Below, piece after piece: positions 1 to 64,000 of a DNA stretch of 64,000 nt (positions within the stretch are counted from its first letter, which is position 1; every line of letters begins with the position of its first letter). This stretch comes from Carposina sasakii (lineage: Eukaryota > Arthropoda > Insecta > Lepidoptera > Carposinidae). The notes beneath the pieces are model-generated. The model saw only the letters and a list, made by a program, of their open reading frames with translations, did not search any database and was not told where the DNA came from. The stretch is from the NCBI GenBank assembly GCA_014607495.2, contig CP053156.1, positions 11,346,001-11,410,000 on the forward strand, written 5' to 3'. A program made the position numbers and the translations under genes.

Positions 1-2524
1 TAACACAAGCGTCGTCTCTGACCTTAGAATGTTGTTGGGAGAGAAAGGGAAAAAGATTGCAATCGTTGCTAATATCCAAACTATGGAGGGTATAAAAAAT
101 TTCGATGATATTTTAGCGGTAAGCTTCAATCGGATTACTTACCTTTAGTTTTTATTGGTTTCCCTCGAAAAACAAAATATTTTAAAAATATTTTTTTCCT
201 TAGATTTCCAATGGTATAATGCTATCTAGGCAAGAATTAGGCTCAGAGATCATGCCCAAAAAATTGGTGATAGCCCAAAAGAACCTAATTGCCAGGGCGA
301 ATAAGGTATTGCTATACATTGATATAACATTAATTAGTACAGAGATTGCTTTTATCTATCACAACAAAGGGTCACGCATAAACCACCCAGGGATTATGTG
401 ACCCTTCATTAAAATTGTAAAAAAATCCTATATTATATAAATAAAATTCATAGTTTTCTATTATCTTGATACATTAAATTCCTTTAGTATCTAGTACCAC
501 ATGCCGTGTGGTGTCTGCAGTACTCTACTGAATAGCACCTCACCGTGTCTGCCCGTGGGAATTATAAGAGACGATTAAGTGTTTCCAGGAGGAATAGCAG
601 CGCCTCCCGTGTTGACAACATACCATGCATAGACTGTTCATATATACTAGATACCATAGAAACTATAGGCAAAAGCCCCCTATGACAGTAGTCTTGTGGT
701 GTGCTATGAAAGAGGCCTATGTCCAGCAGTGGATTAAATATAACGCTGATGTAATGTGTGTATATTACCATACCGTAACCAACTATATAGCATCTTCTTA
801 TTCACTTTTTTTACAGCAAAACGTCCCCGTATTCGTTTGCGGCAATACACTTAGTACTATGCGATTCAAGAAGATTCCTCTCCGATCTGAACTCCTCGAT
901 GTCTCCAATTGCATACTTGATGGTGCTGATGGCTTGGTCCTTTCGGCTGAGACAGCCGTTGGTGATTTCCCAGTCGATACTGTGTCATTCCTAGCTAATG
1001 CGTGCAAGGAGGCCGAGTCGTGTATATGGACTAGACATATATTTCGAGAAATGCTTGACAAGGTGACTGGATAAATTTAAATAAACTTAGATTTATATAA
1101 GGTATAAATGTACTTGATTAACTGTCTAATTACTAACCTAGTGCCTTTTAAGAATAACTCAGATATATTTCCTATTGGTTTCATTATATAGACTCTAGAC
1201 TAACTGGTAAAAAGGGCATGTGATTTTTACACTTCCACCCATCATCATCATTTACAGCCCTGAGAAGTCCACTGTTGGACATAGGCCTCCTATAACAACC
1301 TCCACTCCGACCGGTCGGAAGCAGCCTGGATCCAACCGATGCCCGCGATCTTGGCCAGGTCATCCGTCCACCTCGCGGGTGGCCTACCCACGCTGCGTTT
1401 GCCGATACGTGGTACACTCTAGAACTTTCCGACTCCATCGGCCATCATTTCTTCGAGCTATGTATGCATATTGCCACTTCAGCTTGCTGGACCGTTGAGC
1501 CCTACCACCGATCAGGACTTCCACCCAACCCTCTATATATTTACGTATGCTGGATATACCAGTGGTGCATCCTGAAAAATTCTATATTCTAGTTATGTTA
1601 TTGTGAAATATTGTATTATAAGTGCAACTTCAATAAGTAATTGAACGTAGTCTCCAGTCTCTAAGCACCACCAAAAGTTACGGAAAACCAAAAACAAAAA
1701 TACGTAACTTAATTCTCATAATTTTCCACCGTCAGACTCCAATACCCTGCGACCAAGCGACGGGCACAGCATTAGCCGCGGTGTTATCTGCAAACCGCAC
1801 GATAGCAGCCGCCATTATAGTTGTGACCACGACCGGCAAGTCCGCTCAGGTGGTGTCGAAGTTTAAACCGAGGTGCCCTATCGTAGCGGTCACTAGGTAC
1901 GCGCCGCTGGCCAGGCAGATGCATCTGTGGAGGGGTGTTATACCGCTCATTTATGAAGGTGAGTGTTTAGCAATACTTTACTACATAGATGCAACTTCAT
2001 GCTTACTCTTTCCCGGACGGATGGACAGAGATATCGAATAGTAATACTTTAGTTCAAGATAGAATTGTGCAATAAATTAATTAATCGAGTGTTAATGTAT
2101 CGTAAGTTCGATTTAACATTTATACATTACAGTGTCGATGAAAATCTAAGTTAAATCTAAGCTCGATGTCGGTCGTTGATCTCGACAGAATTATAGGAAA
2201 GATATCAATTGCGCTTTAATTTAATACATTAATAAATTCCTAAATAATAATTCCGAAATTCGAATTTACGACTAGAGTTGTCCCCGGGCCCTCGAATCTG
2301 ACGACTCGTGATTGCGATCACAATTTTCTATTTCAGAGCCTCCTAACGCAGATTGGCAAGTGGACCTCACCCAACGCGTCAACTTCTGCGCAAGGTTCGC
2401 ACTAGAGCAGGGCTTCGCGAGGATTGGTGACCCATTCGTGCTGGTCTCCGGTTGGAGGCAGGGATCAGGGTTCACCAATACCATGAGGATTGTGTATGCT
2501 TCTAATGATATTAGTGTAGCTTGA
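1..2524 (+). CDS. Pyruvate kinase-like protein, 3' part of gene (five exons), probable pseudoenzyme
   Basis: Exons read as 1-118, 204-305, 817-1062, 1736-1958 and 2337-2524 (stop 2522-2524). All introns are GT-AG and phases match throughout (0,0,0,1). The peptide follows the C-terminal half of pyruvate kinase: GEKGK..IAIVANIQTMEG, ISNGIMLSRQELG, LDGADGLVLSAETAVGD, then the C-domain ending SGWRQGSGFTNTMRIV. Pyruvate kinase converts phosphoenolpyruvate and ADP to pyruvate and ATP in the cytosol. Here the usual SKIEN motif reads ANIQT, ARGDLG reads SRQELG and CATQM reads CGNTL. By eye, the residues equivalent to mammalian K270, E272, D296 and T328 are N, Q, E and N. All five exons are open, so this is an intact divergent paralogue rather than a decayed gene. 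Loss of normal catalysis is inference. The 5' part lies left of the window. A polyadenylation signal AATAAA is at 3019-3024. Confidence 0.9.
490..760 (+). repeat. Degenerate interspersed repeat in intron of the pyruvate kinase-like gene
   Basis: The stretch shares AGCCCCCTATGACAGTAG and GGCCTATGTCCAGCAGTGGA with copies at 44190-44376 and 37545-37612. It is a SINE-like family with a 3' core common in lepidopteran genomes. It lies just before exon 3 and leaves the acceptor at 815-816 intact. Confidence 0.6.
1235..1525 (-). repeat. Interspersed repeat, inverted copy with the 'CCAACAGTGGACTT' core, in intron
   Basis: AGTCCACTGTTGGACATAGG at 1266-1285 is the complement of the CCAGCAGTGGACTGCAATAG core seen at 37573 and 44349; a further inverted copy starts near 49035. 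The downstream part (CCATCGGCCATCATTTCTTC) is more conserved than surrounding intron. It is probably a LINE/SINE tail; the family was not identified further. Confidence 0.55.
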
Positions 2525-5094
2525 GGTGTATGGGTATACGAGGCTTAAACATATTTTTAGTTTTTACTCACATACCAGCCTCAATTCACTCTCAAATTCG
2601 CCTTAACTATTAAAATTAATGATGATAAAGCATGATCATAGCAAGGATCAATGTGTTACCACCTCAAGTGAGGGTGAGAGTATCAATGGGATACGACTGA
2701 TAATACTGCAGTAGTCAGATTAAATTAAAAACGCAACGTACGTAAGTTTTTTGCGTCTATAAAACTATAGTCCGTATCTACGTACGAGTACAGAAACTTG
2801 CAACTAATAAGTTGTTTAATAGTGACTAGTTTAGATAAGTATTGCATTTTTAATTTATCCTATAGATATTATATAAAAAAAGTTAAATGATTTTTAAGTT
2901 AGTTTTACATGAACATATATTTTGTAATAACACGTCAGAAATATTCCTAGTTTAGTAGTCATCATAATATTTTTAATTTTTAAAAATATTATTTATATAA
3001 AAAGTACATATTGAAGTAAATAAATATTTTATTTCAATAACATAGATACGATACAATAAATTGAAACGTGTGATAGGTCCATAACTATCACAGATAAGGT
3101 ATCACAAAAGATTCACTCTAAACATAACTTAGACTTACCTACCTATTCAAATATTGAACCTTAACACATATGCCATTTCACACTAACTTAATATGTATAT
3201 ACATTCGTTAGGGATTGACACCATGTCAAATCACTTTCTATGGATATACATAATAATTAATAGAAAAATATGCACGTAATTCCGTGAGTAAAATTTAAAC
3301 AAGCTTACACATTTAATAGTAGGTATGAAACATTATAATAAACATAGAAATAAAGTCATATCGTGCAACCACACATCAATACTCTCATAAACAAATTAAC
3401 TATATTATAGTTAATATTGATAATGTACTTCAAAATAACCAGGAAGTTATAGGTAAATTTGGTATTTTGACCTAGATAAACTGTAGGTGAAAATGATTGA
3501 ATACAATTTTCGGCCATCCACACCTACCTAGTTTATGCCCATAGCTACGGTGATTCGGAATTGGCTCACGGCTGTAACGGAGCTGGTCGTCAAAGGTTTA
3601 ACTGCAGGCACTTGCTGGTCGGTGCCAATTTGCACCGCTTCTGAGCCACCCAATTGAATTTATATGTAAACCGCCGCCTTTGCACAGGGCTACATCATTC
3701 GGATCGTGAAATGAATTTAGAGCCGCTACCGCACCGGTAGCTTTTTTTGAAACATATTTTTGCTGTAGTTTTATTTGCTACTTAGATTTTATTTATTACA
3801 ACTCATTCTGTTGATCGCGTTTAGGTTGAACGCAATTTTATTAACATAATTAACTTGATTTTTGCATGCTGTATGATTCATTTAGGTGGTCAATAAAGAA
3901 ATTACCTTTATTTCCTTTTAGTAAAAAAAATCGAAAAACAAGCAACAAAACTTTCCAATTTTCCAATATAAAATATTTATATAAACTAATGGATTCAAAA
4001 TAGTTTAGAATCGACCCCAATACAGATCGTGAAAGCACATACGTACGTGGTTCCTTTGTTTCTGCGAAATAGCCAATATTGTTCTCCACAATGTAAAGTA
4101 TCGGGGAAATCGGCTAACCTGACAGACGGATCGGGGCTTCACTTCACTTCGATATTCTCTTTGGCTTCGTGCTGCAGAATTTTCACTTTTCCAAAGTAAA
4201 GTTGGCGTTTGATTTGGATCAGTCTGTATAAATTTTTTATCGTCCGAGCCGAAATGGGTTTCCGGTTTTCTTGCACTTTTATACTTAAGTTGGCAAAATG
4301 TAGTTAGTGTACTGGATTATCAGTTAGATCTATGGCAATTTTATAATAAGCAAAATTTAACATTCGTAAAATAGGTCCTGGTGGCATTTGCGTGTAGATA
4401 TACAATATTATTATGTAGATAAGTGAGCTGATATAGAACTCGTTTTGTGGTTTAATTTGATTATGTATTTTTTATTCTTACCCATAAAAACACTGTCTCC
4501 TAATTTCTGTCCTAACGTCTGAACATTAAAAACGTACGATGTTAACAGTATAACAAAACAGCACGTTGCACGCAAATCATAAGGAAACACCTAGTTACAC
4601 CTTAACTTTAATCCAAATGCACATTGCTCTGTAAATCCGTTTTCGTCTCTGGTAACAAAGATCAGAGCAGGATGCAATTACTGGACACCGGAATACGGTC
4701 AGAATGTCCATTGTCAAAGGTCCAATCTGCAACCTTATGTAGCGTGCTACTAAATTCTATTTCATATGCAATTTGCCATCACACGATGCGCCTTTAGGTG
4801 CTGTGTGCAATTTTAAGGCAGTTACTTTGATAATTAAAGTTAAAGTGTAGCTTTTATTTACCTCCGTATGTATTTACTTCTGTCTCTGATTTGCTAAACG
4901 TGGATGTTGGATCTCCTTTATGGTATTCTGTTCATTTTTTCGTTTAATTTTTTAAACGAAACTAAATTGCGCTTTATTTCTATGCACTTGGTATAAAATT
5001 TGAATGGAATAGGAAGCCGCCCGTGCCATGTCCGCGCCCGACGCCATTTATGTGTGGCCTACGCCTATAAGGTTATAAACAGGGGGCTATCTTG
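2525..5094. other. Intergenic AT-rich stretch without recognisable gene
   Basis: No ORF here resembles a protein I recognise. After the AATAAA at 3019-3024 the sequence is AT-rich, with one GC-richer patch near 3520-3720. It probably contains old unrecognisable repeats. Confidence 0.5.
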
Positions 5095-5290
5095 TGCTAA
5101 TGCGGGGTTTCACTAGATTACATCAGCTGCATCTCCTTCCGCGTATGTCGTAATAGTCGACTTAATAACTCTGGAGCGTTTTCTCAGGCGATGAGCTAGC
5201 GTACTGTCACTGAACTGAACATGTACGTACTTACATCTGACCCCGCTATGCAACATCCCCTTCGTGAATCTGCAGTTCTAGCTACCCAAT
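5095..5290. repeat. Dispersed repeat of the CATCAGCTGCATCTCCTTCC family
   Basis: CATCAGCTGCATCTCCTTCC followed by a TCGTAA..GTCGAC motif also occurs (either orientation, diverged) near 7325-7520, 20170-20345, 21537-21715, 57240-57420, 57820-57935, 58645-58720 and 63905-64000. The similarity defines a family of about 200 bp with unknown ends. Confidence 0.5.
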
Positions 5291-5340
5291 TTTAAGATCA
5301 TAACCGTGTGAATATGTATGCAAGTAAATCTATATCTATC

Positions 5341-5640
5341 TATACATATAATAAAAATGTAACGGATCGCTGTCTGTACATGGAAGATATATGAGAAAAA
5401 AGTATCCAAAATAGTACCTAATTTTTTTTTTATTATTGTCAATTTGTCTGTGCGTTTGTGCCCGCTAATCTCAGAAACGGCTGAACCGATTTCGATGCAG
5501 TTTTCAGGAATATATTGCGACAGGTCCCACTTAACATATAGGCTACTTTATATCCCGGGAAAATGTATTTATCCCGGATAATTTCGACATTTTGTTTTTT
5601 CTGTAGTCCACGCGGACGGAGTCACGGGCGTCCACTAGTG
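5341..5640 (+). repeat. Dispersed repeat of the 'CGCGGACGGAGTC' family
   Basis: It starts with TAATAAAAATGTAACGGATC and ends CCACGCGGACGGAGTCACGG. Pieces of the same family occur near 22075-22285, 22305-22995, 23840-24152, 34775-35000, 47205-47665, 50690-50825, 51283-51535, 56040-56240, 61588-61810 and 62330-62575. The inner phrase GGCTGAACCGATTTCGATGC is highly recurrent. It is a very abundant lepidopteran non-coding repeat; the mobilising element was not identified from sequence. Confidence 0.7.
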
Positions 5641-6239
5641 TTTATAAGGTTCTCTATCAAGTTCCAATCTTGTTACATACGGCGCCTTAGTAGGCACTCA
5701 AAGGAAGCTCGTCTAATGATCGTTTCGACGCGCGAAGATGCAGTTAGCTGAGCATCTACATATTTAATGCAAGGCCTCCGTACGAGCCTTATGTTATACT
5801 ATTTTATGGAAGCTATTAGGCATTAGTCTGTCTACATAAGGTCTTCGTGATTGCTGATTGTTTCACTATAATTTTCTATCTGTGTATTAACTTGTTAATT
5901 AACTAGATGGTCCTAGTGCTAAATCTTTCTTGGAGACTTTGTCGACTTCAATGAGATGACTAATTTGTTCCTAGCAGTCCTATAGTCAAATCATCAATGG
6001 GTCTACCGCGACTAAAGTCTAATGTGGGGTTTGTTTATATACCTTGGCAGCTATGTAGCATAGTATATACATGCGAGGTAGGTATATCAGAATCTCACTC
6101 CGGTCGTGTCGCCTTTCCGTACCATCAGACTATGAGGCTGAAGGAATAGAGAGTGCACCTGTGTTTGCGCACACTCTTGTGCATTATAATAAATGTACAG
6201 TTGACTAATCTCCACTGAGATTGGATACCATAACCACAA

Positions 6240-6592
6240 TACAGGATGTTTTTCGTTGCCACCCTTAACGAAGGGTACGTACTCTATACATCAAATAAAG
6301 TAAGTTTATGCCAAAAAAATGTTGGGAAACGATGTAAATTTTTTTTTAATTACTTGATTGGACGAAATTTATAGTGTCCAGTGTTTATACTAGTTTTATC
6401 ATAGACAGATATTAATTATTTCTCGTGAAAATATCTTGCTAAGCGAGTCTATGTGCATTGGACCCTAATATCTTGGGAACCAGACACTTCCCAGGTATGC
6501 TTCCATGGAGAAAAATGATCGTGATGATGAGGAGATTCCGTAGTTTTCGGGAACGTTGACGACCAAAAATCACCCTGTATAGTCGGATACAT
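6240..6592. mobile_element. MITE with TACAGGRTG termini (family M1)
   Basis: Left end TACAGGATGTTTTTCGTTGC pairs roughly with right end ACCAAAAATCACCCTGTATA. About 350 bp, no ORF. Near-identical copy at 38146-38530 and a truncated one at 34196-34380. Confidence 0.75.
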
Positions 6593-7169
6593 TGTTATTA
6601 TTACATCAGAATAATACATAGGCTACATAGTTCGTGGGCGAAGTCACGTTGGTTACACTAGCCTAATAAATGTTTATTTGATCTATTTAAAACAAAATAA
6701 CTCTTATATGTAACTATATTGTTTTTATGACTAGTTATTGAAGTAGTTTCACCACACCGCCAACACATTCACCGGCATAAAACAGTACTAACTCTAAAGC
6801 TTTCAAAGTAAAATTTGAGCTGAAATTATTGCCAGCGGGACGCCATTAAGTTCCTCGAGTCAGTGGAGCCTCGGGGTCTTAATTGCGGCTACTTTATGAG
6901 GTCTGTGCCGCTAGGCTCTTGTACCCCGTTCCAGTTATGTCCACTGATATTGGAGCTAGTGTCACGATTACTCTGATAGTGTTTCGTTTGTTTTAGTTAG
7001 TTCCGATAATTTCGCGGGACTTTAAAATCGGAGCGGGCATTAGTTGGGTTCTTTGATAGCAGTTCGGTTAAGCAAATCGCACTCCATGCGACTCGATTGT
7101 AGGTAGGTACTTCGTATGAGAATCAAGCTTTACTACGTAAAACGATTATAAAATTATTAATAAAGAAAA

Positions 7170-7245
7170 TGGAAAAAATTCTTCACCCGAGTGGGAATCG
7201 AACCCACGACCGCTGCAAACCGTAAAACGATGTCTGCAGGCGTTC
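7170..7245 (-). repeat. Fragment of tRNA-headed retroposon (family T1)
   Basis: On the minus strand it contains GTGGGTTCGATTCCCACTCG, a perfect B-box-like segment, as in the longer copies at 31270-31560 and 56940-57230. The A-box side is broken, so this is not a functional tRNA. Confidence 0.6.
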
Positions 7246-7324
7246 AGTTGCCACCATAGGATAGAGTAATAGTAGAGTTAGCCGTAGGTAGCTTTGATTT
7301 GACTTTTAGAAGGGGATATCATAC

Positions 7325-7520
7325 ATACATACACGGCTGTATGGGGCTTCTCGCAATGGGGCAGCCAACTTAAGATCATAAAGGAGATCCTATAGGCACG
7401 TTTAGCATAGTCGCAACAGATGCAAACGATCGGTGACAAATTGCTTACTTATCATCTGAGAATGCCTGAGTTCCTAAGTCGACTTACGGAATGTAGATGC
7501 AGCTGATGTATTCTAGAGGA
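7325..7520 (-). repeat. Dispersed repeat related to 5095-5290
   Basis: The phrases GATCATAAAGGAGATCC, AAGTCGACTTACG and GCAGCTGATGTATTCTAG recur in the copies near 20170-20345 and 57240-57420. Confidence 0.45.
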
Positions 7521-9939
7521 TAATATGTAGGTACATATATTATGTCTTTGGCAATATGTTATTTTTTATGCCTATAATAAGTTTTACTGTACAATAAATT
7601 GCGTCTAATAATTTCCTTAAAGTCAAATAAGTTATATAGAGATCTAAGCGATACCAATAATAATTTCCCATTTCGGTGTCCTTCGCGCCCAAGAAAATCA
7701 AATTGCCACAACGAAAAACGCGATAACCTCGAAAAATGAGAACCAAGTGAGTTTATACCTTACGAAAATGTAACAAGAAACTTTAGAGGCAACAAACGAG
7801 GTTCTACACAATGCTCGGAGAAGAAAGAGGAATGCCCCGGTACAAATTTTGCGTAATCTCACCGAGGCTACCACGGACTTATATTTGCTAGACCAAATAA
7901 GTGCCTAGAGTTTTGATGGCTGAACGCTCCAGGTGGTAAGAATAAGTGCCTTTCAAATCATAATGTCCGGGATTGGCCCACCACTTATTCCCCCCACTGC
8001 AACTCCTGTAAGCCAGGATCAACAGAGGCAGCATAAAAAAGTCGTGGTAGGACCTAACTGTGACTATAAATTATTAAAACTAATATAAAACCATAGATTT
8101 ATTATAAATCTATGTATAAAACAGAATGTGAAGTATGAATACTGACAAACAAAATTTTATACATAGACATAAACATAATGTCCACTTCATTAAATGACCT
8201 CTTCCCAAAATGACCCCAGTCTGGTAGACATTCCCTGTTTTAGAAAAAACCAAAAAGTGAGGTGTTAGTGAATACTTACTTATCTTCTTTCCTCACTGTA
8301 AGCAATCTATAAGTACTAATATCTATCTATATTATAAATGTGAAAGTGTGTGTTTGTATGTTTGTTCGTCTTTCACGGCAAAACTACTGAACCGATTTGA
8401 ATGAAATTTGGTACACAAATAGTCTAGAGCCGGCAAAGGATATAGGCTACTTTTTTTTGCGGTAGGTGGCACCACCGCACGGTAATCGAATACCGCGTGG
8501 ACGAAGTCGCAGGCAACAGCTAATTTAAAATACTCGTAATGGTATGTTTGGTTGCCAGACATACAATAAGACTAGCTATATTTCCTTACTATAAACTATT
8601 TAAATTACTGTGTGTATGGTTTTCAGACAAACAATGAGAGTTGGCTTGATCTAGTCAACATAGGTCTATGGAGGTTACACAAAAAGGTGAGCTGACTCCA
8701 TTATGAATAACTCCAGCCCGCAGTCCTCATCTAATTTAACTTGTAAACATTACAATTTAGCGGCCATCTCGACTTGATGCCTCCAAAAGTGCCATTCGCT
8801 ACCTTCATTTCGGGAATTTTCATTGCGTACTCTTTATTTTTGTTTCCTTTTTTTTTTCCTGTTTAAAGGACAGACATTTGTCTGGTTATTTGGCTTATTG
8901 AGAGTGTTAATAGATGCCTACTGGAAATCATTAAGTCTCAAAGATTAAACTTTTTAAACAAGTATTTAAATAGGCATATGTATAAGTAGGCATGTAAATA
9001 TTATATTACTTCAATTGATAATTATTGTGAATACTATAAAAAAACTAGTGTAATTTTAGTTTAGAGTGGTACGACTTCGTCCTTAGGCTCCGATGCATAA
9101 TTCCTGACACTTTATTTGCACAGAAATATTATAACAATTTAGACAACACTATAAACATTCCGTTTAAAGGCAAAGCACCGAATTGCCTTTTAAATTTCCT
9201 GCCTCTTATTATTCAGGTAGTCATAAAACAGCTAGATAAGAGTCCCAGCGGTAAGAATTGTTCATCACGGAGGATACAACGATATTTATTTATTCAATAT
9301 TTCACAAGCGATAAACTTTTGCCGAATATCAAAGAGGGAAACAACTCATCCACGAATGAGGGAGAGGACTTTAAATTTTTATTACTAGGGCCACGTTGGT
9401 ACACTTGGGTTGTTATTTGAAATTATTTGCTTAAGGGGATGATAGGATAATTGTATGAAAATATTGTTTTGAGTGTTCATTCTTGTATAAATCATTTCGC
9501 GTATGTAATAACATGGCAAGGACTGATAATATAAAATAATTCTAAAAATACACATGGCCCGAAACAACAAAAAGGGGGTTATTACAAAACCGCGTCAAAT
9601 TAAACACGCTTTAAACTCTGGTTTAAAATGACGTGATGTTTGACAGTTTTGCATGAAATATTTGCAAAAGTTAGCTTAGTTTAGCTGAAACAATGTTATG
9701 TAAGAGGTTTTTCTTATAACAAGGTATGATTTTGCTTAAATACGACAACATAGATCTAACTCAGTGCCTGACATCACGAGTAATATGTATTCACTACTAG
9801 CGGCCGCCCATGACTTCATACTCGTGAACTCTAGAAGTCTCGTTCTTACCGTTCCTGTGGGAATTATGGGATATCCTTTTTTAATCTCTCTGGTACATAC
9901 CAGGTTTCAACTTCCCACATCCAGTAGTTTATACAGGTA
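7521..9939. other. Intergenic stretch with one short dispersed repeat
   Basis: No gene recognised. The interval 8325-8530 carries the abundant CGCGTGGACGAAGTCGCAGG tail with the phrase CTACTGAACCGATTTGAATG, a relative of the repeat at 5341-5640. The remainder is AT-rich with no visible structure. Confidence 0.5.
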
Positions 9940-10205
9940 CACATAAGAGATATGTTAAACGAAATGATAATTATGTAAATAGCCCACTATACTCGTATAG
10001 GTGTAAAGAACCTATCCACAACATTTGAGACTCGAAATCAGATGTTTTTTTTTTCGAAATTGTATGAACATTACTGAGTTGTTTACTGGTTGTTTAAGAA
10101 TTCTCCATAATATCTGGAAAAATAAACATGTGATTTCGAGAAGTTTTTCACAAAGGTTCTCTATAGTCATAGCTTCTGCTACACCAGTATTCCCTAGGTT
10201 AGTCT
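9940..10205 (+). mobile_element. Decayed MITE related to the element at 30072-30290
   Basis: Shared phrases are AACCTATCCACAA, TTTGAGACTCGAAATCA and AAAAATAAACATGTGATTTC. Other decayed relatives lie at about 18405-18495 and 58418-58625. Only the 30072 copy keeps both termini. Confidence 0.6.
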
Positions 10206-10813
10206 AGATATACATTACGTACAATGCGATTACACTACTGCTAGAAAATAACCAACATCTCTGTCTATACTTTAGCTTCCGTCCAACATTTAGGTATATA
10301 CAATACAGTCTTCACAATCCACAAAGGTGTGTCCTCCACCAAGCCGATGCCACTTGACACTGAGGCTGACTCTTAGCCGAAAGGATGATAGGGCACATTC
10401 TCTGTGATCGCCGCCAGCCCACTTCGGGCCCTTATTATTCCCTTTTGTCCTTTTCCGCTTCGCAGCCTCACCTCGACTAAGCTTGGCTGGTTTCTTTCGA
10501 TGTTTTCTGGTATACGGTATGTTTATGTACGGTTTCGGATATAGGTATGTTTAGTTACCTATATTATTCGTATATAAGAGTACCTAATAACAGAATACAC
10601 ACCCTGTGTAATACTAATTATTCAGATAACAATGTTTTCCATATTTAAGGATTTATAACCGTTTTGGGCCTCTAGAAATAATACAAAATATGTGCAAAAA
10701 TCTATACGGCTCTGAATGTGTTTATTGGCCAAACTCAAGTATCAATACAAATGCATGCACCTTTGTTAACGCACTGGAGCTACTTAAATAGAAGACCTTA
10801 CATTGCACAGATT

Positions 10814-11224
10814 GAAAGTATACAGGATGTAAAAAGACAACAATGTTTTTTTTAATACCTCGTATTCTTTGTAAGGTTACGATCATTTTCTTCTATGGAA
10901 CCAATCCTGGGAAACGAAAAAAAATTATTAAAAAATACTGTCATTTTATTGCAAGCAATGTATTCGTTTGATGTGCAAAGTACAAATGTATCTACAAAAC
11001 TAACATTATAACATTTTGACATGGTATCTTTGAAAAAAATGTTTGTTAACCGATTTCAGATGGATTTATATATTAAAAAAATGATAATATTAATGTAACT
11101 TTGGACCTCAATATCTTGGAACCCCCGTGGTTTCCCAGGGGTGCTTCCATAGAAAAAAATTATCGTGATGTTACAAAGAATACGAGGTATTAAAAGAACA
11201 AAGTTGTCTTTTTACACCCAGTAT
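10814..11224. mobile_element. MITE with long terminal inverted repeats (family M2)
   Basis: Left ACAGGATGTAAAAAGACAAC..AATACCTCGTATTC is inverted at the right as GAATACGAGGTATT..GTTGTCTTTTTACACCC. The inverted repeats are about 50 bp and the element about 410 bp, without an ORF. A close copy lies at 61191-61586. The outermost bases resemble those of families M1, M3 and M4. Confidence 0.85.
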
Positions 11225-12664
11225 ATCTAAAACATGATAGGTTTAGTAGTGATGAAAACATCGTTGTCTAGTTGTTTTTATATAAAAAAAAATATATAAA
11301 TAATCCTAACTACTGTAGTACGAAATCTTTTATTTTCCATGTATTTTTTGTGGCACGCGTGAATCAAGCTCCAACCTAATGAGGCTCAGCACAATACACT
11401 CGTTCTTTTTCAAGAAAGTGAAAACAATCGTGGAGATGTTACAATAGTAGGGGACTATCGGGATTTTACCTAGTATACTCGTACCTAGTAAACTGGCCCG
11501 TGACGAGGATTTATCGATTGTAAACTGATTAGAAAAAGTATTAATCTTTCATGAAACCTTATTCTACAACCCATAGATAGCTTACTCAGTTTCAAATTCC
11601 AATACAGCTCTAACAACAACGCTAGTAATCGGCGAATCTAAATGTTTATTTGGTGTATTTAGCGGGGCACATATGAAACTACATTGTGACAGCTCTACCG
11701 CACTCTTTCATTTGCGAACCTTCCGATCTGTACACAGCTTCGTTACTCGGCACTTTGTGGCCTCTCCCCTAATGATACCAAGCCAGTTTCAAGAAATAAA
11801 AAAATAAAGAAAAACCAAACATAAACTTAGAATTTTTCGTATAAGCTTCATTAGGAGCCATATTTTATAGTTTCAATAGAACTTAACGATATTAAAGTTG
11901 GATTTATTTAGCGCGGTGTTTCTGCTGAATGCCAAAATAAAGCCAGCGGTAGGATCGGAAATAGATTTGTGTAATTTTTGTATTTCAGACATGTAACGTT
12001 ATAACAGGTGTGGGGAGCCTATGCGGGGTACTCGTACAATATTCGTTAGTATAAAATAAACCATAATAATAATATGAGCGCAAAAGGAGTAAAAAAATCA
12101 TATTCAAGGCAAAATGCAATTCAACAACAACCACACTGACGAAAATTAAAAGATATTGTGAATATGGTTTCCTACAGAATTGCTCATGATAGAGCCATGA
12201 TAGGCGTGATTTTGTTGATTGTGAGATAGCTAGTTAAATAATAGTCTAGGGTTCGGAATGATATTTTAGTTTTCTTTGATAAGACGAGAGGTGAATGCAA
12301 AAGAAGTGGAATAAAAGGAACTTGATCAAGTTAATTAGCAAGGACGTTTGTGGAACACTAATTGCGTATTTTTTTTGTGTCCGTGGTCTTTTAGAGACAA
12401 AAGTTAAGTAGATGGTCTCATTAGTAAAGAAATTGTATTACGCTGGGCTCCCGTTTTTTATGGCATTTTTGTTTTTTTACTGACTTCGTTTCTTTTAACG
12501 TGGCCATTTATTTGTTTTTTGAAGCTAGACTAGCTTTTTCCGGATCGTCGAATCACACACATAGGTTGGTGAGTTTTCAATGCGGTACGTATAGTGCATG
12601 AAGATGGAAACGACATGTTGTACTCTTAGAAAAGTTATTTTTCTCCATGCCTGCGTGAGTGGTC
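11225..12664. other. Intergenic stretch, nothing recognised
   Basis: AT-rich, no coding similarity and no repeat structure that I could pair within the window. Confidence 0.45.
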
Positions 12665-13470
12665 TAAAGCGCCGGCCACACAGAAAAGACGCAGGGCGCG
12701 GACGGCGCGCGAACCCGTCGCAAACAGGGCGCCGTCACGACTTTTTAAAACGTATAGAAAAGACAAGGAACGGGCGTGACGGCCGGTGCACACTGGATTT
12801 TTCCCGGCATTCAACCGTCCGATTTTGATACGACGACAAGTTTTCTTCTGAAGATGAAATGTATTGGCACTGGTATATCTCGCTAATCTGCCGGGGGATA
12901 GAGGGTTTGATGAATCAATCAGTTAGTCAGAACAACTTACTTTATACATATAATAGATAAGTTCTAATTTATGTAGCTGTGAAAAAAAAATATTCTCTGT
13001 TGTCTAACTTAACACGGAAGAATGGACGCGACTACAATAAGAAAGTGCGGATCCGTACCCGTATTTTGATCCATATCTACATTATAAATGATCCAGCACA
13101 TCACTAGTTCCTTTGCCCTTATGTTGTCAACTTAACACGTACTTACTTAAGTTGTTAGTTTCTTTACTTTAAAAATTATCTCTTAAAAGGTATTTTAGGG
13201 GTTTCGGAACACTGTGCTATGTGAAAACCTACTTTCCGCGTCCTTTTCGTTCCCCAGCTTGCCCCCGCGCAGGCCCGCACCCGGCGCGCCCTATCCTTTC
13301 TGTATGTTTTGCAATCGGGCGCCGACGAGTAAGCGACGTGTCGGCGTCCCGTCTTTTCTGTATGTTTCACGTCACGACGGCTGTATACATTTTGTATGAA
13401 AGTAGATTAAACGGGCGCCGCGACTGCGACGGGTCCGCGCCCTGCGTCTTTTCTGTGTAGCCGGCGCCTA
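12665..13470. mobile_element. GC-rich terminal-inverted-repeat element with subterminal AGAAAAGAC motifs
   Basis: Left GCGCCGGCCACACAGAAAAG is inverted at the right end as CTTTTCTGTGTAGCCGGCGC; the following GACGCAGGGCGCGGAC is also shared. The motif AGAAAAGAC (or its complement) recurs at least four times in the outer 200 bp, pointing inwards at both ends. The ends are far richer in GC than the flanks. The middle is AT-rich and has no credible ORF. It is probably a non-autonomous DNA transposon of about 0.8 kb. Confidence 0.7.
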
Positions 13471-13750
13471 AGAGAGGATGCATCTGTTACCAGAAGTGTT
13501 ATAATATACCGGATAGGTACTACAAGTGTTATAGTGCAATTAAGTATACATATAAGAGTACATACTGCATGTAGATATTTAGAAACTCAATGATTGCTGT
13601 TCAACGCCATACCAAAATATTTTTGTAGCCCTTCCACCTCATTTAAACTAGGTAAGTAACTGCGGTAAGTACTTACAAAAAAATCTTTAAATCATACTAT
13701 AATAAGACTGTTTTGCATACCAACAAAACAGTTATTATGTGTGTGAAGAA

Positions 13751-13908
13751 ACACACAGCATTTGTTTGAAGAACGCATTGATAGACTTCGCCATAAACTA
13801 AGTAAATACACACACACTTACCTCCACTTCACCTTACCATCTCTATGACCAGCAGAATGTGCCATGGACATCTGTCATAAGCACATCTGTCACTGTCAAG
13901 TTTCATAG
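13751..13908 (+). repeat. DIRS-type inverted terminal repeat, left arm
   Basis: It pairs with 16564-16722 as an inverted repeat, with only a few differences over about 158 bp (for example CACAGCATTTGTTTGAAGAA versus its complement with TTTAAAGAA). The outer bases 13698-13750 differ from the right end, as expected when the two ends are matched only through the internal complementary region. Confidence 0.85.
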
Positions 13909-13937
13909 TCTTCATCAAAACCAGCAAGGTCCTTGCT

Positions 13938-14031
13938 CAAATGCTGTGTGTTTCTTCACACACATAATACCAGTTTTGTTGGTATGCAAAACAGTCTTAT
14001 TATATGTGATCAAAACACACAGCATTTGTTT
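13938..14031. repeat. Internal complementary region of the DIRS-type element
   Basis: Bases 13938-14004 are the reverse complement of 13698-13765 (the left terminus, including CTGTTTTGCATACCAACAAA). The adjoining 14001-14031 is the reverse complement of 16706-16736 (the right terminus, TTTTGATCACATATA). The two blocks meet at the TATATG junction, matching a circle-junction template as described for DIRS1. Confidence 0.8.
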
Positions 14032-14040
14032 GAAGACTTG

Positions 14041-14758
14041 TTTGATCTCTGCTGGTGTAGGAATATCTACAATGCTATGTGAAATTAAATCTAATGAACC
14101 AATATAATAATTTATTTGTTTTAATAACTCCTGTAATCAAATAAATTCTGTTATCCAATATTTACTAAGTTAACATTTTTGCTATAAGCCAGTAAATTCT
14201 CATTTACTTATACTTCTTTCTCACATTACAATAATAATTATAAAGGAAAAAATCTTACTTTTAATATTCTAATAATAATTATGTTACCTTACACAAGAAT
14301 ACTGTGCTCCTAGAAAAAATAAAATATTTGAAAATTATTACATGCTCCAATGAGATCATACATTTCCATAATCAACATAAGTTATATACTTATATTTAAA
14401 TACATACTGATGAAGTTATGTAATAATAAATTTTCATTTGAAATTATTGTATTTTGTCTTTAAGTCTAACTGTTTACAATAAAAACTTTGAAATGTGTGA
14501 GCACTTTTTCAATTTTCTATTTAGAATATCCATGGGTATATCTGTTACCACGCTTTTGTATGAAATAGCAGAACATACACTGCCAGAGGTGCGTCAATTT
14601 TAGCTTTTCCAATCTAAACTTTTAAAATTAAGACCTTAGCTTGTGCAAATAAAGTACCTACCTATTTCAAAATTGAAGCACTCGGAAAGACACCTCCGAA
14701 CTGGAGCTCTATAAGTTACCAATATAGCACTCACCTACTATTGGATAGCACTTTATAG
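14041..14758. other. Non-coding AT-rich interior of the DIRS-type element
   Basis: It lies between the complementary region and the end of the RT/RNase H ORF, where a recombinase gene would be expected. I see no recombinase-like ORF; it is presumably deleted. Confidence 0.5.
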
Positions 14759-16387
14759 CTAAAAAAGCTCCAGTAAATCCACCTGGGGTGGGCAGTTGCT
14801 TGTTGTGAGGTCTATGAGATTGGTCCTAAGGTTTTGTATGCGCACTGGTTCTGCTTGAGCTCGTGCCCGCAGATCCGCTAACCAGTAGCACTGGCTCCAA
14901 TATGGAGCTATTATTATGTAAATTCCCTCGGCTGTGTTAAGGTGGCATAACACTCGGGGAATTAAATTCGGTGGCGGAAACACCCATGCCAGCCCGTATT
15001 TCCAGTGACGACTGAATGCGTCGCAGTAGCTTGCGGAGCCATCTGTGGCATCCCAAGAGACGTAATTTCTTACGACTGCAGATCTTTTGGAAGCAAACAG
15101 GTCTATCTCAGGTATACCCCAGATTCTGAATACAGCCTCCGAGGCCGGGGGTAACAAGTGCCATTCCGGCACTGGTTTGTTTCGAGACAGGCGGTCGGCA
15201 ATGCCGTTGTATCTTCCCGGAAGATACGCCGCCGATAGCAGGATGTTCAGCTGCTCCGCCCATGCCAGCCCGTATTTCCAGTGACGACTGAATGCGTCGC
15301 AGTAGCTTGCGGAGCCATCTGTGGCATCCCAAGACACGTAATTTCTTACGACTGCAGATCTTTTGGAAGCAAACAGGTCTATCTCGGGTATACCCCAGAT
15401 TCTGAATACAGCCTCCGAGGCCGGGGGTAACAAGTGCCATTCCGGCACTGGTTTGTTTCGAGACAGGCGGTCGGCAATGCCGTTGTATCTTCCCGGAAGA
15501 TACGCCGCGGATAGCAGGATGTTCAGCTGCTCCGACAACTCTAGTTTCGTTGTCAATTCTAACAGGCTAAGTGAGCGTGTACCACCCTCGTTTCTAATAT
15601 ACGCTACTAAAGTCCTGTTGTCTGACTGTACGAGAATGTGAGCATGCCTTAGATCTTTCTGCTGTGACTTTATGGCGCCGTACACAGCGAACAACTCCTT
15701 GATATTGGAATGCCAATGACTCTGGTACCTGGTCCAGGTGCCGGAAAGATATTGGTTGTTCAGCTGAGCGCCCCAGCCCGCATCCGCTGCGTCTGTGGTT
15801 AGAAAATGAGTCACCTCTGTTTTGTGCAGAGCCACCGTACTATGGTCTATGGCCTTCCGCCACCAGGATAGTTCCTGTAGCACAGGATGAGGGAGCTGTC
15901 TCTTTTGTCTTGCTCTCCGATGAGGGAAGTTTCTTAAAAACCGTTGGATTCTGCGACAATGCAAGCGTCCTCTTGGAGTGGTTAAATTTGCAAGGATGAG
16001 GAGCCCTAAAAGGCACTGAATCTCTCTTAGTGACGCTTGACCCTGGCTGAGAGTCTTGTCTATAGTCTTTTTTATTTTTAATACCTTCCCTGAAGGCAGT
16101 GCCATGGTACTCTTCTGTGTATCCCAGAGAATTCCTAAGTATTCCAGCTGCTGTGTAGGTTTGATAACAGACTTCTGGATGTTTACATGTTTATTGTACT
16201 TACGGCATTTGTTGGGAGGAGGTGAGGCCATACCTCTCTCATCTTCCGAAGATGAGGAAGTTTCTCTCTCCTCACCAGATTCTACCAACATACGGCCCTC
16301 TGGCCGCTCTTCATCCGAAGCAGCGGCATCAGATTGAGCACGTGAGCCGGCGTCAATTTCACTTACCGAACTTCGTAATTTCCTCAT
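14759..16387 (-). CDS. Truncated DIRS polyprotein: acidic N-terminus, RT tail and RNase H
   Basis: 542 codons. Residues 1-60 are acidic and Ser/Glu-rich (gag-like start, inference). Residues 83-89 (YLGILWD) match the segment just after the RT palm in DIRS elements. The RT fingers and palm with the catalytic YxDD are absent, so the ORF looks like a gag start fused by deletion to the RT tail. RNase H follows: TTDAADAGWG (about 197-206), KELFAVYGAI (about 230-239), SDNRTLVAYI (about 255-264) and ADRLSR (about 305-310), so the D-E-D-D set is present. The block of 92 residues from about 285 is repeated directly from about 377. No polymerase activity is expected; RNase H might fold. Confidence 0.85.
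   Translation of the reverse strand: MRKLRSSVSEIDAGSRAQSDAAASDEERPEGRMLVESGEERETSSSSEDERGMASPPPNKCRKYNKHVNIQKSVIKPTQQLEYLGILWDTQKSTMALPSGKVLKIKKTIDKTLSQGQASLREIQCLLGLLILANLTTPRGRLHCRRIQRFLRNFPHRRARQKRQLPHPVLQELSWWRKAIDHSTVALHKTEVTHFLTTDAADAGWGAQLNNQYLSGTWTRYQSHWHSNIKELFAVYGAIKSQQKDLRHAHILVQSDNRTLVAYIRNEGGTRSLSLLELTTKLELSEQLNILLSAAYLPGRYNGIADRLSRNKPVPEWHLLPPASEAVFRIWGIPEIDLFASKRSAVVRNYVSWDATDGSASYCDAFSRHWKYGLAWAEQLNILLSAAYLPGRYNGIADRLSRNKPVPEWHLLPPASEAVFRIWGIPEIDLFASKRSAVVRNYVSWDATDGSASYCDAFSRHWKYGLAWVFPPPNLIPRVLCHLNTAEGIYIIIAPYWSQCYWLADLRARAQAEPVRIQNLRTNLIDLTTSNCPPQVDLLELF
14983..15534. repeat. 276-bp direct tandem duplication inside the RNase H ORF
   Basis: 14983-15258 and 15259-15534 are near-identical (I count about three differences, e.g. 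AAGAGACG versus AAGACACG). The unit is 92 codons, so the frame is kept. The join occurs at CCCATGCCAGCCCG, and a CCC flanks both unit starts. Confidence 0.9.
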
Positions 16388-16563
16388 TTTAACGTATTAC
16401 TTAGACTTGAAAAAGTAACTAAAAACGATTCCGAAACACTTTATTTTGTATTTTAACAGTAATTAACAAGCTGTTGTATATTGTTATAAACTGAAATTGT
16501 TATAAACTGAAATAAAAGGGTTTACAAAAAAAATTGGCGGCTATTACGTGCGAAATCTACAAC

Positions 16564-16722
16564 GCTATGAAACTTGACAGTGACAGACATGCTTATGACA
16601 GATGTCCATGGCACATTCTGCTAGTCATAGAGATGGTAAGGTGAAGTGGAGGTAAGTGTGTGTGTATTTACTTAGTTTATGGCGAAGTCTATCAATGCGT
16701 TCTTTAAACAAATGCTGTGTGT
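16564..16722 (-). repeat. DIRS-type inverted terminal repeat, right arm
   Basis: Inverted copy of 13751-13908. The ORF starts only about 180 bp inside it, so the promoter presumably lies in this repeat (inference). Confidence 0.85.
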
Positions 16723-16737
16723 TTTGATCACATATAA

Positions 16738-19092
16738 TATAACAACAGCAATTTTATACAAAGAATGTCTTTAGTTTAGTTTCAAAATATTTTTTCATTA
16801 ATGTCTGTAATCTGAAATAAACCTAACATAGATGCCAAAATATTTATTTAATGCCAAATTAACTAGATTTCTACCTACAATTTATTAAACAATTTCTCTT
16901 ATTGAAACCATTCTAGTAATCGCTCTTGTGAGGTAATGTTTTTTCCAAATTGAGACGTTAAACCGTGTTTTTTACAAATCTATTTGAAGAATCTGCTGTC
17001 TGGATTTAAGTAAATAAAATGGATACTTTAGCTTTCAATATCGACAGACGCTGTAGTGAACTGAATACGTCGTGTACAAGTAGATTTATTCGCGTCTACT
17101 TCATGTATTTACTTAGACAACATATTTATTCCTAAAATATACTGAAGCGTATCTTCGTTTACTTTACGTTTATGTGTTTGAAATTCATATGTAGTTGAAT
17201 ATTTGCGGTGTTATTACAAAAAAAATTAAATATTGTTTAAGCCATAGATTTATTATACTAGCGTTTAAACTAGTCATTGCCTAAATTTGAAAGGATATTC
17301 CATGAACTTTGCTGTCAAATGTCACCTTTAATCCATTTCTAACTTTAGACGCGGTTTTGTAATATGTTTTGTAACACCGTAGTTATTTACTTTCGCTTTG
17401 CTAAGTCAAATTAGTTAGATTACATTCTACCGTATCTTCAAAAATAAGGTGTTTTCGGTGGGTATCAAATTCATTGACATCAAGGGCTAATAAATAAGGT
17501 TAATGGATATCATATGCATCCATAGCAACGTAGCATAGTACTCGTATATCACTGGTGAAAAGCTGCCTAAAAGTTTGTTGGTACTTGTTGAGCCTGCTGA
17601 CAGTGAATATCTATTTTAGTTTCCAAGGTAGAGATGTCTTTTAGTATAAATATTTATTACATACTAGAAGCTTTACTTATGTAACCTGATGACAAATAAA
17701 CCACTGCATCTAAACCTTCCCTGCACCCACCCAAAGATGGGTATATCCCAGTAGTCCCCTCTGGCGTTTTTCCCCTTGGGGGACAAATGGGATTTTTAGA
17801 TACACAGAAAATTTCACTAAAATCAGTCAAGCCAACTTCGAGTTTTATCGAGACGAACTTTTAATAGATACATTATTAAGTTCGTCACGCATTTAAAAAA
17901 TACGGGATATTCTAAACATCCGCTCATTGGCCATCACTAAAGAAAACAAATCCGAAAACCTGATTGGGAACGGTCCGGGTCGGCTCTTCGCTACGAGCCG
18001 GCGGATTGTCGACAAATTCAATTTTCTCCGCGCCGATAACAGACACAATAACCGGGTACATAACTAGATACGACTTGATAAGCCGGATTGTACAACTGGG
18101 TAAAACACACACGGGGGGTAAAGATTACAATATGTGATACAATTGAACACACTGCCTAGTTTCTCCCTAGCCTACGCCCTTTCGGCTGTTTCGGAAACCG
18201 AAGTTTGAAAGGAATGTCATGCGGTCTGAGTAACCCCGGGCCTAGAGACTGGAGTAACCCACTGTTGAAAACCAGTACACGAGGAATAATTTTAAAAGAC
18301 GTTTATGTCAAAAAAAACAAGACGGCATGTATGCTGATGATGCAGATTCACAAATAAAAGTAAAACTAGGGTCACGCATTTTGGGCAGGTAACACTTTCG
18401 GAATATATTTAGGAATTCTCCATACTATTTGGAAAAATAAACATGTGATTTTGAGTCTCGAATTTTATGGATAGGTTCATCGTAACATTTCGGTACTAAC
18501 CCCTTTTGCTACAGCTTAATTATCATAGAGTGTCGCTACTAAGTATTTTAAACTCGTATTTGTAATGCAAAATAGTCGATAGCTTCTCAAATGACCCTGC
18601 AATATGATAACTACGAGTAACTAATCAAACCTATTGCTGCTTCAATAGATACTAGTATGGCGTAATTCGATATAACTTAACGAGATTTAGAACATGAACT
18701 CGCTCTATCAATGCCACAGTATAAGAATCTATTGATACTAGTACATACGAAAATTTATAAAAAGGGAAATTATGAAGTTGGCTAGATAACATATCAATAT
18801 TAATAGTTAAATAATTATGTTATTTTTAATCCTACTTAAAGTGACTCGGAAACGTTTTTACCAGTTGCTAGATAGTTTTACGGTAGACTTATTTATCCCT
18901 TACCAGTCTTCTCCCTAAGAGTTGATTTTTGAAAACCGCTGATAGCCATATCTGAAGAATAAAGTTGATGCTGTCTCTTTCATGGTCAAGTTTTAGAGAA
19001 AGACAACATTAAGTTTATTCTTCTGATAGGCTATCTGAAGTTTGGAGAAATCGGTCCTAAACATTTGGATATTATAAGCGTGACTAGGTATA
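16738..19092. other. Intergenic stretch, nothing but one MITE scrap
   Basis: About 18405-18495 resembles the MITE at 30072 (GGAAAAATAAACATGTGATT). Otherwise no gene or structured repeat is recognised. Confidence 0.5.
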
Positions 19093-19380
19093 TACAGGGT
19101 GTTTGTGACAGGCAGGCAAATATTGATACCATGAGTTTAGACCATGATTCTGATGCGGAAAACACTGAAAATTTTCGCAGGAAAATACCAAAATTTTCCG
19201 TCATTTTTTTTATATTTTCAGGAAATTTTGTTGGTTTAATTAGGCCTTAGATAATGAGATAAAAATAAAATTTTAATAAAAATACATTTCCTGCGAGTAA
19301 TAACACTGTCGTATAACTCAACACAATGCTACTTATTCAGAATTTCAGTATTTGCCTGGCTGTCACCCACACTCTGTATG
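19093..19380. mobile_element. MITE with TACAGGGTG termini (family M3)
   Basis: Left TACAGGGTGTTTGTGACAGG..CAGGCAAATA is inverted at right as TATTTGCCTGGCTGTCACCC..CTCTGTATG. About 288 bp, no ORF. Only one copy is seen in the window. Confidence 0.75.
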
Positions 19381-20860
19381 TATGTATTCTATGGCTATTT
19401 TAGCCATTTCATAATGTGGTTAACTCATTTATATGCGGCCTATATCGTAATATGCTGCGGCAATACATAAATGGTTTACTCTAGCAGCGTGGACAGGCCG
19501 AGCTCTTAGCAAGTTTTAATTACTTTAAGACTTCACCCTCGCCCGTCTGGAGGTAGTATGCTGTCTTCATAAATAATATGAACCTCCTGACCGTATTTCG
19601 GTCATGGTGACCAATTCTCAATAGAGATTAGGCATTTACGCAGGAGATTATTAAGTGTAGGTGTGTGCAATGCAAACACAGGTGCACTCTCTTCACAATC
19701 GCAAATGGACGTATAGCCTGACTGTATATAACCAAGCAGTTTCTTTCAACTGGCTAGTTGCTCAGTATATGACCATTACCTCTGGAACTGCATAGAAAAA
19801 TGTTAGTTCCGAAATCGTGCAAATACAAAACAAACTCGGTAGACAATAAGTATAGTCGTGAAAAAGCGAGCCTACTACTTACCACAAAATGATCTGAGAC
19901 AAAGATAAGTTTAGCAGAAAGCCACAATGACCCAACCTCATTATTATTAGAAACATTTTTTTTTCTCATTACAAACTTAAGAACTCAACATCTCGATATT
20001 AAAACTTCGATACAAAAGCTCTCGAGATAATAGAAGATACTGGATCAATTAATACCGGTTTATTGTTTTAATTTGCGAAGTTTGTCAAAGAAATCAGTGC
20101 AGCGACAGCCGCAAAAAATACTACGTGAATAATAATAACTAGAATTTACATATAGGTACATACACAGGGCTGCACTCCCGAAATAGTGTAACCCAAAGAA
20201 TAGCCCTTAATCTCGGACGAAAGGGCTAGCCAGAACCGCAGATCATAAAGGAGATCCAAGTTGCCCGACGTTACGTGACGAATGTCCGAGCTCCTTAGTC
20301 GACTTTTACGACATGCATCTGATATATTCTAGTGAAGCCCCGCATCAGCACAGGAACTATAATATTATAAACGCGAAAGAAGGATGTAAGTCGCCCATAC
20401 AAAATTTTTGTTTACTTATAGTTTGAGCGTAGACTAATTTAAAAAATATAGAAATATAGAGCTTAAGCTTCTCTAGAGCTAGACTCATAGTATTCTGCTG
20501 TACGACCTGGATTAATAAAAAAACGAATTATAAATAGACAATGATTTTATGAACTTCCAAACACTTCTGGCCCAGTTGTGTTTTTAGAGTAATTTAACTA
20601 TCGCCCACAACTTGATAATTAGATGCAGCTAGAAACTGCCATTTTAGTGTTAATTCAGAACAGAAATTGTATGACTGTAGGCACAGAACAGGTAATATTA
20701 CCTGTTCTGTGAATGTAGGCAGCAGCAAAAATTTTTTTCAATAAACCATTTTTGTGCTGTCGATGTCGATAGATGAAAGCATATCCAATATCTGTGTATG
20801 GTTATTAAATTCATTTTTAGGTTTGCATTTTTACGTATTCTGTTTGAGAATAAATTGAAG
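19381..20860. other. Intergenic stretch with one dispersed repeat
   Basis: 20170-20345 belongs to the repeat family seen at 5095-5290 and 57240-57420. Near 20680-20712 there is a short perfect inverted repeat, GAACAGGTAATATTACCTGTTC. No gene is recognised. Confidence 0.5.
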
Positions 20861-20869
20861 CTGTAACAA

Positions 20870-21282
20870 ACCGTATGTATTCGTTACTGAGTAACGGGTA
20901 CTCCATCCAGTACCGAGTAACGAAACGTTACGAAGGAATTCGTCTCGTTACTCGCATATTTCGTATCATTGGTATTTTCGTATAATACACTGTTTCGGAT
21001 CGCAAATGGTGTATTCATACGTTTGTTTTTGATCGTATGTTCTACCCATGCGTGTGATGCGGTTAATTTAAATCCCTAATTTCAAAGAACGATTTAGGTC
21101 AAAAATATAATTTTTAAAAAATCGTAAATTCATTGCAAATTTGGTAGATTATGTCGACAGTTCACGTCGATTCGACTCGTTACCATACTACATACTATAC
21201 CATATGCGGTAACGAGTAACGTAACGTTACGACAGTAACGAGTACTAATAGTCAAAGTAACGAATACATACGGGTACGTTTT
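20870..21282. mobile_element. MITE with CGTATGTATTCGTTAC termini
   Basis: Left CCGTATGTATTCGTTACTG is inverted at right as AGTAACGAATACATACGGG. Sub-terminal stretches are packed with the ACGTTACG/CGTAACG motif (GAAACGTTACGAAGG on the left, CGTAACGTTACGACAG on the right). About 410 bp, no ORF. Confidence 0.8.
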
Positions 21283-21412
21283 TTTTGTTAGTTTTACACC
21301 TCTAGAATGAATTAAAGATGATAGTCATATTGACAAAAACGTAATAACTAGCACCCGCTATTATAGCATATATCCATATTCCTTTGCTGATGCGTAGCTT
21401 CAATATAGAATA

Positions 21413-21537
21413 CATCAGTGGGGTAAGCACGAACCTCTCGATAGTCCGTAACGCTATCGTCAAACTGTCAAACCACATAGATTTTGCTAGCGAGTCGCTA
21501 GCGTCACGCCGCGTAAAAAGGTTCGTGCTTTCCCCAC
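21413..21537. mobile_element. 125-bp MITE with CAGTGGGGTAAGCACGAACC ends, copy 1
   Basis: Terminal inverted repeats of about 21 bp (CAGTGGGGTAAGCACGAACC / GGTTCGTGCTTTCCCCACAG). The same short element occurs at 50985-51112 and 62025-62147 with few changes. Confidence 0.85.
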
Positions 21538-22074
21538 AGTTGCATCTGCTTCCGTGCACGTCGTAAGTGTCCACTAAGGAAGTATGGAACTCATTCATTC
21601 GGCATTCTCTGGCGATAAGCTAGCTATCCGCCACTGATCATTTGCTCCCCCCGCTATGCTGGGCGTACTAAAAGATCTGGTTGCCCATTTTAGGAGCGGG
21701 GATGTTTATATGTATGAACGAGATTAATGCGTTGTGTGAGACAGATCGGTTATGTAAGATATTTATATCCAAGTTTGGCTATTGCTACAAAGATAAACTA
21801 TATTACCTATAGTAAGGTTTTGTCGCCGGCGAATCGTGAAACTTTTAATAGTGTTCATGTCCCACGAGTGCCTTCGAGATATTACATCGAACTGTCGGCC
21901 GATAACTTTGTACCAACATAACAAATTTGTAACTTAAGCTGCACAGATATAATGGAATAAAGAGGTTTGTTTAATATCGTTAACTAAAAGTAAATGATTT
22001 TGTATTTGATGCCATCTATATTTTTTGTTTGATAATAGTTATATTTTTAGTTTTACGATTTTATAAACAACTAG

Positions 22075-22995
22075 TGGACGCTCGCAACTCCATCCGCGTG
22101 GACTCTAGAAAAAAAAAGTCGGAATTACCCGGGATAAAAACATTTTCCCGAGATAAAAAGTAGCCTATATGTTAAGTGGGACCTGTCACAATATATTCCT
22201 GAAAATTGCATCGAAATCGGTTTAGCCGTCTCTGAGATTAGCGTGCACAAACATCGATCCGTTACAATTTTATTATATGTATATAGATAGAAATATAGAT
22301 AACTGGTGAACGCCCGCGGCTCCGTCCGCGTGGACTACAGAAAAAACAAAATGTCGAAATTATCTGGGATAGTGGCCCGCCCTCGCTTCACTTCGGTACA
22401 TATCAGTACATTAGCTACAACTTCATATGTAGGTTCAGCGGTTTTCGTAAAAATTTGGAACTTCCGTTGGTTCCTTTCCCGTGGGAATTTCTAGAAATCC
22501 GTTCTTAGAGCTTCCTCATAGTCCCTAATCCGATTTAAGCTTCGTAAAAATAGCGGTTTTCGTAAAAATTTGAAATTCCCGTAAGTCACCCGTGGGAATT
22601 TCGGGAAAGCTGTTCTAGTGCTCCCTCACAGTCCCTAATGAACGTACAGGTCTGATTTCAGCTTCATATGTATAGCGGTTTTCGCAAAAATTATGAATTC
22701 CCGTTTGTCCCCTTCCCGTGGGAATTTTGGGAAATCCGTTTTTAGTCCTCCCTCGCTGTCCCCAATGAACATATATGCCCGATTTCAGCTTCATATGTAT
22801 AGCGGTTTTCGTAAAAAAATATAGAATTTCCGTTGGTCGCCTTCCCGTGGAAATATCGGAAAATTCTTATAGCCTATGTTCATTCAGATCCAATAAGGAT
22901 TCTAACGATCAAAGAATTTTTGAAATCGGTCCAGTAGTTTTTGAGCCTATTCATTACAAACAAACAAAGTTTTCCTCTTTATAATATTAGTATAG
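22075..22995 (-). repeat. Cluster of CGCGGACGGAGTC-family repeats with internal 120-bp tandem units
   Basis: 22075-22285 is an inverted copy of the repeat at 5341-5640. 22305-22995 starts with the same GCGGCTCCGTCCGCGTGGAC and then repeats a unit of about 120 bp four times, marked by AGCGGTTTTCGTAAAAAT at about 22438, 22553, 22675 and 22800. It ends CCTCTTTATAATATTAGTAT, a tail common to such repeats. Confidence 0.7.
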
Positions 22996-23839
22996 ATGTA
23001 AAGAAAAACAAGGAAAATTTTAAAAAAGATTTATCTAAACTATTTTTCTTAGATGAAATAGGTAACTTTTTTCTTAATTTCACACAGGAACATCAAATAA
23101 ATTAAAAGTTTAATTAAACCTAAATTTTAAACGTACTAAATGTAGTAAAACATAAATATCTCCTACAGATAGACGGTACCTCTTTAGAAATGTAGACACT
23201 TAAACCTATACATTACACGGCATAGCAAATCAGGAAAACCTCTTTTCATATGAAAGCCGCAAGCTGCCTCTCCGCCAGTGAAAGTACCCTAAAAAGCAAG
23301 TAAATTTTTCGTATGAAGCTTTCTAAGGAATATTCATATAAGGCCGGATATCCACAGGTTATTGTTTAATTCAATCTAAATTATGAAGGTAGATTAAGCG
23401 ACATATGATACCATTATGGCTTACCTACAAAACAAAAGAATTCAAACATTGTTTAAGCTAATCATTGCATAAATTTAAGAGATATTTGCATGACACATTT
23501 TTTGGCAAAACATGTCTCTGATCTAAATGTAAGTAATAATAACTTTATTGTATCATGTTTTGATATTCCATACATTTTGCTTTTAAATGTCAGTTTTAAA
23601 CAGTGTCTTACTTTAGATGCGGTTTTGTCGCTGATAATGTTAAAGATGCAATCGTAAATGAGAAAGCTCTAAAAAGTGCCAAGCTCTTGCTATGTTGGTG
23701 ACAATACCTCGTAGCAGTGATCGTAGTAAGTTCGTAGCATACTTTGTAGTTCGTAGCACTTACTACACACACAGTATAGTAAGAGTTTTATCATTTTACG
23801 CTCGGTTTTGACCTCCGTAATGACTTCGAATGAAACAGG
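22996..23839. other. AT-rich stretch, nothing recognised
   Basis: No protein similarity. A weakly repeated TTCGTAGCA motif appears at about 23700-23765. Confidence 0.4.
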
Positions 23840-24152
23840 CCTCCTAGACTCCGTCCGCGTGGACTACAGAAAAAAAAAACAAAATATCGAAATTATCCGA
23901 GATAAAAACATTTTCCCGGGATAAAAAGTAGGCGCCTATATGTTAAGTGGGACCTGTCACAATATATTCCTGAAAACTGCATCGAAATTGGTTCAGCAAC
24001 AAACAAACAAACAGACAAACCGACAAACAGACAAAAAATCCAAAAATCATTGTTTTGGGTACTATTGCGTTGATAAAGGTATTCTATAATATTTTTTCTT
24101 ATATATCTTCCATGTACAGACAGCGATCCGTTACATTTTTATTATATATATA
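23840..24152 (-). repeat. CGCGGACGGAGTC-family repeat interrupted by the gypsy element
   Basis: Inverted copy of the 5341-5640 family ending TTTTTATTATATATATA at 24152. Its continuation TATAGATATAGATAGATT lies after the right LTR at 29246, so the retrotransposon split this repeat. Confidence 0.8.
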
Positions 24153-24588
24153 TGTCGGAGATCAAGATGTCATATCCTACAGTCGGATCTCCAACGCCAT
24201 CTATTTTCAATCGTTGAAGTTAGAAACGTCAAGTCGACAGCTATCACTGACTTGAGGACAGCTGTCACTTGGGTAAAGACAAGACAGAGTACTGAGAGGG
24301 CGCCACTGTAGATTTACAACGACCACCGGGTCGTTTGAATGGAGCCGGAGGGTATTCTGTCTTGCTGGTTGCGTCTGTCGAGCGAAGCACGGGTGCTAAT
24401 CAGCCTCTGTCTTGTACTTACCACGTTTCTACGTTATCCGCTAGAATCCTAGTAATCTTGTGCGTAGATACAGTGAAAGTGTTTGTGATTCCTAATTAAG
24501 CTTGTTTACTACACGCCGCATTCTTTATTTCGGATTTTGGAAGATGTCGGACACACCTAACGGCACGCCAATCGACCCATCTACGTCA
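24153..24588 (+). repeat. 5' LTR of the gypsy element
   Basis: It matches 28810-29245 over its whole 436 bp by eye. It contains an inverted pair GACAGCT..AGCTGTC. Its last 45 bp include the gag ATG at 24544, unlike the usual layout in which gag begins after the primer-binding site. Confidence 0.9.
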
Positions 24589-26304
24589 TCAGGCGTGGGA
24601 TGCAACCCGGATCACCCACATGAAACACGTGCTTCAAATAGTGACTCGAGCGAAGAAAAATGGCGTCTTCTCTTCGAGCAACAAAATCAAAATTTTCTGG
24701 CGTTGGTGCAAGCAATAAAACTACCTGCATCTTCGGACTCTATTCGCCTTCCTGATTTCGACCCAGAGAAAAGAGACATCGACGCCCGAGCTTGGATAAC
24801 GACCGCGGACATGTGTATCACAGACCGACATCGCCATGGATCTTCTCTGATGATCGCGTTAAACCACGCACTCAAGGGCGAAGCATCATCTTGGCTGTCT
24901 TCAATATCGTTTCCTAATATGACGTGGGCCGATTTTAAGGAGCTTTTCGTAGCAAGGTATGACTGTCCTGAAACTGCTGCTTCCTTTTTCATCAGTATGC
25001 ACGACAAGAAACCGAGAGAAAACGAGTGCCTGGCCTCATACGCCGCTACCCTCATAACATCCTTAATGGCAAGGTGGAATGGACTGACTACAGAACAGAT
25101 AGCAATAGCCACTGTCTTAGCTCATATTTCAAAACAAGAGCCACGTGTTCAGAGGATTGCTATAACGACTGACATCAAGACGCGTAACCATTTACAAAAG
25201 GAACTGAAGGCTGTCTCGTTCCTGAAGAGAAGTTATTCGTCAAGTATTTATCGTGATGGACCCGACCTAAAAAGAAACCGACCTAAAGGATCTGCTGTGA
25301 TCATCAAGTGCTTTAATTGTGGACAACTAGGCCACAAATCTCTTCAATGTCGCAACAAAGCCAATTCGAAGAAGCAAGATGACCGGTCCAAACACAGGTC
25401 CTTTCACGGGGACCATAACTCGACCAACCAACCTACAGGGAGAACCGATCGCATCACCTGCTTCAACTGCCGGGAACAAGGCCACTATGCATCCGACTGC
25501 CCGAAGAGGAAAATCAAGGAGGGGAACAACGGTACCGGCGGCGGCACTGGAACTGATCCAGCTAAGGAAAAGAGAGTAGACGTGTGCATTGTGAATGCGC
25601 CTTCGGGTTCTCTGCGTCACTCTGGTGAGTCATTCCCATTTACTTACGACTCAGGTTCAGAGTGTTCCTTAGTTAAAGAATCGATTGCTTTGAAATTTAG
25701 TGGTAAGCGAATTTATGACAATATTTCTATGACTGGTATAAGACAAACTTCTATAGCCTCGACCATGCAAATTTTAACGACAATTGACATTGACAATATT
25801 AACTTTGAGATACTCCTTCATGTTTTACCTGACCATTGTTTGCGATACAACATTATGATCGGACGTGAAATTCTAGTTATCGGTTTGACTGTACATATGT
25901 CGGTAGATAAAGTACGTATCGAGAAAATTAACATAGTCGAATCATGTGATGTAGTTGCAAATAATGGTATAGACCTTGACTTGGTAGATACTGACGTTAG
26001 TAATGAATACAGACCTAGGTTGATTGAGATTTTAGAACGGTTCAAGCTTAGTTTCATTACCGGTACACCTACTTCTCCTGCTGACACTGAACCTATGCAG
26101 ATACGGCTCGTAGACCCGCACAAGACGGTAAATCGTCGCCCATACAGGCTGACCCCAGATGAACGTCAGATTGTGAGGGGCAAGATCAACGAGCTGCTTA
26201 ATGCTGAGGTAATTAGACCTAGTTCTTCACCGTTCGCAAGCCCGATACTTTTGGTAAAAAAAAAGACGGTTCAGATAGAATGTGTGTCGATTATAGGGAG
26301 TTGA
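24544..26304 (+). CDS. Gypsy gag-protease-RT(5' part) polyprotein, frameshifted
   Basis: The frame is open from 24502; the ATG at 24544 (ATGTCGGACACACC) is the likelier start because the preceding 14 residues are LTR leader. Counted from 24502: capsid-like region up to about residue 260; CCHC knuckles at about 270 (CFNCGQLGHKSLQC) and 320 (CFNCREQGHYASDC); aspartic protease DSG at 383-385; RT fingers near the end (ASPILLVKK). A run of nine A followed by G at about 26255-26264 shifts the frame, and RT continues in the -1 frame in the next ORF. Gag coats the RNA, protease cleaves the polyprotein and RT copies the genome. The frame break probably inactivates RT unless bypassed. Confidence 0.85.
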   Translation: MSDTPNGTPIDPSTSSGVGCNPDHPHETRASNSDSSEEKWRLLFEQQNQNFLALVQAIKLPASSDSIRLPDFDPEKRDIDARAWITTADMCITDRHRHGSSLMIALNHALKGEASSWLSSISFPNMTWADFKELFVARYDCPETAASFFISMHDKKPRENECLASYAATLITSLMARWNGLTTEQIAIATVLAHISKQEPRVQRIAITTDIKTRNHLQKELKAVSFLKRSYSSSIYRDGPDLKRNRPKGSAVIIKCFNCGQLGHKSLQCRNKANSKKQDDRSKHRSFHGDHNSTNQPTGRTDRITCFNCREQGHYASDCPKRKIKEGNNGTGGGTGTDPAKEKRVDVCIVNAPSGSLRHSGESFPFTYDSGSECSLVKESIALKFSGKRIYDNISMTGIRQTSIASTMQILTTIDIDNINFEILLHVLPDHCLRYNIMIGREILVIGLTVHMSVDKVRIEKINIVESCDVVANNGIDLDLVDTDVSNEYRPRLIEILERFKLSFITGTPTSPADTEPMQIRLVDPHKTVNRRPYRLTPDERQIVRGKINELLNAEVIRPSSSPFASPILLVKKKTVQIECVSIIGS

Positions 26305-27530
26305 ACGATAACACCGTTGCTGACCGTTTTCCTTTACCACTCATATCTGAACAAATTGCTAGGTTGCATGGAGGACATTTTTTTACAATTTTAGATTTAG
26401 CATCGGGATTTCACCAGATCCCTATCGAGTCGGAGTCCATAGAGCGCACAGCATTCATGACAACTGAAGGTCAGTATGAGTACCTTACTATGCCCTTCGG
26501 TTTGAAAAATGCTCCTGCAGTGTTTCAACGTGCTCTCATACATGCTCTAGGCGATCTCGTGAACAAGTACGTTGTAGTGTACATGGATGACGTGCTAGTT
26601 GTGGCCAGTAACATCGACGAAGCTTTCGATAGACTAAAGGTAGTATTAGAAGTTCTTTCTGGGAAGGGATTTTCGTTAAATCCTAAAAAGTGCTCATTCC
26701 TGAAAGAAAAAGTAGAGTACCTAGGCTTCGAGGTGCGCCGAGGTCAAATTCGTCTGAATCCACGAAAGATAGTTGCACTTACCGCTTTACCACCGACCGG
26801 CGCTCTTAATAATCAAGGTAGATTTTATGATTTTCATTTTGAATCGGGTGCTGAGTGTTCACTAATAAAAGAAAGCGTTGCATCAAGTTTCAATGGTAAA
26901 AGAATTGCTAAAACTGTCTCTCTAACGGGAATTGGTCAAACCAGTGTATTCAGCACCCAGCAAATACTGTGTAATGTTGAAATTAATGATTATTGTTTAG
27001 AACTTTTATTACATGTTTTACCCGATGTGTATATGCGTAGTGATATTATGCTAGGTCGTGAAATATTGAGTCAAGGCTTCGTTATTAACTTGTCAACAAA
27101 TAATTTTAGCATTTCAAAACAAAATAATTTGACAGTTTTAAATTGTGACGTTTTAACCGATTCTAGTATCAGTAACGACTTTAGTAATGTTGACACAGAT
27201 ATACCCTCTTGTAAAAAGTCAGATCTTTTAACTATTTTAGGTGAATATTCCAGTTATTTTACAACAGGTTTGCCAAAAACTCGTGTAACTACAGGTGAAC
27301 TCGAAATTCGATTAATTGATCCGAAGTATAGAGGTCCTTTTAGGGTATCGGAGGTACTTGAAGGTAATCGTTATGTTCTTAAAGCCCTTAATTCCAATAG
27401 AACCTATAAGTACGCACATGACAGACTTAGGCGAATGCCTGCGAATGACATTACCAATGACATGCTGACATGTGACCGTGATGATAATCTGTGCGAACTT
27501 GACGGGGATGGACCGTCATGTTCAAATTAA
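26280..27530 (+). CDS. Gypsy RT core fused to second protease segment and integrase tail
   Basis: 416 codons in the open frame; the ATG is internal to RT, so this is a continuation rather than a true start. Residues 1-170 hold RT motifs: MCVDYREL, LDLASGFHQI, MPFGLKNAP and the catalytic YMDD at 26580-26591. After LTALPPT (about 26800) the sequence jumps to a second protease-like block with ESG at 26841 (catalytic D replaced by E) followed by ECSLIKE. It then jumps near 27318 to an integrase C-terminal GPY/F-like tail (RGPFRVSEVLEGNRYVLKAL). RNase H and integrase catalytic domains are skipped. This looks like recombination between related elements. Confidence 0.85.
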   Translation: MCVDYRELNDNTVADRFPLPLISEQIARLHGGHFFTILDLASGFHQIPIESESIERTAFMTTEGQYEYLTMPFGLKNAPAVFQRALIHALGDLVNKYVVVYMDDVLVVASNIDEAFDRLKVVLEVLSGKGFSLNPKKCSFLKEKVEYLGFEVRRGQIRLNPRKIVALTALPPTGALNNQGRFYDFHFESGAECSLIKESVASSFNGKRIAKTVSLTGIGQTSVFSTQQILCNVEINDYCLELLLHVLPDVYMRSDIMLGREILSQGFVINLSTNNFSISKQNNLTVLNCDVLTDSSISNDFSNVDTDIPSCKKSDLLTILGEYSSYFTTGLPKTRVTTGELEIRLIDPKYRGPFRVSEVLEGNRYVLKALNSNRTYKYAHDRLRRMPANDITNDMLTCDRDDNLCELDGDGPSCSN

Positions 27531-27760
27531 TGTTGAGTTGACTGATTGAGAGTGGTTTACGGATACCGGATAGAGGTATTCAAGAGTCACTGGATGGAAG
27601 TGACTAGACTGGTATACGGAAGCTGGATGGAAGTTTCTAAGAGTCACTGGATGGAAGTGACTAGACTGGTTTACGGAAGCTGGATGGAAGTTTCCAAGAG
27701 TTGCTAGATTGAGGCAACTAGACTTACTTGACTGACGTTACTCTATATGGATTGTGTATA
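27500..27760 (+). repeat. Stem-loop array 1 (GGATGGA loops), including 57-bp tandem repeats
   Basis: Consecutive hairpins with a 7-nt loop: GACGG/CCGTC (27501-27517), ATACC/GGTAT (loop GGATAGA), AGTCACT/AGTGACT (27585-27605), GGAAGCT/AGTTTCT (27618-27638), AGTCACT/AGTGACT again, GGAAGCT/AGTTTCC, AGTTGCT/GGCAACT (loop AGATTGA) and TATAT/GTATA (loop GGATTGT). Pairs of these form a 57-bp tandem unit starting at 27582, 27639 and 27696. Stems differ but stay paired. Confidence 0.85.
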
Positions 27761-27790
27761 CTGTAGCCTTGTTTTGGAATTATTTACCTT

Positions 27791-28160
27791 GTGTGTGCCA
27801 TGCCGTTTGGTTTAAAGAACGCCAGTTCAGTTTATCAGCGGGCTATAGCAAAAGCTTTAGGTGAATTAGCTCATAGTTATATTGTTTCTTACATTGATGA
27901 CCTGCTGGTATTGTATTCTACAGGAGAGCAGGGGTTGGAACGTCTACGACGTGTCTTAGATGTGTTCATTAAGAATGAAAAACGTAATCAAGTTAAACTA
28001 GATCCTAAATTTTAAGGACCGTATAAAATTTAATTGTTAGATGGTGATAGATACCGACTAAAATCTTTGTCTTCAAATCGAACCTACAAATATTCGCACG
28101 ATCGGGTCCGTAGGGTGCCAGACCATCAAGTTCCTAGTAATTTTGATATCGAAATTAATG
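27791..28160 (+). pseudogene. Second, divergent gypsy RT fragment plus GPY/F tail
   Basis: 27796-28014 encodes RT palm residues (MPFGLKNASSVYQRA, then YIDD for the catalytic box) and stops at KLDPKF. It is followed by an out-of-frame piece resembling the GPY/F tail at 27321 (NRTYKY.HDR.RR.P). The sequence differs from the first RT, so it comes from a related but distinct element. No function expected. Confidence 0.75.
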
Positions 28161-28254
28161 TGACCTCAGAGTCTAAATGAATGAATTTTCATATGCGATG
28201 TACAAGTTACTGACCGGTTTTTTAAATTGTGACTTTGACAAACCCTTGACAGAC

Positions 28255-28490
28255 AGTAGTATGTATTTGTGGCAGAACCGAAGGACCGAGTTTCTGCTGT
28301 AGCCGATGGACAGTGCTACATGTGTGTGTGTGGGAAACCGAAGGACCGTGTTTCCGTAGTAGGTAGCCGATGGACTGTGCTACATGTGTGTGTTGGAAAC
28401 CGAAGGACTGTGTTTCCATAGTAGATAGCCGAAGGACTGGCTATATGACTAACTGTTACTGTAATGTTGACCGAAGGAAAGGTCTGACTG
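28255..28490 (+). repeat. Stem-loop array 2 (GAAGGAC/GATGGAC loops)
   Basis: Hairpins: GCAGAA/TTCTGC (28272-28297), TGTAGC/GCTACA (28298-28320), GGAAAC/GTTTCC (28333-28355), GTAGC/GCTAC (28363-28383), GGAAAC/GTTTCC (28395-28417), ATAGCC/GGCTAT (28425-28444) and GACC/GGTC (28469-28484). Loops all carry CGAAGGAC or CGATGGAC or a close form. Two stem types alternate in a tandem repeat of about 62-65 bp. Confidence 0.85.
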
Positions 28491-28659
28491 ATTTAAACGT
28501 ATGTGCGAGTCTGCTTATCTTTTATTTTTTATGTCTTTACGTAAAGATTTTGGGAACTTGACGGTCGGTGAGCGATTTTTGTGATTTCATGAACTATTGT
28601 AATAAGAAGTCTTTAAATTTAAGTTAAGGCAGAATGGCCGAGCGCAGATACTTCCTTGA

Positions 28660-28809
28660 GTTATCTTGTTCACAGATTCATCGGTTCTACCGAGGACGGG
28701 TAGTCTGTCAAAATGGTCAGAAAGACCGAGCGTGATACATGTTACTTTGCAAAATCCTCTTTCTTTCCAGAAACCCCACGCGAGGACGCGTGAGTTGTCA
28801 AAATGGCCG
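28660..28809 (+). repeat. Further stem-loops before the 3' LTR
   Basis: CTACC/GGTAG with loop GAGGACG (28687-28703) and CACGCG/CGCGTG with loop AGGA (28777-28792), plus GGTC/GACC around AGAAA near 28715-28727. They resemble arrays 1 and 2 in loop composition. The polypurine tract expected directly before an LTR is not evident. Confidence 0.6.
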
Positions 28810-29245
28810 TGTCGGAGATCAAGATGTCATATCCTACAGTCGGATCTCCAACGCCATCTATTTTCAATCGTTGAAGTTAGAAACGTCAAGTCGACAGCTA
28901 TCACTGACTTGAGGACAGCTGTCACTTGGGTAAAGACAAGACAGAGTACTGAGAGGGCGCCACTGTAGATTTACAACGACCACCGGGTCGTTTGAATGGA
29001 GCCGGAGGGTATTCTGTCTTGCTGGTTGCGTCTGTCGAGCGAAGCACGGGTGCTAATCAGCCTCTGTCTTGTACTTACCACGTTTCTACGTTATCCGCTA
29101 GAATCCTAGTAATCTTGTGCGTAGATACAGTGAAAGTGTTTGTGATTCCTAATTAAGCTTGTTTACTACACGCCGCATTCTTTATTTCGGATTTTGGAAG
29201 ATGTCGGACACACCTAACGGCACGCCAATCGACCCATCTACGTCA
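28810..29245 (+). repeat. 3' LTR of the gypsy element
   Basis: Appears identical to 24153-24588, including the first 15 gag codons at its end, then returns to the interrupted host repeat (TATAGATATAG). Confidence 0.9.
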
Positions 29246-30071
29246 TATAGATATAGATAGATTACAAATAAAACTTTATTTTCATGATTTTCTTATGAAA
29301 TAATACGATAAAATCCGACTAATTTCGTCCTTATGTGTTTATATATCGTACTAAAGTACAATACTGAATGGTAGTTTTCAAATAGAAATTACAAATTTAC
29401 TAATACCTTGTAGGTATACAAGGTTTTTCCAGATCTACCAGAGCATGTCTAAGCCCATCTCCAACTTGGAAGCGTGCCCTTAGCGTTAGGACTGGCGCAG
29501 ACGACGTAATTACAAGCACGCTCGCGAGGTGAGCGCCCGCGGTCAGTGATCTCTGCCCGGTGTCTAACCTCATCTTATTCAAACTGCATTAATCTATTGT
29601 GAATTCTGTTTAACAAGATCCAGTCTTTGTTAGTTTTAATAATTAATTCATACTGTTTGTGTACTAACTATAGGTTTGTTTTATCGAGGTATTTTGCGAC
29701 TTCTTTTGGGTACTTAATGAAAATATGATCGCAAGTTAATGTTAGTCCAAAAAACACTACAGCAATTTTTTTAGGATTTAATAGATGAGTGTGGTGCCTG
29801 GATAAATTATCTTGGAACCAATGTTTAAATTTTATATCTGTTAATTAGATTATACAATTTAACTTTATAAATGTATACTTTACGTTAGTTGGTAGGTACA
29901 TGTGTGGCTTACTTAAAACTTTGTTCAGTTTACAATGGACAGATCAGAAAAGAAAAAAAACTAATTTTACAATTTTCGTATTTGCAATGTCATGTTACAC
30001 GATTCTGGTACTTATTTTGTATTCAATTAAGTGAGCTGCTTATTACAAATGGCATATTTTTATGTTTTATA
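29246..30071. other. Intergenic stretch, nothing recognised beyond the host-repeat remainder
   Basis: The first 30 bp complete the repeat split by the gypsy insertion. No gene is recognised in the rest. Confidence 0.45.
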
Positions 30072-30290
30072 CAGGGTGTAACAAAAAGGGTATGTTAAGC
30101 GAAAAGCTATATGAACAGCCCACGGTAGAGAACCTATCCACAAAATTTGAGACCCGAAATCACATGTTTATTTTTCCGGATAGGTAGTATGGAGAATTTT
30201 TAAATATCTCAAGAATTTTCATACAATCTTGAAAAATAAAAATGTGATTTCGCTTGACATACCCTTTTTGTTACACCCTATATATCAATA
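30072..30290. mobile_element. MITE with TACAGGGTGTAACAAAAAGG termini (family M4)
   Basis: Terminal inverted repeats of about 26 bp: TACAGGGTGTAACAAAAAGG at left, CCTTTTTGTTACACCCTATA at right. About 219 bp, no ORF. Decayed copies at 9940-10205, 18405-18495 and 58418-58625. Confidence 0.85.
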
Positions 30291-30405
30291 GTAATATATA
30301 TATCAATGGAAATGATAAAGTATATTAATTTTTTTGCATATCCGTATCTGTGTTGTCTGTCGTGAACAGACTTCGAAAATTAATCTCAAGCATTTTACTG
30401 GAGGG

Positions 30406-30589
30406 GTTAGTAGTCGATTCGAAATTTGTTCGCACGAACGTGCCAATCGACCCCTAAACGAAACTACATTTTACTAGTACATTGATTACAATACATTCGG
30501 ACGAAACGCCTACTAAAATAATAATTATTTTTGAAAGGGGTCGCTTGGCACGATCGTGCGAACGAATTTCGTACGAATCGACTACTAAG
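30406..30589. mobile_element. MITE with TTAGTAGTCGATTCG termini
   Basis: The left arm (TTAGTAGTCGATTCGAAATT, then TTCGCACGAACGTGCCA) is inverted at right (TGGCACGATCGTGCGAACGA, then CGAATCGACTACTAA). Arms of about 48 bp with a few mismatches; about 184 bp in total. Confidence 0.8.
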
Positions 30590-30599
30590 CCTGCTGCAA

Positions 30600-30745
30600 G
30601 CCTAACATGACCTGCGAAACACAATATGATAAACCGATTTATCGACATTTAGCCTGTCAAAATACAATAAATATAGCCGCCGCCATGTTGAATTTTGTAT
30701 AGAGACGATACGATACGATATCTACGATGCGTGGTCATGCTAGGG
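30600..30745 (+). mobile_element. Short repeat with AGCATGACC-like ends, second copy inverted at 63048-63195
   Basis: Shared text includes TTTAGCCTGTCAAAATAC, CATGTTGAATTTTGTATAGA and GCGTGGTCATGCTAG. In the 63-kb copy the ends are AGCATGACC and GGTCATGCT, a terminal inverted repeat. The 30-kb copy abuts the preceding MITE. Confidence 0.65.
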
Positions 30746-31269
30746 GGACAGGAGTTATTATTTTAGGAATTATAAATGATATGTATCCTTTTTATTTATT
30801 TGCTTGATAATAGAACAATTCCGAGTAGTAAACGTACATTATTTTGTGAAAAGTTACCTAATAATTGGCTTATTGTTATCGTTAAAACGGTCAACAAGAG
30901 AAAATTGGAGTTCCTTTTAGGAAAAGAAAACAAAGAAAATATAATCAAAGTTTAGAGCTAACAAATACTAGTGGAAGGTAAAAGTTACTATGTAGGCTAT
31001 GTTTAGTAATAGGTAGGTACTAACCTACCTTATGTTTCCCTTGGATACCTAAGTGTATAGGTATTGTAGGTATGTTTTAGGGGTAAGTAGATACTACATG
31101 TAAAATTAATAGCTACAACAGCAAATTCTAATACCCAGCATATTATTTAGTTTATAGACCGTATAATATCGTTTATCGAAGAAACGTAAAACAATGGTAT
31201 GTAGGTACCTAAGTATCTAATTCTAATTAGGTAGTTTTCTTTTGTATAAAAGAAAACCAAATTTCAGAA

Positions 31270-31560
31270 ACACATCAACGGCCTACCCATTCCATGTTCA
31301 ATTTAATATTATCCGTTAGGATATGGTTGATCGTTTCATCTTTAAACATTGTGCTGAGGGATTCAGCTTTGTTTGCCGAGATTTGGCTAGTGTATAGCTA
31401 TCGGGATGAAAAATAACGTTGCCAATATGTAATTTAGAAAAGAGATGGTAAAATTCGTCATCCGAGTAATTGTCCCGGTGGCTCAGTGGTGAGAGCGCTG
31501 GCACGCGGAATGCAGAGGTCGTGGGTTCTATTCCCACCCGGGTGAGGAATTTTTTCCATT
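31270..31560 (+). mobile_element. tRNA-headed retroposon T1, copy with A and B boxes
   Basis: 31472-31545 folds like a tRNA: TGGCTCAGTGGTGAGAGC gives the A box, GTGGGTTCTATTCCCAC the B box, and CGCGGAA a possible anticodon loop. A conserved non-tRNA body of about 170 bp (CTAGTGTATAGCTATCGGGA) lies before it. An inverted copy is at 56940-57230. Because body and tRNA-like part move together this is a retroposon, not a tRNA gene. Confidence 0.7.
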
Positions 31561-33663
31561 TCTTTATTAATAATTTTATAACATTTCATGTTTGTTCTAA
31601 AGTTGAAAATTAACAATATGTTTTTTTTTTTTGTTTTCTTTATCTATTAATAAGATTTGCAGAAACAAAGTTTTTATGAGAAACTAAATAGATTTTAAAT
31701 CTTACCGTTTCTTAACCTACATTTTGTTACCTCGGTAACAATTCGGTATATTATCATGGACTACCTATATTCTTGATATTCCATCACAATTTCCCTGTAC
31801 GACCCTGCCGGCTATGCAGTGCCCAAAGATAATGTAGACATGGAATGGACTAAAACGTTTTTCACAAGGGAGCTTAGAATAATGTGACATCCTTGGGCAA
31901 TGCATCGACGTTCTTTGGCGCAACTTCCTACCAATAGCATAGAGGAATAAGATGTCATAGAGTGCTAATGCCCTACTAACTGCGTCGATGCGAGATACCA
32001 AATCCCTGGTCGATGCCACAAACTAAGTAGAGATGCGTGCGATGCACCTTCCGGTACCTCACAGTTCTAGTCCTTGACCTAGATAGGCACTAAGGTATAT
32101 CTTGTAACTGTCGTTAATTATAGGGTAGGTAAGTTGTACCTAGGTATAACTTTTTAGTGTAAATATTGCTTTTTTTTCGTAAAAATTTATTTACTCTACA
32201 TCTTTGACATTTCTAGATCCCGTGAGAGATATCCTTAAATTTCCGATGAAAACAAAGAATCCACGGAATATAGTTCGTGAGAAGAGGCGAATGGAAATTT
32301 ACATCCTAATTTCCCTAGCGGTTTGGGTCTTTACTCGTCAGCTATAGAAAATATGATCCATGGAAAGAACCTCAAAAATATTTTTGTGATGTATGATGTT
32401 TAAAGGCACCTTAGTAGTACCTTATATTTATTTAAAAGTTGTAAGCATGTTGTAAGTACCTATTTAGTACATTTTAGTACTTTGGCGCGCACTTTGCTCA
32501 ACATACTTGAGTAGATAGGTACGTATAGATTACCCCCTATTAGGTAGCTATAGCTGACGGCCTATATTCGTAAGGCCCTTACGATAAGGGTAGTAGATAT
32601 ACATTAACATATAGATAGGTACTTTTGCTTAGTGGTGAAATAGTTTTTTTCTTACGGTATTTTTCAAGAAAATTCGCTATTTTAAAATAACCCTCCTTTC
32701 GGCGCAGGCGGATAAATAGCTAAAAGTAAAGTAATATTATTTAAATTTTGTGAAAAAAATGCAGCTTACATAATTACACTAAGTAGTTTTTACTTTTAGT
32801 TATACCTATATCTACCTAAACTGCAAAAAAAATCCCATCAACTACTTTCTTACCTGCAACAGCCATTACAGCAACATCTGCCAGACTCGTAAAAACATTA
32901 CAAGCCAGCATAAAACCGAAACAGAAGTGCATTCAGCATTTCTAGAATCCACTAATTGCGTCGAAAACTGAACCAAAGCTTGATTGCCGGGCCCGTCGCG
33001 TCGCGCACTCTAGACGCGATTTCGTCACCTGTTCAAAATAATTAGGCAAAAAAAATTGTAGTAAAACAAAAATCTCAGTGCCGTAGTGAACAGCAAGCCT
33101 TCTGTGTAATGCACTCGACTTAACTCGAATATTTCGTGCAAAATTTTACTGGTTACAGGGACGTTGGTAGTTTTGCACTGCATAAAAGTTTATAAGTAGG
33201 TATCGTATAGGTTGGTAATCAATAAAATTCTGTATTAGTGCGATAGGAACAAGGAAGATTTAATTTTGGCCTATTCATTCAATTCAGGAAAACTATACCT
33301 GCCTGTCCCCTCCTTAGAGAGTAGGTAGGTGGAAGCATGCAGGTAGACCAGGTACATTTTTTGGTGCTGTCTCCGAATAAATGGCATGTCTAAAATTTAC
33401 GAAGGACGAATTCGCGGTCGTTTGCTATGTTTAAGTACCTAATAGATTACTTAGTTAAGACCCGGCAGTCAAATAAAAATCCCACGGTTGCTCCGCCCAC
33501 ATACCCCGCCACCCGCAACACAAAGTTCTTACGCGTAAAATCTGTGAAGTTATAATTCAAAATTCGCGCGCTTTCGAGCAGGCGGGTCAATGCCAGGTCA
33601 AGCGCAGAGAACATAAAAACCACGGAGTCATATAAGTAATTTATTTCAAAGTAGTGTTGGTTA
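31561..33663. other. Intergenic stretch, nothing recognised
   Basis: AT-rich, with GC-richer patches near 32950-33020 and 33480-33600. No coding similarity. Confidence 0.45.
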
Positions 33664-34130
33664 ACCCCCGACGCAAAAACGACGGGGTGTTATAAGTTTG
33701 ACGCGTCTGTTTCTCTCTCTCTCTCTGTGTGTGTGTGTGTATGTGTATGTGTGTAAATATGTATATGTCTGTCTGTGGCATCGTAGCTCCCAAACGGATG
33801 ATCCGATTTTAATGTGGTTTTTTTTGTTTGAAAGGTATATCAGTCGAGAGTGTTCTTAACTATGTTGGACGCGACAAAATTTTATCAAAAATTTCATACG
33901 TACGGTTAATAGCAGGCCAAGATAACCATTTGCAGTTCAAAATAAGCGGTTATGCCTCCGACATAAAGGTGGCACAAAGTCCCAAGTAGATAGTCTGACA
34001 TGCTTTAGTTGGTACTTACGTAGTGTTAAAAGTGATTTTTTGCTTTTTACAGGGTTTCGCATTTTAAACCTTTTGTCATAATCATAACAATTGCGTGCTT
34101 TTTTTGGGTTTTCTTAAATTTTTAAAATTT
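33664..34130 (+). repeat. CCCCCGACGCAAAAA repeat, left copy
   Basis: Starts AACCCCCGACGCAAAAACG, then a TC/TG microsatellite (33711-33760), then CGTAGCTCCCAAACGGATGA, ending around TTTAAACCTTTTGTCATAAT. The reverse complement of most of this is at 35715-35990, so the two form a large inverted repeat. Confidence 0.7.
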
Positions 34131-34195
34131 TTGTTTGCATAATATAATAAATTTAGTTACTAATAATAAGTAATGTCATCAACTATATATCTACA

Positions 34196-34380
34196 GGGTG
34201 TTTTTTCGTTGCCACCCTTAACGAAGGGTATATACTTTATACTAGGAAACAATGTATTTTTTTTTATTTCTTGATCGGGCGAAATTTATAGTGACCAGTG
34301 TTTATGCAAGTTTTTTCATAGACAGATATTAATTATTTCTCGTGAAAAAATCTTGCTACACGCGTCAATGTGCATTTATT
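34196..34380 (+). mobile_element. Truncated MITE M1
   Basis: Left half of the family seen at 6240 and 38146 (CAGGGTGTTTTTTCGTTGCC). It stops after GTGCATTTAT, without the right terminus. Confidence 0.7.
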
Positions 34381-34463
34381 TAAAATATATTTATTTAATA
34401 ATTTAAATATAAGTAAAAGATTTTTCTTCAGTTAAACGATTTTATTGAAAACAAGTACGCTAA

Positions 34464-34630
34464 ATGTTACCGACAATCTGTATAATCCGGTATTGTTCAC
34501 AATACCTAGGTATACATTGCCTAGGTATTGTGAACAATACCTAAAACGTGTAGGTAATGAATGAAATATTACTTAATGTATACTTTGCCTAGGTTTTCTA
34601 TGCAATACCGAATTAGCAGTCGGTAATGTC
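34464..34630. mobile_element. Small foldback element with a perfect 22-bp hairpin
   Basis: GTTACCGAC near the left edge is matched by GTCGGTAAT near the right. Inside, 34489-34510 and 34520-34541 are exact reverse complements separated by a 9-nt loop (TATACATTG). Confidence 0.6.
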
Positions 34631-34774
34631 TATAAAAGAAGAGTTTCTGAAATTATTTAGGAAATCTATAAAATATTATTTAACAAAAATTCCTTCTGCT
34701 GTCGCGACACGCTCGCTACGCTCGGTCCGCTCGTGCGTTGTTATTTTAACAGTGCTATTATAACCTAACGTAAT

Positions 34775-35000
34775 CTACAGATATAATAAAAATGTAACGG
34801 ATCGCTGTCTGTACATGGAAGATATATGAGAAAAAATATTATAGGAGACCATTATTAACGCAATAGTACCCAAAATAATAATGTTTGTAATTTTTGTCTG
34901 TGTGTCTGTGCGTTTATGCATGCTGATCTCAGAAACGGTTGAACCGATTTCAAAGCAGTTGTCAGGAATATATTGTGAAATCAATATTCGTTCCCTAGTT
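34775..35000 (-). repeat. CGCGGACGGAGTC-family repeat, truncated copy
   Basis: Shares TAATAAAAATGTAACGGATC and GAAACGGTTGAACCGATTTC with 5341-5640 but stops after TCAGGAATATATTGTGA. Confidence 0.65.
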
Positions 35001-35112
35001 GGAAAGATCTAAGTATACATAGGGACGGACAGACAGCGGCAAGCGACTTTGTTTTATAATATGTAGTAATATTATAAAAGTATTTTCTTTTAATTTTATA
35101 ATTGGAATTTTA

Positions 35113-35470
35113 CGATGGGGTTGCGTCGTTTAATTACGGAGTTTCTATGGCCACACTCCAGCTCTATCATCAGATGATAGTAGATGAAACTAGTATCAAA
35201 GTACTCGTCAAGACGAATTAAACGAGCCCAAACTCGATGGGGTTGTGTCGTTAAATTACGGAGATTTCTATGGCAACCTTCCAGCTCCATTAGCAGACCT
35301 TGATCACCATATAGTATAAAAGAAGTCATCAAGTCGAATCGAATGAGCCCAAACTTGATGGGGTTGTATCATTTAATTACGAACTTTCTATGTCCACCTT
35401 CCAGCTCTGTCATCAGATCAGCTCTATGTCGTGATAATATTGTATTGATATCCGATTTATAGTACATGCA
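35113..35470. repeat. Three tandem units of about 122 bp
   Basis: Units begin GATGGGGTTG at about 35114, 35236 and 35357 and contain TTTCTATGGCCAC and CCAGCTC. Divergence between units suggests an older array. It sits between the two inverted CCCCCGAC repeats and may be the body of that element. Confidence 0.7.
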
Positions 35471-35714
35471 TGTAAAATTTTAGCTCAATCGGAAGCCAGG
35501 AAGTGGATCAAATTTAACTTGGACGATTTGATTACAGACATTGAAGACGAAGCTTGTAAAAAGCTTCATATTTTTATGCATATAAGTATATTATTTATTT
35601 TTTTAACGTTAGAATTTTGTGTTATTTTGTATATTTTATTATTTAACCTAGGCTCATTCCATAAAATTATACAATTTCCTGATCTAAACATGGGAATATA
35701 AATAAAAAAATTAA

Positions 35715-35990
35715 AAAAACCCCCGACCCAAAAAAAATACGCAATCATTATGACAAAAGGTTTAAAATGCTAAACCCTATAAAAATTTTACCCTATAAAG
35801 ATTTCCACCAAAAATAGCTAAGAACACTCTCGACCGATATACCTTTCAAACAAAAAAAAACCGCATTAAACTCGGATCATCCGTTTGGGAGCTACGATGC
35901 CACAGACAGTCATATAAGACACATTTACACACACACACATACATAGACACGTCAAACTTATACACCCCGTAGTTTTTGCGTCGGGGGTTA
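35715..35990 (-). repeat. CCCCCGACGCAAAAA repeat, right inverted copy
   Basis: Reverse complement of much of 33664-34130 (ATGACAAAAGGTTTAAAATG, CATCCGTTTGGGAGCTACGA, TTTTTGCGTCGGGGGTTAA). Confidence 0.7.
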
Positions 35991-37544
35991 AAAATGACTA
36001 AAACTTCACGGTGAATAAAAAATATTTACATGCGATTGCGACTCCTATTATTCCTATGTTCCTAGTGCCAGCGATAAGGTAAGGTAAGGTAATTCTTACA
36101 ATTTTATACTTTATTTAAATAGCATTACAGTTATTTTTCTTGATAAATATTTTTAGTTGAGTGTGTGTGTGTGTGTGTAGTAAACTGAACTGTGTGATTG
36201 ATTTATTGCTTTAACGTAAATGGCTATATGTCATAATCGGGTGCAAATGTGTACAACTTTAATACTAAGATATAAGGTTTAACTTAACAAACTTGTTACC
36301 CAACTTAAGTCTTTTTAATTATAAGCAACTCCAACAGTTTACATCTCTATAAGTACGTATAAAGTATTGATACGGAGACATCGATTAATGCTTGATGTAG
36401 TTTGAGACTGTGCATCTACCATTATATTTGATCGAAGTGGAAATATGAATGTTTTTCGATTTTATTTCCCATGAGTTCGAACTAGGTCGAGTACACCAAA
36501 TAATAAATATTACTGGCGTGGGCGCAAGCGACATAGACCCTGCGTCGTCGGCGCACAGCGCGGTACTGAGCGCCAGCGGGCACGAAGTTACTATTTAATG
36601 CTATTCAGAGAGCGTTAGAGTAGAATATCGCTTGCGCACTCAACATCTGATTGAGCTCAGAAGTAAAGAGCGTAAGTCTCAAAAAGATTTTTGTTAATTG
36701 TATGTTCAATTATGATTGTTTTTTTATTTTGGCTTTACAAAAGATCACTGTCATTATTATCTTGACATCCGAATTTATTTTAAACGCCTATCTCATGTAA
36801 TAGCCGAAATAAACGGAAAAATGTCTAAAAAACATGTAGATTTCAAAAAACAAAACTATCGAGCGAAAGTCATTAAATTATGTTTTTGGCTTTACACAGC
36901 GTGGTTAAGGGTACTAAGAATATACTGTAAAAGTCTCACATTAAACAAACATGCACCCCCTTCAGCATATTACATCAAAATGATGCTAAATAACGTCTGC
37001 TTCCTCTTAATAGATAGATAAATCTTAGATTAATGATAGGTCTTCGCTCTGGAAGCGGAGTGAATCTTTATTCTAAGAGATAAGTATAAAAACTCTATTT
37101 TTAACCGACTTCAAAAAGAGAGGTTATCAATTCGTCAGTATGTTTTTTTTTATATTTTTTATGTGTGTTACCTCAGAACTCCGTCATTTATGAACCGATT
37201 TCAATTTTTTTTTTATAGTTGGTCATGGTATACTTTCAGGTTGGTCCCATATTCACCACATCAGGATCTGATGATGGGATCTTGGAGAAATCGAGGGCAA
37301 TCCTCGAATATTGTAGGCACATGTAGTCTGTTTTTACTGAGCGTTTTAGTCACCTACATATAAAACATAACATGTGATGATGGAATCTCTAAGGAATCTA
37401 GGGATATCCTCAAATATAAGAGGCACGAGTAGTCCGTTTTTAGTTTTTTATAGAGAATTTTGATCAGCTACACATAATATAAAGGAAACGAGGGTCTGAT
37501 GATGGAGCTGCCGAAAAACAGATAGTGGAACTTTTTAGTAACAA
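35991..37544. other. Intergenic stretch with short simple repeats
   Basis: Contains GTAAG repeats (about 36078), a (GT)n run (about 36162-36178) and a GC-rich patch at about 36510-36620. No gene recognised. Confidence 0.45.
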
Positions 37545-37612
37545 AATCCCCCTATGGCAGGGGGAGGCCTACGTCCAGTAGTGGACTGCAATAGGCTTAT
37601 GAAGATGAAGAT
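37545..37612 (+). repeat. SINE-like tail (CCAGTAGTGGACTGCAATAG)
   Basis: Same core as 44299-44376, followed by a GAAGATGAAGAT simple tail, as expected for the 3' end of a short retroposon. Confidence 0.65.
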
Positions 37613-37815
37613 AATTGTATTAAGTCGTGAAATTGTATGTTGCGTTAAGCTGTGTCCGAAGTAAGATGGTTATAGAGGAAGAGGTAGACATGAGAATAAC
37701 GAGATGACGGATAATAGAGATAAATGAAAGAAGAGTACCTACATATTGCACCGACCTCAAATTATTGGGAACAGGGCAGGAAGAAGGAGTGTAATTATAT
37801 GTTGCTTAAATTAGA

Positions 37816-37960
37816 GTGTACATGGCTGTTGTGCTGCCAAATCTCTTATATTCCTCCGAGGCGTGGTGCATGTACCGTCGCCAGATACGCACTCTGCATC
37901 GATTCCACCTCAAGTGCCTCCGATCCAGCATGAACGCCAACTTAGTAATATTTAGGAGTA
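37816..37960 (+). pseudogene. LINE reverse-transcriptase C-terminal fragment
   Basis: Translates to a segment with [18 protein letters not shown] and a following [14 protein letters not shown], resembling the C-terminal part of insect LINE RTs (compare the common LLYGSETW motif). About 45 residues only, with no surrounding RT core. A (CAT)n-like run follows. Confidence 0.7.
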
Positions 37961-38145
37961 GAAGTGGTCGCCATGACCGAAATCGGTCGGAGGTCATCAT
38001 TATCATCATCATCATATTGTCAGACGTAAAGTTTCGAAGCCTAGTCCTTTTTCTCTTTTGTCATGTGGCCTATTTAACCATTTGCTGGCATATAAATCTG
38101 ACAATATTATGCCTCCTAAACTTCGTACACGGCTTAACGCAATAT

Positions 38146-38530
38146 ACAGGATGTTTTTTTGTGGCCACCTTTAACGAAGGGTACGTATTCTATACATGAA
38201 ATAAAGTAAGTTTATGCCAAAAAAAATGCTGGGATTTTTTTTTTTTTTTTTTTTTAATTTAAATTCCTTGATCGTGCGAAATTTATAGTGTCTAGTGTTT
38301 ATGTTAGTTTTTTTTATAGACAGATATTAATTATTTTTCGTGAAAAAATCCTGCTACGCGCGTCTATGTGCATTTATGCAGAAAAACGCAGTCTATTTAC
38401 TCAACTTTGGACCCTAATATTTTGGAAACCAGACACTTCCCAGGTATGCTTCCATGGAGAAAAATGATCGTGATGATGAGGAGATTCCGTAGTTTTCGGG
38501 AACGTTGACGACCAAAAATCACCTGTATAT
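38146..38530. mobile_element. MITE M1, second full copy
   Basis: Close to 6240-6592 throughout (CACCTTTAACGAAGGGTACG, CCCAGGTATGCTTCCATGGA), ending AAAAATCACCTGTATA. Confidence 0.8.
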
Positions 38531-38876
38531 TTGCCCTTTAGTAAAATTTTACTTTAGTAAGTTCGATTTTTGGGAGGAAGTCGGTTTTTCGTTTTAAAAA
38601 AATTATCTAAGTTCTACTTACCTAAGTATATGTATAACTCGATCGATGTTTCATATGTAATCGGCGATTAATTAACGAGAGACCTTGAGTCTGAAGTAAA
38701 TCATTGGGTTCATACCTGGTTCATACAGTGACGTGATTATAATTTATATAAAGTATAGTGTTCTGTGATACAAAGTCGCTAATGTGAAGAATTACATGTA
38801 AATAAATGATATGGCAGGCGAAACAAAACGCAAAATGAAAATGTCAATGTCATTATTCTGCAAAATGTCAATGTCA

Positions 38877-39298
38877 GCGGGATTCGGCGGGAAAAGCTGG
38901 AAGGGTGCGGGCTTAGATGAATTGGTGCGGGTGTAATTTTCTTGTGAAAATCAAAATTAATTTGTAAATGGCTTGAATGTGTCCGTAAAGTGATGTTTTC
39001 TGGTAGATAAGTTATATTTTGTTTGCTTGTGATGTGAATCTAGTGCGTATGCATGGTTTTATATGCAGGTAAGTAAAACTTTAGTCTGAATACCATCTCT
39101 TCGTGGGCTCATGTAAGTTGTTTCTGCAATTATTTTTCATTTTCACTAATTTTACACTTGTTCTTGAGGATTTTCCCGATGTTTCCATTCATCATCATTG
39201 TCATCCATCATAAATTCAGAAATCATTTACTAAAGACAATGGCTGTATGGGCTTAGTTCCCCTTGCCTTTCCTTCGGGATAAACTAAACAAAAAAAAG
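38877..39298 (+). mobile_element. Poly(A)-tailed retroposon R1, sense copy upstream of AAR2
   Basis: Begins GCGGGATTCGGCGGGAAAAG and ends CCTTCGGGATAAACTAAAC followed by A's, about 420 bp. Contains an exon-like GCAGGTAAGT donor. It ends 89 bp before the AAR2 start codon. Inverted and direct relatives at 39678-40090, 44811-45210, 45250-45656, 45991-46150 and 46821-46990. Confidence 0.75.
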
Positions 39299-39386
39299 CA
39301 ATATAAATATAAACAAAACATCGTAATTTTCGTCTAATTTCCCATGATTTTATTGATTTTCTCTCGATTTTCTGAATGAATACAAA

Positions 39387-42282
39387 ATGGATATGGACCA
39401 AGAAACAGCAAGAAAGCTTTTAATAGAAGGTGGGACGTTTGTTTTTCTAGGAGTTCCAGAAGAAACGCAATTCGGCATAGATATGCAATGCTGGAACACC
39501 GATGAAGATTTCAGAGGAATAAAGATGATTCCTCCAGGACTTCACTACCTACATTATTCTGGAGTCAGTAAGGGGACAGGCGACGTATCACCCAGGTATG
39601 ATAGTATGCAGAAATAGGGTCAGATATTCAATGGAAGCCAGTTAGTCAAGCTGGCTTGATTTGGCAAAGCATTTAGATTTTTTTTTTTTTTTTTTAGTTT
39701 ATCCCGAAGGAAAGGCAAGGGGAACTAAGCCCATACAGCCTAATCATTGTTTAGTAAAATGTATTCTGAATTTATGATGAATGACAATGATGATGAATGG
39801 AAACGTCGGGAAAATCCTCAAGAACAAGTGTAAAGTTAGTCAAAATGAAAAATTATTGCAGAAACAACTTACATGCGCCCATGAAGAGATCGTAATCCGG
39901 CTAAAGTTTTACTCGGCTTACCTGCGTATAAAACCATGCACACGCACTAGATTCACATCACAAGTAATCAAAATATAACTTATCTACCAGAAAACATCAC
40001 TTTACGGACACATGCAAGCCATTTACAAACAATTTTTCATTTTCACAAGAAAATTACACCTGCACCCTTCCAGTTTTTCCCGCCGAATCCAATTCAGAAA
40101 TTAATATTTATACTTACATAAATTAGGAATAGTAGCTAACACAATGTGCTGGATGGATATACCTAGAATACTCCTTGATAGATAATTTCTCATAATTATA
40201 CTTACAGATCTGGCTTTATGCATTTCTTTGAAAAGAAAACATTTCTTGTGAAAATGTGGGACAAAAAAACAGAAGATATCAGTAAAGAGGAAATAAGTGA
40301 AGAAAGCATACAACGGCTGTACACAAACTTATTGAATCTAGACAGATATTTGGCTCCATACCCTTATGAAATATGGCAGAAATGGAAATCGCTATCATCT
40401 CAAATAACTGGTAAGAAGTACAAACTTACTTGAAATAATTATATACAACCTATTCGACTGACATTAAACTAAGAATATATGTTTTGTTATAATATTTTAT
40501 ATTATATTATATACATGATAATTTTGTCTGTGACTTCTTTCTAACTGTTCTCTGAAACTTGATCAAGGTAGAGGCAGCATTAACTTTATCCCTCAGATAG
40601 GCTATCTGACTTTTGGAAAAATCATCACTTATAAAAAATAAATATAAACTTATTTATATATAACTTTTTTAAATATTTTTAGTTTTAAATCTATCTATCT
40701 ACTAAGTTCTGTTTGTGTATAAAAACTGATCAATCACTTATAAAATTTCAGCACCTCTAGCAGCAAAACTATCACCGGTCAGTGGTATAATAAGGGCATC
40801 AGTCGAACTGCTGTCCACACCAGACTCAGAAAGACCAAGGGGAGTGAAACCTTCAACACCCACCACTGAGAATCAGGAATCACAAGAGAACAAAGAAGAA
40901 ACTCCCTCATCTTCCACTGACACTGAAGAGTCTCCATCACAGTCTGATGCTAAGAAAGCTAAAAGGGTCACAAGAAAGGAAAAGGAGGAAGCTATGTTGC
41001 CACTTTTGAAACCGGCACCAGGTAAATTTAACATTCCTTTTGGATATTCTTCTGCCCACATCAGACTAGCTACACTGCATATTATTATAAATAGATTAGC
41101 TCACCTGGCATTGGCTTAATGAGGTCCAATTTGGCTCCAGCTGAAGCTTTGTCCCTTACTTACCCACAAACATTTTTTTAAAAATTGTGTCTTTCTATCA
41201 CAACTAAACTGAGCAAGCATGTGTAAACAGTCCACAGCATTGGATAGGTTGCATACTTACATACATTTTGATGTACACCTTCAGTAACTAAGTGATTTGT
41301 TACAGTGGCCATATGTCTATTTTGCATAGGGGTTCAGTACCTATTTATTGTTACTATTATATTATCTTAAATATTGCCTCCTCCTTACCAAAATGAGCTA
41401 TTCAGGGTCAAAATATAGCATTCCTTGTGTTTGTGCATTTGTTACAGCAATTTTCATTGAATTCCAGGTACAGCTATGCGGTTCACAGAGATCCCTCAGG
41501 ATAAATACCCACCTGGGTCCACACCAATGGAGATCACAAAGCATTATCTAGACCAGTCTTATACACTGGAGTTGATGATGTCCCAACATGATGAGTAAGC
41601 TAATATTTTTATCTTTTTCAAGGTTGCCCACAGCAGCTAGATGTGCTTGAAATCTCATTTTATATTGCATGATGTATATTCTGTTATTGCAAGATCTTTT
41701 ATCAGAACAACTGTAAACAATTAATTTTAGTCCTAGCAGATTTCCTAAAACCTAGGATAGAAGTTGTCATAATTTTAAAACTACCACAAACTTTCATGTT
41801 TATCAAGTACCTACTGTTGTGGCTGTTCATTATAACTATTAATTTATTTTTCCATTACTTTCAGACCATTACACATAATTGGAGAGTTGCAGTTTGCCTA
41901 CCTCTGTTTCCTAATTGGTCACTCACTTGAAGCCTTTGAACATTGGAAAAACCTTGTCATCCTACTCTGCTCCTGTGACGACGCCATACACAAACACCAT
42001 CAAGTTTTCGTGCAATTCATAAATACGATAGAAGTACAGATAGAGGAAATGCCAGAAGACTTCTTAGCAGACATTGTTATGAATAAGAACATAGTGTATA
42101 AGAAACTTAGAGAGTTATTCAGAACAGCACACATGAGCAATATTGATCAGAGACTGCTTTCAATGATGTCTAAATTTAAGAATAATTTAACTGAGAAATT
42201 ACAGTGGGACTTCACTGGATTAGATGCTGATGATGAAGATGAAAGACCTGTGATAGTGAAACTACATCAAGAGGATGATTAA
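39387..42282 (+). CDS. AAR2: AAR2 splicing factor homolog (five exons)
   Basis: Exons 39387-39595, 40208-40410, 40752-41021, 41468-41594 and 41865-42282 give 408 residues with consistent phases and GT-AG introns, close to the roughly 384 residues of vertebrate AAR2. AAR2 holds Prp8 during U5 snRNP biogenesis and is released before the mature particle forms. Recognised from the N-terminus (FGIDMQCWNTDEDFRGIKMI, then PPGLHYLHYS), PYPY..WQKW in exon 2, EITKH in exon 4 and LGELQFA-like GELQFAYLCFLIGHSLEAFE, HWK in exon 5. Exon 3 adds a low-complexity Ser/Glu/Lys-rich insert of about 60 residues. The ATG is the first in the open frame and matches the family start. Intron 1 holds an inverted R1 retroposon. 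Confidence 0.95.
39678..40090 (-). mobile_element. Retroposon R1, antisense copy in AAR2 intron 1
   Basis: Poly(T) at 39678-39696, then TTTATCCCGAAGGAAAGGCA through CTTCCAGTTTTTCCCGCCGA. Opposite orientation to 38877-39298, so the pair could fold back in a pre-mRNA spanning AAR2 exon 1. Confidence 0.8.
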
Positions 42283-42337
42283 ATGATTAGAATATCTACC
42301 TATACTTACAATTATTTAATTTACTATTGTGGTTGAT

Positions 42338-42473
42338 TCACACTTAAACCTAAAGTTAGTCCTACGCCTACCCATCACTTTCTGTTGCTGCAATTTTCAT
42401 AAATGGAAAGAGGCTAATGTTCAGTTTAGGTTTAAGCGCGGTGGTCAGAATCGACCACAATAAGAACATATAA
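42338..42473. mobile_element. MITE with CACACTTAAACCTAA arms (copy 1), between AAR2 and NIFK-like gene
   Basis: GTGGTTGATTCACACTTAAACC at left is mirrored by GGTTTAAGCGCGGTGGTCAG..AATCGACCAC at right. About 136 bp. Related copy at 43591-43735. Confidence 0.75.
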
Positions 42474-42785
42474 GTACAAAGTATATTATTCTATGATGTT
42501 CAGGCTTCCAGCACCTGCGTCTGCAAAGGTAAAGGGAAGGCTATCTGTTCCCAAATGAATTATTTACAAAAAAAAAGTCTGGGAAAAATATCTCGGCTCT
42601 CCAGGCTCGCTTTGCGAGACTCTGGGCAACCTCAAAAGGCTGCTATCTCTGGGGGAGTTAGGCTGGCTCGAGTAGAGAGCACACCACCCTTACGCAAAAT
42701 AGGCGCACAGTCGTCAAGAAACAAGCCCATTGTATCATACCATACAAAAAAGTCTAAAATGTGTAACTTATTTATTTTTAAACAT

Positions 42786-44746
42786 TTAAAGCTTTTTATT
42801 TTTCTTATTGTCTTTAACATCTTCAATCTTGATTTTAGGTTTAACTTTTGCTTCAACTTTTTTCTCAGGTTTACTTTCTTCTTTCTCAATCTTGACTTCT
42901 ATTGCTGATTGTAAAGCTAAAGGCACATCCACAGGTGTGAAGAAGTCATAATCAATACCTAAGGCCTTTAATTTCTTCTTTGTTTTGTTAAGTCTGCAAA
43001 AAAAACATAACATAAAAACTTTTCCAAATATTTTTTAACATATGGAAAGAAAAAACATAAAAACTTTGCCGCATTTTGTAACATAGAAATTAACTTACGT
43101 TGACAGCAATATCCTAGCTCTTTTCAAATCACCTTTGTCATCTACATTTGTGTTATGTGCCTGCCAACAAAATAACAATTCGGTAAGTATTTCTTAGTTT
43201 TAATAATCTCAACCTTCCACAGAAAAGATAATAACTGCTGCTAAAGATTGTTCAATTCAGGCCATCAGATATACAAATCTAGACTATGAACAAAATAATT
43301 AAACCTACCACAATATTATTTAAAAATTTCTACTGTTTGGCTATAGAAATGTAAATAATACCTTTTTGACCTTGAGTGTTTCATCTCTGGCAGGATTGCT
43401 TAGAGCATTCCAATTTTTCCTGAATGCTTTTCTCTGTTTATTTGGAGGTATGTAGGTAGCTACAAAAAAAACCAGGTTTAATGCTATTTAGATATTATAT
43501 TATATAGTCATCTCCATAATATAATTATGACTGCTAATTATAATATAAGTTCTATTATAGATAATACTATAAAAATAAAAATTAAATACTAGGGTCGATT
43601 CCGGCAGTCACACTTAAACCTAAGCCAAGTCAGGTCTATCTCTCTCCGTTCTTAACATAAATAGCTGAGAGAAAAAAGGACACAAGACTAATTTTACATT
43701 TAGGTTTAAGTGTGACTGCCTGAATCGACCATAATATTAACTTGTTAATTGTGTCAAAGAGCAACTGATTACACCTTCTGCTTGGAAGGTGCAGGTCTTA
43801 ACCACTGGGCTATCACCGCAACTGATAACTACACTCAAAAAGTGCTTAACTAATGTAAAGCTATCTAAAAAATACCTTTTAGTAGTCTCTTCCCCATTAA
43901 GTAGTTGTTCATGGTTTCTGCTACAATTTGAGCAACCTCTGGCTGCTGGAACTCCACAAATGCAAATCCCTTGGACTTGCCCGTCTTCTTTGACCTTATA
44001 ACCCTCACACTCGTCACACAGCCAAATTGTTTGAAGTACTGTGTCATTTCATGCTAAAATTACATAATGCAATTCAATAAGTTGTCAACATAAGTAGAAA
44101 AGATGGTTTATTTCAATCTGTTTGGCTGTTTATGACTGTGTAAAATAGTGACAATCATCTTCTATAATACATAGAATCATGCTGTGTGCATGTCTGCCCA
44201 TCGGTATCAAGGATATCAGGAGGTGGGCAGCAATGCCTCGCGTGATGGCAACATTGTCGCCACCACAACCCACCTACCCAGTGGTGACTATGGGCAAAAA
44301 CCCCCTATGGCAGTAGCCAAGTGGCATATCCTAGGGGAGGGCTACGTCCAGCAGTGGACTGCAATAGGCTGATATGTAAAGTAGGTATACAAAACGTCTA
44401 TATTTCACGTTATATATTAATATTAGAACTTATAACCTCACTACCATAGGACCTACCTCATAAAACCCATGTGGTATATGTGCCAAATACACTAATCCTC
44501 TTGGCACACGCTTAGTTTTGCGAACTTTTCCTTCTGCATTTATATCAATGGCATTTCCTTGTATAGATTCCACACTTTTTCTCTGTTAACATTAAATAAA
44601 GTTCAAAATAAATGACCATTTACCAAATGAAAACAAGGTAACCTCAAAATATTATTACTCCCTACCTTTATGAACTTCTTAATACCCTTGATGGACTTAA
44701 CAAATTGTTTCTGTTTTGTAGAATCTATTGCTACATTTTCTTCCAT
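42786..44746 (-). CDS. NIFK: NIFK-like nucleolar RRM protein (six exons)
   Basis: Exons on -: 44746-44666, 44582-44457, 44053-43876, 43459-43362, 43160-43099 and 42993-42786; phases fit and the product is 250 residues. One RRM is split over exons 2-4: RNP2-like [11 protein letters not shown]1 KGFAFVEF, then MGKRLLK. The N-terminus is basic ([24 protein letters not shown]) and the C-terminus is Lys-rich (KNKKL). This is the layout of NIFK/Nop15 proteins, which bind pre-rRNA and act in 60S subunit maturation in the nucleolus. The Ki-67 FHA-binding C-terminal part of vertebrates is not obvious here. AATAAA lies at 42776-42771, ten bases past the stop. Convergent with AAR2, about 500 bp between stops. 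Confidence 0.92.
43591..43735. mobile_element. MITE with CACACTTAAACCTAA arms (copy 2), in NIFK-like intron
   Basis: GGTCGATTCCGGCAGTCACA..CTTAAACCTAA is inverted at right as TTTAGGTTTAAGTGTGACTG..AATCGACC. Better preserved arms (about 30 bp) than copy 1. Confidence 0.85.
44190..44376 (+). repeat. SINE-like repeat in NIFK-like intron 2
   Basis: GGCAAAAACCCCCTATGGCA and CTACGTCCAGCAGTGGACTG match 490-760 and 37545-37612. Lies between exons 2 and 3. Confidence 0.7.
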
Positions 44747-44810
44747 TGTTATGTACTATTAGTTTGTTTTTCGAAAATAATTAGTCTTTTCGTGATCCTT
44801 TGCAATCAGT

Positions 44811-45210
44811 TGTTGTTGTTGTTTAGTTTATCCCGAAGGAAAGGCAAGGGGAACTAAGCCCATACAGCCATTGTCTTTAGTAAATGATTTCTGAATTTAT
44901 AATGGATGATAATGATGAATGGAAACGACGGGGAAATCCTCAAGAAGGAGTGGAAAATACCTCAAATCTAAAATAATTGCAGAAATAACTTACATGAGCC
45001 CATGTAGAGATCGTATTCCGGCTAAAGTTTTACTCGGCTTACCTGCATATAAAACCATGCACACGCACTAGATTCACATAACAAGTAAACAAAATATAAC
45101 TTATCTCCCAGAAAACATCACTTAACGGACACATGCAAGCCATTTACAAATAAATTTAGATTTTCACAAGAAAATTACACCCGCTCCCTTCCAGCTTTTC
45201 CCGCCGAATC
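44811..45210 (-). mobile_element. Retroposon R1, antisense copy with 14-bp target duplication
   Basis: CCTTTGCAATCAGT occurs directly before (44797-44810) and after (45212-45225) the copy, a target-site duplication typical of LINE-driven insertion. The insertion is about 50 bp upstream of the NIFK-like start codon, in its 5' flank or 5' UTR. Confidence 0.85.
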
Positions 45211-45249
45211 TCCTTTGCAATCAGTCCTATACTGCAATCAGTCGTTCGC

Positions 45250-45656
45250 TTTTTTTTTTTTTTTTTTAGTTTATCCCAAAGGAAAGGCAAGGGGAACTAA
45301 GCCCATACAGCCTAATCATTGTTTAGTAAAATGTATTCTGAATTTATGATGGATGACAATGATGATGAGTGGAAACGTCGGAAAAATCCTCAAGAACGAG
45401 TTTAAAATTAGTAAGAATCAAAATAATTGCAGAAACAACTTACATGAGCCCATGAAGAGATCGTATTCCGACTAAAGTTTTACTCAGCTTACCTGCATAT
45501 AAAACCATGCACACGCACTATATTCACATAACAAGTAAACAAAATATTACTTATCTACCAAAAAAACATCACTTTACGGACACATGCAAGCAAATAAATT
45601 TTGATTTTCACAAGAATATTACACCCGCTCCCTTCCAGCTTTTCCCGCCGAATCCC
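45250..45656 (-). mobile_element. Retroposon R1, adjacent antisense copy
   Basis: Poly(T) 45250-45267 then TTTATCCCAAAGGAAAGGCA to CTTTTCCCGCCGAATCCCGC. In the same orientation as the neighbouring copy. Target duplication not clear. Confidence 0.8.
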
Positions 45657-46820
45657 GCTTTGTTGTTGTTTGTGTTTTTTTATAAAGTTTGCTGACCTGG
45701 ATACAAGTCTTTAGGCCTGTTGTTGTTTTTTTTTTTATTTTTTTATTAAAGTTTGCTGACCTGGATACAAGTCCTTAGGCCCCTGTTGTTGTTTGTTTAG
45801 TTCAGTGTTGCCAGATGGTAAATTTCAAAATTCTTGGGGTAAAATTGGGTGTTTACAAATTATCTTAGATTTGACAAAAATATTGTAGAATTTGGACGAA
45901 TTATCGTGCGATACCTAATTTTAATTAATATGGCATGACACTCAAAATTATCGTGGATCTACGATAATTATCGTGCATCTGGCAACGCTGGTTTAGTTTA
46001 TCCCGAAGGAAAGGCAAGGGGAACTGAGCCCATACAGCCATGGTCTTTAGTAAATGATTTCTGAATTTATGATGGATGATAATGATGATGATTAATGGAA
46101 ACGTCAGGAAAATCCTCAAGAACAAGTGTAAAGTTAATCAAAATGAAAAATAATTTTAGAATCAACTTAGATTAGAATCTCTACTTAGCCAGTAGGCAGG
46201 CAGACAGTGACAATGACAGACAATAAAATTGACATAATAGAGATGGATTAATTAATTGTGAATGATTCATTCGAATGGACTAGTATTCGAACTATTCAAT
46301 AGGCTATTTACATTATATGACAATATATATGGCAATGCGAAAAATAAAGTGTCAATTACGTGTCAGTTTCAATAACATCCATTTGTCATAATCATTGAAA
46401 GCCATTATTATCAATTTTTGTCAATGCTCTGCAATATAAGCAACTTTGACAGCAATTTTCCTTTCAGCCGGGTTCGTTGCTGGTACAGAGTTTGTGAACT
46501 GAGCTGACTGCCGACTGATTTGTAATAAATAAATGTGTGAGAATTGGCTGAAAATAGGGATACTACTCTTCCTGCCGAGTTTGCTCATAAAAAAAACTAT
46601 ATCGATGTTTATGGATGAATACATTAAACATTTTTTTACATAAGCAAAAGAGCACTGATCGAAAATGTGATCGAGTTTCAATATTTGGGGAATAACCCGA
46701 TATCATGTTAAAAATATCGATTAAGCGATATTTCAAATTACAATTATCGATATATATCGATATTTTGAAGATTAATATCGATAAATATCGTACATCCCTA
46801 GTTTTTGGAGTTGTTAACTA
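45657..46820. other. Repeat-rich spacer: R1 fragment and ATCGATA cluster
   Basis: 45991-46150 is the tail end of an antisense R1 copy. At 46685-46800 the motif ATATCGAT/ATCGATA occurs about eight times in 115 bp. 45690-45790 repeats GCTGACCTGGATACAAGTC twice. No gene recognised. Confidence 0.55.
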
Positions 46821-46990
46821 GTGTAATTTTTCATTTTGACTAACTTTACACTTATTCCTGAGGATTTTCCCGATGTTTCCATTCATCATCATCAATATCA
46901 TCCCTCATTAATTCAAAAATCATTTACTAAAGACAATGGCTGTATGGGCTTAGTTCCCCTTGCCTTTCCTTCGGGATAAACTAAAAAAAA
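46821..46990 (+). mobile_element. Retroposon R1, sense 3' fragment
   Basis: Only the 3' part: TTTTCCCGATGTTTCCATTC to CCTTCGGGATAAACT plus A tail. 5'-truncated, as common for target-primed insertion. Confidence 0.75.
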
Positions 46991-47204
46991 AGTTTACTAG
47001 TGTGCCAGATCGTCAAAAATTTATATCCGCGGGTACAGATATTTGGTGTCAATATGCGCGGACACGGATCTTAACTTTCTTACGCAGTCGGCGTCGGTGA
47101 GCATGACAGATAGGTACTTAATAAAAAAATAATTGAATTTGGATTTCAAATATCACGACAATCTTAGTTTTGTTTGTTAAAAAAAGGCGATCTTATGAAA
47201 TTTA

Positions 47205-47665
47205 CTAGTGGACGCCCGCGACTTCGTCCGCGTGGACTGCAGAAAAAACAAAATTTCTAAATTATCCGGAATAAAAATATTATCCCAGTTTAAAAAGTAG
47301 TCTATGTGTTAATCCAGGGTGTCAGCTAACTTCCTACCAAATTTTATTAAAAACGCTATAGGTGTTTTTACGTGAAAGAGTAACAAACATCCATCCATCT
47401 ATCTATATTAACAAACTTTCGCGTTTATAATATTATATTTTTTTATAATACTTGTTGCCCGTGACTCCGTCTGTGTGAACTGCAGAAAAAACAAAATGTC
47501 GAAATTATCCGAGATAAAAATATTTTTCGGGATAATAAGTAGCCTATGTGTTAATCCAGGATGTCAGCTAACTCCATACCAAATTTTATTAAAATCGCTC
47601 TAGCCATTCAGACGTGAAGAAGTAACAAACATACACACTCACAAACTTTTGTCTTTATAATATTA
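47205..47665 (-). repeat. Two tandem-like CGCGGACGGAGTC-family repeats
   Basis: Two copies start near 47205 and 47450 (CGTCCGCGTGGACTGCAGAA; CCGTCTGTGTGAACTGCAGA) and end near AACAAACTTTCGCGTTTATA. They resemble 62330-62575 and 56040-56240 more than 5341-5640. Confidence 0.65.
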
Positions 47666-47719
47666 TGTGATTGATCTCATTAAAAAAATATTTGATTGTG
47701 TACCTTTGAGTTATATACC

Positions 47720-47721
47720 TA

Positions 47722-47753
<32 letters not shown>
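47720..47753. repeat. (TA)n microsatellite
   Basis: Uninterrupted TA run flanked on both sides by TTGATTGTGTACCTT, a short direct duplication around the microsatellite. Confidence 0.85.
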
Positions 47754-47757
<4 letters not shown>

Positions 47758-47787
47758 TGATTGTGTACCTTAGAGTCAAAAATATGC

Positions 47788-48335
47788 CCAAGTAGCACAA
47801 GAGGCTGTATAGCAACTGAATATTGGACTACAATTACCCTTGAAGTGGTATAAGAAAGCTGCATAAAAGCTGATTCCGAGGTTATTTAGCCCTTAAACCA
47901 CTTAAATGGGCACAAATTATTCAGCTCTAATCACATAAGCTGCTTAAGAGCGCAGAATCACAAATTTAAGAGAGTTATAAGGGGTAACAGGTGTTGTAAG
48001 AGCTGAATATCAATTGGTTTAAAGACCATGTTACTCTTTATTCAGCTGAATACCTAAGTAATGTATCACAACGGGCCTGTTGGTGGTAGAAGCAGAAATT
48101 TAAGAGAGCTGTTATAAGAGGTAACAGGTGTTGTAAGAGCTGAATATCAACTGGTTGAGAGACCATGTTACTCTTTATTCAGTTGAATGCCTAAGTAATG
48201 TATCACAACGGGCCTGTTGGAGACGCGTGATTATAGAAAAAAATATTTTTGTATATTAATTTTACTTATTGTTGAAAAGTGACCGTAGTAACTTGTGACA
48301 TGACAATATTAATGGCGGTGTCGTTTCATAATATA
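47788..48335. mobile_element. Half copy of the CCCAAGTAGCAC element (full copy at 58898-60745)
   Basis: Starts CCCAAGTAGCACAAGAGGCT. It contains an internal direct duplication of about 120 bp (GTAACAGGTGTTGTAAGAGC twice, at about 47985 and 48123) and runs to GACCGTAGTAACTTGTGACA. It matches the reverse complement of 60200-60745. The other terminus is missing. Confidence 0.75.
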
Positions 48336-48790
48336 TTTATTGGTACATACCTAAGTGAACGGTTTTCTTTATTAGTGCCTGAAAAATATGTCGGCGAAGA
48401 AGACGGCCTGCAAATCCTCCATCGATCGCACCGTGCCCAAAAGGCTGGCTGCGTTGCCCCGCTGTATAGCTAGGCTTAAGCGTTGGCCAAAATAGGTACC
48501 ATCTATAATTTTAAAACAAGGTAAGAAGATCCGTAAAAGATCCGCCAAAAAAGTGACAGATATGGACACGGATACGGATCTTTCGTTTGCCTCGGATATC
48601 CGCGGATACGGATCTCCGGCGCCGGCGCATCACTATTGTTAACGTTGTTGTTGTGTGGTGTACTGGGATTTTTAATTGTTGTTTTTATTTATTTCACGTT
48701 TTCAGTATGAAAGTTATTTTATTGGCATAATAGGTAGAGATTTGTTGTTCATATAATATAATCCATCTCTCGCTTCGACGATCAATAATC

Positions 48791-50598
48791 ATGGCTATGA
48801 GTATTGGAAGTCTGAACCAATACATACAACTCGTGGAAAGGATGTACAGAACATCGCAAGGAAATCACTTGGCACGCTTATTGTCATTACGAGATGATCA
48901 TGTTGGTAACAGAAACTTGCGGTCCAGTGATATAGCGACTCTCGTAGATGGAAACTGCATACCTCCTCTTGATGAGATCATAATATGCCATCTCCTGTGT
49001 GTAAAGGTATGTATTTTATTATATCATCATCATTTCAGCCCTGGGAAGTGCTCTGCTGGATATAGGCCTCCCCCCTAATTTTCTTATATATTATAATAAT
49101 AATATACCTAGTTGTTATTTTTGTATCACTAGATTCTTATACTTACCCATATGTCTTGTGACCATATATCTAATAGTATCTAAACCAGAGTTTCCCAAAC
49201 ATATTTAATCGAACACTCACTGTGAAATTCCTTTAAAACCTCAATAGTCAGTTTATTTTGTGCCCTTTGCCACCCCCATCTAAGATCCCCCATCTAGCGC
49301 CCACAAGGGGGCTTTATCGCCCACTTTGGGAAACACTGATCTAAACATTATATTTTTCCACAGGCCCTCATAATCGGTGATTATATGGAAGCTTTCTCCC
49401 ATCAAAGTTCATTTGTAGCAGCCATTGTGAAACTCTTGCAAGCTCAGAAGGAGGAAAACTGGAGTCTTCCTCTAATGTACACAGTTTGCTTAGACTTAAG
49501 ACTAGTTGCACAGAAGGCTGAGGCATGCGATCGTAAGTACAGTTGTTCAAGATTAATAATGGGCATCTTAAATGGTTGCAAAACATTTCTGTACAAAAAC
49601 AATTTTTAAATTTCAATTTTGTCACTAACAAATAATAATATCAATGTCATACATATCTAAGTAAAGGAAATATGAGGTTCATGGCTATATTTACCTGTAG
49701 TTTTTCTAAATTATTATAATAACCTCTTATATCCATTACTATTGGTACTTAGAGTATGTTTATTAATAAAACTTGTTAATAATTTTCAGCACAAAGCAAT
49801 GGAAAAATATTAGAGAAAGCAGCTGAGAGTTTAATGGCATGTTTCCGAGTTTGTGCAGCTGACAACCGATCCTCCGACACTGACACAAAAAAGATTGGCA
49901 TGCTGACACTTGTAAACCAGCTTCTCAAAGTTTACTTCAGGATAAACAAGCTACACTTGTGCAAACCCTTGATACGGGCAATAGATTCATCACAACTAAA
50001 AGACCAGTTTCCATTGGCTCAGCAAATAACATACAAGTATTTTGTGGGTAGAAAAGCCATGTTTGACTCAGATTATCGGTCGGCTGATGAATTCTTATCA
50101 TTTGCATTTGAAAACTGCCATCGTAGGAGCATCAAAAACAAGCGGCTGATTCTGACTTACCTTGTACCAGTTAAGATGCTTTTAGGTTACATGCCATCGA
50201 AACAATTACTGATGAAGTATGACCTAATGCAGTTTTGGGATCTGTTGACAGTGATAAAAAATGGGGACATACGAGGCATAGACAAGGTCATGGAAGACCA
50301 TGAAAGTTTCTTTATTAAAGCTGGTATTTACTTGATTGTGGAAAAATTGAAGATCACAGCGTACAGGAATTTGTTTAGGAAGGTTCACTTGGCTGAGAAT
50401 AGCCATCAAATTGACATTGCCAGTTTCGAAGCAGCATTGAGGATGATGGGTCAAGAGGGAGTTGACTCGGAGGAAACACAGTGTATTGTAGCCAATTTAA
50501 TTTACGATGGTAAGATCAAAGGGTATATATCTCTACAGCACAAAAAAGTTGTAGTGAGCAAGCAGAATGCATTCCCACCATTATCTAGTTTGTATTAG
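48791..50598 (+). CDS. PCID2: PCID2, PCI-domain TREX-2 subunit (three exons)
   Basis: Exons 48791-49006, 49364-49532 and 49790-50598 give 397 residues, the normal length for the family. PCID2 (Thp1 in yeast) binds the GANP/Sac3 scaffold with ENY2 and Sem1 in the TREX-2 complex, which couples transcription to mRNA export at the nuclear pore. Supporting text: N-terminal [14 protein letters not shown], central [20 protein letters not shown] and [20 protein letters not shown], and the C-terminal PCI winged-helix part ([32 protein letters not shown], then [15 protein letters not shown]). Two ATGs stand at 48791 and 48797; the first is chosen. Intron 1 (357 bp) holds a repeat core and a hAT MITE. 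A possible AATAAA is at 50898. Confidence 0.95.
49186..49338. mobile_element. hAT-type MITE in PCID2 intron 1, 8-bp target duplication
   Basis: Terminal CAGAGTTTCCCAAAC / TTTGGGAAACACTG. ATCTAAAC flanks both sides (49178-49185 and 49339-49346), the 8-bp duplication made by hAT transposases. The CAGNG..CNCTG ends fit too. Confidence 0.85.
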
Positions 50599-50689
50599 AA
50601 ATAGGTTTTAATCTAAAGGCTGATTTTTTCAATGATCAGATGGAGTATCTGAAGGATAAGTTTGATGCTGTCTTAAGGTATGATTCCGA

Positions 50690-50825
50690 GCTAACACGCT
50701 GGAATATATTGTGACTTAACATATAGGCCACTTTTTATCCCGGAAAAATGTTTTTATCCCGGATAATTTCGACATTGTGTTTTTTCTGTAGTCCACGCGG
50801 ACGGAGTCGCAGGCGGCCACTAGTT
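50690..50825 (+). repeat. CGCGGACGGAGTC-family repeat fragment
   Basis: GGAATATATTGTGAC..AGTCCACGCGGACGGAGTCG; 3' half only. Confidence 0.7.
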
Positions 50826-50984
50826 TAATACTATGTTGACCTTAATCTTATCTGATGGTAAGTAAGATGAGGTAGAATATAAAGCATTATCTTTGTAAAT
50901 AAATAGGTCTCTCTTTATCTCAGTGTAACGTGCATGTGATGCCTACCTTCATATACATTTTTATACAAATTAAAACTATGTTTC

Positions 50985-51112
50985 CAGTGGGGTAAGCACG
51001 AACCTCTCGGTAGTTCGTAACGCTAGCGTCAAACTGTCAAATCACATAGATTTTGCTAGCGAGTCGCTAACGTTACGCCGCATAAAAAGGTTCGTGCTTA
51101 CCCCACTGATCT
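50985..51112. mobile_element. 125-bp MITE with CAGTGGGGTAAGCACGAACC ends, copy 2
   Basis: Best-preserved copy: CAGTGGGGTAAGCACGAACC / GGTTCGTGCTTACCCCACTG are perfect inverted repeats. Confidence 0.9.
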
Positions 51113-51282
51113 AAATAAGGTCATTATTTGCATGAATAATAGAGTTTTTAGTAAATATTAATTTGTGAAAATACTCAAGTCAACTTAGGCAGGTTCTTAT
51201 GTTTTTATCATGGTAATAAATTCACGTAACATTTAGCTATGTATTTTATTAAGTACTTATTTATTACTTCTTCTATACATAT

Positions 51283-51535
51283 AATAAAAATGTAACGGAT
51301 TGCTGTCTGTGCATGGAAGATATATGAGAAAAAATATTGGAGACCTTTATCAACGCAATAGTACCCAAAAGAATTATTTTTTGAATTTTTGTCTGTTTGT
51401 CTGAAACGGCTGAACCGATTTCGATGCAGTTTTCAGGAATATATTGTGACAGGTCCCACTTAACAATAGGCTACTTTTTATCCCGGGAAAATGTTTTTAT
51501 CCTGGGTAATTTTGACATTTTCCCCGTCCACAAAT
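51283..51535 (+). repeat. CGCGGACGGAGTC-family repeat copy
   Basis: TAATAAAAATGTAACGGATT to GTAATTTTGACATTTTCCCC; near-complete but without the final CGCGGACGG part. Confidence 0.7.
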
Positions 51536-51653
51536 TTTAAATAAAACATTGATGACATTAAACTTTTTTATTAAATCCATAATATATTCCAAAGAATAAT
51601 ATACTATAAACATATTAAATTTTGCCATTAACTAGCACAGGGTTTGTTTAAAC

Positions 51654-51840
51654 CAGTGGTTCCCAAAGTGGTCCAGGTGGACCCCCAGGGGTCCACAGGA
51701 GACTCGGTGGGGGTCTACGCTGATGTGAAAAAATGGAGGTTCACAATTAATTTGTATGTGGTGTAGGCCTGTAGGGGGTCTACTAGAACCAGTTATCTTT
51801 TAAAAGGGGTCTATGAGTAAAAAAAGTTTGGGAACCTCTG
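51654..51840. mobile_element. hAT-type MITE with perfect 8-bp target duplication
   Basis: Terminal CAGTGGTTCCCAAAGTGG / GTTTGGGAACCTCTG, the well-known hAT end type. GTTTAAAC flanks both sides exactly (51646-51653, 51841-51848). 187 bp, no ORF. Confidence 0.9.
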
Positions 51841-51848
51841 GTTTAAAC

Positions 51849-52392
51849 ATTATAAAACAATGCTCAATATAATGTATGTTATAACATTTATATTGAAGAC
51901 AGCACTATTCTATTTTTACAATAATGTCTTTTACAAAATATTTTGTATAGTATAAATAATGAAGGTAGAAAGACCAATTTGTGATGTGCAATTTTTTTTG
52001 TTGATTTTTAATCATATAGTCAGGTAGGCTTTTCATATTATTATGTAATATAATATGTAAATAAGCAGATATACATATTTTTGTTTGTCATATAAATTGG
52101 GATATGTCTATTATTTTATATGCTCTCTGATATGCTAGTATTGAAAGATAGTTATGGTCATTCTATTAAATAGATACTTATTTTCTTTCTACTTTTGTAT
52201 ATTAAGTATGCAAAATATAGTAATATGTCGCTCTTTTATTAGACTAGGAAGACAAATGGAATGTATGCTTGTTTTTAAGATAATTGCACATCACTTCAAG
52301 ATAGATTCAATTTTAGTAGAAAAATATTAAGAAATATTTGACTAGCTATGCATTTTTAATATATATATTTTTTTCTTATAATTTAAATCTTT
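51849..52392. other. AT-rich spacer, nothing recognised
   Basis: No repeat or coding similarity found. Confidence 0.4.
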
Positions 52393-52573
52393 AAGGGTCG
52401 GTTCATATCTGACGGAAAATCCGTCGCGTATTTGTCGGTTGCGTTGCGTCAGAACAGGCAAATATATGACAAGACATTCAACCTTTCACACTCTACCGAT
52501 GGTGCGTTAGTGCGTTCGCCTGTACCTGGAGATACGCTCGACGCATCTTCCGTCAGATATGTACCGACCCTAA
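52393..52573. mobile_element. MITE with AGGGTCGGTTCATATCTGAC ends
   Basis: Left AGGGTCGGTTCATATCTGAC / right GTCAGATATGTACCGACCCT, arms of about 24 bp; about 180 bp in total, inner part GC-richer than flanks. Confidence 0.85.
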
Positions 52574-53198
52574 ATAAACGTAAATTCATTATATTTCCTT
52601 TATGGCGTACAATATGCATGTATCTTATTCATTTTACATGAAAAGCTAATAGGTATATAAATACATAGATATTTTATAATTTGCATGTTTCTTGTCAATA
52701 CAATATGTAATATATTTTCATCCATTACCACAACTATAATAAATAAATATACATTTAGGATATTTTATTATATTTTATGGAATAATTTCAAAGATAAATA
52801 ATCTGTTCTTAAATTTAAGCATATTTAAAAATTTTGGTATTTCAGGTACCTGTTATCTCTAAGAGAAAATAGATAGAAAGATTTTTTTGTTATCTATTCA
52901 TTAAGAAGTAGTCATCATTTTTACACTTCAAGTATTTATAACTATATTGGAAGGTAAAAGGCCCGCCTAACTTAGATAAATATATTTTATTTTGAAAAAT
53001 GCAAGCAATTTGTTAACATAAAAGAACTAAATTGAAAATTTTGTGAAAATATCTAATGTACTTATACATCGTAATCTATTTATTTACAAATACAAAAAGT
53101 ATACAGAATGTATATAATATAGTTTGACAATATATAACTGTAGAACATAAAATTATAATTCTCTCTCTAAACACAATGATGATCTGATTTTGTACAAG
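52574..53198. other. AT-rich spacer, nothing recognised
   Basis: No coding or repeat similarity visible. Confidence 0.4.
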
Positions 53199-53586
53199 GT
53201 GTTTCTGGATGAAGGGAAATTAGAAATTAGTTTTCTTTGCACACCAAATCCGGGACCATGTTGGCATCATTAAAAATGGACGCCGAACTACTGAGGAAAG
53301 TCATTGCCTGGAGTCATACAGAAAATCACTGCATGGAGGAACATACTCGTATAAATCATTGCGACAGTACCTAAATGTAGTTAACGCAGCGCAGAATGTG
53401 CCAATCACGGGTTAACATTTGCCTCCCACATTATTGTGTATCATGCCGCGCCTGTGCAATGGCGACTGTTTTCTAAAACGTTGTTAACTCTTTCTCCCTT
53501 CCTCTCTCACGTCACTAGTGTGTTTCTCTGTCCCCTCTGTGGTCCGAACTTCGAAGTCTTTTAAGATTTTATCCAGAAACACATTG
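53199..53586. mobile_element. MITE with GTGTTTCTGGATNAA ends
   Basis: Left AAGGTGTTTCTGGATGAAGG / right TTTTATCCAGAAACACATT. About 390 bp, interior moderately GC-rich (GTGTTTCTCTGTCCCCTCTG), no ORF. Confidence 0.65.
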
Positions 53587-54659
53587 TAAACCAACTACGT
53601 TACAACAGCTGTATGCATTAAAACATTCATAAATATATTGTTAACCTAGGTACTTATGTACTATATGTTTTGGGCTTTCAAACTCAAGTGAATAGCTGCC
53701 TTATTACGTCATATTCCTATATATTTAGAAACATCTATAATATAACGAATTACATAAAACCTGCTACAAACAGGATAATGAAGATATTTAAAATGCCGTT
53801 AGACATTTGCTTATTATAAGTGAGGTGTAAATTCTTTAAAATACTTTGGGGCGCTTAAATATATATGGATTTGCGGTAATTATACTAGTTATTTTCCTAT
53901 AGGTAGGTAATAAGTAATACCTATGGGGCTATACCAACAAATTATAATGTGTGTGCCGCTTAGTACCTACCTAATGGTCTATCGTTCGATTCCTATGGTT
54001 TTTAAGGAATGTATAAGAAGATAGGTAGGTACATGATGTACTTGGACTAAGGTAATGCACTTACCTATTTTATTAAATTAAATCTTTATTTGACACAAAA
54101 ACATAACAATAAAATAAAACGTTTAGTTTTAAAATTAGCTACGTAGGTACACCTGCGGTATGTTTCCATACATCAAAAAGATAACTTTGTGAAACTAGCA
54201 GGCGTACCTAACAGCTGAAATAAACAATACATAAGCCTAAATAGGAGCAACCACACACAGGATAATTTAACGTCATGCAAGGCTTAGATTTTCTACCACA
54301 TAGATTGCTAACGTTGAACGTAGAGTGCGTTTTACCGTAAAGTTCCTTTGGATGATGGCGCTAGTTACTATATAGCTAGTTGAGTGCAGTCAATGCATAC
54401 AAAAAATGTTAATTCCGAAATCAAGCATAGGAGTCTGTTATTCTATGAAACGGTCTCTAGCGACTGATTTGGGCGTTTCACGTTTTAGTTATGTTTACTC
54501 GTTCCCGTTGTTTACTATGGAGCCGTGTCGTCATGCTATGCGCCATCCTGAACCATGCACCGTCGACTCCCCGGGAGACTGACAACATTATTACAAGATA
54601 CCTATACTTAGATGAAACAACTGAATAGATATCCAAAAAAAAGTATAACAAGGTCAGTA
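53587..54659. other. Spacer, nothing recognised
   Basis: AT-rich with short GGTAGGTA-type runs. No coding or repeat structure. Confidence 0.4.
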
Positions 54660-54672
54660 GGCTGATTACGCA

Positions 54673-54748
<76 letters not shown>

Positions 54749-55142
54749 AAGCAAAGCGACAGCAAAATTTGTAAGTACCTACGATTTTCTCGTTCAAATG
54801 TCAAATTCTTTTGAAATTGCTGTTTTGCAATACGAATCGCTATCGCATATGCTTCGCTTTCACTAGTTATGGTAATAGGGGGGCCGAACGGTCAGTCTCC
54901 AGAAAATAACGCTGATTTATCTGGCTTTCATTTTATAAATATCGAAAAGGCCAGCTATATTTATATACGTTCTTCTTACTCTTACATGACGCTGTCTCCG
55001 AAAAAGTATCCACAAGAGGCGATATGTACTACATTGCGGGTATAAGCTCCGGTAAGCTTCACTTCCCCTGTGCGCTAACAATCACAATTTTCGCTTTCGC
55101 ATTGCTACCGCTTTGCTTTTGCAAATTACTTAATCAGCCCAC
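54660..55142. mobile_element. MITE with TTTTGCAAAAGCAAAGCGAC-type arms carrying a long (TA)n tract
   Basis: AAAAGCAAAGCGACAGCAAAA at about 54747 is inverted as ACCGCTTTGCTTTTGCAAA at about 55109. A TA run of about 67 bp (54675-54741) lies at the left edge, near GCTGATTACGCACC, matched at right by TACTTAATCAGC. A shorter cousin is at 56741-56925. Confidence 0.65.
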
Positions 55143-55291
55143 CAATTTCCAAACCATTGCAAATTTTCTTGTATGGTTTAAGATATTCTATTATATTGTA
55201 CCTTTATGACTGAAAATGAATGTCTTTCGACAATAGTTGAGTCTGACGCCTCTAGAGAATACTGGACGCGATTTCTATTGGGAAAAGTAAG

Positions 55292-58200
55292 TTATTTGGT
55301 ATCGGAGTAGGTTGGCTTGTGGTAGGTGGCTCGAAGCAGTTCGTCCTTGTATGCGGCTAGAATGGCGCGCGACATGCTCGCATCTCCTGCCATGTTCTCG
55401 ACGAATTGACGCATTAGTCTGGAAAAGAAAAGTTTTAGAATTAGAAGAGCGATGGAGTGGTTGCAATTCATACATTGTCGTCGATTTTTGGTAAACAAGG
55501 AAATTGGTCCCGATTCGTTAGTTTTGTGTTCGACTGACGAATCGCAACCACACTTACCTACGTGAAGAGTTAATGGGTTTCACTTCAACCCTTTTTAACA
55601 ATGTCCGAGTTTACCTGTTAGTAGGATTGACACCAAGTGGTTCGCGAGGCTGCAGTATCTCTGGGTGGTCGCCGATCGTGTCGGTGAGTGCGGCAATCAT
55701 CACGTCTGAAGATAAACACCATATTGGTTAGATAAAGGTACACCTGTACTAGTAGAAAGTAAATTGAGTTGTGAATTTATGATATTCAATGTAGGGCTAC
55801 AAATTTAGCCTGCTGCTGAATCACTAGTTACATTTGCCTTCCGCCATAATAATTCTTCGGGCCTGTCATCAGAGCAACGGCAACAATATCTTCTGTGATC
55901 TAATAAGCACATTTGCCTTCCATCAAGAACATGCTATGCTGCTTAAACACCGACCCAACGATCGCCAATGAAGGATACGAGTATTCTGCGTTAGCTGCTG
56001 CATACTTTCGAGGGTTACAGCGCTAACTACATCCTACTATAATATTATAAACGCCAAAGTTTGTAAGTATGGATGGATGTGTGTGTGTTACTCTTTCACG
56101 TAAAAACGGTTGGAGCGATTTTAATCAAATTTAGTATGGAGTTAGCTGACACCCTGGATTAACACATAGGCTACTTTTTATCCCGGATAATTTCGACATT
56201 TTGTTTTTTATGCAGTCGTCGCGGCCGTTTACTAGTTGAACAAACGGCTACTATTCACACTGAGTTATCTCTAATAGCCAGTGGCGTAACTTTACCGAGG
56301 CCCGTGGCAAATTCACCGGATGCCCTCGCAAATAATATTGGGATTCTCCTTTGACCCTTTCCGGCTAGGGCATTTTGGCATTTACCAACATGCCACACTG
56401 TAGAGACGCCCCTGCCGATAGCTCAAATTGTTAGAGGTAAAACAATACGAACCCAGTACTTTCTTCTCAATGGTCCTCGATAGATGGCCCCTCTCCGCCT
56501 CGAGCTCTAAGAAGGACATGAACCGCTGTGTTGCCGCGCGAGCTGACGCCGGGTCCCGTGACAAGGACTGGGAAAACATCATCTGAGAACAGGAGATGTA
56601 AGACTATAGTAACTCGGGATTATTACATAGTAGATACATCAACTGAGTTAGGTATTAACTGCACTTTTTGTAACAATATCTTCTTCAAGACTGATTTTCT
56701 GTGATTGAAATCATAAGTCGTCAGATTCAAGGGTGAGCGGCCCCTGATTACGTAAAAGCAATAGCAAAGCGATAGCGAAAATTGTACAATATTCGCCTTG
56801 AAATGTCAAAAATCCTTTAAAAATCATTTTGTAATACGAATTTGACAAGCAATCCGCGATTTTTGTACAATTTTCGCTATCGCTTTGCTTTTGCTAGTTA
56901 GGTAATAAGGGGGCGGAGCCCGGTAGAGGTTTGTCCTAAATATTATAAAATTATTAATAAAGAAATGGAAAAAATTCTTCACCCGAGTGGGAATCGAACC
57001 CACGACCACTGCATACCGCGCTAGTTGCTCTAACCACTGAGCCACCGGGTCAATTACTCGGATGACGAATTTTACCATCTCTTTTCTAGATTACATATTG
57101 GCAACGTTATTTTTCATCCCGATAGCTATACACTAGCCAAATCTCGGCAAACAAAGCTGAATCCCTCAGCACAATGTTTAAAGATGAAACGATCAACCCT
57201 ATCCTAACGGATTATATTAATGGAGAAGTGTTTTTATAAATTTATACCTACACACGTCTGTGCTCCCGAAATGGCGTAGTCAGGACTGCAGCATCATAAA
57301 CTACAGCTGCAACTATAGATGATCAGTAACAAGGTGCTAGCTAACCACTTTAGAGAAAACCCGACGTCCTTAGGTGGACGACTGATGTTCGACTGGGATT
57401 CTCATCCTATTAAAGACGTACCAAATAAGATTTCCGGCAATCTTAAATACCTAAATAACCTAAATATATAAATAAGATGTTGGTACACAATAAGAAGTAG
57501 ATACTTCATTCCGGGCAAAGAAAGTGCCTGTTATTATTCCACGTGGATCTGCTGAGATCCCATTGTTTGTAAACCTGAACAAAGGTCAGGTCAAAGGTCG
57601 TTGGCTGTACCTATTCTCAATCCCCAATTCTATTTATATCATGATAAATGTCGGCGCGTCAAAGCGCGCTTTGTTGAAGTAAATTACTTTGAAACATGAT
57701 ACAGTAGGGTTGTATTTGCCTAATCTGTGAAATACTGCCGACTCATCGATGAGGGTTGAAGATTGGGTGAGGTAGGTACCTATTTGTACGTTATTAAGAG
57801 AGTTTATTCTAGGGTCCTGAGCTGCATCTCCTTCCGTGCAAATCGTAAGAGTCGAACAAGGAGCTTATGGATGTTGTCCGATGTTTACATCTGATCCGGC
57901 TTTGCTAAACGTGGCTGTGAGATCTCCTTCGCGACCTTGAAGTTCTGGCCACCCCATTTTGTGCATATACCTATTCATGTTGACGCAAATTCTTACCTTA
58001 GCTAGTTGGTAAATGATTTCTTCAAGAGTGTACTCAGTGTACAGGGTGTCGGCTGCCTTCAGCTTGTCCATCATCTCTTCATACTCTTCCTCGCTGATGA
58101 TTGATCCATCGCGGTCGTAGTCGGATGTACCTGAAATACACATTTAATATTCTTTATATAGGTGTAATAGAAAGGGTTTTTTTCTACACACTACACAACA

Positions 58201-61200
58201 CATTAACCTAGTCCCACATTAAGATCCCTAAGGTCTTGTGTCGTGGGTACTAAGCAACGGTATATAAATACATAGATAAGTATAGAAACATTCATGACTC
58301 GGAAACAAACATCGATATTCGTCATGTCAATGTTTGCACCTACCGGGATTCGAACCCAGGACCTATGGCGTCGCAGGCAGGGTCACTACCTACTAGCTAG
58401 ACCAATCGGCCGTCGAAAGCCCACTATAGAGAACCTATTTCCAGAATTTGGGACTCGAAATCATATGTTTATTTTTTAAGATTGTATGAACATTCCTGAG
58501 TTGTTTAGGAATTCTCCATACTATCTAAATATGATATTTCGAGTCTGAATTTTTGTAGGTAGGTTCCTTTAATGGGCTGTTTACATAGCTTTTCGCTGAA
58601 CATACCCCTTTACATATCCTGTATATAAATATATTTATGTGCTGATGTGGGGCTTCACTAGAATACATCAGCTGAATTTCCTTCCGTGCATATCGTAAAA
58701 GTCGTGGCTGAAGGATCTCATTCGCGTTGAAATATCAGATTCCTTTGAGTTTACTGTTACGTAATACGAGAGGGGTGTGTAGTAAGATATCACGTGTATT
58801 TAGTTTTCTTTTTTTTTCAGACGCGCGATTTTTAAATCGAAAAGCGGCGTTTAGTGTGACCTTGACTTCCCGTTGCTAGGCAACGAACAAAGTACCTTCC
58901 CAAGTAGCACAGATAGCTGCATAAATACTCACTTTTAGATCTACACACAGCTCTGGGCGTATAAGACTCATATAAGAATACACTAGTGGTCCCTTAGCTG
59001 CATAATAGCAGTCAGTGATAATTAAACAGCTTAAGGGTAAATAAGAGCTGCATTATGGGTAACAAATATACCCTTAAAACGCAAAGAGTTATAGAAAGAG
59101 CCAAGAGCAATATAAAAAAGTACCTGTGAACTGGTATTGAGCTGACTCATTAAAGGGGCACAAGTTCTCATAATATTAAGCCAATATACGCATAACGGGA
59201 CACCTGTGGCCCATAATATATCTTAGCGCTGAACATAGTTACCGCTAAGCAGCCTTTATTTATTCGTTGACACTGTCTGCATATAGCGGCAGTTTAAACG
59301 TTCACAAGATGCCTCATGGATATTTAGAGGTTCACTAGTATATCAAAATAAATGGCTTTAACTTTAACCCGTGAAACGCTTAACAGCTCTGTAATAAGTA
59401 ATGGTTCACGCGTGAAACGCTTTACAGCCCCTTTAATAAATAATGGTTCACATGTGAAACACTAAGCAGTCCTTTGATAAATATAGGTTCACAAGTGAAT
59501 CACTAAACAGCCATTTGATAAATAACGGTTCACATAGCTGTTTAACATCAACCAAGGCTGCATACGGAGTTACATGTTCAATTCAACTTTGCTCTTGAAC
59601 TGTTTCACAGTACACAGGTGAATCGCTCAACAGCCCTTTAATAAGTAATAGTCCACACGTGAAATGTTTAACAGCTCTTTAATAAGTAATGGTTCACGCG
59701 TGAAACGTTTTACAGCCCTTTAATGAGAAATGGTTCACATGTGAAACACTAAGCAGTCCTTTGATGAATATAGGTTCACGAGTGAATCACTAAACAGCCC
59801 TTTGATAAATAACGGTTCACATAGCTGTTTAACATCAACCACCATTTTAACCTGGAAATATCATAATTTACTTTACATTTTTTTATATGTTTTGTGCATG
59901 AATTACGAACTTATTAAATTAGGAATTACTTCTTATATCGTAACAGTCTCTATTTATTTAATAGTTCTGTCCAAACTATTGAAAATTGTTGGGCCAAGAT
60001 TTTAAAACTAATAGCTTATTTACATCATTTATTACCATATTATTTAAAAACACAATATTCTCGTTGCGCACCAAATTTTTCTTAGACAATATACATACAT
60101 ATATAATGTCAGTAAACTTGCATTCCCACACATTTTTCTAACAATAATAAAGATAAACGTTCCGTTTACTTAGGTACCACTAAATATATTATTGAAACGA
60201 CGCCGCTATTAATATGGCGTTTACGTTTATGTTGTCACAAGTTACTACGGTCACTTTTCAACAATAGGTAAGGTGAATATACAAAAATATAATTTTCTAT
60301 AGTCACGCGTCACCAACAGGCCCATTGTTATACATTACTTAGGTATTCAGCTAAATAAAGAGTAACATGGTCTCTCAACCAGTTGATATTCAGCTCATAC
60401 AACACCTGTTACCCCTTATAACTCTCTTAAATTTCTGCTTCTACCACAAACAGGCCCGTTATGATAAATTACTTAGGTATTCAGCTGAATAAAAAGTAAC
60501 ATGGTGTCTTAACCAGTTGATATTCAGCTCTTACAACACCTGTTACCCCTTATAACTCTCTTAAATTTCTGATTCTGCGCTCTTAAGCAGCTTATGTGAC
60601 ATTAGAGCTGAATATTTTGTGCCCATTTAAGTGGTTTAAGGGCTGAATAAGCTCGGAATAAGCTTTTATGCAGCTTTCTTATACCACTTCAAGGGTAGTT
60701 GTAGTCCAATATTCAGTTGCTATACAGCCTCTTGTGCTACTTGAGTTCTCACGCGCTGCCTTAGATGAATTATGTCACTGCCCGCCGCCGATGACTCCCC
60801 AGCTCGGCACGCCAATCGTCAGTTATTCTGTTATTTTCGCGTCGAATTCTAAAATATTCTAAAAAATTTTATATTTTTTGTAGATACTAAAAACACACAT
60901 GATGTTGGGTGGGGGGTGGGGGGTAGTCTTAAATCTCACCATGTATCACCAAGGGGGAGGGGGGGTTAAAAAATGCTTAAAGATGATCACGTGATTAATG
61001 GAGGGCCCCTTATTGCTTTTGCTACACGTGGTCGTAGTAATGCTACGACAGCTACGGATTTTCGTAGCAAACATTAACTACGTCGTAGTAGCTTTAATAG
61101 CTTTTTAATATGCAGAGGAATTCTCAACCCAATCCTATTTATAGAAATATTAAGTGGAGCGAAGCGAATGTAAATTTTGAAATCTATACATAAAGGGTGT

Positions 61201-63730
61201 AAAAAGACAACGATGTTTTTTTAATACCTCGTATTCTTTGTAAGGTTACAATCATTTTCTTCTATGGAACCAACCCTGGGAAATGACAAAAAAATTATGA
61301 AAAAATACTGTCATTTTATTGCAAGCAATGTATTCGTTTGATGCTCAAAGTACAAATGTACCTACAAAACTAACATTATAACATTTTGACATGGTTTCTT
61401 TGAAAAAAATGTTTGTTAACCGATTTCAGATGGATTTATGTAAAAAAAATGATAATATTAATGTAACTTTGGAATTTTGGAAACCTGTGGTTTCCCAGGG
61501 GTGCTTCCATAGAAAAAAATGATCGTGATGTTACAAAGAATACGAGGTATTAAAAGAACAAAGTTGTCTTTTTACACCCAGTATAATCTACATATAATAA
61601 AATGTAACGGATCATTGTCCGTATATATAGAAGATATATGAGAAAAAATATTATAGGAGACCTTTATTAACGTAAAATAGTACCCAAAAGTATGATTTTT
61701 AGAATTTTTGTCTGTTTGTCGGTTTGTCTGTGCGTTTGTACACGCTAATCTCAGAAACGGCTGAACTATTCCTAAAGCTAAGATTTCGATGCAGTTTTCA
61801 GGAAACTGGTTGGTTCTATACCCTATGTAAGCCAATGTTCATCTATACCATTTGTTTGTTTGTTTGAACGCGCTAATCTCAGGAACTACCAGTCCGATTT
61901 GAAAAATTCTTTCAGTGTTAGATAGCCCATTTATCGAGGAAGGCTATATATGACCCTCTTCGCACGGGTGTAATGCCTTTTCACGCGGACGAAGTGGGCC
62001 GCTAGTCTATTACATAGAAACCTGAGGGGTAAGAACGAACCTCTCGATAGTCCGTAACGCTATCGTCCAACTATCAAATCACATAGATTTTGCTAGCGAG
62101 TCGCTAGCGTTGCGCCGCGTTAAAAGGTTCGTGCTTACCCCACTGAGGTAGAAACGCTGTCGAAAGTTATTTATGGGATGGAAAATTAATGTGTGCCGTA
62201 AACGTAGGAATAAATATTCTGATGCAAATGGGACGCGATTAATTATGCACGCACATAAGTTTACGAGTATGCTAATCTTTTTCTGCCGAAGCAGAAAATA
62301 CTTGTTTATCGAAGCCAGATAGTTACATAAGCTACTAGTGGATCCCCGCGACTCAGTCCGTGTGGACTGCAGAAAAAATAAAATATCCAAATTATCCGGG
62401 ATGAAATTATTTTTCCGAGACATAACGAAAGTAACCTATGTGTTATTCTGATATGTAGGTAACTTATATTATTGTGAAGTTTCATCAAAATCCATTTAAT
62501 AGTTTTTGCGTGTAAGAGCAACAAATATCCTTACATACATCCTAACAAACTCGCGTTTATAATATTAGTAGGCTTTAGTCTATTATAATAAATTGTGAAC
62601 GAATTTAACCAAGTGTCTTTGAAATGAGAACACAATATCTATCTTAACTATCGTAGTACAGACAATTTAATCTTGCATTCTAACAAAATAAATAAGCTTA
62701 AAATGAAATTGAAAAGAGACTCCCAAGTTCGTGAGAAATATGTCTCGATCAATAAGTTTTAATATAGAACCCGTTACATTAGAATTGTATTTTCAAACCG
62801 ATTTAGGCGTGTGTTAGTATAAGGTAATCAAGGATTTCATTTGCATTTGGAATGCCCTAGAGATATTTTCTTTATTTTAATCAATTACTTACAACGATTT
62901 GTGATTAAGGCCGCTTTCATATTAGTATTTACCCAACTGCGCCCGAAGGAGGGTTATGTTTTTCGAGTGTGTATTTGTATGTATATTTCTTGGGCACGCA
63001 CTAGAGCCTAAACAAATTTGAGCTTGAGATTATCATGACTCAGCCCTCCTAGCATGACCACGCATCGTGGATATCGTATCGTACGATATCGTAACGTCTC
63101 TATACAAAATTCAACATGGCGGCTATATTTATCGTATTTTGACAGGCTAAATGTCGACAAATCGGATTATCATATAATGTTTCGCAGGTCATGCTACTTG
63201 GGCTAGGGCAAATTTTAACGCAGACGGGTTTTTTGCGACATTGCAGGCAGGGTCATTACCAACTACACCAATCGGCCGTCAATAAATCTTAAGATGTATA
63301 AAGGACTATATTATGAAGGGAAGTATAGGTCAGTAGAATATATAGTTTTATGTGGAAGCTCAGAACCGAACGAGATGGTGGAGATCTGTGGAGGCCCTCT
63401 GCCCCAGCTAGGGGACACAGGAACATAAGTCAAATAAGTTATGTAGAATTTTAACTAATTAAATAATACATATAAATAAACATTAAAAAGTATAAGTATA
63501 TGAAGGGAAATAAAATAACATTAAATCTACTAACCAACAATATTAGTTTGCAGCATAGGATCAAAGGTCCTCTTAACGGGCTCCGACCGCAGGTCCGTGG
63601 TGATCGGCAGAGACGGCATCGGGGAGATGTTGTTGCTCATCTCCCAGTTCTTGGAGCCGATGGTCCTGATGATGTCGGGGCTGTTGCCGAAGGGGAACGA
63701 CTGGAGATACGGTAGCCGGTACTGGTAGTC
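55292..63730 (-). CDS. Unrecognised EF-hand protein, C-terminal five exons (gene continues right of the window)
   Basis: Exons on -: 63730-63535, 58130-57997, 56582-56453, 55705-55615 and 55418-55292 (stop 55294-55292). All introns are GT-AG, phases agree (1,0,1,2), and 225 residues are readable. I do not recognise the protein. Visible features: start of the readable part DYQYRLPYLQSFPFG with SKNWEMSNN; an exact EF-hand loop DYDRDGSIISEE at the start of the second exon; an acidic helix (EEEYEEMMDKLK); then alpha-helical text with SQSLSRDPASARAATQRF, DVMIAALTDTIGDHPEI and QFVENMAGDASMSRA; C-terminus HKPTYSDTK. No signal or membrane segment in this part. Calcium binding is inference from the loop. 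The 5.4-kb intron between the first two exons is filled with repeats. Continuity of phase across five exons makes a real gene very likely. Confidence 0.85.
56040..56240 (+). repeat. CGCGGACGGAGTC-family repeat copy in intron
   Basis: TTATAAACGCCAAAGTTTGT to TTTCGACATTTTGTTTTTTA; same subtype as 47205-47665. Confidence 0.65.
56741..56925. mobile_element. MITE with AAAAGCAATAGCAAAGCGAT arms
   Basis: AAAAGCAATAGCAAAGCGAT..AGCGAAAATTGTACAA is inverted as TTGTACAATTTTCGCTATCG..CTTTGCTTTTGCT. Arms of about 36 bp. Confidence 0.85.
56940..57230 (-). mobile_element. tRNA-headed retroposon T1, full inverted copy
   Basis: Reverse complement of 31270-31560 over its length (GATAGCTATACACTAGCC, ATTACATATTGGCAACGTTA). 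The minus strand holds TGGCTCAGTGGTTAGAGC (A box) and GGGTTCGATTCCCAC (perfect B box). Loop CGCGGTA at the anticodon position. Confidence 0.75.
57240..57420 (+). repeat. Dispersed repeat related to 5095-5290 and 20170-20345
   Basis: GCTCCCGAAATGGCGTAGTC and the GTCCTTAGGTGGACGAC portion match the 20-kb copy (ACTCCCGAAATAGTGTAACC, GCTCCTTAGTCGAC). Ends not defined. Confidence 0.45.
58335..58420 (-). repeat. Second tRNA-derived repeat type (family T2)
   Basis: On -: CGATTGGTCTAGCTAGTAGG (A-box-like) and TCCTGGGTTCGAATCCCGG (exact B box), with a GCGACGCC loop between. A scrap of the same head (GATTGGTGTAGTTGGTAATG on -) is at 63237-63285. Different from T1. Confidence 0.7.
58418..58625. mobile_element. 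Decayed MITE M4 copy
   Basis: GGGACTCGAAATCATATGTT, TTTAGGAATTCTCCATACTA and a GCTTTTCGCTGAACATACCC..TATCCTGTATA end match the 30072 element. Confidence 0.65.
58898..60745. mobile_element. 1.85-kb CAAGTAGCAC terminal-inverted-repeat element
   Basis: CCCAAGTAGCACAGATAGCT at left and AGCCTCTTGTGCTACTTGAG at right are inverted ends. The interior holds the nine-unit 41-bp array (59371-59822), an AT-rich middle and, at the right, two direct copies of a block of about 120 bp (GCTCTTACAACACCTGTTAC) as in the half copy at 47788-48335. No transposase ORF. It lies in the intron between the first two visible exons of the EF-hand gene. Confidence 0.8.
59371..59822. repeat. Nine 41-bp units with TTCAC-NN-GTGAA palindromes, in two blocks
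   Basis: Units start at 59371, 59412, 59454, 59495 and, after a spacer of about 82 bp, at 59618, 59659, 59700, 59741 and 59782. Each boundary is a palindrome such as TTCACGCGTGAA or TTCACATGTGAA. Units 1-4 match units 6-9 best (offset about 288 bp), and both blocks end in AGCTGTTTAACATCAACC, so a multi-unit block was duplicated. Confidence 0.9.
61191..61586. mobile_element. MITE M2, second copy
   Basis: Close to 10814-11224 throughout; ends GGGTGTAAAAAGACAACGAT / GTTGTCTTTTTACACCCAG. Confidence 0.85.
61588..62010 (-). repeat. CGCGGACGGAGTC-family repeats, two truncated pieces
   Basis: 61588-61810 shares AATGTAACGGATCATTGTCC and GAAACGGCTGAAC. 61840-62010 is a related tail (CGCGGACGAAGTGGGCCGCT). 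Confidence 0.6.
62025..62147. mobile_element. 125-bp MITE with GAGGGGTAAGAACGAACC / GGTTCGTGCTTACCCCACTG ends, copy 3
   Basis: Left end has two changes versus copy 2; the interior GATTTTGCTAGCGAGTCGCT is the same. Confidence 0.8.
62330..62575 (-). repeat. CGCGGACGGAGTC-family repeat copy
   Basis: CGCGACTCAGTCCGTGTGGA to TCGCGTTTATAATATTAGTA. Confidence 0.65.
62576..63047. other. Intron sequence, nothing recognised
   Basis: AT-rich; no coding or repeat similarity found. Confidence 0.4.
63048..63195 (-). mobile_element. Short AGCATGACC-ended repeat, inverted relative to 30600-30745
   Basis: TAGCATGACCACGC at left / GCAGGTCATGCTA at right form a short terminal inverted repeat. Body shared with the 30-kb copy (TCTATACAAAATTCAACATG). 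Confidence 0.7.
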
Positions 63731-64000
63731 CTGTGAATGTAAATAATTATATAATTATTATTATGCTTTATTGTAGACAGTAAAGTTTTCACAAATAAAT
63801 TTTATGATAAAGAAGATGTACAAAGGCGTGCTTATCTTTTAGCGAGATTTCTAATTCAATTTAATTCAAAGTGAAGGGTTAAGAAAAAAGCCTATTATAT
63901 AAACATGGCTGAGTTCCTGAGAATGGAGTAGTAAGAATTGCGGAATCGCGGAGGAGATCTTACAGCCACGTTTTTAAGTTTAGAAATTTGGGGTCAGATC

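Follow-up and report, generated by a model that had tools for sequence, protein, structure and literature searches.

Sixteen small hairpins, seven in each of two arrays and two near the 3' LTR, lie towards the 3' end of a young LTR element of Ty3/gypsy type in Carposina sasakii, and their shared purine-rich loops suggest a candidate site at which a protein could bind the element RNA. From the sequence and by analogy with retroviral packaging stem-loops, the hairpins are tentatively interpreted as a multivalent Gag-binding packaging signal, which would act as RNA in the genomic transcript; this is the reading towards which we lean, with some reserve.

Host element

The element spans 24153–29245 of the window (the whole stretch of 64,000 nucleotides that was analysed). 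It is flanked by a TATA target-site duplication (24149–24152 and 29246–29249, read from the sequence), and its two LTRs (437 bp) are 100% identical by self-BLAST. Its parts are as follows.

24153–24588, plus strand: 5' LTR (TG...CA), from self-BLAST with the ends read from the sequence
24496–26304, plus strand: open frame with Gag and its CCHC knuckles, a protease-like part and the start of reverse transcriptase (RT), from Pfam, the protease part by eye
26223–27530, plus strand: open frame with RT (YMDD), a second protease-like piece and an integrase C-terminus running to TAA, from Pfam and P0032, the protease-like piece by eye
27315–27470, plus strand: first integrase C-terminus, aligned to P0032 residues 699–750
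27797–27964, plus strand: piece of RT from a second element, abutting the part listed below without a gap (P0032 residues 31–86; Pfam RVT_1)
27962–28180, plus strand: integrase C-terminus from that second element, containing stops (P0032 residues 687–758 at 27962–28174; alignment to the first C-terminus)
28810–29245, plus strand: 3' LTR, from self-BLAST

The Gag frame, whose ATG at 24544 lies within the 5' LTR, matches Pfam zf-CCHC (2.5e-10) in two stretches, and the RT of the second frame matches RVT_1 (7.9e-33). The closest named proteins (Ty3-I, opus and K02A2.6) are all from insects. On the LTRs, target-site duplication, zf-CCHC and RVT_1 matches and named relatives, the element is classed as a Ty3/gypsy LTR retrotransposon, with the LTRs, Gag-RT order and integrase C-terminus of that class. 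The window copy differs from such elements in that RNase H and the integrase core are missing, so that integrase C-termini alone remain, and in its chimeric make-up, with the 3' ends of pol from two elements. This chimera is attributed to deletion, since each array sits right behind an integrase C-terminus of its own. RNase H and integrase are kept in two copies read elsewhere (L040 and L041), both of which contain array 1 alone. No relatives of the element were found in viral contigs, and prokaryote contigs gave one 24% match to an integrase part, in a bacterial record. A search of 24100–29300 against Rfam returned one match below the gathering score and none above it.

Hairpin arrays and their common loop

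The hairpins are distributed along 27495–28792, 3' of pol.

27495–27523, plus strand: array 1 hairpin H1, loop GGATGGA, overlapping the last codons of integrase
27561–27581, 27585–27605, 27618–27638, 27642–27662, 27675–27695 and 27699–27719, plus strand: array 1 hairpins H2–H7
28272–28297, 28298–28320, 28333–28355 and 28363–28383, plus strand: first four hairpins of array 2
28394–28418, 28425–28444 and 28469–28484, plus strand: last three hairpins of array 2
28687–28703, plus strand: hairpin N1, loop GAGGAC
28777–28792, plus strand: LTR-proximal hairpin N2, CACGC-GAGGAC-GCGTG, 17 nt before the 3' LTR

All seven hairpins of array 1 have a 7-bp stem and a 7-nt loop (GGATGGA or close to it), and H2–H7 are organized in units of two hairpins, 57 bp in length. 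Array 2 is built from 62-bp units, also of two hairpins, with the loop GAWGGAC or close variants; in single-hairpin folding, five of its seven hairpins present AAGGAC or AUGGAC in the loop. One of the 16 hairpins is bulged and one has a stem of 4 bp, and N1, which is CTACCC-GAGGAC-GGGTAG in other copies, lacks one stem C in the window copy. The hairpins, loops and coordinates given in the initial annotation, which had claimed at least fourteen, are thus borne out. A coding role was considered for array 1, where the 57-bp unit is open (27546–27707), and was rejected, as array 2 has a unit of 62 bp, which does not divide by three.

Between 27480 and 28830, 22 perfect stems of at least 5 bp with loops of 4–13 nt are present, compared with a mean of 10.5 and a maximum of 21 in 300 dinucleotide shuffles; 11 of them reach at least 6 bp (shuffles 2.6, maximum 7). 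This overall number is ordinary for the window, in which equal-sized stretches average 21.2 and reach 66. The unusual feature is the common loop and not the number of hairpins: GAWGGA, GAGGAC or GATTGA lies inside the loop or at its edge in 11 hairpins, compared with 0.14 in the shuffles (maximum 2 in 300). On the plus strand of 27500–28800, a perfect stem of at least 5 bp surrounds 10 of 14 occurrences of GAWGGA or GAGGAC; outside the element, none of the 32 occurrences in the window has such a stem (Fisher p = 2.5e-7, from counts that are not independent, adjacent units being tandem duplicates). The three occurrences within 24153–27494 have stems of 0–4 bp.

Covariation and folding

Among the units of array 1, double changes occur at all seven stem pairs, and none of 500 shuffles scored as high on any of five covariation measures. 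Both stem comparisons quoted earlier are right, and the first of them (AGTCACT/AGTGACT versus AGTTGCT/GGCAACT) contains, besides its two double changes, one change to T.G. Loops are indeed steadier than stems, as had been proposed: five of seven loop columns in array 1 are invariant, versus none of 14 stem columns. The 49 array-1 pairs comprise 43 Watson-Crick, five G.U, no A.C and one T.T, proportions that are partly built in because the hairpins were chosen for pairing; the presence of G.U without A.C favours the sense RNA strand.

These observations bear on whether the repeats could instead be bound, as double-stranded DNA, by a transcription or insulator protein. Drosophila gypsy carries tandem sites for such a DNA-binding protein, and the short tandem inverted repeats with a fixed core seen here would fit that role; however, the stems vary while pairing is kept, whereas a DNA-binding protein would need fixed letters, and wobble pairs would serve no purpose in a DNA duplex. 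This explanation is considered very unlikely.

The sense strand of array 1 folds with a z score of -4.0 and its antisense with -3.7. On the sense strand, the folding of array 2 as a whole does not surpass that of shuffles (z -0.36 and, in a second analysis, -0.58), but its antisense does (z -3.4). In a long fold, pairing probability is near 0 for H4, two array-2 hairpins and N1; the value of 0 for the hairpin at 28469–28484, taken one position out of register, is uninformative. In a covariation test of array 2 that took four of its seven hairpins (the unbulged ones whose loop is 11 nt long), two of the five measures did not exceed shuffles.

Copies of the family in the genome

An array-1 scan, limited to hairpins that had no more than one mismatch in the loop and retained four or more of the seven pairs, yielded 382 hairpins at 51 loci; these correspond to 50 different copies, as L048 and L086 represent the same one. 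A newly broken pair was found in 11 of the 382 and a new double change in none. Covariation of the stems, as originally claimed, therefore stands among the units of array 1 and not between genome copies, where no compensation was seen; uncompensated changes, which had been named as evidence against a conserved structure, occur on the small scale of these 11 hairpins. In copies this young, the broken pairs may represent simple decay.

For alignment, 49 loci and the window were used, and array 1 could be extracted from 49, array 2 from 24 and the LTR-proximal part from 17 of the 50 sequences. Only rows of the same length were compared; in copies with extra units, non-corresponding units are aligned to each other, which gives a false appearance of compensation. 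The resulting sets, including the window, contain 25 rows with seven variable sites for array 1 and 18 rows with three for array 2, too few for a compensation test. Locus L009, with garbled stretches between perfect ones, was read as an assembly error and excluded from covariation.

Array length changes mostly by whole two-hairpin units of 57 or 62 bp. Such change is also what would be expected of functionless, unstable tandem repeats, in which hairpin-prone DNA expands by slippage and the arms are kept alike by templated copying. The uncompensated changes in genome copies, the differences between the arrays of different families and the hypervariable 3' UTR tandem repeats of plant Tat/Ogre elements, according to the part of that source consulted (PMC7004042), are in line with this explanation. 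It leaves unexplained the G.U pairs without A.C, the similar loop in arrays 1 and 2 and the LTR-proximal hairpin, and the persistence of that hairpin across ten linker types, and is judged improbable.

The LTR-proximal hairpin in other families

The sequence CAC-N-C-GAGGAC-G-N-GTG is conserved at 36 places in the same genome outside the window's family, in ten linker types, with no control matches. It lies 16–18 nt before the presumed LTR edge, beside a conserved GGCCG end, and the places include all nine other-family integrase ends found. One pair of the stem is broken in family Y (A.A, three places) and family Z (C.U, one place), and the stem with a broken pair is weak (-1.6 kcal/mol). A search for GAGGAC-loop arrays elsewhere gave no matches (reversed control 13), and in families X, Z and W the arrays differ in their loops, have arms of only 3 bp and fold with z scores above 0. 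The shared loop first described for the window's element thus extends to other families in the hairpin near the LTR but not in their arrays.

The position of this hairpin, adjoining the GGCCG end, and the occurrence of AGGACGG inside the primer region in several linker types raise the alternative that it aids reverse transcription through the choice of the plus-strand primer, the arrays being by-products of slippage. Against it, the arrays are located behind the integrase gene, hundreds of bases further upstream, and stem changes among their units are compensated; this alternative, too, is unlikely. Somewhat less doubtful, although still not probable, is that a host protein recognises the hairpins as RNA and acts in export, stability or localisation of unspliced RNA, in the manner of a constitutive transport element. 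The arrays do sit in the 3' UTR behind pol, many host RNA-binding proteins fit short identical loops, and other families have arrays with other loops; a GAGGAC loop tied to a near-fixed distance from the LTR and to this element group, however, would better suit a partner encoded by the element itself.

A candidate packaging signal

In the preferred reading, the hairpins would act as RNA within the genomic transcript of the element, each small stem presenting a purine loop with an A(N)GGA core, and selection would have acted on the structure. The oldest member is probably the single CAC-N-C-GAGGAC-G-N-GTG hairpin before the 3' LTR, kept across this Ty3/gypsy group; in the window's family, repeated copies of the same type of loop would have built up the arrays downstream of the integrase gene, which lengthen and shorten mostly two hairpins at a time. 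As partner, the Gag encoded by the element itself is the likeliest: it has two CCHC knuckles, which could bind unpaired GGA. Loops in series might recruit several Gag molecules, so that the RNA would be singled out for packaging into particles and perhaps for dimerisation. The copy in the window is a deletion derivative with the 3' ends, hence the arrays, of two different elements.

Gag packaging is favoured on the excess of motifs in loops, the double changes and z score of array 1, the G.U pairs without A.C, the two CCHC stretches, the location of the arrays behind two separate integrase C-termini, array 1 in the two copies with RNase H and integrase, the unit-wise changes in length, the 36 GAGGAC places and the nine integrase ends of other families. 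Counted against it are the folding of array 2, its two unexceptional covariation measures, the antisense folding, the near-0 probabilities in the long fold, the broken pairs of families Y and Z, the 11 newly broken pairs and lack of double changes between copies, the other loops of other families and the 5' placing of the packaging sequences described elsewhere.

Retroviral packaging stem-loops (MMTV SL4 ssPurines, HIV GGAG-type loops) share with the present hairpins a GGA-type purine loop, a place on genomic RNA and a CCHC Gag, and in MMTV packaging is reported to require a stem-loop whose purine loop is bound by Gag (PMC8096270). A stem-loop with an exposed purine loop is likewise found here, by sequence and single-hairpin folding. 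The location is different: packaging sequences of MMTV (PMC8096270) and of Ty1, Ty3 and HIV-1 (PMC11381356) are placed in the 5' end in the parts of these sources consulted, whereas the present hairpins form arrays of two-hairpin units and an LTR-proximal hairpin at the 3' end. Localisation and packaging of Ty3 RNA depended on UTRs or POL, and its packaging sequences are not precisely defined even in yeast, according to the portions consulted of two accounts (PMC4974528, PMC11381356).

A variable set of tandem repeats placed between pol and the 3' LTR is a feature shared with plant Tat/Ogre elements, in which sequence and unit length vary by family (PMC7004042). The statement that no described element has this layout accordingly needs narrowing: 3' UTR tandem repeats are described in those plant elements, but neither compensated hairpins nor a conserved LTR-proximal hairpin is mentioned in the part of that source consulted (PMC7004042). 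No earlier description of such arrays in an insect element was found in the titles and abstract openings of the open-licence literature. In layout only, a further resemblance is to bacterial Csr/Rsm sponge RNAs (CsrB, RsmZ), where arrays of A(N)GGA hairpins offer many binding sites on one RNA; those are bacterial RNAs acting on CsrA, whereas here the hairpins belong to a eukaryotic LTR element in a 399-Mb genome.

One loop that is fixed near the LTR and multiplied behind pol in one family makes a directly testable candidate for Gag-RNA recognition, and would offer a natural experiment on competition by a defective element for the particles of another. A more specific proposal, which we regard as rather a long shot, is that the loops are a family-specific address for Gag, each family having its own array behind pol beside the common LTR-proximal loop. 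The window element, having lost most of pol, would then join the arrays of two families and might be packaged by the particles of either. If true, the double address would help to account for the apparent predominance of the form with two arrays, at an estimated 220 or so of 342 copies.

Host element and organization of the 3' region

The hairpin arrays are held by a Ty3/gypsy-type LTR element that is young and otherwise ordinary. Its two LTRs share 437 identical bp and have TG...CA ends, with TATA adjoining both sides. The element codes for a Gag with two CCHC stretches and for most of the reverse transcriptase (RT); the RT frame has its best named relatives among insect proteins, those of moths and butterflies included. 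The first ATG of the Gag frame (24544; region 24496-24588) lies within the 5' LTR, and the frame continues past the LTR end. Inverted repeats are found 3' of the element (30068-30591), comprising 30068-30104 against 30248-30284 (95%) and 30404-30591 against itself (71%).

Features of the element and its 3' part
24153-29245: Ty3/gypsy-type LTR element holding the hairpin arrays
27315-27470: first integrase C-terminus (stop at 27530), followed by array 1
27495-27523, 27561-27581, 27585-27605, 27618-27638, 27642-27662, 27675-27695, 27699-27719: array 1, seven hairpins with loop GGATGGA or close
27797-27964: RT fragment of a second element, 3' of array 1 and joined to the second integrase C-terminus
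27962-28174: integrase C-terminus of the second element, followed by array 2
28272-28297, 28298-28320, 28333-28355, 28363-28383, 28394-28418, 28425-28444, 28469-28484: array 2, seven hairpins with loop GAWGGAC or close
28687-28703 (N1) and 28777-28792 (N2): two GAGGAC-loop hairpins, 3' of array 2

Hairpins total 16; the initial annotation had claimed at least fourteen. N2 ends 17 nt from the 3' LTR. The two integrase C-termini are clear relatives, yet diverged, and the longest BLAST match between the DNA 3' of each is 9 bases.

Hairpins compared with chance

The hairpin region contains 22 perfect stems versus 10.5 in shuffles, with 0 of 300 shuffles as high; the number alone is ordinary for the window, where equal-sized stretches average 21.2. 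Stems with GAWGGA, GAGGAC or GATTGA in the loop or at its edge number 11 versus 0.14 in shuffles (0 of 300, maximum 2). On the + strand, 10 of 14 GAWGGA/GAGGAC occurrences within 27500-28800 lie in stems of at least 5 bp, as do 0 of 32 outside the element in the window; these counts come from tandem copies and are dependent observations. The hairpin feature is real, unusual and RNA-like.

Elsewhere in the window, 54001-56000 has the most perfect hairpins of the stretches counted (66 in 1351 bases, 55 with stems of at least 6 bp), and a segment, TTTAGTTTATCCCGAAGGAAAGGCAAGGGGAACT, occurs in three copies (39706, 44835 and 46005) as a repeat without flanking stems.

Array 1 folds with z-scores of -4.0 (sense) and -3.7 (antisense). 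The sense strand of array 2 shows no excess folding over shuffles (z -0.36; antisense -3.4); it is rich in G and U, and even its shuffled versions fold well. Array-2 hairpins folded singly give -5.0 to -8.9 kcal/mol, and two are barely populated in longer folds. Array-1 hairpins attain pairing probabilities of 0.70-1.0 in local folds, with one of them, H4, falling to 0.01 in the long fold. Folded singly, array-1 loops are GGAUGGA or close, five of seven array-2 loops become AAGGAC or AUGGAC, and N2, as well as N1 of other copies, presents AGGA closed by G-C. In these predicted folds, A(N)GGA is common to array-1, array-2 and N1/N2 loops.

Covariation and genome copies

The covarying stems noticed initially are borne out among array-1 units. 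Across six distinct hairpins, standard pairs make up 97.6% (62.6 shuffled), both partners have changed in all seven pairs, and none of 500 shuffles attains any of the five measures. The four array-2 hairpins used have 95.8% standard pairs (79.2 shuffled; 12 of 500 as high) and three of six pairs doubly changed, equalled by 180 of 500 shuffles. These tests overstate covariation because the hairpins were selected for pairing. The 49 array-1 pair classes comprise 43 Watson-Crick, five G.U, no A.C and one T.T; judged from sequence, the wobble pairs would hold in sense RNA and be mismatched in the antisense strand. Invariant array-1 columns were found in the loop alone, as expected from the earlier statement that loops change less than stems.

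The genome (399 Mb, 31 contigs) contains copies of 27500-28800 with 98-100% identity over matching parts (40 scored of 379 candidates). For a 32-base anchor lying between the arrays, the genome has 342 matches at up to 3 mismatches (control 0). Array-1 triple motifs number 912 versus 138 in the control and array-2 triple motifs 1020 versus 4 in the reversed control; 22 copies among 100 array-2 matches listed thus give an estimate of about 220 copies. Array 1 is mostly 181, 238, 295 or 352 bp long at 51 loci, which represent 50 distinct copies. Successive lengths differ by 57 bp, the size of a two-hairpin unit, and a few loci have other lengths. The 24 array-2 pieces measure 272 bp (18), 334 bp (5) or 274 bp (1), the main step being 62 bp. 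Among the 382 array-1 hairpins at the 51 loci, 11 are newly broken at one pair, a few pairs shift among G-C, A-U and G.U, and none has a new double change; compensation between genome copies is therefore unsupported at such an age.

Of ten loci compared, five depart from the window sequence at points upstream of 27316, which is what a longer pol would produce. All five lack array 2, as do two further loci, L032 and L035. RNase H and integrase parts survive in two copies read at greater length, L041 and L040 (same locus as L022), and in both array 1 stands directly 3' of the integrase stop; L041 lacks part of RT. In another, L009, perfect stretches are interleaved with garbled ones, probably because of a local error in the assembly. 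At locus L047 on contig C1, two copies of the element face opposite ways, separated by about 1.6 kb.

Possible function

The element's Gag may bind the purine loops of the hairpins in element RNA, and this binding would lead to packaging of that RNA. We infer every step from structure to Gag to packaging, and hold a Gag-binding packaging signal to be possible, at somewhat under even chances. It is ranked first because of the common A(N)GGA loops, the purine loop of MMTV and the UTR/POL dependence of Ty3. In MMTV, the purine loop of a stem-loop, resembling the loops here, is a Gag-binding packaging determinant (PMC8096270); for Ty3, localization and packaging are described as dependent on UTRs or POL (PMC4974528, PMC11381356). 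However, one of these papers also assigns the packaging sequences to the 5' end for Ty1, Ty3 and HIV-1 (PMC11381356), which speaks against a Gag-binding signal here. A host RNA-binding protein as the partner of the hairpins ranks second. Neutral repeat dynamics and a role of the LTR-proximal hairpin in reverse transcription are level with each other.

Other element families

3' tandem repeats are already known, and the hairpin arrays are a new form of such repeats. Families W, X and Z of the same genome also have tandem repeats 3' of the integrase end, so repeats 3' of pol occur in several families. Arms of at least 3 bp flank 14 of 17 loop matches in W (core GTC-TGTGT-GAC), 10 of 18 in X (GCC-TTGGT-GGC and GTC-TTGGT-GAC, alternating) and 6 of 19 in Z (GCC-TGYGT-GGC). 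With z-scores of 0.47 to 0.90 on the sense strand, these repeat stretches show no excess folding over shuffles, and their loops are other than GAWGGA. Family Y has no comparable array within 701 bases; its stretch folds well (z -2.6), through longer pairings. Strong purine-loop hairpins were seen, among the families compared, in the window's family alone.

One or two GAGGAC hairpins just 5' of the presumed LTR are kept in other families.

GAGGAC hairpins at loci of other families
L088: 513-542
L089: 469-484
L090: 471-486
L091: 252-267, minus strand

The LTR-proximal GAGGAC hairpin is common to about ten linker types and is the part deserving most attention. In W, two such hairpins lie side by side near the presumed LTR. 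The W repeat 3' of the integrase end (L088: 83-360) is a regular 16-bp tandem repeat, and the spacing between integrase motif and hairpin ranges from 451 to 586 among the three W copies.
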